Positions 1 to 25,804 of a stretch of DNA of 25,804 bases are shown here, piece by piece. Under the pieces are notes generated by a model, which worked only from the letters and a program-made list of their open reading frames with translations, ran no database searches and was not told the origin of the DNA. Within the stretch, counting starts at the first letter, position 1, and the number at the start of each line of letters is the position of its first letter. The position numbers and the translations under genes were made by a program. This stretch comes from a virus, in IMG/VR virus record IMGVR_UViG_3300023184_000469, positions 1 through 25,804 of that record; one strand, 5' to 3'.

Positions 1-576
1 ACCTTCTTCGTCAGACTTGGTGAGAGAACCAATTGCTCTATCGTACATAGTTCCCCATGTATTGATTCGAGCATCGTTCATTAGATAAGGCTCAGCTTCA
101 ATCAAAGAAGCATAGAGCAAAGCATCAGGTGCTGTGGTTAGGAATACGTTTGTTGTGTTACTGCTAGACAAATATGCTGGCGCAGCAAAGTACAACATTT
201 TTACTGTGTAGACTGCATCAGGGATAGGTGACAATTGAAAATCATTAGCCAATATTGTGTAAGACCTAGGAACACCAACTTCTGATGCTCTTGGGTCATT
301 AGACAAAGATGATGGGCTTGAATAACTTAATGGAGTAAGTGGATTAGTCACTACTACAAAATCACGCACCTGTAAGAAGTCACTAGGTAACTCAACAGTT
401 GAGTCAGCTTTGACAGTCGCAGTCGTTACAGATTTCAACATCTGGCGAATACGCAACTCTCTACGGAGTCGGTTTTCAGCAAATGTAATAAAGTCTGGAA
501 TCTGAGAAGTTAAGTCAGACCTAGCCAAATAGTTTCCTATTGAGGTCTGTAAGTCAGAGTAGGTAGCAAAACTCAT
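1..576 (-). CDS. Phage adaptor (head-tail connector) protein, 3' end cut by window
   Basis: An open frame of 192 codons runs from an ATG at 576 to the window edge with no stop, so the C-terminus lies outside. The protein begins MSFATYSDLQ and continues with a helical stretch rich in Leu and Arg (FAENRLRRELRIRQM, about residues 30-45). This opening is typical of the adaptor proteins of SU10-like and P22-like short-tailed phages, which sit under the portal and join it to the tail. The start overlaps the stop of the upstream gene as ATGA, which indicates translational coupling. Its place after portal, scaffold and capsid also fits an adaptor. The family call is from remembered sequence pattern. 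Confidence 0.75.
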   Translation of the reverse strand, partial: MSFATYSDLQTSIGNYLARSDLTSQIPDFITFAENRLRRELRIRQMLKSVTTATVKADSTVELPSDFLQVRDFVVVTNPLTPLSYSSPSSLSNDPRASEVGVPRSYTILANDFQLSPIPDAVYTVKMLYFAAPAYLSSSNTTNVFLTTAPDALLYASLIEAEPYLMNDARINTWGTMYDRAIGSLTKSDEEG

Positions 577-887
577 ACAACTCCTGTCCGAGTTCTAAAA
601 ACTCTGTTATCACGCTCGTTTAGCCACGCTTTGAATCGTTTTTCATCAATCACATCAAAGCCACGCATAACTCCCTGCTTATTTAGTTCATCAATAACTG
701 TAAATGGAATAGACGCTATCTTGTTTCCAAACAACTCATCAGACCATTTAGCACGTTCATCAAAGGAGTTATATTCCTTTTTGTTCTGCTCAATGATTCC
801 TGTAATGTCTTGCTTAGTCTCAATGACAATACCGCCATCGCCATCAGCATGGACTACAGAATCTCTAAATTTAACAGGGTTTTGCAT
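573..887 (-). CDS. Hypothetical structural-module protein, 104 aa
   Basis: This gene encodes a 104-residue soluble protein of mixed charge between capsid and adaptor. No catalytic motif, signal peptide or membrane segment is visible. Genes of this size and position (VKFRDSVVHADGDG near the N-terminus, IPFTVIDELNKQG in the middle, NRVFRTR at the end) recur in similar environmental phages, so it is probably a real head-completion or decoration component, but the function is unknown. No Shine-Dalgarno sequence precedes the ATG. A possible extended -10 (TGATAGAAT) lies only 6 bases upstream, which would give a leaderless transcript. It follows the terminator behind the capsid gene, so a separate promoter makes sense. 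Confidence 0.7.
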   Translation of the reverse strand: MQNPVKFRDSVVHADGDGGIVIETKQDITGIIEQNKKEYNSFDERAKWSDELFGNKIASIPFTVIDELNKQGVMRGFDVIDEKRFKAWLNERDNRVFRTRTGVV

Positions 888-893
888 ACACTA

Positions 894-902
894 ATTCTAT
901 CA
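894..902 (-). promoter_or_regulatory. Possible extended -10 promoter downstream of the capsid terminator
   Basis: On the minus strand the sequence TGATAGAAT matches an extended -10 (TGn plus a hexamer 4 of 6 to TATAAT). The hexamer ends six bases before the ATG at 887. No good -35 is visible. The site lies just past the terminator at 911-950, where a new promoter or read-through would be needed for the adaptor and tail genes. Confidence 0.3.
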
Positions 903-910
903 GTTTTGCT

Positions 911-950
911 AGAAAAAGAAATGCCCCAGATGGTTAGTCTGAGGCATTTT
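911..950 (-). terminator. Rho-independent terminator behind the major capsid gene
   Basis: On the minus strand AAATGCCTCAGA pairs with TCTGGGGCATTT, a 12-bp stem with one G-U pair and a 7-base loop, followed by CTTTTTC. It lies 17 bases after the capsid stop codon and should end or attenuate the strongest late transcript. The adaptor and tail genes beyond it would then be made at a lower level. Confidence 0.8.
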
Positions 951-966
951 CGGAGTCACCTAAATA

Positions 967-1911
967 TTAGGTCAAGTCAGCAATGATGCCGTGTGCAGCT
1001 TCGTTCTTAACTTCCAATGTGAACTCAGCCAACAGTTGTGTAGACTCGTTGTCACCAGTAACAGCCAACTCATTGGTCTGGAAAGGACGCAGATAAGCTA
1101 CAGCAGCCATGTCAGGGTCAAGCAAGAAAGCCACATCGTCAGCAGAGTTAGTGCTGTTCATAAAACGTGAGGGAACCACGCTCAAAGTACCAAAATCTGA
1201 CAAATAAACATCTGCCGCGCCAATTATGGTAGTAGGGGCATTTGTAGGAGCCATGTAACGCTGTGCAGCAATACCAGCAAATCCTGATACTGTTTGCTTG
1301 TGAGCAGGAGTAACCATCAAGATTTTAGGATTGCCACCTGCGGTATAAACGCTCTTAACAACAGATTGCAAAATTGCTTCTGTAAAAGTGCGGTTAGTAC
1401 CATTAGTACGAGCAGTTGTGCCAGATGCACCAGCAACACCAGAAGTACCACCAGAGTAGTTAGTAGCCAACCATGCTTGCAAACCACCCAAAGCACGAGC
1501 AGTAGAGGAGTTACCATTGGTAGCAACTTGGTTGCTGAGCAATGTCAATTCCATGTCCCGCTTGATTTCAGCAGATGCTTTAGCCAACTGATAAGCCTTT
1601 TCAGACTTACGTCCAGCTTTATCTACAGCTTGCAAGGTGTTTGAAATCTTGATTGTCTTCTGTGAAATCTGGCAACGATTGCCAACACGAGTTGTAGGAG
1701 ACATAGTAGCGTCAGATGCTGTCGCACCTTCTACGGCTACATTAAGTCCAGCTGCGGCAAGTGAGTCCGTTTGCCACTCATGGTAAACAGCAGTTGCTTT
1801 AGTCTTGCCAATGGAACTCATCATGGGCGTGTCGGTTGGTGAGATGTTGTAGATAACATCTGAAAGGTCTTCTCTCATACCGATTGCGGTATATGTTTGA
1901 TAGGTAGCCAT
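967..1911 (-). CDS. Major capsid protein, SU10-type
   Basis: The 314-residue protein forms the phage head shell. Its N-terminus (ATYQTYTAIGMREDLSDVIYNISPTDTPMMSSIGK) shows the features of the SU10-type HK97-fold capsid family: an early Glu-Asp helix, then a P-T-D-T-P turn before the body. A long helical spine with KKISQ-like and RKSEKAYQLAKASAEIKRDME sequence covers about residues 85-130, a Gly/Thr/Ser-rich loop lies at about 145-175, and the C-terminal beta region ends in LEVKNEAAHGIIADL. The length matches the family. Scaffold lies directly upstream with an 18-base gap and a terminator directly downstream. GGAG 9 bases before the ATG is the ribosome binding site. Confidence 0.92.
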   Translation of the reverse strand: MATYQTYTAIGMREDLSDVIYNISPTDTPMMSSIGKTKATAVYHEWQTDSLAAAGLNVAVEGATASDATMSPTTRVGNRCQISQKTIKISNTLQAVDKAGRKSEKAYQLAKASAEIKRDMELTLLSNQVATNGNSSTARALGGLQAWLATNYSGGTSGVAGASGTTARTNGTNRTFTEAILQSVVKSVYTAGGNPKILMVTPAHKQTVSGFAGIAAQRYMAPTNAPTTIIGAADVYLSDFGTLSVVPSRFMNSTNSADDVAFLLDPDMAAVAYLRPFQTNELAVTGDNESTQLLAEFTLEVKNEAAHGIIADLT

Positions 1912-1929
1912 AATTTAATACTCCAAAAT

Positions 1930-2853
1930 TTATAAAAATCGTTCAAATGCTCTAGCAGCGTCAGTGACTTTTCCAGTTTCACGCAACCTTTGCATAACCT
2001 GTTTATCTTGTGAAGACCTAGTAGCAGGAACTGAAGTACCAGAGCGCATCATCTTAGGAGCAGACTGAAGTTTTTTATTCAACTCTGGTTTGCTCTTTTG
2101 AAGTTGCTCATACTTCATTGCCTTATACAAGGTATGCACAGCACGACTGTCATACACGGAACTGAGTTCTTGGTCAGACCAACCTACAGACTTCGCATAG
2201 TCACGGATTTGTTTCCGTACCGCATCACCCTGTGGTGTCGCTAACTCAGGAATCAGACTAACTAGCTTCTCAGATTCTTGACGGAGATGGTTTTGCAGAG
2301 AGGCTTGTTGCTCGGCTTGTTGCTGTTGGGCAATGCGTTGCTGTTCATTCCTGACTACTGCTAACTGTTTCTCACGTTGGCTCTGTTCAGCTACCGCTAC
2401 CGCATAACCAATAGGGTCTGTTTCCTTTAGAACTTCTAAGTCCACACTCTGATGTTGCTGCGTCAGGAAGCTATCCAAGGCTTGCAACTTCTGAGCGTAT
2501 GCCATTCGCTCTTGTTTAACTTGCTCTAAATGACCACGTTCAGCTTCAATTGCCTTACGTTGTTCAGCTAGAGCCTGAGACTTTTTAGTGTAGTCCGTAC
2601 CTTGTTGATAACCCTTGATAAGTTCGTCTAGTTCTACTTCGACTTCCTCACCAGATGCTTTGACTTTATATCTCTGCTTGGGTTGTTCTTCTTCTTCAGA
2701 ATACTCAACTTCATCAGACGCTTCAAGTTCTTCTGGTTGTTCTTCAGTTTGGCCTTGTTCGGCTTCGTCAGAATCACCCATTAAACCTTCAAACGCTGTT
2801 GCGGCTTGGTTTACATTTAGGCTTTCACTCCCTTGTGGGTTGGTGTTTTCCAT
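1930..2853 (-). CDS. Capsid scaffolding protein
   Basis: The 307-residue protein is very hydrophilic and helix-forming, as expected for the internal scaffold that shapes the procapsid and then leaves. The N-terminal 60 residues are acidic (runs of Glu and Asp). A conserved block YKVKASGEEVEVELDEL then GYQQGTDYTKKSQALAEQ lies at about residues 62-95. A long Gln/Glu-rich coiled coil covers about 95-205. The basic C-terminus ends in ARAFERFL and probably binds the shell. Its position just before the capsid gene is the usual one. No protease gene is seen nearby, so the scaffold may exit intact, as in P22. Confidence 0.88.
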   Translation of the reverse strand: MENTNPQGSESLNVNQAATAFEGLMGDSDEAEQGQTEEQPEELEASDEVEYSEEEEQPKQRYKVKASGEEVEVELDELIKGYQQGTDYTKKSQALAEQRKAIEAERGHLEQVKQERMAYAQKLQALDSFLTQQHQSVDLEVLKETDPIGYAVAVAEQSQREKQLAVVRNEQQRIAQQQQAEQQASLQNHLRQESEKLVSLIPELATPQGDAVRKQIRDYAKSVGWSDQELSSVYDSRAVHTLYKAMKYEQLQKSKPELNKKLQSAPKMMRSGTSVPATRSSQDKQVMQRLRETGKVTDAARAFERFL

Positions 2854-2871
2854 TTGTCATCTCAATAATCA

Positions 2872-2909
2872 CCAGAAACCTTCTGGACGGAGGGTAGCTT
2901 TTAGGCTAC
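2872..2909 (-). other. Two tandem RNA hairpins before the scaffold gene
   Basis: On the minus strand GTAGC-CTAAAA-GCTAC (2894-2909) is followed by CCAGAA-GGT-TTCTGG (2872-2886), a perfect 6-bp stem with a 3-base loop. Neither is followed by a T run, so they are not terminators. They could stabilise or process the message just upstream of scaffold and capsid. The first overlaps the stop region of the small gene at 2906-3145. Confidence 0.45.
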
Positions 2910-3145
2910 AGAATTTTCCATTTCTTATCCCTAATCACAGTTTCCGAGGCTAAGCCTTCTAGGTGTCCTGTAATCAGTTCCAATGTCTTTATGTGCTGAT
3001 AAGCAGTTTCCCGCCTATCACATTCTTCTGCACTTGTGTTAATTATTACACTAATCTGCTGATTTTTCAAATTATTTAATACTTCTTTGAAAAAGTCATC
3101 ATTTAATAGGTTTTTAGCCCATTGTGCTAACAGGTGCTTGTCCAT
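2906..3145 (-). CDS. Small helical protein of the head module, 79 aa
   Basis: This gene encodes a 79-residue, probably all-helical soluble protein starting MDKHLLAQWAKNLLNDDFFKEVLNNLK. Short proteins with the pattern A..LL.DD.F.EVL followed by a second helix pair occupy the slot near portal or scaffold in many short-tailed phages, so a head-assembly role is likely. No enzymatic motif is seen. The first 32 bases overlap the end of the upstream 754-residue gene in another frame, which suggests coupled translation. Function unknown. Confidence 0.7.
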   Translation of the reverse strand: MDKHLLAQWAKNLLNDDFFKEVLNNLKNQQISVIINTSAEECDRRETAYQHIKTLELITGHLEGLASETVIRDKKWKIL

Positions 3146-5378
3146 ATTGGTTTTGTATTCCAGAAATAATGTCGTTAATACTTAGACTGCTTGCAGGGGG
3201 CATACCTTGTCTACTACCCAAAATACCCATCAAATCGTTGTAACTCAGGCTTGATGGCTGTGAATACTGCACTGGCTCTGGTACTTTGCCATAGTTAGGG
3301 TCTAGGAACTTCTCCCACTGAGTACCAATAAGTAAGTTTCTGTCACCAAAGTTAATTGGAGGCAATGCAGTAAATGGTGCTGTAGTTGGTTTAGGAGGAG
3401 TTCTCCAATCCTCTGGAATAGGCACAATGTCAAAACCAGATGTACCAGTATTAGACAAAGCAGCACCTGCACCAAGCAAGCCAGCAGCAGATAAAGCCAA
3501 TTGAGCAATCTTTATTGGGTCAGTTTCTTTTGGTTTTTCAGCAGTTATTTTTGGTGCTTCTAATGGTGTAGTTGGCTGAATTAACGGAATTGTTGCAGCA
3601 GTTACCGCATCTGTAATGCTTGATGGTCTTTCAGCAATAATAGTTTGCTGTGGAATTGGTTGTGTTGCGGCAGGAGGAACAGTAGATGAAACAGGAGTTG
3701 TTGCCAATAAATTCACTACTTGGTCTGCTGTAAGTGGTCTATCACCAGTAATTTTTACAGTTTCTGGTGCATTTGTAATCAATGCGTTATTTATAGCATT
3801 TAATGTTTGTTGGTCAACTTGTTTTGGTGCTTCTACCTTAACAGTTCCTGCATCTGGTATTGTGGCTATTGTATTTAATACACTACTTAATGATGTAGGT
3901 GCAGAGCCTGTAATTGCAACAGTACCACCATCCGTAACTGGTGTTGAAACCGCAACTGGTGTCGCAAAAGCAGTACCACCAGAATTGGTAATAAAGTCAT
4001 CAATCTGAGCATTTGACAAACCTGCTTTTTTCAAGTCATTGATAAAGTTTGTCTCAGTTGCATCAGCAATCTGCGCTGGTGTCATGTTGGTAAAGTCAAC
4101 AGGAACGTCCAATGAGTTAATATAATTATTCAATGCACTACCTGCATACGCACCACCACCACCAAGCAATGCGGCTTTTAGCGTGTCTTCTGCGCTACCA
4201 CCTGTTAAAGCAGTAGAACCACCCGCAATGGTTGCGCCTGTAGCACCTGCCAAAGCAGAACCTGTTAAACCAGTAGAACCTGCAATTAGATTGCTCAAAT
4301 AAGGCGCACCAAGAACACTAGCAGCCAAAGCAAGAACAGGACGAGATGCGGCTAACAAGCCTTGGTCACCACCACCTGCAAAAGTACCAGAATCAATTAC
4401 TTCGCCAGTTTTAGGATTAACTGTCTGCCAATTAGCCTTGTTGTTTGGGTCAACTCGTGTTTCATAAACAACTTGGGGAACACCAGCAATTTGTTGTTCG
4501 ATGTTATCGCCTTCGATAACTCTACCTCTAGCAGTTGGTATTACAGGCATAGTCTGTCCAGTTTGTGCTATCTGTGTAATCTGTGCAGGTGTAGTCGCAA
4601 CTACGTTAGATGTTTGTACTTGTTTAATTGCATCTGGTGTACTAGATGGGACATCATTCTTAAACTGAGACAAAGCATCAATAACTGATTGATTGTAGAT
4701 TGCAGTGCCTTCAGCGTTAGTATGCAAAGCATCCACTAACAACTTCTTGTTTTGTAGAATCTCACCCTGAGTACCTACCAAAGCAACATTCTTATTTTCT
4801 TTTGCAATCTCGTTAAACAATGGGTCAACTTTAGGGTCAAAGTTGTTTGTTACCACATCATTGATAGACGCAGCATAAGGAGAACCAGTAAGGACAACAT
4901 TAACACCTTGGTCACCCAAAGTTTTAACAATCTGGCTTATGTTGTCTTTGATAGTTCCTTTATCAACTCCCTGTAGAAAATCAACTCCACCTGTTTGTAA
5001 GAATACAGTAGCGTTAGGGTCAAACTGACCACCACCTGCCAAGTATGTATTTAGTTGGTTAAGAGTATCAGCAGTAGTTGCACCGCCTACAGCCACATTT
5101 GTAGTGGCCTGTCCAGTTGCTTGTGTTAGTTGTTCTGGCAATGCAGTATTAAGGCTATTCCAACTAGCACCTGAAAGAATATTGCCACTTAGCAAACCAC
5201 CAGATTTTCCACCAGTTGCATTAGCTACGTCTTCACCAGAAATACCATACTGAGCCATAGCTGATTGAGTTGCGGCTGCATTAGGATTTGTAGCTAAGAA
5301 ATCACGGATTGTTGCGTAAAGGTCTTCAGCAGAACCACCTGTACTCATCCTATAGCGCATTGCATCAGATATAGCCAT
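3114..5378 (-). CDS. 754-aa low-complexity virion protein with a degenerate SGNH-hydrolase-like domain
   Basis: This is a large protein between portal and scaffold, probably a virion or ejected component. Residues 1-55 are a short helical module (RDFLATNPN...MAQYGISGEDV). Residues about 60-240 resemble a TesA/GDSL-type SGNH hydrolase: block II VGGATTADTL (98-105), block III LQTGGVDFL (128-135, where active enzymes have GGND) and block V DALH (216-219). Block I lacks a clear GDS, so activity is doubtful. Residues about 340-420 are Gly/Ala-rich and hydrophobic, resembling membrane-inserting ejection proteins. A region at about 486-616 holds five copies of a motif like TVKITGDRP, and the C-terminus holds a 20-residue tandem repeat (709-728 and 730-749). 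The gene starts 2 bases after the portal stop. Confidence 0.8.
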   Translation of the reverse strand: MAISDAMRYRMSTGGSAEDLYATIRDFLATNPNAAATQSAMAQYGISGEDVANATGGKSGGLLSGNILSGASWNSLNTALPEQLTQATGQATTNVAVGGATTADTLNQLNTYLAGGGQFDPNATVFLQTGGVDFLQGVDKGTIKDNISQIVKTLGDQGVNVVLTGSPYAASINDVVTNNFDPKVDPLFNEIAKENKNVALVGTQGEILQNKKLLVDALHTNAEGTAIYNQSVIDALSQFKNDVPSSTPDAIKQVQTSNVVATTPAQITQIAQTGQTMPVIPTARGRVIEGDNIEQQIAGVPQVVYETRVDPNNKANWQTVNPKTGEVIDSGTFAGGGDQGLLAASRPVLALAASVLGAPYLSNLIAGSTGLTGSALAGATGATIAGGSTALTGGSAEDTLKAALLGGGGAYAGSALNNYINSLDVPVDFTNMTPAQIADATETNFINDLKKAGLSNAQIDDFITNSGGTAFATPVAVSTPVTDGGTVAITGSAPTSLSSVLNTIATIPDAGTVKVEAPKQVDQQTLNAINNALITNAPETVKITGDRPLTADQVVNLLATTPVSSTVPPAATQPIPQQTIIAERPSSITDAVTAATIPLIQPTTPLEAPKITAEKPKETDPIKIAQLALSAAGLLGAGAALSNTGTSGFDIVPIPEDWRTPPKPTTAPFTALPPINFGDRNLLIGTQWEKFLDPNYGKVPEPVQYSQPSSLSYNDLMGILGSRQGMPPASSLSINDIISGIQNQYGQAPVSTMG

Positions 5379-5380
5379 GA

Positions 5381-7513
5381 TTAACCTTTAATCTCTACGT
5401 TAGATGTAATGCCAGCACCAATCTTCATTGCTTTTAATTGTGCTTCTGCTTCAAACTCTTGTTGCTTCAATGCAAAGTAAGCCTGTTGTTTCTCACGTTC
5501 TAATTGCAACTTAGCCGCCTCTTTCTCACGCATCATTTGCATTTCGAGACTAGCCTTCTGTTGAGCCATCTGCATATCAATCTGTTGTTGTTGTTGTTGT
5601 AGTTGCATATCAGCTTGTGCTTTGGCTTGTGCGGCTTGTATCTCAGCCTGAGTCCTAGCCATCAATGCCTGTACTTCTGGAGGCATCTGTTGTTGCTGTT
5701 GAGGAGGATTACTCAACGCTTGGTCTTGCTCTGGCGTAATTGCTTTGTAGAACTCAGCACTATCTTTAAAGCCAGCAATCTCTACCATGCGTCCCAATGT
5801 TCCACGATACTGAGCAGGTGAAACGTAAGGATTAGCAGGGCCATACTGAGCAATCAACTGCTCTTGTTTAGCAAGAACCATAGACAACATAGCCATCTGT
5901 TCTTGACGATTCCCTGCACCTAATCCTACATTGATAGATACATCATATTGGTTAGCCCATGTACGAGGGTCAAACTCTACAAACTCACCACGCATACGCA
6001 CCAAACGAGCCTTGTCTTGGTACTTACAGAGTAGGTGAAGAATACCCTTGAATAAAGACTTAACGCCTGTCTCAGCAAAGATTCGAGCCATCAGTTCAAT
6101 CTTACCTGCGCCAGCTTGTTGCATAGAGGCTACTGCTGCTGCCGTAACATTCTGTAAGACAGAGGGGTCTAACCCTTGTGAGGCATCAGACACGCCTGTA
6201 CGCTTAGACTGGATTGTGTCCAAGTATTGAAGCATTGGGAAAGCCTGAGATGCTACGTTCTGAACTACCAATTGCTGAACAGCGTTTGGAGACTTAGCAC
6301 GAATAACACCACCAGCAGTAGATGTAAGTAAGTCGTCAAGGTTTACTTGTCCTTCTACGGCAACTACACGAGCATTGTTTGTCAGATATAAGTTATCCAA
6401 CATCTGACGAGTGATAGTCGTTTTGATTAACTGAATGTCTGTAGTTCTATCGGCTAGTGAGTTACCAAAGAACTTGTGCGGAATTGGAATAGGACAGATT
6501 GAGTGGAAAGGAACATAGTCCACTTCCTCAATAATCTCATTACCCTTTTCATCTTGCAGAATTTCATTACTTGCGTAAAAAGTCTGAACTAAGCTAGAAA
6601 TACCTTTGCCATCTATATCAGTTTTGACATAGCACTCAAAGACCTCAATCTCTTGCATTGAAGGGTCATCAGTCTGAACTTGGTAGGGCTGCTCACCAGC
6701 AGGATACCGAGCTACACGTTCTGGCGTATAAGCCAAAGCATCACCCATCTGTAGGCTCTCAACTTGCTTCTTATTGAAACCCATAGCAACCAGTGTGCTA
6801 CGAGTCAACATCTGCCTGTGAGCCACAAATGGACTATCAGCAATAGTTCTACCCTTCTTGCTAATTAAAAACTCCTCTGGAGGAACATTCTCAATCGTTA
6901 CTTTGCCTGATTTCTTTTTCTTCTGGACAACTACGTTATGAGTAGAACCCATAACTGGTGCGCCCATTGGGTCAATTACTGGCTGACCATTGGGGTCAAA
7001 AATAGGAAACTCTGTCGTATCTTGCTCGACAATTTCCATACTCTCATCGCTCATCAGCATAGCTAACTCGTCATTAGACAAGTCAAAGTAACGCTCTTTG
7101 ATTACGTCTTCTTTGTCTTCCCAGAAAGCCTTAACAATGCCGTTCTTTTGTAGCAAGGCATCCTTAAACCAATCATGCAGGATTGCTACGCCTTCGTTAT
7201 CTCGATTGAATACCCAATTACAGTAATCAGTTGCTTGCTTAGCAGATGCTTCGTCCCTTGGGCCTTGTGGCTCAAAGACTACGATATTATCTGAGCCTGT
7301 GAAAATGCGAACAAGTGAAGGCAAAGCACCATCAATGGCCTCTGCAACTTCACCTGTAACGATTTGAGATTTACCCTCTACTTCATTTCCGTAGGGCTGA
7401 CGGAGATATGCTTCTAAAGCCTGTTTTCTTTGCTCAACAGTCTCGCTCTCAATGTAGCCGATAGAATCATCAATCTCAGCTTGCAGTATCGACTTCAAGT
7501 CGTTCGTTTCCAT
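5381..7513 (-). CDS. Portal protein, P22-type
   Basis: The portal forms the dodecameric ring at one head vertex through which DNA is packaged and ejected. At about 710 residues it is close to the length of P22 gp1. The N-terminal wing contains QIVTGEVAEAIDGALPSLVRIFTG and a conserved CNWVFNRDN segment. The stem region includes HKFFGNSLADRTTDIQLIKTTITRQMLDN and VSDASQGLDPSVLQNVTAA. The last 90 residues are a Gln-rich coiled coil that would form the barrel. An in-frame ATG exists at 7537, but ATG 7513 is preferred because AAAGGA lies 5 bases before it. The gene follows the terminase genes, as usual. Confidence 0.93.
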   Translation of the reverse strand: METNDLKSILQAEIDDSIGYIESETVEQRKQALEAYLRQPYGNEVEGKSQIVTGEVAEAIDGALPSLVRIFTGSDNIVVFEPQGPRDEASAKQATDYCNWVFNRDNEGVAILHDWFKDALLQKNGIVKAFWEDKEDVIKERYFDLSNDELAMLMSDESMEIVEQDTTEFPIFDPNGQPVIDPMGAPVMGSTHNVVVQKKKKSGKVTIENVPPEEFLISKKGRTIADSPFVAHRQMLTRSTLVAMGFNKKQVESLQMGDALAYTPERVARYPAGEQPYQVQTDDPSMQEIEVFECYVKTDIDGKGISSLVQTFYASNEILQDEKGNEIIEEVDYVPFHSICPIPIPHKFFGNSLADRTTDIQLIKTTITRQMLDNLYLTNNARVVAVEGQVNLDDLLTSTAGGVIRAKSPNAVQQLVVQNVASQAFPMLQYLDTIQSKRTGVSDASQGLDPSVLQNVTAAAVASMQQAGAGKIELMARIFAETGVKSLFKGILHLLCKYQDKARLVRMRGEFVEFDPRTWANQYDVSINVGLGAGNRQEQMAMLSMVLAKQEQLIAQYGPANPYVSPAQYRGTLGRMVEIAGFKDSAEFYKAITPEQDQALSNPPQQQQQMPPEVQALMARTQAEIQAAQAKAQADMQLQQQQQQIDMQMAQQKASLEMQMMREKEAAKLQLEREKQQAYFALKQQEFEAEAQLKAMKIGAGITSNVEIKG

Positions 7514-7664
7514 GTGCATCCTTTGGAGGGCGACCAAGTTTCGGTCTTGACGAGGATTGTAACTCTTTTACCATATTTTCGAGCATTTCGAGTCGTTTTT
7601 CAAGTTCTTTTACTTTTGGGGCTAAATTTATGCCCTGCATTTGTACATACATTACACAATCCAT
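7476..7664 (-). CDS. Small coiled-coil protein between terminase and portal
   Basis: The 62-residue protein has a short heptad helix (VKELEKRLEMLENMVKEL, about residues 18-35) followed by a basic tail (SSRPKLGRPPKDAHGNER) that could bind DNA. The gene overlaps the end of the large terminase gene by 13 bases and the portal start region by 38 bases, so it is embedded in the packaging operon. The true start may be the ninth codon (MQGINLAP), since no Shine-Dalgarno sequence distinguishes the candidates. A helper of the terminase or portal is possible. Function unknown. Confidence 0.6.
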   Translation of the reverse strand: MDCVMYVQMQGINLAPKVKELEKRLEMLENMVKELQSSSRPKLGRPPKDAHGNERLEVDTAS

Positions 7665-8914
7665 TTCGGTGCTGAGTTAATAGGCTTAGACCATGTTGAA
7701 TGTCCTTCATCCAATCCAAGGGCTAAGTAGCGGAATGAGTCCGAGCCATGACTTGACCAATCATGCAATGGACGCTCATAGAATATCTTACGCTTCTCAT
7801 CGTAATCTCTGCGGTAATTTCTCAAGCAATTAAGACCTATCTGCACTTTTGGTACATTAAACCAACACCTTGGTAATAGTCGTCTTACCGCTTGGATACC
7901 ATCATCTAGTCCCATTCTGGGAGCAATCTTTACTTCTAGCCCTGAGTCCTCAAGCATTTCTAGTCTGCTCTTACCAGTTCCAAGTTCTCTGACCCTTACG
8001 TCATGGGGCAGAATATGCTCTGCTTTGAGATAGTCGTTGTCCTTAATCCACTTCACATAGTGGTCTAAGCCAACTCCGTGATTCTCATAGTAGTCAATTA
8101 AGCGCACCTCAGTACCAACCAATTGAGCCACCCAGATAGACGTAGAGTCACCCATTCCCAAGTCCCAAGCAGTAAAAGTTCTGCTAATTTCCTCTCTGGG
8201 AATCTCTTGCATATGCTTTTTGTCTTCTAACTCGTTAAGGATTTGCCCATAGTAAGAGCCTTCTACAGCAGCGTCAAAGCTACACTCAAACTCTTGGCGG
8301 TACTTATCCTCACCCATTTCATTCTTAGCAGCCTTCAGTTCTGTGTCATCCACTACACCTGTCTCAGAGGCTTTGAACTCTAGCAATCCCCATCCATCCT
8401 CTTTTTCTGCCCTGTCTCGCAGTTCTTTAAAGTGGTTGTGTCCCTTTGGCGTACCAATAAAAAGACACCAGCCTTTTCTGTCTGTCAGGGCTGGTCTAAC
8501 AATATCTGTCCATATTTTAGGATTCTGGTCACCCACCTCATCAATGATTACCCCATCAAAGTATTGACCTCGCAGGGAATCAGGATTGTCAGAGCCATAT
8601 AGCTGAATACGCCTACCCCAGAAGTCAACTCGTAACTCTGAGATGTTGTTAGTACCGCCTAAAGGTTCAGTATATTTAACAAGATAGTCCCAAGCCACCC
8701 TCTTAGCTTGTCCGTAGGTAGGCGCAATGTAAGCGTATCTAGGTGTTTCTTTCTCGTTTAGCACCGCCTCACGGATTAAGTGGTTAAGTGCTGCAACAGT
8801 TTTACCAAACCTTCGATGTGCAACTACTACTGCAAAGCGTTTGCCTTCCAGTAACTCGTGAACCTGTAGTTGGTGTTCCCTTGGCTTATAGGGAATTTCG
8901 ATTACTTCGCCCAT
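7652..8914 (-). CDS. terL: Terminase large subunit (packaging ATPase and nuclease)
   Basis: The 420-residue protein cuts concatemeric phage DNA and pumps it through the portal. The ATPase domain shows an R-rich Walker A (AHRRFGKT, 32-39), Walker B VIIDEVGD (122-129, with D125 and catalytic E126) and the coupling motif FIGTPKGHN (152-160). The RNase H-like nuclease domain shows acidic residues in TAWDLGMGD (D251), LPHDVRV (D305) and DWSSHGSDSFRY (D385 and D392). The length is normal for short-tailed phages. The gene overlaps terS by 13 bases upstream and the coiled-coil gene downstream. Confidence 0.95.
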   Translation of the reverse strand: MGEVIEIPYKPREHQLQVHELLEGKRFAVVVAHRRFGKTVAALNHLIREAVLNEKETPRYAYIAPTYGQAKRVAWDYLVKYTEPLGGTNNISELRVDFWGRRIQLYGSDNPDSLRGQYFDGVIIDEVGDQNPKIWTDIVRPALTDRKGWCLFIGTPKGHNHFKELRDRAEKEDGWGLLEFKASETGVVDDTELKAAKNEMGEDKYRQEFECSFDAAVEGSYYGQILNELEDKKHMQEIPREEISRTFTAWDLGMGDSTSIWVAQLVGTEVRLIDYYENHGVGLDHYVKWIKDNDYLKAEHILPHDVRVRELGTGKSRLEMLEDSGLEVKIAPRMGLDDGIQAVRRLLPRCWFNVPKVQIGLNCLRNYRRDYDEKRKIFYERPLHDWSSHGSDSFRYLALGLDEGHSTWSKPINSAPKWIV

Positions 8915-9147
8915 GTAACGATGTGCTGAAGTGGTTGGTCAGCGTCTCCGCTTATGGTTACTGAAGCCATATCAGGCATTGATTTACGCAAGAGTATCTC
9001 AATAGCCTTCATCCTTGTAGGACTTATCTCATCATCATTTACACCAAGTGCATGATTTTGCAAAACATTTAGTAATTGACTTACTTGAATCTTTTTGCGT
9101 ACATCTTCCTGATGAAGTTTGTTTATTGGTCTTCCGACTTGTGCCAT
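8902..9147 (-). CDS. terS: Terminase small subunit
   Basis: The small subunit recognises the packaging start site and feeds DNA to TerL. This one is only 81 residues. It shows a helical N-terminus (HQEDVRKKIQVSQLLNVLQNHALG) and the block RMKAIEILLRKSMPDMASVTISGD at about 45-68, a hallmark of short terminase small subunits in environmental phages. The C-terminal peptide probably contacts TerL. GGAG precedes the ATG, and the gene overlaps terL by 13 bases. The call is strengthened by its position. Confidence 0.82.
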   Translation of the reverse strand: MAQVGRPINKLHQEDVRKKIQVSQLLNVLQNHALGVNDDEISPTRMKAIEILLRKSMPDMASVTISGDADQPLQHIVTWAK

Positions 9148-9189
9148 TTTGTTTGACTCCTCTAGGGTTGGTCAAGGTTAAGTAATACT

Positions 9190-11400
9190 TTATTCTAACA
9201 GACTTGTAATTTCTTTGCGCTTTTCTTCGTCTAGTAGGCTTGTTGCTGGTAATAGTGGAGTAGCAGCAAATAAGGGTTGACCCTTAGATGTTCCCTCTTT
9301 CATTTGAGGGGTAATGTCTAAGTAGCGGATTGTTTCTTTTGATGGACGCTGTGCAGGAATCCCGCTTGCATCCCTAGCGTAATCTGTTGTTATCTGTGTC
9401 TCACCTACGCTTGCGCCATACTTCTTGCCGTACTTATCCAAGAATTTAGGATAAATCTCGTCATAGTATTTCTTCATTCCTTCGCCACCAATATCTAAAC
9501 CTTCGCCACTAATGGTTTTTTTATTGTTCAGCATGATTTCTTTGGCTATGTCTTTACCCACAACTTCAGAAAGATTTTTACCCATAAAATTCTTGATGCT
9601 TTTATCGCTTACATTGTCAACAATCCCATCATTGTTAACACCAATTCGTAAAGATTGACCAGATTTCATATCTAAAGCAACTGATTTTGATTTTTCACCA
9701 GTAGCCATATTAGTTCTACCAATTACATTTATTTCATCAACTTCATTACTTAACTTATATCTACCTGCTTGCTGTTTTCCAGTAGTCAATCCAATGCGCT
9801 CATAGCCATTTTCGGCAGCATACTTAGTTAGTCGCTTTAAAGCTAATTGATACCATGTGTCTTTAAATGGTGCGTCTGGTACTGCATTATCACCGCCCAT
9901 TCCAGCATCTCTATTACGCTCAATAACGCTTCGTTGCTCACTATTTAATTCAGCAAAAGATGGGTCATCATCAAGTTTGTTTTGGTTATACCATTTTTCC
10001 AAACCTTCTTTAGTTTTGTAACCCCGCTCTCTTCCAGCTTGATGCCAATCAGATTGAATTTCCTCAACCAATAGCATTTTTTTACCATCTGCATCAATTC
10101 GGTCATTAACCCTCATATGAGCCAAGATGTTTGGTTGGTCAAAGTGAGATGATTCAAAGTTTTCTGTTTGCCTAGTAACGGGTATTTTTTCTAATTGCTT
10201 GATATATGCTTGCAAATCATCAGCTTTTGATGCAAATGAAATAGCTTTTTCCATATTTCCTGCATTGGCAAATTCATTTTGTAATTCACGCATAGTTTCC
10301 ATGCGTTTTGTATATTGTTGTATTTCATTTGCTGGATTAGGCATTGCTTCTGGCAAAGTCAACAATATCTCACGATAGTTATCTCCACCAGCTAATGTGT
10401 ATTTATCATACTTAGTAGCACCTGCGGCAGAGCCACCAGCATCTAAACCTTCTGAAATTCGTCCAGCTTCTTCGCTTAATGTAAAATATCTTTGTGATGT
10501 TTCTGGTGCGCCTTGAGCTTTTTGATGTTGTTGAGCATAGCGTTCTAATTTTTGGCTAAGTTCTTGCCATCCTTCTGGATTTCTTGGTGTCATTATGCTT
10601 CTTGAGCTCATCCAACTTAACAAATCTTGGCTTGGGGCTGTATTACCACCAAGGGTAACTTCTTTAACATCCACACGATTGTTAGCTAAATAGTCTTGAA
10701 CCTCTTGTTTGGTAACATTAGGTTTGTCTCTTAGGAAGTCATCTAACCCTGTATAAGTTAATTCTTCCTTCTTAACATCAGGTGCTTTCATCAAGTCGTT
10801 AATGAAAGACTGACCAGTTCCTTTGTTTCTTCCAAGATTTAAAGCAGCTTGCTCAGTAGCGGAATAGAAACCAATGTCTGAAACTGGTGCTTGTGGCTTG
10901 GTCTGCAATAGGCTTTCAATAGGCTCTGTTTTGGTGGCCAATAAGCCTTGCTCTGGGGCAACAGCAAACAATGGCTGTGGCACTACCTTGCTCATCATGC
11001 TGTTAGGACGCTGACCAAGCATAGTAGCCGCCAGTTCCTCACCTGCCATTTGACCAATCTTTTGCACACCCCTAACGGCTGGCATAGGATTTAGCGGAAC
11101 AAATGATGCTGCTTGACCTGCTACCTCACCAACTCTTGATGTTGGCGCAAGTGGTAAATCTTTTAAGAACTTTTCTGTTGTGTAAGGAAACTGCGCTGGT
11201 GCTTCATAGCTAACATCACCAAACATTTCTGTCGAACTAGGTGACCTAAGTAAATTAGCAATATCAGCAGGTGCGCCTAGCAAGCCAGCCAAACGTCCTC
11301 GTAAAACATCAATAGGCAAATTGGCAGAATCAGCAGGGCTACCTTGTCTGCGCCTGTTTAACTGCGGATAAAAGCCAAATGCTGCGCCTAAATCTGCCAT
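9190..11400 (-). CDS. 736-aa probable ejected/polyvalent-type virion protein
   Basis: This is a large multi-region protein upstream of the terminase genes. Residues 1-60 contain SPADSANLPIDVLRGRLAGLLGAPADIANLL, a proline-glycine opening common in large phage proteins of this kind. About 190-260 reads as the recurring module GLDDFLRDKPNVTKQEVQDYLANNRVDVKEV. About 430-590 holds ILAHMRVNDR, LLVEEIQSDWHQAGRERGYK and VPDAPFKDTWYQLALKRLTKYAAENGYERIGLTTGKQQAGRY, blocks found in phage large polyvalent proteins. The conserved Glu-rich EEIQSDWHQ core looks enzymatic, but the chemistry is not known. Such proteins are probably packaged in the head and injected with the DNA. No signal peptide is seen. Confidence 0.72.
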   Translation of the reverse strand: MADLGAAFGFYPQLNRRRQGSPADSANLPIDVLRGRLAGLLGAPADIANLLRSPSSTEMFGDVSYEAPAQFPYTTEKFLKDLPLAPTSRVGEVAGQAASFVPLNPMPAVRGVQKIGQMAGEELAATMLGQRPNSMMSKVVPQPLFAVAPEQGLLATKTEPIESLLQTKPQAPVSDIGFYSATEQAALNLGRNKGTGQSFINDLMKAPDVKKEELTYTGLDDFLRDKPNVTKQEVQDYLANNRVDVKEVTLGGNTAPSQDLLSWMSSRSIMTPRNPEGWQELSQKLERYAQQHQKAQGAPETSQRYFTLSEEAGRISEGLDAGGSAAGATKYDKYTLAGGDNYREILLTLPEAMPNPANEIQQYTKRMETMRELQNEFANAGNMEKAISFASKADDLQAYIKQLEKIPVTRQTENFESSHFDQPNILAHMRVNDRIDADGKKMLLVEEIQSDWHQAGRERGYKTKEGLEKWYNQNKLDDDPSFAELNSEQRSVIERNRDAGMGGDNAVPDAPFKDTWYQLALKRLTKYAAENGYERIGLTTGKQQAGRYKLSNEVDEINVIGRTNMATGEKSKSVALDMKSGQSLRIGVNNDGIVDNVSDKSIKNFMGKNLSEVVGKDIAKEIMLNNKKTISGEGLDIGGEGMKKYYDEIYPKFLDKYGKKYGASVGETQITTDYARDASGIPAQRPSKETIRYLDITPQMKEGTSKGQPLFAATPLLPATSLLDEEKRKEITSLLE

Positions 11401-11402
11401 GA

Positions 11403-11582
11403 TTATTTACCTTTGTATCTACCCATTTGTTTAGCCCCTTCGCTAATAGCAATCGCAATGGCTTGCTTGGGATTCTTAACGACTTTACCGCCCTTACCAG
11501 AGTGTAGTTCGCCTTTGCCAAACTCGTGCATTACAGCACCCATCTTGGCTTTACCAGCTTTGTTCATCTTAGGAGTTTTCAT
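11403..11582 (-). CDS. DUF6496-like small basic protein, 59 aa
   Basis: The 59-residue protein is Lys- and Gly-rich: MKTPKMNKAGKAKMGAVMHE, then FGKGELHSGKGGKVV and KNPKQAIAIAISEGAKQMG. The pattern M.EFK.G.L.SGKG..V....QAIAIA.SEA is that of the DUF6496 family, found in phages and bacteria; its function is unknown, though the basic character suggests nucleic-acid binding. The ATG overlaps the stop of the upstream 40-residue gene as ATGA, and the stop lies 2 bases before the next start, so it is tightly embedded in the late operon. Confidence 0.75.
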   Translation of the reverse strand: MKTPKMNKAGKAKMGAVMHEFGKGELHSGKGGKVVKNPKQAIAIAISEGAKQMGRYKGK

Positions 11583-11701
11583 TTTTTTGGCTTCTTTGCT
11601 TTGTTCTTTGCAGTGCGCTCACCACGCTCAGGCATGGGCTTAGTCTTCTTCTGCATAAGTTTCTGCATCATCTCCAGAGCTTGCTGATTCGTTGTTCCCA
11701 T
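11579..11701 (-). CDS. Very small basic protein, 40 aa
   Basis: This is a 40-codon frame (MGTTNQQALEMMQKLMQKKT, then a Lys/Arg-rich tail ending KKPKK). The case for it is the ribosome binding site: GAGGAG lies 7 bases before the ATG, one of the clearest in the region, and its stop overlaps the next ATG as ATGA. The 5' part overlaps the end of the upstream Cys-rich gene by 62 bases in another frame. A short amphipathic helix with a basic tail is predicted. Function unknown. Confidence 0.55.
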   Translation of the reverse strand: MGTTNQQALEMMQKLMQKKTKPMPERGERTAKNKAKKPKK

Positions 11702-12146
11702 TGTCTTTCTCCTCGGTTATTGGCCCACCACTAATCCATGCCTCACAAGTCCTCTTGGAAGCACACTTAAAATCAAATACTTCGCAATAGCCTAAGTCGC
11801 CAGCATCAATGACTTCCCATGCGTCCATCTCTGTACCGCCCATTTCCAAGCCTGATTCAATACAAGCAAGCATCTTAGGGGTTTGGATAAAAGCAGCGCA
11901 GTTACCGCAACGAGACTTTTTGGCTTGTTCTGGAGAGTTTCTCCATGCCTTAGAGATTTCACGCCAGTAATCAGCGTTTGCCTCATTAGGGTTCATTGGG
12001 CCATAGTTAGCCTTGTCAATGGCTTTTTGGCGGTTCTCAAGATTGATTGATACGTCACCTGTGGCAACTGGACACGCCTCGCCATTTTTCTCTTGGCTTT
12101 GTATCTCAATCTCAATTTTTACGGATGGCTCTAATAATCCAGACAT
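11640..12146 (-). CDS. Cys-rich protein with a probable metal or Fe-S site, first late gene
   Basis: The 168-residue protein has a conserved core with six cysteines: C80-x2-C83, C95, C121, C128 and C134, in RCGNCAAF, MLACIESG, GYCEVFDFKC and RTCEAW. This spacing recurs in phage proteins near the terminase genes and resembles a small metal- or iron-sulfur-binding fold; the cofactor cannot be read from sequence. The N-terminus (about 1-50) and the acidic Ser/Glu C-terminus (about 145-168) look disordered. It is the first gene after the late promoter at 12170-12198, with AGGG six bases before the ATG. Structural or regulatory roles are both possible. Confidence 0.75.
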   Translation of the reverse strand: MSGLLEPSVKIEIEIQSQEKNGEACPVATGDVSINLENRQKAIDKANYGPMNPNEANADYWREISKAWRNSPEQAKKSRCGNCAAFIQTPKMLACIESGLEMGGTEMDAWEVIDAGDLGYCEVFDFKCASKRTCEAWISGGPITEEKDNGNNESASSGDDAETYAEED

Positions 12147-12169
12147 AGTTGTCCCTAGGAGTTTGTACC

Positions 12170-12198
12170 ATTATCACATAAAAAAAAAGAGAGAACAA
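12170..12198 (-). promoter_or_regulatory. Putative late promoter overlapping the upstream terminator
   Basis: On the minus strand TTGTTC (12193-12198) is followed after 17 bases by GATAAT (12170-12175), preceded by TGT so that the -10 is extended. The spacer contains the nine-T tract of the terminator. The predicted start near 12163 leaves a leader of about 17 bases for the gene starting at 12146. This would be the start of the head operon. Confidence 0.5.
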
Positions 12199-12206
12199 GT
12201 CTCTCT
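12180..12206 (-). terminator. Rho-independent terminator of the dpdA operon
   Basis: On the minus strand AGAGAGA and TCTCTCT form a perfect 7-bp stem around the loop CTTGT, followed by a run of nine T. It lies 37 bases after the stop of the HNH-type nuclease gene, so it ends the DNA-modification transcript and isolates it from the late genes. Confidence 0.85.
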
Positions 12207-12242
12207 GGAAACTCAATGGCAACTGAGTGCGTCCATTGTGCG

Positions 12243-12500
12243 CTATCTGAAAAGTTTTGCAAGCGTTAGATTTAAAACGTCCATCTCTGTTAACTTCATA
12301 ACCGCCCACATCCTAGCTGACCCGTGAATTCCGTTATGTGGGCCTTGGTGACAATCTTTGCATAAAGGAATACATAAGTATTGGTTATGCTGGACAATAT
12401 GGTGTGCATCGCTTGGCGGTGAAGCGTCACAGACCCCACAAGGCATTTCTTTAATCTTTGCCAAGTGGAGTCGTTCCCTGTTATTAGGTCTGTTGTTCAT
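12243..12500 (-). CDS. HNH/Ref-like zinc nuclease, 85 aa
   Basis: This small protein has a zinc-finger nuclease core: C21-x2-C24 (PCGVCDA), DAHHI (H33, H34), IPLC (C47), KDCH (C50, H51) and NGIHG. The pattern of two Cys pairs enclosing AHHI and ending in GIHG matches the HNH-type core of the phage P1 Ref nuclease family, which cuts DNA at RecA-made displacement loops. An upstream in-frame codon exists, but ATG 12500 is chosen because the conserved part begins there and overlaps the transporter gene by only 17 bases. It is the last gene of the operon. Recombination or host DNA attack are possible roles. Confidence 0.75.
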   Translation of the reverse strand: MNNRPNNRERLHLAKIKEMPCGVCDASPPSDAHHIVQHNQYLCIPLCKDCHQGPHNGIHGSARMWAVMKLTEMDVLNLTLAKLFR

Positions 12501-12966
12501 TTTGGAACTTTTGCAATAAAAATGACCAAACTGCACCACCAGAAACTTTAGAAATAAACTGAAGCGCAATAATTTCTGGCATCAGAACACCAAATGCAAT
12601 CGTTGGGAAAAGTAGAGAGTCAACGGCAGCACCAGCAGTATTTGAAATATTTGCTCGTTTAATCCATGAGCCTGTGGTTTTTACAAACATAGCCCAATCA
12701 ACTACAGATGCAATTAAGAATGACACGGCAGAAGCTACTGCAATCATTCCAGAGGCAGGATTTAGCCCATAAGTGATTAAGCCAGTTCCAACAATCAAAC
12801 CGCCCATTTGCCACGTTTTAAGTCTGACATGAAGCCAATCTCTAAGCGTTAAATCAAGTCCAATCAAGAAAAAAGCATTTATTGCGGTTACTGATGGCCC
12901 AAATGTAGCAACCAATAGATTTGCGGCAATCATTGCCACGGCATAAGCAATTAAAGCAAAAATCAT
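12484..12966 (-). CDS. PreQ0/queuosine-precursor transporter, VUT (YhhQ) family
   Basis: The 160-residue inner-membrane protein has about five or six hydrophobic helices. It carries family landmarks: RDWLHVRL (about 41-48), LNPASGMIAVASAVSFLIASVVDWAMF (about 68-94), RANISNTAGAAVDSLLFPTIAFG (about 103-125). These are typical of the VUT family, whose E. coli member YhhQ imports the deazapurine preQ0. It is shorter than YhhQ (about 220 residues) but normal for the compact branch. The start overlaps the stop of the QueF-like gene as ATGA, two genes after the DpdA-like gene, which strongly supports a role in supplying base for DNA modification. Confidence 0.86.
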   Translation of the reverse strand: MIFALIAYAVAMIAANLLVATFGPSVTAINAFFLIGLDLTLRDWLHVRLKTWQMGGLIVGTGLITYGLNPASGMIAVASAVSFLIASVVDWAMFVKTTGSWIKRANISNTAGAAVDSLLFPTIAFGVLMPEIIALQFISKVSGGAVWSFLLQKFQNEQQT

Positions 12967-13205
12967 AATTTTCTTTCTGTTTGAATAACAACGCCATGAT
13001 GATTAGCAATCAATTTTTGCTCACCACCAAACTTCTCAAATAATTTATCAGCAATAGACTCATGAAATCCTGATGCAAAATCACCAATTGTTTCTAGTAT
13101 GTCTTCAACAAGTATCTTTTCAATGTGTTTTATTTCTAGTTGATAGGTTATTGGTTTGTTATTTACAGAACATAAAGCAATAAATTTAGTGCTGTACTTA
13201 TTCAT
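12963..13205 (-). CDS. Short QueF-like (tunnelling-fold) protein, possible deazapurine enzyme
   Basis: The 80-residue protein lines up by eye with the core of unimodular QueF, the preQ0 reductase. FIALCSVNNKP (8-18) corresponds to QueF FTSLCPVTGQP with the catalytic Cys (C12 here), VE (33-34) to the VESK motif, and GFHES (46-50) to the substrate-binding FHE. However, the Asp after QP is Ile (I19), and the NADPH motif after VE is replaced by DILETIG. It is therefore unlikely to be a normal reductase and may catalyse another step on the 7-substituent. ATG 13205 is chosen for its ATGA overlap with the DpdA-like gene. It could also be an unrelated T-fold protein. Confidence 0.55.
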   Translation of the reverse strand: MNKYSTKFIALCSVNNKPITYQLEIKHIEKILVEDILETIGDFASGFHESIADKLFEKFGGEQKLIANHHGVVIQTERKL

Positions 13206-13942
13206 AAAAGTGTTTCTTGTTCCATTGGTTGATAAAAATTCCAACATGAGGGTGCGTTGTGCGCTTCAATCCTAAAACGCATGACTTGCGCCCTAGCCTC
13301 TTTTGTTGGCGGTAAATAATTCCCATGCTTCCAATGCACATCAATGCCAACATTTCTTCCAATATTGGTACTATCTGCTGATGAAAATGGTAATTTGGTA
13401 AAGATTGCAGGGTCTAGCATCCTTAAACCATGTAGCTTGCAAGCAGGTCTTCCCATGTCATCACAAACTACCCTCATAGCTTGACCCATCTTGACCCACC
13501 AGTTTGATGTTCCTACTGTGGAAAACTCTCCAGAACTACCAATACAGACTCGCACATAGGTGTTTGAAAGTTGTTCAAGTCTTTCTAAAGATTCGTGCAT
13601 ATGCCAAACTGGTGAACCAAACCATGTCGGAAGTGGACAATCTCTTAGTAAAGCATCGTTGTCAGCTTCTGTTCCATCAATCACATCAGGAATAACCGCA
13701 AAGTCGCACGATGGAACTTTTTTTAGGTTTAATGCCCAATCATAGAAAGGCTGCCAATCAGAAATTGGTTTACCTTGCTTCCAAGCAGAAAATGCACCAT
13801 TGTCTATTGCAAAAGATTGACAAACTTCTATTGCTACAGACAACTGGTCAGAATGAGCAAACGAAACAAACGCATGACCACCTTCTATTGCTTTAACCGC
13901 TACTGTAGCTGGTGTTATTGGAAGTCCGTGATAATGAATCAT
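13202..13942 (-). CDS. dpdA: DpdA-like DNA guanine transglycosylase
   Basis: The 246-residue protein matches the phage DpdA family, TGT paralogues that swap guanine in DNA for a 7-deazaguanine base. Visible blocks are IHYHGLPITP (2-11), a VSFAH segment (26-30), FAIDNGAFSAW (44-54, D47 probably catalytic), FAVIPDVIDG (81-90), PVWHMHESLERL (111-122), CIGSSGEF (133-140), KLHGLRML (169-176) and SSADSTNIGRN (187-197, with D190). It is shorter than tRNA TGT (about 375 residues), as phage DpdA proteins are. It sits in an operon with a preQ0 transporter and a QueF-like gene. The result would be restriction-resistant phage DNA. Confidence 0.88.
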   Translation of the reverse strand: MIHYHGLPITPATVAVKAIEGGHAFVSFAHSDQLSVAIEVCQSFAIDNGAFSAWKQGKPISDWQPFYDWALNLKKVPSCDFAVIPDVIDGTEADNDALLRDCPLPTWFGSPVWHMHESLERLEQLSNTYVRVCIGSSGEFSTVGTSNWWVKMGQAMRVVCDDMGRPACKLHGLRMLDPAIFTKLPFSSADSTNIGRNVGIDVHWKHGNYLPPTKEARAQVMRFRIEAHNAPSCWNFYQPMEQETLL

Positions 13943-14109
13943 GTAATTTCAATGATTACTGGATTTAACAGGATACGAGCATATTCCAATGCTCTCTTTT
14001 CTGCATCATCACCCAATACACATTTTTGATAACGCCACTCAAGTTCATACCATTTTTTGCTTTCAACAGTCCATGCGCCATCAGCGTCTTTTTTAATTCT
14101 TACTCTCAT
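13939..14109 (-). CDS. Hypothetical protein, 56 aa, coupled to dpdA
   Basis: A 56-codon frame begins MRVRIKKDADGAWTVESKKW and ends in VIIEIT. It has an excellent Shine-Dalgarno sequence (AAGGAG, 5 bases before the ATG) and its stop overlaps the dpdA start as ATGA, so it is almost certainly translated and coupled to dpdA. It looks like a small beta-plus-helix protein with a conserved-looking WYELEWRYQKC stretch. No known family was recognised. It might assist the modification enzyme, but that is inferred from position alone. Confidence 0.7.
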   Translation of the reverse strand: MRVRIKKDADGAWTVESKKWYELEWRYQKCVLGDDAEKRALEYARILLNPVIIEIT

Positions 14110-14287
14110 TTTTGCTCCTTAGTTTGGCTTCTTGTTGCTCTTTAAGTCTTGCCATACCCGCAACCCTTTTTTGTGTCCAGCCGCCATCTTTAGGCTCATA
14201 GTGTGGATAAGGCTTCTCAACCAGCACTACACCTTGACCAGATTCATAGGCTTTAACGGCCTCGTTATTCCACTTTGACTTGTTCAT
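14093..14287 (-). CDS. Hypothetical protein, 64 aa
   Basis: This is a small basic protein starting MNKSKWNNEAVKAYESGQGV, with a Trp-Lys-Arg segment (GGWTQKRVAGMARLKEQQEAK) near the C-terminus that resembles a short DNA-binding helix. ATG 14287 is chosen over a GTG two codons upstream because it forms an ATGA overlap with the previous stop. The 3' end overlaps the next gene by 17 bases. Function unknown. Confidence 0.65.
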   Translation of the reverse strand: MNKSKWNNEAVKAYESGQGVVLVEKPYPHYEPKDGGWTQKRVAGMARLKEQQEAKLRSKNESKN

Positions 14288-14541
14288 TTGCACCTCGCAG
14301 GACAGTCTTTACCTTGATTGCAGTTGTTGTTGCAAGGAGGACAAGACTTCATATCCCTCACAAAAGTAGCAAAACTCTGTGCCGTATCCCCAAATGGCTT
14401 CATTTTGTCAAACTCTCTAGCTACTTCTTCAAGCGTATCTGACCTTATCTTCCCGATTATTTCATTTCTATCAACTTGGCTTGTAACCATTTGACGCTTG
14501 CGCCAGCCCATTGCTTTTTCAAATAAACTTAGTTCAGTCAT
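14284..14541 (-). CDS. Small protein with a Cys-rich C-terminal knot, 85 aa
   Basis: The N-terminal part (about 1-65) is helical and charged. The last 20 residues hold five cysteines in CPPCNNNCNQGKDCPARC, a compact pattern that could bind zinc or an iron-sulfur cluster. Similar Cys-ended small proteins occur in the early regions of other phages, where their function is unknown. AAGG lies 7 bases before the ATG. The stop overlaps the next ATG. Confidence 0.65.
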   Translation of the reverse strand: MTELSLFEKAMGWRKRQMVTSQVDRNEIIGKIRSDTLEEVAREFDKMKPFGDTAQSFATFVRDMKSCPPCNNNCNQGKDCPARCK

Positions 14542-14620
14542 ACCAAAACCTTAGTAAAGAAAGGACTGCTGCCCAGAAAGCAGTCAGCCCTACAAGAATT
14601 AACTTCCAAAACTTACTCAT
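14534..14620 (-). CDS. Very small membrane protein, 28 aa
   Basis: A 28-codon frame encodes MSKFWKLILVGLTAFWAAVL followed by SLLRFWYD, a single transmembrane helix with aromatic residues at both ends and a Lys at the N-terminal side. It bridges two genes: the ATG overlaps the end of the upstream gene by 8 bases and its last bases overlap the next start. There is no clear ribosome binding site, so translation would depend on coupling. Function unknown; small phage membrane peptides sometimes inhibit host proteins or affect superinfection. Confidence 0.5.
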   Translation of the reverse strand: MSKFWKLILVGLTAFWAAVLSLLRFWYD

Positions 14621-14864
14621 GCTCGTAAGCAATAATCTTGGCATGGTCAGCTTCAGCAAGTAAATGGCTAGACAATCTCATTGTCCCTTCAATCTCTAAT
14701 TCTTTGAACTGAGTATCAGTAAAAATGCCCATGACGTTACGTCCTTCAAACCAGACTTCATCAATGTTCTCGTTGTAAGTACCTTCTTCGTCCTGCTCGT
14801 ATTCCATCACAACAGTAACGATTACAGAGCCTTCACCAGTTGTTGTGTCAAATTCGTATTTCAT
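14613..14864 (-). CDS. Hypothetical acidic protein, 83 aa, first gene of the dpdA operon
   Basis: The protein is strongly acidic with a beta-rich N-terminal half (MKYEFDTTTGEGSVIVTVVM, then EYEQDEEGTYNENIDEVWF) and a helical end (SSHLLAEADHAKIIAYEHE). An acidic, beta-sheet small early protein could be a DNA mimic, but that is speculation. AAGGA 6 bases before the ATG is a good ribosome binding site. It lies just downstream of the operator-bearing promoter at 14912-14940. Confidence 0.7.
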   Translation of the reverse strand: MKYEFDTTTGEGSVIVTVVMEYEQDEEGTYNENIDEVWFEGRNVMGIFTDTQFKELEIEGTMRLSSHLLAEADHAKIIAYEHE

Positions 14865-14911
14865 TTTGTATCCTTAAAAGTACCCTTGCGAATTGCTTGG
14901 GCTGACGTTAG

Positions 14912-14940
14912 TGTATAGTTTTCTCAACGCTTTGTTGAAA
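14912..14940 (-). promoter_or_regulatory. Promoter of the dpdA operon with a Cro-type operator palindrome
   Basis: On the minus strand TTCAAC (14934-14939) is followed after 16 bases by TATACA (14912-14917). The -35 and spacer lie inside the palindrome TCAACAAAGCGTTGA (14924-14938). Six bases separate the palindrome from the -10, exactly as at the repressor gene promoter (17189-17215). The shared design suggests control by the same Cro-like protein. Confidence 0.55.
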
Positions 14941-14960
14941 AATATATCTAAGTATTTTCC

Positions 14961-15293
14961 CTACTCCGTAGTTTTTACGCCAAGTCTTTCACTTGCTTGC
15001 TCAGACCGCCATATATCTGCCTTCATTTGAGCAGCCACCAGCATCCATTTGAGGGTTTCTTCCTTCTCGATTGCTACCTGCAAACCCTTTAAAAGTAATT
15101 GGTAGTCAATGCTGGCATAGGCTTCTCTCTCTTGAGCAACTGCACTTTCAAACCCCAACTCCAAGGCTTCCTTCATCAGCAATGCCTTCTTTGTTTTGCG
15201 GAATTCTTCGAGGTACATCCTTTGTGCCTTAGCCTCGGCAAATTTGCATGAATTTTCAATGATGTATTCGATGGCTTTGTAAGGTGCTTTCAT
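14961..15293 (-). CDS. Hypothetical helical protein, 110 aa
   Basis: This is an all-helical charged protein (MKAPYKAIEYIIENSCKFAE ... AVAQEREAYASIDYQLLLKGLQVAIEKEETLKWMLVAAQMKADIWRSEQASER). The block EREAYAS.DY..LL.GL..A...EE.LKW....A.....WR.E.A is familiar from the early regions of many phages next to VRR-NUC nucleases, but no function is established. The ATGA overlap with the nuclease gene upstream shows coupling. A role in recombination or replication is plausible from context. Confidence 0.72.
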   Translation of the reverse strand: MKAPYKAIEYIIENSCKFAEAKAQRMYLEEFRKTKKALLMKEALELGFESAVAQEREAYASIDYQLLLKGLQVAIEKEETLKWMLVAAQMKADIWRSEQASERLGVKTTE

Positions 15294-15556
15294 TTGACAA
15301 CTTTCAACATTCTTAATGCGCTCTCAGGGCAATCTATTCTCGCTAGGATACTTCCTGTCCAATTCTCGAAAAAGTCTGCTTGTAGCTTCGTTAAACGCTT
15401 TTTAGAGTCCGTTTTAATCTCAACCAGAAATGTGTAGCCTTTGTAGCCAACTAAAAGGTCAACTGGTAAGCCAATAATCCAGACATATGCGCCAGCACCA
15501 CGCAGGGCTGAAACAATCTGTTCTTGGTTAGCATCAACTCTGGCGGCTCTCCTCAT
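15290..15556 (-). CDS. VRR-NUC domain nuclease, 88 aa
   Basis: This is a single-domain PD-(D/E)XK nuclease of the VRR-NUC type, like those that cut branched DNA such as Holliday junctions. The active-site pattern is complete: an N-terminal Gln (Q11), GLPVDLLVG with D33, FLVEIKTD with E46 and K48, then LTKLQADF with Q59. Stand-alone copies of about 90-100 residues are common in phage replication regions, where they may resolve replication intermediates before packaging. The ATG overlaps the preceding frame and the stop overlaps the next start as ATGA. Confidence 0.85.
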   Translation of the reverse strand: MRRAARVDANQEQIVSALRGAGAYVWIIGLPVDLLVGYKGYTFLVEIKTDSKKRLTKLQADFFENWTGSILARIDCPESALRMLKVVK

Positions 15557-15749
15557 TTCGTAACCTCGTCATTCTGTCCCTCAAAAGCAAAGTATCTGAC
15601 TTTCCTCTGATTCGTTCCAAGTCCACGCACACTCCCTGCCACCAGAGCAACGCTTTGCTTGAGCCAATCGTCAATTTCTTTTTGTTGAATCTCCGTATCC
15701 ACTCTCTCGCTTCGCAGTCCTTGAAGTGGTTTAATTCTGCTTGATTCAT
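15534..15749 (-). CDS. Hypothetical early protein, 71 aa
   Basis: The protein reads MNQAELNHFKDCEAREWIRR ... ALLWWQGVCVDLERIRGK and LLRDRMTRLRNEE. The pattern DCEAR.WI.RF, WWQ.V..D.E..RGK, LR.RM resembles a small helical protein found next to replication genes in other phages. A different frame (15553-15771) covers nearly the same DNA and has the better ribosome binding site (AGGAG) plus ATGA junctions at both ends, so which frame is used, or whether ribosomes shift, is unsure. This frame is preferred on protein-like composition. Confidence 0.6.
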   Translation of the reverse strand: MNQAELNHFKDCEAREWIRRFNKKKLTIGSSKALLWWQGVCVDLERIRGKSDTLLLRDRMTRLRNEESRQS

Positions 15750-15767
15750 TTATAGGCCATTCAAAGT

Positions 15768-16550
15768 TCATGCTTTTCTCCTGTAGGCACTAAGAATTGC
15801 TCGTTCCTCTGGAGTTGGAGGACGAGTTACTTTTTCATCTGCTTTGATTTTCTCTAACGCAGGGTCAGGCTCATTCTTTGATGCAACTGTGAGCCTCACA
15901 ACATCGTATGGATTTTGTTTAGGTGCGTTAGTGCTTCTAACCCAGTTACGCCACGTTGCAAACCAATCCAACTTCACACCTTTCTGACCTGCTTGTGCTA
16001 TCCAATAATCCTTGAACTGGTCAAAGGTTTTAACAGGGCTAAGTTCTGGGCGTTCTGTTTGACAGAATTCTTCCCATTCTTTTGGAAAACTAAAATCAGA
16101 AGCGAGGCGTTTGCCGAGTGTCTTCTTCTCTTGGTTCTTGGTTAATGGTTGTTGGTTATTGGTTGGTTGAACCTCTGTTGAACGCTCGTTTAACGTCTGT
16201 TCAACGCTCGTTGGATTCTTGTTCAACGCTCGTTTAAGTGCTGATGCTTTTCCAGCCTTAGAAGCGGTTGTCAATTGTTGTTTGTAGTGTGCAATTTCTT
16301 TATCGCACCTGTTGTGATGCCAACAATCTTCAATTGAATGAAATGAAAAAAACATTTCAAGCAGACCTGACAACATTTCCGTGTTGTCTCTAGTCCCTGT
16401 CTTCATGCCAAGTTCAAATAAATTGTTTGGCAATGGCTTTTCAGAGTCGTAGTAAAGCCAAATTAACTTGAGATAGATTCCGATTTCTTCATTAGTCAAG
16501 AACGATGTGTCCTTGATGAAATCACCAATATGATGTTGATAGTAGTGCAT
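15768..16550 (-). CDS. DUF1376-type replication protein (initiator or helicase-loader like)
   Basis: The 260-residue protein has an N-terminal DUF1376 domain (YYQHHIGDFIKDTSFLTNEEIGIYLKLIWLYYDSEKPLP, about 3-41; winged-helix-like), a Gln/Asn/Thr-rich linker (about 105-142) and a C-terminal DnaT/O-like block (FPKEWEEFCQTERPEL and DQFKDYWIAQAGQKGVKLDWFATWRNWVRS, about 153-212). This layout is that of phage proteins that bind the origin and load the host helicase, comparable in role to lambda O/P. The linker-coding DNA contains three 22-bp iterons, as gene O does in lambda. An mRNA hairpin lies directly before the start. Confidence 0.8.
   Translation of the reverse strand: MHYYQHHIGDFIKDTSFLTNEEIGIYLKLIWLYYDSEKPLPNNLFELGMKTGTRDNTEMLSGLLEMFFSFHSIEDCWHHNRCDKEIAHYKQQLTTASKAGKASALKRALNKNPTSVEQTLNERSTEVQPTNNQQPLTKNQEKKTLGKRLASDFSFPKEWEEFCQTERPELSPVKTFDQFKDYWIAQAGQKGVKLDWFATWRNWVRSTNAPKQNPYDVVRLTVASKNEPDPALEKIKADEKVTRPPTPEERAILSAYRRKA
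16176..16235. repeat. Three 22-bp iterons inside the replication gene, probable origin
   Basis: Copies start at 16176, 16198 and 16220, exactly 22 bp apart. The plus-strand core is TGTT(G/C)AACGCTCGTT. Each contains the palindrome AACG-CT-CGTT. The three copies are read in three different codon frames (KRALN, TSVEQ, NERST), so DNA and not protein sequence is conserved. A TTGGTT-rich, low-GC stretch lies next to them at about 16131-16171. This is the classic layout of an iteron origin in an initiator gene. Confidence 0.7.
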
Positions 16551-16559
16551 AACACTCGC

Positions 16560-16635
16560 CTTTTAAATCTCCCTTAAAAGAAACTGCGGCAGGAGAGGGA
16601 GGTAACTCTTTTCGGTGCGCTCATGACTTCGCACC
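16560..16635 (-). other. Leader of the replication gene with two hairpins
   Basis: The 108-bp gap before the replication gene contains, on the minus strand, GGTGCG/CGCACC (16614-16635, 10-base loop) and CTTTTAA-GGGAGAT-TTAAAAG (16560-16580, perfect 7-bp stem). The second stem's 3' arm adjoins the AAGGCGAG ribosome binding site of the ATG at 16550, so it could limit initiator translation. No T run follows either, so they are not terminators. Confidence 0.4.
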
Positions 16636-16658
16636 TAGCCGTGTTTCAAAACATTCTA

Positions 16659-17033
16659 CTATATTTTCTGATTATTTGTGATACCAGAAGTAAAGTATGG
16701 ATTGCCCTTGTAGAACTGGTTAGCCTGTTGCTTCATTACTCGGTACTCAGTCGATGTAAAGATACCCTTGGCATTACGAATGTCAAAAGGATTTAGCTTG
16801 TTGTAAGGCTCATCGTTAGCGGCTTTAGTAGCCTCAATCATGCGAGGCTCTAATGTGTACTTGCAGACCCAAGAGCGTCCTAACTTAATTTTCTCGTATG
16901 TAAGTTCTTTCTTGTGAAACATCTTTTTGCAAGCAGCCACAATAGAAGTTCTTGGAATACCAGTTAAGTTTTCCATCTCTTGTGCTGTGAGTGAGCCATT
17001 CTGCAAAGCCCGAATAATTACTTGTTGTGTCAT
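16659..17033 (-). CDS. Winged helix-turn-helix DNA-binding protein, 124 aa
   Basis: Residues about 1-65 form a winged-helix domain: IRALQNGSLTAQEMENLTGIPRTSIVAACKKMFHKKELTYEKI, with the recognition helix near PRTSIVAACKKM, followed by a wing and WVCKYTLEP. The C-terminal half (about 65-124) is Asn-, Lys- and Tyr-rich with no recognised domain. Translation probably starts at ATG 17033, which overlaps the stop of the Cro-like gene as ATGA; upstream TTG is rejected. A transcription regulator or replication accessory is likely. Confidence 0.75.
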   Translation of the reverse strand: MTQQVIIRALQNGSLTAQEMENLTGIPRTSIVAACKKMFHKKELTYEKIKLGRSWVCKYTLEPRMIEATKAANDEPYNKLNPFDIRNAKGIFTSTEYRVMKQQANQFYKGNPYFTSGITNNQKI

Positions 17034-17182
17034 TTGAACCAATCTGGTCTGAGTTCTTTTAGTTGATAAATGCGTAGTTTAGGGATGTTCTTCCAGAGAA
17101 AGACAGCCGCCCTAGTTATGCCAAGGATTCTAGCAAGCTCGCTCTGTGAGCCAGCAAGTGTGATAGCAGTTTGTTTGTCCAT
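17030..17182 (-). CDS. Cro-like repressor, 50 aa, leaderless
   Basis: The 50-residue protein is a single helix-turn-helix domain: MDKQTAITLAGSQSELARIL then GITRAAVFLWKNIPKLR. The pattern SQSELARILGITRAAVFLWK is that of Cro/YdaS-type phage regulators. It fits the divergent position between minus- and plus-strand early promoters. No ribosome binding site precedes the ATG, and the extended -10 TGCTATACT ends only six bases before it, so the message should begin at or next to the start codon. It is coupled by ATGA to the winged-helix gene. It probably binds the TCAAC palindromes. Confidence 0.82.
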   Translation of the reverse strand: MDKQTAITLAGSQSELARILGITRAAVFLWKNIPKLRIYQLKELRPDWFK

Positions 17183-17188
17183 CCAAGA

Positions 17189-17215
17189 AGTATAGCAAAA
17201 TCAACAAAATGTTGA
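17189..17215 (-). promoter_or_regulatory. Leftward early promoter with operator palindrome
   Basis: On the minus strand the extended -10 TGCTATACT (hexamer 17189-17194) has no good -35, but the -35 and spacer zone is filled by the perfect palindrome TCAACA-TTT-TGTTGA (17201-17215), six bases upstream of the -10. This is a natural operator for the Cro-like product of the gene it drives (autorepression). Confidence 0.65.
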
Positions 17216-17241
17216 CTTAGGGTAAGCACCTAGAAAATAGT

Positions 17242-17271
17242 TGTTGACCTGACTGTTTAGTTTGCTATACT
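17242..17271 (+). promoter_or_regulatory. Rightward early promoter with operator half-site
   Basis: TTGACC (17244-17249) and TATACT (17266-17271) are 16 bases apart, and TGC before the -10 makes it an extended -10. It is the best sigma70-type promoter in the window. TGTTGAC at 17242 repeats the half-site at 17210 at a distance of 32 bp, about three helical turns, and overlaps the -35. The start near 17278 serves the plus-strand genes. Confidence 0.75.
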
Positions 17272-17319
17272 TGCATCAGCCCTAGCGAATTGCAAAAGGG
17301 TCTTTTTAAGGAAATTAAG

Positions 17320-17475
17320 ATGAGCAAATACTTTACAAACAAAGAGTTTCGTAATGGTTTTGATGCAGCAGCATTGTGCGAACCATGCGATAAATCTAAA
17401 TCTAAAAATTGGATTGATGGCTGGAATCTTTATCAAGACAAAATGACCGCAAGTGAAACAGCTTGTTGGTTTTAA
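17320..17475 (+). CDS. Hypothetical early protein, 51 aa
   Basis: This is the first plus-strand early gene. The protein reads MSKYFTNKEFRNGFDAAALC then EPCDKSKSKNWIDGWNLYQDK. An ATG at 17320 preceded by AAGGA (7 bases) is taken as the start; a TTG ten codons upstream is less likely. It has a CEPC pair and a WIDGWNLYQD motif like those in small phage proteins with a G(W/F)..Y pattern, whose function is unknown. First early genes often encode host take-over factors, but nothing here proves that. Confidence 0.65.
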   Translation: MSKYFTNKEFRNGFDAAALCEPCDKSKSKNWIDGWNLYQDKMTASETACWF

Positions 17476-17485
17476 GGAGAACCAA

Positions 17486-17578
17486 ATGAAAAGTAAGATT
17501 ATTCAGACGCTAGTTGAGTATGTGTTAGCCATCGTTATCTTTGGCGGTATCGGTGTACTACTTGCATGGCGGGGGTGA
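17486..17578 (+). CDS. Very small membrane protein, 30 aa
   Basis: This 30-codon frame begins MKSKIIQTLVEYVLAIVIFG and ends GIGVLLAWRG: a positively charged N-terminus, then one transmembrane helix. A strong ribosome binding site (AAGGAG, 7 bases before the ATG) overlaps the end of the preceding gene, which supports expression. Function unknown. Confidence 0.6.
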   Translation: MKSKIIQTLVEYVLAIVIFGGIGVLLAWRG

Positions 17579-17579
17579 G

Positions 17580-17735
17580 ATGAACACACACTACCTAACC
17601 CATGTTCGTAAGATATTCCGAACCTACGATGCCCCTCCAGAGGTCATCAGAAGCTATCAAAAGCAATGGGTGCGCTCAGTACGCCAGTTGGGTGATAAGT
17701 GGCTTGTAGCAAAGCCTATCGAAAGAATCCAATGA
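17580..17735 (+). CDS. Hypothetical early protein, 51 aa
   Basis: This small basic protein starts MNTHYLTHVRKIFRTYDAPP and continues EVIRSYQKQWVRSVRQLGDKWL. Its composition (Arg, Lys, aromatic residues) suggests nucleic-acid contact. ATG 17580 is one base after the preceding stop, with GGGGGTGAG directly upstream as the binding site. The stop overlaps the next ATG as ATGA. Function unknown. Confidence 0.62.
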   Translation: MNTHYLTHVRKIFRTYDAPPEVIRSYQKQWVRSVRQLGDKWLVAKPIERIQ

Positions 17736-17905
17736 CCAGACAAGACGCTATCAAAGACTTGTCGCATGGTGACTACTGTTGCTACTGTACTGAGCCTAAA
17801 ACATCTGGCTTATGCTGTGGAGAAAATCACTTCGTACCTTTTGAGGATTTATACGATGATGACAAAGAAGCAATGATTGAAGAATATTTAAGTAAAGGAA
17901 ATTAA
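17732..17905 (+). CDS. Cys-rich small early protein, 57 aa
   Basis: The protein begins MTRQDAIKDLSHGDYCCYCT and continues EPKTSGLCCGENHFVPFEDL, so five cysteines and a histidine cluster in residues 15-35, as in a small zinc-binding knuckle. The acidic C-terminus (YDDDKEAMIEEYLSKG) may contact a basic partner. The ATGA overlap with the preceding gene supports ATG 17732 over an upstream codon. Function unknown. Confidence 0.65.
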   Translation: MTRQDAIKDLSHGDYCCYCTEPKTSGLCCGENHFVPFEDLYDDDKEAMIEEYLSKGN

Positions 17906-17906
17906 A

Positions 17907-18509
17907 ATGGTACACAAGAAGTTAATGCAAGCAAGAATCCTCTTGCAAAACGCACCCTTGAAGAAGTCAGGTCATAACAAGTTTGCTGGTTACAGTTACT
18001 TTGAACTTGGTGACTTTATGCCAGAGATAAATGCAATCTTTAATGAAGTTGGTTTGTGTGGCGTAGTCTCCTACGATTCTGAGATAGCCAGTTTAACTAT
18101 CACAGATACGGACGATAACACTAGCATTGTTATAACATCGCCAATGGCAGAAGCTAACCTAAAGGGTTGCCATCCTATCCAGAACCTTGGTGCAGTCGAG
18201 ACATATACCAGACGCTACCTGTGGGTTACAGCAATGGAAATCGTTGAGCATGATGCTCTGGATTCCTCTGCGCCACTTAAAGAACAAGTAATCATCACGC
18301 CAGCACAAGGTATACGAGATGAGTTACCTATTGAAATACTAAAGTATCTTGACGAGTTAGCAGTTGAATTGATTGCTACTTGTGAGAAAGACCCCAAGGC
18401 AGCTTGGGTAAGGTTGGAACAAGAGAACCTAGAAGCTGACCAGAAGGTAGCTTTATGGGGCTTGATGCCAAGTAATGTAAGAAGCGCAATTAAGAAAGCG
18501 AAAGGTTAA
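17907..18509 (+). CDS. erf: ERF-family single-strand annealing protein
   Basis: The 200-residue protein matches the essential recombination function family: GHNKFAGYSYFELGDFMPEI (22-41) and HPIQNLGAVETYTRRYLWVTAMEIVEHDALD (89-119) are the characteristic blocks. ERF proteins bind single-stranded DNA and anneal complementary strands, which lets the phage circularise or repair its genome without host RecA. The C-terminal 80 residues are helical and diverged. AAAGGA precedes the ATG. The SSB-like gene and a small nuclease follow, making a recombination set. Confidence 0.9.
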   Translation: MVHKKLMQARILLQNAPLKKSGHNKFAGYSYFELGDFMPEINAIFNEVGLCGVVSYDSEIASLTITDTDDNTSIVITSPMAEANLKGCHPIQNLGAVETYTRRYLWVTAMEIVEHDALDSSAPLKEQVIITPAQGIRDELPIEILKYLDELAVELIATCEKDPKAAWVRLEQENLEADQKVALWGLMPSNVRSAIKKAKG

Positions 18510-18510
18510 T

Positions 18511-18753
18511 ATGGAATACGACAATACAAACCGAGGAAGTTTGTTCAAGAACGACAGGAAAGACGATGCCAAGTTTCCTGATTACAAAGGGTCACTCAAT
18601 GTAGATGGTGTGGAGTTCTGGCTATCTGCTTGGCTAAAGGTCAGCAAGGATGGTCAGAAGTTTATGTCCTTGTCTATCAAGAATAAGAACGCTGATGCTT
18701 CCTTGAATAAACCCAAGAAAACCATTGTTCACGAGGATGATGTACCATTCTGA
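18511..18753 (+). CDS. SSB-like protein with an acidic C-terminal tip, 80 aa
   Basis: The protein starts MEYDNTNRGSLFKNDRK and holds PDYKGSLNVDGVEFWLSAWLKVSKDGQKFMSLSIKNK, a compact beta region (about 23-58) like the DUF736/OB-type small proteins of phages. It ends HEDDVPF, close to the DDDIPF tip by which SSB proteins recruit partners. A single-strand DNA-binding role is therefore likely, supported by its place just after the ERF gene. A full-length SSB is about 170 residues, so this is a minimal version. Confidence 0.72.
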   Translation: MEYDNTNRGSLFKNDRKDDAKFPDYKGSLNVDGVEFWLSAWLKVSKDGQKFMSLSIKNKNADASLNKPKKTIVHEDDVPF

Positions 18754-18801
18754 TTACGAGGGGAAAGTTGTGCAAAGGCTTTTTCAGCTTGCGGACGAGC
18801 A

Positions 18802-19182
18802 ATGAGTACCCTCACCACAATGAGAAATCAGTATGCAACCCATACTGACTTTCGTGATTTCCAAGGTTTGATTCCTACTAACTCGCATTTCTTGCCTAGC
18901 AATATAGACATGATTTGCGAAAGGAAAGGTAATTTCCTAATCGGTGAGTGGAAGAAGCCTAACGAGAATATGGCTACTGGTCAGCAATTGCTACTCAAGG
19001 CTTTTGCTCAAGTTCCTAAATTTACTGTGTTAGTCATCATTGGTAACACAGACAAAGAACAAACTGAAGTTAAAGATGTGTTCCAAGTTGTTCTAGGTAA
19101 GTGCGTCAAGATAGGAGAAGGTCTTGATTACTTAAAAGACTTTTATGTTATGTGGTACGAATTTGCAAACTCGAAAGGATAG
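18802..19182 (+). CDS. Small PD-(D/E)XK-type nuclease, 126 aa
   Basis: The core reads SNIDMICERKGNFLIGEWKKPNENMATGQQLLLKAFAQ (33-70). D36, E49 and K51 form a D...ExK active site, with Q61 or Q62 in the following helix, as in restriction-endonuclease-like folds of phages. Its place after the ERF and SSB-like genes suggests end processing to make single strands for annealing. No other domain is seen. The 48-base gap before it has only a weak binding site (GACGAG). Confidence 0.72.
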   Translation: MSTLTTMRNQYATHTDFRDFQGLIPTNSHFLPSNIDMICERKGNFLIGEWKKPNENMATGQQLLLKAFAQVPKFTVLVIIGNTDKEQTEVKDVFQVVLGKCVKIGEGLDYLKDFYVMWYEFANSKG

Positions 19183-19184
19183 AA

Positions 19185-19496
19185 ATGTCATCATACGCAC
19201 GAATAGAAATGTTGATAATTCAATGGTCTGAAGCTAGGAAAATTATTCCTAACAGTACGCCAGAAGTTCAGCTTCTTAAAGCAATGTCAGAGATGGGAGA
19301 ACTAGCAGATGCCACGATTAAACATGACAAGGAAGCTATTATTGACGCTGTTGGTGATGTCATGGTGTGCCTTATTAACTACTGCGCTCTTAAAGACATT
19401 CATCTGGTAGACTGCATGGAAGTTGCGTATGACCAGATTAAGAATCGCAAGGGCACACTATTGCCCAACGGATTGTTCGTTAAGGATTCTACTTAG
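19185..19496 (+). CDS. MazG-like nucleotide pyrophosphohydrolase, 103 aa
   Basis: This is an all-helical protein with the MazG-type metal motif: SEMGELADA supplies E36 and E39, and IIDAVGDVMVCL supplies D54 and D58. Enzymes of this family cut NTPs or dNTPs to monophosphates; phage copies may remove damaged or non-canonical nucleotides or lower the alarmone level. ATG 19185 is preferred over an upstream codon because it lies just after the preceding stop with a GGATAG-type binding site. The last 8 bases overlap, tail to tail, a minus-strand membrane protein gene. Confidence 0.82.
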   Translation: MSSYARIEMLIIQWSEARKIIPNSTPEVQLLKAMSEMGELADATIKHDKEAIIDAVGDVMVCLINYCALKDIHLVDCMEVAYDQIKNRKGTLLPNGLFVKDST

Positions 19497-19632
19497 CCAA
19501 CAAGTAAAGCCCCAAATTGCTGAAACTGTACCCTGCATACACAATAGCCATTTGTGGGTTATCTTTCCATAGTTGTTCTCCAGCTATGTAAGCGTAGATA
19601 GCACCAGTAACAATGATGAGCCATGCACTCAA
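19489..19632 (-). CDS. Small two-helix membrane protein, 47 aa, TTG start
   Basis: The frame encodes SAWLIIVTGAIYAYIAGEQLW and NPQMAIVYAGYSFSNLGLYLLAK, two hydrophobic helices separated by a short polar loop. Proteins of this pattern recur near lysis genes in environmental phages and could be holin-like, but that is not shown. The only in-frame start is TTG at 19632, which overlaps the stop of the phosphoesterase gene as TTGA, so translation is probably coupled and weak. It meets the plus-strand MazG gene end to end. Confidence 0.6.
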   Translation of the reverse strand: MSAWLIIVTGAIYAYIAGEQLWKDNPQMAIVYAGYSFSNLGLYLLAK

Positions 19633-20615
19633 AATGCACCTACATCAATGACTTCGCCTCTGAATTGAATCTGGTCTTCGTCAAACTTCTGGACTAACTC
19701 AGGTGTTAGTAACTGTCCATTAAAGAAGTTCAGCACTGCAAATCCTGACCTATGATTGCTAGGGTTTATCTCAGCATAAGTAAATTGTGGCCCATCAGTC
19801 TCAGCTAAAGTTCCTGTATCTACTCCGTATCTACATCCGTTGTAGTCGCTAAAAGGAGTCACCTTTAGGCTATGAAGGTGTCCAGTAACTACGGATACTC
19901 CTGCGTTCACAGTATTGTTGTGAGTGGCGTGAACGCCACCTTTATATCGGTGCTTGATAATGACGTTATCTGTAGGCCATACTGCCCAACAAAAGTCCCA
20001 ATCTGGGATATGGTCTGTCAACTTAAAGCCTTGAACTTCTTTAAATTGGGGTGCGTGTTGCGCTAATCTGTTGCCAAACCGAATATCGTGATTGCCCCAT
20101 GTAAACAATAGCTTTACATTGTGTCTTGCTGCTTTAGCAGTTTCTTCAATCTCGCCCAACGCACCTTGCGTAGCTTTTAACTCCTGAATGACAGAAGTTT
20201 GTGGTTGGTCAGTGACATCATGGCGAGATATAGAAGCTCCATCAAAGGCATCCCCGTTACATATCACCGCATGAGGTTTGAACTCTTGGATAGCCCATAG
20301 AAGCCCTTTAAATGCCGTTGTACGCTGACTTGGGATGAAGTGGGCATCAGAGAACACAATCACACATGAATCCAGCATCCCGAGTTTTACTTGTCTTAAA
20401 GGAGAGAAGGATTTGGGTCTGTTAACGGCATAGTTAGCACCACGATGGTCTTTTGCGATTAGGGTAATCTTGTGATTTTCCTCAATCCACCTTCTACGCA
20501 AATGAACTGCTCTATTGGGTATTCCAAGGTGTTTGGCTATTTCAGTTGCAGATTGAAGTTTCTCCCAAAGTTGGATGAACTCCATATCCGTACACGTTTC
20601 GTTATGTGAACCCAT
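19629..20615 (-). CDS. Calcineurin-like metallophosphoesterase with N-terminal HTH
   Basis: Residues about 22-46 (SATEIAKHLGIPNRAVHLRRRWIEE) look like a helix-turn-helix. The rest is a metallophosphoesterase: VFSDAHF (D90, H92), CNGDAFD (N120, D122), TWGNHD (N175, H176, D177), GGVHATHNN (H229) and VTGHLHS (H246, H248). The full set of metal ligands suggests activity on DNA, RNA or a nucleotide. The HTH makes a DNA substrate most likely. Similar HTH-phosphoesterase fusions are found in phages of this type. The start overlaps the upstream gene by 14 bases. Confidence 0.85.
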   Translation of the reverse strand: MGSHNETCTDMEFIQLWEKLQSATEIAKHLGIPNRAVHLRRRWIEENHKITLIAKDHRGANYAVNRPKSFSPLRQVKLGMLDSCVIVFSDAHFIPSQRTTAFKGLLWAIQEFKPHAVICNGDAFDGASISRHDVTDQPQTSVIQELKATQGALGEIEETAKAARHNVKLLFTWGNHDIRFGNRLAQHAPQFKEVQGFKLTDHIPDWDFCWAVWPTDNVIIKHRYKGGVHATHNNTVNAGVSVVTGHLHSLKVTPFSDYNGCRYGVDTGTLAETDGPQFTYAEINPSNHRSGFAVLNFFNGQLLTPELVQKFDEDQIQFRGEVIDVGAF

Positions 20616-20976
20616 TGGAATCCTTAGAGAGTAAGTTTTCTAGCAAGTTGATAACTCTATGCTCTTGCATCTCTATTTCCTCATCAGAAGATTTAGGGTC
20701 TGTAGCTACACACATCAAGTCATACAAAAAAATATGAAGTAACTCATGTAGTGCAGTTCTATCTAGCGAATCTGGTGTAATCTTTTCAGCACCAAAATCC
20801 CCTAGTCGATAAGTAGCCAATCTAGCAGTCTGGTTAAACTCCACAGAAGCCATAGCAGCTTTAGCTGGCTTGATTCCCTTCTCGATTCTCCAATCACCTA
20901 AACTCAAAATTTGCTGCCATTTTCTGACACTTTGTGCAAAGAGTTCTATGTGTTCTGGTGTAGGTATATTAGACAT
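20602..20976 (-). CDS. HExxH zinc-metallopeptidase-like protein, 124 aa
   Basis: The motif ALHELLHIFLYDL (75-87) gives H77, E78 and H81, the zinc-peptidase signature; a downstream acidic helix (EIEMQEHRVINLLE) may provide the third ligand. The size and the phrase LGDWRIE near the N-terminus match the small SprT/IrrE-like phage proteins, whose targets are unknown. It lies between the lysozyme and the phosphoesterase. Cleavage of a host protein or of a virion component are both possible. Confidence 0.75.
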   Translation of the reverse strand: MSNIPTPEHIELFAQSVRKWQQILSLGDWRIEKGIKPAKAAMASVEFNQTARLATYRLGDFGAEKITPDSLDRTALHELLHIFLYDLMCVATDPKSSDEEIEMQEHRVINLLENLLSKDSNGFT

Positions 20977-21006
20977 ATCAACACCTTATATGGATATTAT
21001 GACATT

Positions 21007-21450
21007 TTAATTTAACAATGCACACTCAGCAACTCTACGCTTTGTCAAACCCGCTAGAACTTTACCACCGCCTTTGTTCCATAGCATCAGTTGTTCTTTA
21101 GCACCTTCCCAATCAGAAGCATTGATTTTTCGCTTTAGAGTAGAAGTCTGAAGTCTGCCAATACCTAAGTTATAGACGAAATCTACAATGGCATTGCACT
21201 TGCGCTCATCCGTCATAAGAATGGGGCAGTTCCTTAGAACACCTTGTAAGTATGTATGTTCTAACTCGTGCATTAGTAGAGCATTGGCTACAGCCTCACC
21301 TATGGGACTATCTTGAAGGGTAACTTTGCGCCCATCAGCATAGTAGGTTGAGCCGTAACCAATCGTAGCTACGTTAGCAGGACAAAGGTAGGGTTTACTT
21401 CTAAAACCCTCAAACTGCTTACATAAAGATGCAGCCAGTTCTAAGTTCAT
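21007..21450 (-). CDS. Endolysin, GH24 (T4-type) lysozyme
   Basis: The 147-residue enzyme cuts peptidoglycan to release progeny. Its N-terminus carries E14 in FEGF, C23 in YLCPAN and T29 in ATIGYG, spaced exactly like the E11, D20 and T26 triad of T4 lysozyme, with Cys in place of Asp. T4 D20C is known to remain active, and this Cys variant is widespread in phages. Also typical are CNAIVDFVYNLGIG (about 85-98) and GLTKRRVAE (about 134-142). No signal peptide or SAR segment is seen, so it depends on a holin. It overlaps the holin gene by 4 bases. Confidence 0.92.
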   Translation of the reverse strand: MNLELAASLCKQFEGFRSKPYLCPANVATIGYGSTYYADGRKVTLQDSPIGEAVANALLMHELEHTYLQGVLRNCPILMTDERKCNAIVDFVYNLGIGRLQTSTLKRKINASDWEGAKEQLMLWNKGGGKVLAGLTKRRVAECALLN

Positions 21451-21941
21451 ATGCCACGCTTAGACAGAGTTCTATCAAGAAACCAGTAGTTAATAGTTCC
21501 TGATAACAAAGCAGAAAAGTCTGGTGTCATCATTGTTTTAAAGACTTCAGTAGCTGGCGCACCTGCTAACCATGCGTTCCATGCAAACCAAACATGGATA
21601 AATGACCATACGAATAGTACCCAATATGTTACTACTGGACGCACAGAAGCAGAAAGTGAGGCTACCCATCCACCTGCTGCTTTAACCATCTCTGCTTGCT
21701 GTGTAATGGCATTGTTGAAGGCATCCATCACGCCTACATCAATAGCAGCTTCTCTTTGTGCGCCAATCTCAGCTAACTTTTGTTGCCCACGTTGGGCTTC
21801 CAAGTCGCATTGGAACTTGAACATATTGAGTTCATGCTCACGCTCATTTTTCTTATCCATCCATTTAAGGACTTCTGGGGCCATCCTAAAGATGCCACCA
21901 AAGATTGAGCCTAATAGACCGCCAGAAAGAATATCAAGCAT
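21447..21941 (-). CDS. Three-TM holin (GTA/HOL_3TM type), 164 aa
   Basis: A hydrophobic N-terminus (ILSGGLLGSIFGGIFRM) is followed by a charged coiled coil (KWMDKKNEREHELNMFKFQCDLEAQRG) and two further membrane segments (VVTYWVLFVWSFIHVWFAW and ALLSGTINYWFL). The block KKNEREHE...ASVRPVVTYW is typical of the 3TM holin family found in phages and gene-transfer agents. It forms membrane holes that let the endolysin reach the wall. ATG 21941 with GGAG 7 bases upstream is preferred over the upstream codon. It overlaps the endolysin by 4 bases. Confidence 0.85.
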   Translation of the reverse strand: MLDILSGGLLGSIFGGIFRMAPEVLKWMDKKNEREHELNMFKFQCDLEAQRGQQKLAEIGAQREAAIDVGVMDAFNNAITQQAEMVKAAGGWVASLSASVRPVVTYWVLFVWSFIHVWFAWNAWLAGAPATEVFKTMMTPDFSALLSGTINYWFLDRTLSKRGI

Positions 21942-21943
21942 GG

Positions 21944-22204
21944 TTATTCTCCACAATGTTTGCATTTATGGTGACTATCACCATGAGAAAGTTTTACACC
22001 CGCCAAGAGGCCAATAAAGCCACCAATGATGGTTTGGAAAGCAGGGTGAAGCATGGCAAAGATTTCTCCATTATCAACTTCTTTAGCCCACAAGCCAAGC
22101 AGGAAAGCCGCAACCATGCCAAGCACTGATAAACAAAGAGTTGAAGCAACCATCAAGGTTACAGAATAGGTCAATTTACCCACGACATCTTGGTTATGTT
22201 CCAT
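21944..22204 (-). CDS. Small two-TM membrane protein of the lysis cassette, 86 aa
   Basis: Two hydrophobic helices (YSVTLMVASTLCLSVLGMVAAFLLGLW at about 13-39 and IIGGFIGLLAGVKL at about 59-72) flank a short acidic loop, and the tail is SHHKCKHCGE, a possible metal ligand. The topology is that of a class II holin or antiholin. It sits two bases before the 3TM holin gene and has AAGGA before its ATG. The two-holin arrangement suggests one acts as timing control. Function inferred. Confidence 0.68.
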   Translation of the reverse strand: MEHNQDVVGKLTYSVTLMVASTLCLSVLGMVAAFLLGLWAKEVDNGEIFAMLHPAFQTIIGGFIGLLAGVKLSHGDSHHKCKHCGE

Positions 22205-22212
22205 TTTTATCC

Positions 22213-22446
22213 TTATGCGTACAAGTCTAATCTGCGAGTTTTAAACATTGCCAACTCTAACTGGTTGACCCTAGCCTTCTTGTTATACAGTTCCACTTCT
22301 AATTCTGCTATTACTAACTCAATCTTGTGAGCCTTCATTGCTAGTCTGTAGTCATCATCTACTTTTTCAGCAGCCTTATCAAAAACAACAGTCTGAAAAT
22401 CGTATCTTGGCTGAACCATCGGATACCACTTGCTTGGGATAATCAT
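22213..22446 (-). CDS. Hypothetical coiled-coil protein, 77 aa
   Basis: The N-terminal 25 residues contain an aromatic segment (SKWYPMVQPRYDFQTVVFD), then a long charged helix (KAAEKVDDDYRLAMKAHKIELVIAELEVELYNKKARVNQLELAM) forms a coiled coil. It lies in the lysis block between membrane proteins and starts with an ATGA overlap to the upstream gene. It resembles small coiled-coil proteins placed before holin genes in other phages, but no function is known. A spanin is unlikely, since neither a signal peptide nor a membrane helix is visible. Confidence 0.65.
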   Translation of the reverse strand: MIIPSKWYPMVQPRYDFQTVVFDKAAEKVDDDYRLAMKAHKIELVIAELEVELYNKKARVNQLELAMFKTRRLDLYA

Positions 22447-22742
22447 TTCTTCTCACGCTCAATTGCTTCTTTGTATCCATGAATAACTTTGCTTCTTATT
22501 TCTGCTGAATCTGCTGTTCCAGCCCATACTGGTAGGTTGTTCCAAATCACCACGAAATCTTGACTTCTACAAAGCCTCGCATTGTTTGTCAGCCACATTG
22601 AGAGTTGCTGATGTCTTTCTGAAGGGTTGTGAATGGTATAAGCAATTGACCAAAACTCCCTGACACTGCACAAGTCTTTTCCTGTGGAGTGAAGTGCTAG
22701 AGTTAAAACAAGTGCTAGTAGCCATCTCACGGCATTGCCCAA
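22443..22742 (-). CDS. Small secreted or membrane-anchored protein, 99 aa
   Basis: The N-terminus MGNAVRWLLALVLTLALHST is a signal peptide or signal anchor (Arg, then about 13 hydrophobic residues); an AxA-like cleavage point is unclear. The rest (FWSIAYTIHNPSERHQQLSMWL ... AEIRSKVIHGYKEAIEREKK) is a helical, charged domain with two Cys (C25, C58) that could form a disulfide in the periplasm. It sits in the lysis cassette, so spanin-like or lysis-regulating roles are possible. The family pattern is familiar from phages, but its function is not. Confidence 0.68.
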   Translation of the reverse strand: MGNAVRWLLALVLTLALHSTGKDLCSVREFWSIAYTIHNPSERHQQLSMWLTNNARLCRSQDFVVIWNNLPVWAGTADSAEIRSKVIHGYKEAIEREKK

Positions 22743-22819
22743 AGAATGACATGACTACAGAACATGACAAAACAAAAAAGAAAGGCTAGAGCCACAATAG
22801 CTTCTAGCCAATCCATCAT
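22727..22819 (-). CDS. Very small membrane protein, 30 aa
   Basis: A 30-codon frame encodes MMDWLEAIVALAFLFCFVMF then CSHVILWAMP: an acidic N-terminus, one hydrophobic helix with two Cys. It starts as an ATGA overlap with the preceding gene and overlaps the next by 16 bases, so its position favours a coupled gene. No ribosome binding site is obvious. It could be a lysis accessory peptide. Function unknown. Confidence 0.5.
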   Translation of the reverse strand: MMDWLEAIVALAFLFCFVMFCSHVILWAMP

Positions 22820-23043
22820 TTTTTAATCCAAGTCTGCCAAACAGCACCAGCCGCCATGATTAGCCCACCAACCCACAGAATAGGCTTGGCAGCAGAAGCA
22901 ACCCATCCCAAGACCTTAAAAGCCCCATCCAAGGCGTGTATAGCCTCTACAAGACCTTTTGTATTCTTGTCTATCTCATCTACCTTAGATTCAACTGCAA
23001 GCAGTCTCTCGTAGATTTGCGAATGGGTTACTTGGTCTTCCAT
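22816..23043 (-). CDS. Coiled-coil plus TM protein (XhlA/holin-like), 75 aa
   Basis: The first 40 residues are a soluble coiled coil (SQIYERLLAVESKVDEIDKNTKGLVEAI) and the C-terminus is a membrane helix (ILWVGGLIMAAGAVWQTW, about 55-72) ending in KK. This arrangement (VTH..IY.R...LE.KVD...K.T...V.A) is that of hemolysin XhlA-like and related phage proteins that work with holins. It lies four bases after the previous gene and opens the lysis block. Its role is inferred from layout. Confidence 0.72.
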   Translation of the reverse strand: MEDQVTHSQIYERLLAVESKVDEIDKNTKGLVEAIHALDGAFKVLGWVASAAKPILWVGGLIMAAGAVWQTWIKK

Positions 23044-23046
23044 GAT

Positions 23047-23271
23047 TTACTCTTTAGGTGTTACATCCGTTATCGGAGATAGTGCAGTTTTAAGCAGACC
23101 AAAGAAAGCATCTCTGCCTACTTGAAGCTGGTCAACATTGAATTTAGCAGAATTAAGTTTCCTCTCTAAGTCAACCACATGATTCAGCAGGGTTTGCTGC
23201 TCAGGTGTCATATCCTCAAAGATGTACTCAACTCCATCAATCGTCACAGGGTTTTTTGTGTTGTTGCCCAT
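23047..23271 (-). CDS. DUF6447-like small protein, 74 aa
   Basis: The protein begins with a short beta stretch (NPVTIDGVEYIFEDMTPEQQ) and continues as a helical hairpin (LLNHVVDLERKLNSAKFNVDQLQVGRDAFFGLLKTAL). The pattern VTIDG.EY....L.......L......L...L..LQ..R.A....L is that of DUF6447 and similar phage proteins found between the tail fibre and lysis genes. AGGAG lies 6 bases before the ATG. The function is unknown; a tail-associated or chaperone-like role would fit the position. Confidence 0.72.
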   Translation of the reverse strand: MGNNTKNPVTIDGVEYIFEDMTPEQQTLLNHVVDLERKLNSAKFNVDQLQVGRDAFFGLLKTALSPITDVTPKE

Positions 23272-23316
23272 GTGTTTCTCCTAATGCGCCACTAAGTGCA
23301 GGTAGTGGCTTCCTGA

Positions 23317-23607
23317 TTAAGCCCACGGAGTCCCAGTAGCCGTAACAGGATTCTTCTGCAAAGCAATATTAGCCGCCAGAGCATCTTCAGTGGCTTGTTT
23401 ATCAACCGATTCCCATACCCATCCAAGGACTGTGGCTTGTGTGAGGTCTGCATAGGGAATCGTTGGTGTACCCGCTTGCCATGAGCAAGTTGAGTAGATA
23501 GAGGCTGTGTAGTCTCCATCTACTGCTGTGGCCTGCCAGTGGGCAGTTGTTACAAAGCCGTTTGAGGTTTCACGCTCAAGTGTTGAGATAGTCCAGTTTA
23601 CTGACAT
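23317..23607 (-). CDS. Small tail-region protein (DUF7936-like), 96 aa
   Basis: The protein begins MSVNWTISTLERETSNGFV, contains VTTAHWQATAVDGDYTASIYSTCSW, then PYADLTQATVLGWVWESVDK and ends AANIALQKNPVTATGTPW. This layout (W.I..LER....G.V.TAHW..., P...LTQ..V..WV, QK.P....G.PW) is widespread directly after phage tail-fibre genes. It is probably a structural or fibre-assembly protein, function unknown. It starts 12 bases after the fibre stop. Confidence 0.75.
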   Translation of the reverse strand: MSVNWTISTLERETSNGFVTTAHWQATAVDGDYTASIYSTCSWQAGTPTIPYADLTQATVLGWVWESVDKQATEDALAANIALQKNPVTATGTPWA

Positions 23608-23619
23608 GATATTTTCCTT

Positions 23620-25515
23620 TTAAAGATTAGCGGCAGAAAGACGCTGACGTAGTGATTGAATTTCCTTGACCAACATTGGGACTAACTTGGAGTAGTCCAC
23701 AGCCATCATTTCATTTGTGTCGGTTGGTTGATAGACCGCCTCGGGCGCAACAGTCACAAGTTCTTGTGCAACAAAACCATAGCGTTGATGTGAGCCGTCA
23801 GATTTCCAGTTGTATTGACGAACTTGCAAAGAATCAATTAAAGCCGAGGCAGAATCAGCGTCAACGATGTTTTCCTTCAAGCGTTGGTCAGAAGTTACGT
23901 TATAAAGAACGGCAGTTGTTCCTGATTGGGTAATAGAGCCAATAAATGTGCCGTTATAAGCAAAAACACAATATTGGTTTCCGTTACCACCACCTGATGA
24001 ATGTCCAAAAAATGCCGCACTTATGCCAGTGCCGTTGTAGTTTGGCTCAAATGAGAATCCACCATTTGTTATTCCACTCGTAGTCCCCACCAGCAAGTTA
24101 CCGCTAGAGGTAAGTGTCATTCTGGTGGTTGGAGAAATACCACCACTTTGAAATATCAAATTAGTATCGTCAAAATTTAAACCAAGACTTCCACTTGCAT
24201 GAGTAATTCTAAAAGTGTTGAAAATAGAATCAGAAAATGCTGCACTGACGTTGACAGACCCAGTGGTGACTGCTTTTGCAACTCCAAAACATCCAAAGGA
24301 TGAGGGCGAAGTTGTACCAATACCTACATTACCTGCCGAATCTATGCGTAAACGCTCGGTTAATGCTGTATCTGCCGTTGCATTGCGAGTTGAAAAAGCA
24401 AGTGCGCCAGTAGTATTCCCGCCACCATCTGCTAATAAACCTTTGATTGCCGCAAAAGGTTTTGCACCGCTACCACCAGCACCAATTAACAACGCTCCAC
24501 CATCACCACCCGCAACAGTTGGTGTATTAAGAAGCAATGAACCGCCTTTATTTCCTGCATCGGTCAATGCCGCAGTTGTCTGCCCTGTACCATATATTTG
24601 AGTTTGATAAACAGGTGACGAAGTGCCAATACCTACATTGATTCCACTAGCCGTATAAAGGCTTGAGGATGTGGCTCTAAATACTTCAGTTGCATTAACA
24701 CTAAAAAGCAATGGTTTATTTGTAGCAGTTGCTAAATTAGTTTCATTGCTATCGGAATAAATGTAAGCAGAATTAGTAGAATTTCCAAAACGTAAAGCGC
24801 CACCAGTGCTTCCACGAACATCTAATGTTGTGTATCCAGCACCAAGAGGCGTTGGTGATGCTCCCACACCTAAATCTGTCCCGTTAAAGACTAGCGCAGA
24901 CCCAGTAGCCAATGCACTAGAACTAGATGCGTAAACCACACCGCCTGATGTGAATGATGTTAGGTTTGTACCGCCATTGGCAGTAGGGAGTGTTCCTGTC
25001 ACTCCAGTTGTCAAAGGCAAACCAGTTGCATTAGTCAATGTTGCGCTTGTAGGTGTTCCCAATACTGGTGTCACCAAAGTCGGAGAAGTCGCAAAGACAG
25101 CAGAGCCTGTTCCTGTTTCATCAGTTAAAGCAGAACGCAGATTAGCTGAACTAGGAGTGGCTAGAAAGGTTGCTACACCTGTTCCTAGACCTGATACACC
25201 TGTACCGATAGGAAGACCTGTAGCGTTTGTTAAAGTTGCGCTAGTGGGTGTTCCAAGGATAGGGGTTACTAGTGTAGGGCTTGTTGACAAAACATTGTTG
25301 CCAGAGCCTGTACTTGTACCGACACCTGTACCACCAGCAGCCACGGCAATTATGTCTCCGCTAGTTCCAGCATACAAGTCTTTAACTTGTGACATTAACT
25401 CACGGATAGCATCGTTAATACCAGAAGGCGCACAACCCTCTGCGATATTGATACTGTCAATGTCTGTGTTATTTGCGGGAGTCGAACTCCACTCACTAAT
25501 CTTTGTCTTTGCCAT
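23620..25515 (-). CDS. Tail fibre protein with S74 intramolecular chaperone
   Basis: The 631-residue fibre contacts the host surface. The N-terminus (AKTKISEWSSTPANNTDIDSINIAEGCAPSGINDAIRELMSQVKDLYAG, 2-50) is the usual virion-attachment part. Two copies of SPTLVTP(I/V)LGTPTSATL lie at 79-95 and 144-160. The body is Gly/Ser/Thr-rich beta repeats, including RLRIDSAGNVGIGTTSP. The last 90 residues (542-631) are a peptidase S74 chaperone: SDQRLKENI with the Ser-Lys dyad, then YNWKSDGSHQRYGFVAQEL and VDYSKLVPMLVKEIQSLRQRL. The chaperone helps trimerisation and then cuts itself off. Confidence 0.9.
   Translation of the reverse strand: MAKTKISEWSSTPANNTDIDSINIAEGCAPSGINDAIRELMSQVKDLYAGTSGDIIAVAAGGTGVGTSTGSGNNVLSTSPTLVTPILGTPTSATLTNATGLPIGTGVSGLGTGVATFLATPSSANLRSALTDETGTGSAVFATSPTLVTPVLGTPTSATLTNATGLPLTTGVTGTLPTANGGTNLTSFTSGGVVYASSSSALATGSALVFNGTDLGVGASPTPLGAGYTTLDVRGSTGGALRFGNSTNSAYIYSDSNETNLATATNKPLLFSVNATEVFRATSSSLYTASGINVGIGTSSPVYQTQIYGTGQTTAALTDAGNKGGSLLLNTPTVAGGDGGALLIGAGGSGAKPFAAIKGLLADGGGNTTGALAFSTRNATADTALTERLRIDSAGNVGIGTTSPSSFGCFGVAKAVTTGSVNVSAAFSDSIFNTFRITHASGSLGLNFDDTNLIFQSGGISPTTRMTLTSSGNLLVGTTSGITNGGFSFEPNYNGTGISAAFFGHSSGGGNGNQYCVFAYNGTFIGSITQSGTTAVLYNVTSDQRLKENIVDADSASALIDSLQVRQYNWKSDGSHQRYGFVAQELVTVAPEAVYQPTDTNEMMAVDYSKLVPMLVKEIQSLRQRLSAANL
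25012..25281 (-). repeat. Duplicated 25-residue segment in the tail fibre gene
   Basis: The DNA at 25207-25281 and 25012-25086 (start to start 195 bp) encodes nearly identical 25-residue segments, SPTLVTP..LGTP through NATGLP. The DNA has diverged at many third positions while the protein is kept, so the duplication is old and under selection. Such repeats are typical sites of recombination between fibre genes. Confidence 0.6.
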
Positions 25516-25523
25516 ATCAGTCC

Positions 25524-25804
25524 TTAGTCGGGGTTAGCCATTCCAGTTAAATCTACTCTGTAAGGCTTTTCAGTATTTAGAAGACCTGTCATTGTAGATG
25601 CGCCTGTCAATCCAGCAGCCTTTTTAGCTTCTAGTTCAAGCAAGTATTTTTCATAAGCACTCAAGGCTTTTAAAGTTTCAACATTTGCTCTTGGGTCACC
25701 AAGTTTAAATAACATTGGGCCAAGTTCCTCTGCTGTTTGACCAGCTACGCCTTGACCTTGTGCTTTCAAATAACCTAGCGTTCCCCTGAGTGGGCCTTGC
25801 TCAA
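25524..25804 (-). CDS. C-terminal part of a larger virion protein, 5' end cut by window
   Basis: The frame is open to the window edge, so only the C-terminal 92 residues are present: EQGPLRGTLGYLKAQGQGVA, then GQTAEELGPMLFKLGDPRANVETLKALSAYEKYLLELEAKKAAGLTG, and an end in PYRVDLTGMANPD. A TTG at 25769 could be read as a start, but the reading frame continues upstream with a matching composition, so this is better seen as the end of a large internal or tail protein. It lies 8 bases before the fibre gene. Confidence 0.65.
   Translation of the reverse strand, partial: EQGPLRGTLGYLKAQGQGVAGQTAEELGPMLFKLGDPRANVETLKALSAYEKYLLELEAKKAAGLTGASTMTGLLNTEKPYRVDLTGMANPD

What the first reader, a model, noticed from the sequence alone, without database searches (positions are those of the whole stretch)
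12243..14109. Compact 7-deazaguanine DNA-modification operon in a podovirus-like phage
A DpdA-like transglycosylase, a short QueF-like protein and a VUT/YhhQ preQ0 transporter are joined by ATGA overlaps, followed by a Ref/HNH-like nuclease and a terminator. Seen: the blocks DNGAFS and SADSTN in DpdA, the transporter landmarks and the overlaps. Known: DpdA enzymes insert preQ0-type bases into phage DNA, and YhhQ imports preQ0. Inferred: the phage relies on host or scavenged preQ0 (no folE, queD, queE or queC was recognised here) and modifies its DNA post-replicatively against restriction.
Basis: partly seen in the sequence, partly recalled or inferred. Interest (0 to 1): 0.85.

Follow-up and report, generated by a model that had tools for sequence, protein, structure and literature searches.

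The report
Phage cassette scavenging preQ0 for DNA
A small lake-type phage carries a three-gene cassette that appears to import the modified base preQ0, swap it into the phage's DNA and then chemically trim it with an unusually tiny, previously unannotated QueF-like enzyme, which would probably shield the DNA from bacterial restriction enzymes.

Summary
On the minus strand, a DpdA-like gene (246 aa), an 80-aa gene and a VUT/YhhQ-like gene are joined by ATGA overlaps and followed by an HNH-like gene and a terminator.

The DpdA family matches the experimentally studied 9g and CAjan DpdA enzymes and keeps their catalytic residues. The transporter family matches CAjan's annotated preQ0 transporter.

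PHROGs lists the family only as "unknown function". Its AlphaFold model (pLDDT 96) is a tunnelling fold whose top eight PDB hits are all the archaeosine synthase QueF-Like. QueF's nucleophilic Cys and His-Glu pair are invariant in 42 diverse members. The NADPH motif is absent, and the Asp general acid is Ile/Val in every member, so it is QueF-L-related but not a standard QueF or QueF-L.

Of 57 loci fetched through the 80-aa protein alone, 56 carry DpdA beside it, in either order. The gene has entered or left the cassette repeatedly. No preQ0-synthesis genes occur in 21 contigs of 25.8-93.8 kb.

Phage DpdA with YhhQ is already known. DpdA paired with a mini-QueF-L and no preQ0 synthesis was not found in the papers I could read. 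No modified base has been measured.

The parts
13202..13942 (-). Short DpdA-like guanine transglycosylase, 246 aa; D47 (DNGAFS), H171 and D190 (SADST) conserved
   Evidence: PHROG 887 E 6.6e-68; profile vs 9g DpdA 1.1e-14 and CAjan DpdA 3.8e-18; AlphaFold2 pLDDT 88 barrel, arcTGT 1j2b with the highest TM-score among the listed hits; invariant residues
12963..13205 (-). 80-aa tunnelling-fold, QueF-L-like protein (invariant C12, E34, H48, E49, H69, R78); proposed tailoring enzyme for dPreQ0
   Evidence: PHROG 37496 'unknown function'; AlphaFold2 pLDDT 96.4; top 8 Foldseek PDB hits QueF-Like 5k0p/5jyx; profile alignment to 5jyx score 25.2 vs shuffled 10.5 +/- 1.9, maximum 15.1; beside DpdA in 56 of 57 independently fetched loci
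12484..12966 (-). VUT/YhhQ-like membrane protein, 160 aa, proposed preQ0 importer
   Evidence: Pfam Vut_1 1.8e-8; family profile vs CAjan preQ0 transporter 4.5e-45 and E. coli YhhQ 1e-7
12243..12500 (-). HNH-like small protein, 85 aa, start overlapping the VUT end by 17 nt; not always part of the cassette
   Evidence: PHROG 1588 unknown function 1e-12, weak HNH models; directly follows VUT in only some relatives
12188..12206 (-). Terminator-like hairpin followed by T tract at the operon end
13939..14109 (-). 56-aa ORF of unknown function, ATGA-joined to dpdA
   Evidence: no confident family match; recognised upstream in only a few near relatives (L010, L020)

Best explanation
This is a scavenging DNA-hypermodification cassette. 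The VUT protein brings preQ0 (or a related 7-deazaguanine) into the infected cell. The short DpdA exchanges it for guanine in phage DNA after replication, giving dPreQ0. The 80-aa tunnelling-fold protein then attacks the nitrile with Cys12, holds the base with Glu49/His48, and converts the thioimide to a final group. This is most likely the formamidine of deoxyarchaeosine (dG+), because the NADPH motif needed for reduction is missing. The phage makes no preQ0 itself. Shown: gene structure, family relationships, fold, conserved residues, linkage, absence of synthesis genes. Inferred: substrate, DNA as target, order of steps, product, protection from restriction.
For: DpdA homology to experimentally studied DpdA enzymes (PMC6884629). 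Transporter homology. Small protein: T-fold model with QueF-Like as the top 8 PDB hits, TMq up to 0.85 for the covalent thioimide complex; colinear match of C12 to QueF-L Cys21 and H48-E49 to its His-Glu; C12, H48, E49 invariant in 42 members. Bacterial QueF sequences in the same comparison carry the E(S/L)KS-type motif, absent here. The small gene sits beside DpdA in 56 of 57 loci found without using DpdA, in both orders, and in Pseudomonas phage Epa33, Microcystis phage Mae-JY30, Rhizobium phage RHph_X2_30 and a Caballeronia prophage. No QueC, QueD, FolE or radical-SAM genes in 21 contigs, and no QueC in five complete isolate genomes. QueF-L converts nucleic-acid-bound preQ0 with ammonia, while its adduct with free preQ0 does not turn over (PMC5485725).
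Against: The Asp general acid/base of QueF and QueF-L is Ile/Val in all 42 members, so the chemistry may differ. Sequence similarity of the small protein to QueF/QueF-L is weak; Pfam QueF does not detect it and a PDB-wide profile search missed QueF-L. Many close relatives lack the small gene and others lack VUT, so neither is essential to DpdA. One 40.9-kb record has the small gene and no detectable DpdA. No chemical data exist.
Confidence: 0.6

Rival explanations
1. The small T-fold protein is a non-catalytic partner of the short DpdA, holding or delivering preQ0 or completing the oligomer, and the final base is dPreQ0.
For: Very tight linkage to DpdA in both gene orders; missing catalytic Asp; T-folds bind purines at subunit interfaces (established knowledge).
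Against: Close relatives of this DpdA lack the small gene, with a clean ATGA join to VUT, so DpdA does not need it; the nucleophile Cys and His-Glu are invariant.
Confidence: 0.18
2. The small protein converts dPreQ0 to another product, for example by nitrile hydration to dADG, or by reduction to dPreQ1.
For: The Asp shared by QueF and QueF-L is lost, suggesting altered chemistry; dADG and dPreQ1 occur in phage DNA and most final steps were still unassigned in 2021 (PMC6884629; PMC8306585); Streptococcus phage Dp-1 with an annotated QueF-L contains dPreQ1.
Against: The NADPH-binding motif of QueF is absent, which argues against dPreQ1; the nearest fold is the amidinotransferase QueF-L.
Confidence: 0.25
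3. The transglycosylase acts on host tRNA rather than phage DNA, tuning translation during infection.
For: PHROG 887 is labelled queuine tRNA-ribosyltransferase, and DpdA belongs to the TGT superfamily.
Against: Direct profile match to DNA-acting 9g/CAjan DpdA and no significant match to E. coli TGT; 246 aa with no Cys-cluster zinc module after D190.
Confidence: 0.08

Closest known systems
Phage DpdA systems of Hutinet et al. 2019 (PMC6884629), group 3 (DpdA without preQ0 synthesis, some with YhhQ)
   Same: DpdA of the 9g type, no FolE/QueD/QueE/QueC, a YhhQ-type transporter in the cassette
   Different: Adds a tailoring-type T-fold protein; in that paper QueF-L or other amidotransferases were reported only together with full preQ0 synthesis (group 1) or in a DpdA-lacking group; the DpdA is about 60-70 residues shorter than those of 9g/CAjan
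Escherichia phage CAjan and Enterobacter phage EC151 7-deazaguanine clusters
   Same: DpdA plus a homologous phage preQ0 transporter (PMC8310023)
   Different: They encode the complete preQ0 pathway; the window cassette has none, and has the 80-aa protein
QueF-Like archaeosine synthase (Pyrobaculum calidifontis, PDB 5jyx/5k0p)
   Same: Tunnelling fold, nucleophilic Cys, His-Glu pair, no NADPH motif
   Different: 80 instead of 109 aa; general-acid Asp28 replaced by Ile/Val; distinctive A-x-H-H-G-V-x-I-x-T-x-R C-terminus; paired with a DNA-type rather than tRNA-type transglycosylase
Mycobacterium phage Funsized gp2 'PreQ0 pathway QueF-like' beside DpdA
   Same: QueF-like gene next to dpdA in a phage
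   Different: 132-aa protein carrying the ESKS NADPH-type motif, in a cluster with QueC, QueD, QueE and FolE

Membership tests
DpdA (9g-type phage DNA guanine transglycosylase) | Significant profile similarity to 9g/CAjan DpdA | tested here: met
   E 1.1e-14 and 3.8e-18
DpdA (9g-type phage DNA guanine transglycosylase) | Two catalytic Asp (DxGAF and the second DS motif) | tested here: met
   D47 and D190 invariant in 38 sequences, aligned to D72 and D215 of 9g
DpdA (9g-type phage DNA guanine transglycosylase) | Histidine at 9g position 196, absent in DpdA2 | tested here: met
   H171 aligns to H196 and is invariant
DpdA (9g-type phage DNA guanine transglycosylase) | Inserts 7-deazaguanine into DNA | not testable with these tools
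   needs LC-MS or an enzyme assay
VUT/YhhQ preQ0 transporter | Passes Pfam Vut_1 cut-off | tested here: met
   35.3 bits, cut-off 27.2
VUT/YhhQ preQ0 transporter | Passes the curated NCBI cut-off for the preQ0/preQ1 transporter equivalog | tested here: not met
   14.9 bits against 252 for NF008406; 14.6 against 50.95 for TIGR00697; the phage subfamily is shorter, so it is described as YhhQ-like only
VUT/YhhQ preQ0 transporter | Transports preQ0 | not testable with these tools
   needs an uptake assay
QueF-Like archaeosine synthase (QueF-L) | Tunnelling fold | tested here: met
QueF-Like archaeosine synthase (QueF-L) | Nucleophilic Cys (Cys21) | tested here: met
   C12 in 42 of 42
QueF-Like archaeosine synthase (QueF-L) | His-Glu pair of the base pocket | tested here: met
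   H48-E49 in 42 of 42
QueF-Like archaeosine synthase (QueF-L) | Asp general acid/base seven residues after Cys | tested here: not met
   Ile in 36, Val in 6 of 42
QueF nitrile reductase | E(S/L)K NADPH-binding motif | tested here: not met
   VExI instead; position 36 is Ile/Leu in all 42
QueF nitrile reductase | Recognised by Pfam QueF PF14489 | tested here: not met
   No QueF match among 17 members or in the window contig

The most novel reading that the evidence does not exclude
The 80-aa proteins are a new family of minimal tunnelling-fold enzymes that act on dPreQ0 already in DNA, with a changed active site (no general-acid Asp) and possibly a product or nitrogen/water donor different from QueF-L. 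They would be interchangeable tailoring modules that set which 7-deazaguanine a scavenging phage displays.
Probability: 0.35. Interest if true: 0.75.

Novelty: new variant of a known kind. Interest (0 to 1): 0.62.

Why it matters
It links an abundant family labelled only 'unknown function' in PHROGs (288 confirmed places in IMG/VR) to DNA base modification, and suggests that many phages get hypermodified DNA from scavenged precursor plus two or three very small genes. The open question of which enzyme finishes each phage 7-deazaguanine becomes directly testable, because near-identical phages differ by clean presence or absence of the one gene, and isolates carrying it exist.

Tried and rejected
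HMMER searches of the small protein or its profile against Pfam, NCBIfam and PDB sequences gave no usable match; only structure and profile-profile comparison showed the QueF-L relation. Foldseek of the DpdA model gave generic TIM barrels first, with arcTGT 1j2b at rank 24, so DpdA assignment rests on sequence. A genome-wide bacterial scan for the small family found only a Caballeronia arvi prophage, a sample of 399 genomes of the same order found no other, and plasmids gave nothing, so host range could not be inferred from prophages. The diverse alignment A2 could not be used for the genome scan. No tRNA or Rfam element is in the window. 'Ref nuclease' was not supported for the HNH gene. The paper describing DpdA3/DpdA4 and further phage 7-deazaguanines (10.1093/nar/gkad657, recalled) is not held, so a report of this small family there cannot be excluded.

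Full report
Observation. The window is a 25,804-base IMG/VR viral contig with SU10-type major capsid and portal genes (Pfam SU10_MCP 5e-101, SU10_portal 1.1e-211). On the minus strand, a 56-aa ORF, a 246-aa gene, an 80-aa gene and a 160-aa gene are chained by ATGA overlaps, then an HNH-like gene and a terminator-like hairpin follow. The 80-aa start (13205) is taken from conservation across relatives; the longest mechanical ORF is 94 aa. Purifying selection is clear: median dN/dS 0.05, 0.15 and 0.14 for DpdA, small and VUT.

DpdA. The 246-aa protein hits PHROG 887 (6.6e-68). A profile of 38 relatives matches CAjan DpdA at 3.8e-18 and 9g DpdA at 1.1e-14, with no significant match to E. coli TGT. 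D47, D190 and H171 are invariant and align with D72, D215 and H196 of 9g; the last is the residue that separates DpdA from DpdA2 (PMC6884629). The model is a barrel at pLDDT 88; archaeal TGT 1j2b is only rank 24 by E-value but has the highest query TM-score in the list, 0.57. I place it in DpdA by sequence. DpdA-type relatives of similar length are widespread in lambdoid and Vibrio phages, where the five records inspected show no gene annotated as a transporter or QueF-like beside it (annotation tables read only).

Transporter. Vut_1 passes its Pfam cut-off and the family profile matches the CAjan gene annotated as preQ0 transporter at 4.5e-45 and E. coli YhhQ at 1e-7 (the CAjan protein was itself a row of that profile, so its E-value is flattered, while the YhhQ match is independent). 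It does not reach the NCBI equivalog cut-offs, so 'YhhQ-like preQ0 importer' is inferred.

The small protein. Sequence libraries know it only as PHROG 37496, unknown function. AlphaFold2 on 42 diverse members gives a confident beta-beta-alpha-alpha-beta-beta tunnelling fold (pLDDT 96.4). The top eight PDB matches are all the archaeosine synthase QueF-Like, best TMq 0.85 to the covalent thioimide complex 5jyx. Profile alignment to that sequence scores 25.2 against 10.5 +/- 1.9 (maximum 15.1) for 60 shuffles, aligning C12 with Cys21 and H48-E49 with the His-Glu pair; the same positions align to QueF in E. coli and to a QueF set. C12, E34, H48, E49, A52, A67, H69, I74, T76 and R78 are invariant. 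The QueF NADPH motif is absent, and the Asp shared by QueF and QueF-L is Ile or Val in every member. So it works like, and is probably related to, QueF-L, but fails one defining feature and is not filed as QueF-L. In the viral structure library the third hit is a phage protein named archaeosine synthase.

Linkage. I fetched loci by the small protein alone. Of 57 new loci, 56 hold DpdA beside it: mostly DpdA then small, in 13 cases small first, once with VUT between. The exceptions are informative: one record has no DpdA in 40.9 kb, and another has a DpdA split by stops. Among 50,697 phage records only three distinct phages carry it, all next to DpdA and all annotated hypothetical. A Caballeronia prophage also shows the pair.

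Modularity. Relatives with DpdA 94-95% identical to the window's run straight from DpdA into VUT with the same TTATGA junction. On a DpdA tree of 92 sequences the small gene needs about 12 gains or losses by parsimony, though strongly supported branches force far fewer. Window and L007 differ by dS 0.24 in DpdA and 0.23 in VUT but 1.24 in the small gene, which points to allele exchange. The small gene is also AT-rich (29% G+C against 42% for the window).

Precursor source. QueC, QueD, FolE and radical-SAM models find nothing in this contig and 20 related contigs of 27-94 kb, while ringing in 9-14 control genomes. QueC is absent from five complete isolate genomes of the same kind. The contigs may be fragments, so this is strong but not final. 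The phage therefore most likely uses host or imported preQ0.

Mechanism. Import by VUT, insertion by DpdA, tailoring by the small protein through a Cys thioimide. Purified QueF-L turns over its adduct with preQ0-tRNA using free ammonium but not its adduct with free preQ0 (PMC5485725), which favours action after insertion and a dG+ product. The lost Asp keeps dADG or another product open. No step has been tested chemically.

Comparison and novelty. DpdA without synthesis genes, and sporadic phage YhhQ, are known (PMC6884629). QueF-L in phages was reported with full preQ0 pathways. The combination of short DpdA with a minimal QueF-L-like protein and no synthesis was not found in the papers I could read; one central 2023 paper was not available. 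I rate it a new variant of a known kind.

Noticed in passing
L139 4001-4240 (IMGVR_UViG_3300045972_000372): The only locus with the small T-fold gene but no DpdA found in a 40.9-kb record; a small helix-turn-helix-like ORF precedes it.
   Followed up: partly
L142 (G054:C1:13887-14604): DpdA is split into two frames with stops, apparently a decayed copy, while small and VUT genes remain open.
   Followed up: partly
window 12963-13205 vs L007 4738-4977: The small gene is highly diverged at silent sites although its neighbours are nearly identical, suggesting single-gene exchange at ATGA junctions.
   Followed up: yes
window 9190-11400: 736-aa protein whose second half matches a very long phage family labelled endolysin (PHROG 7348, 8.5e-29); no Pfam domain.
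   Followed up: no
L034 and L059 (downstream of small): In VUT-less relatives the small gene is followed by other short genes, including one encoding a Cys-rich MMCPRCGSETLKVLDTRSN protein (NrdR-like zinc ribbon by eye) and another HNH-like protein.
   Followed up: no
L004 5147-9075 (Pseudomonas phage Epa33): Small-DpdA pair lies directly upstream of a C-5 cytosine DNA methylase gene, hinting at layered DNA modification.
   Followed up: no
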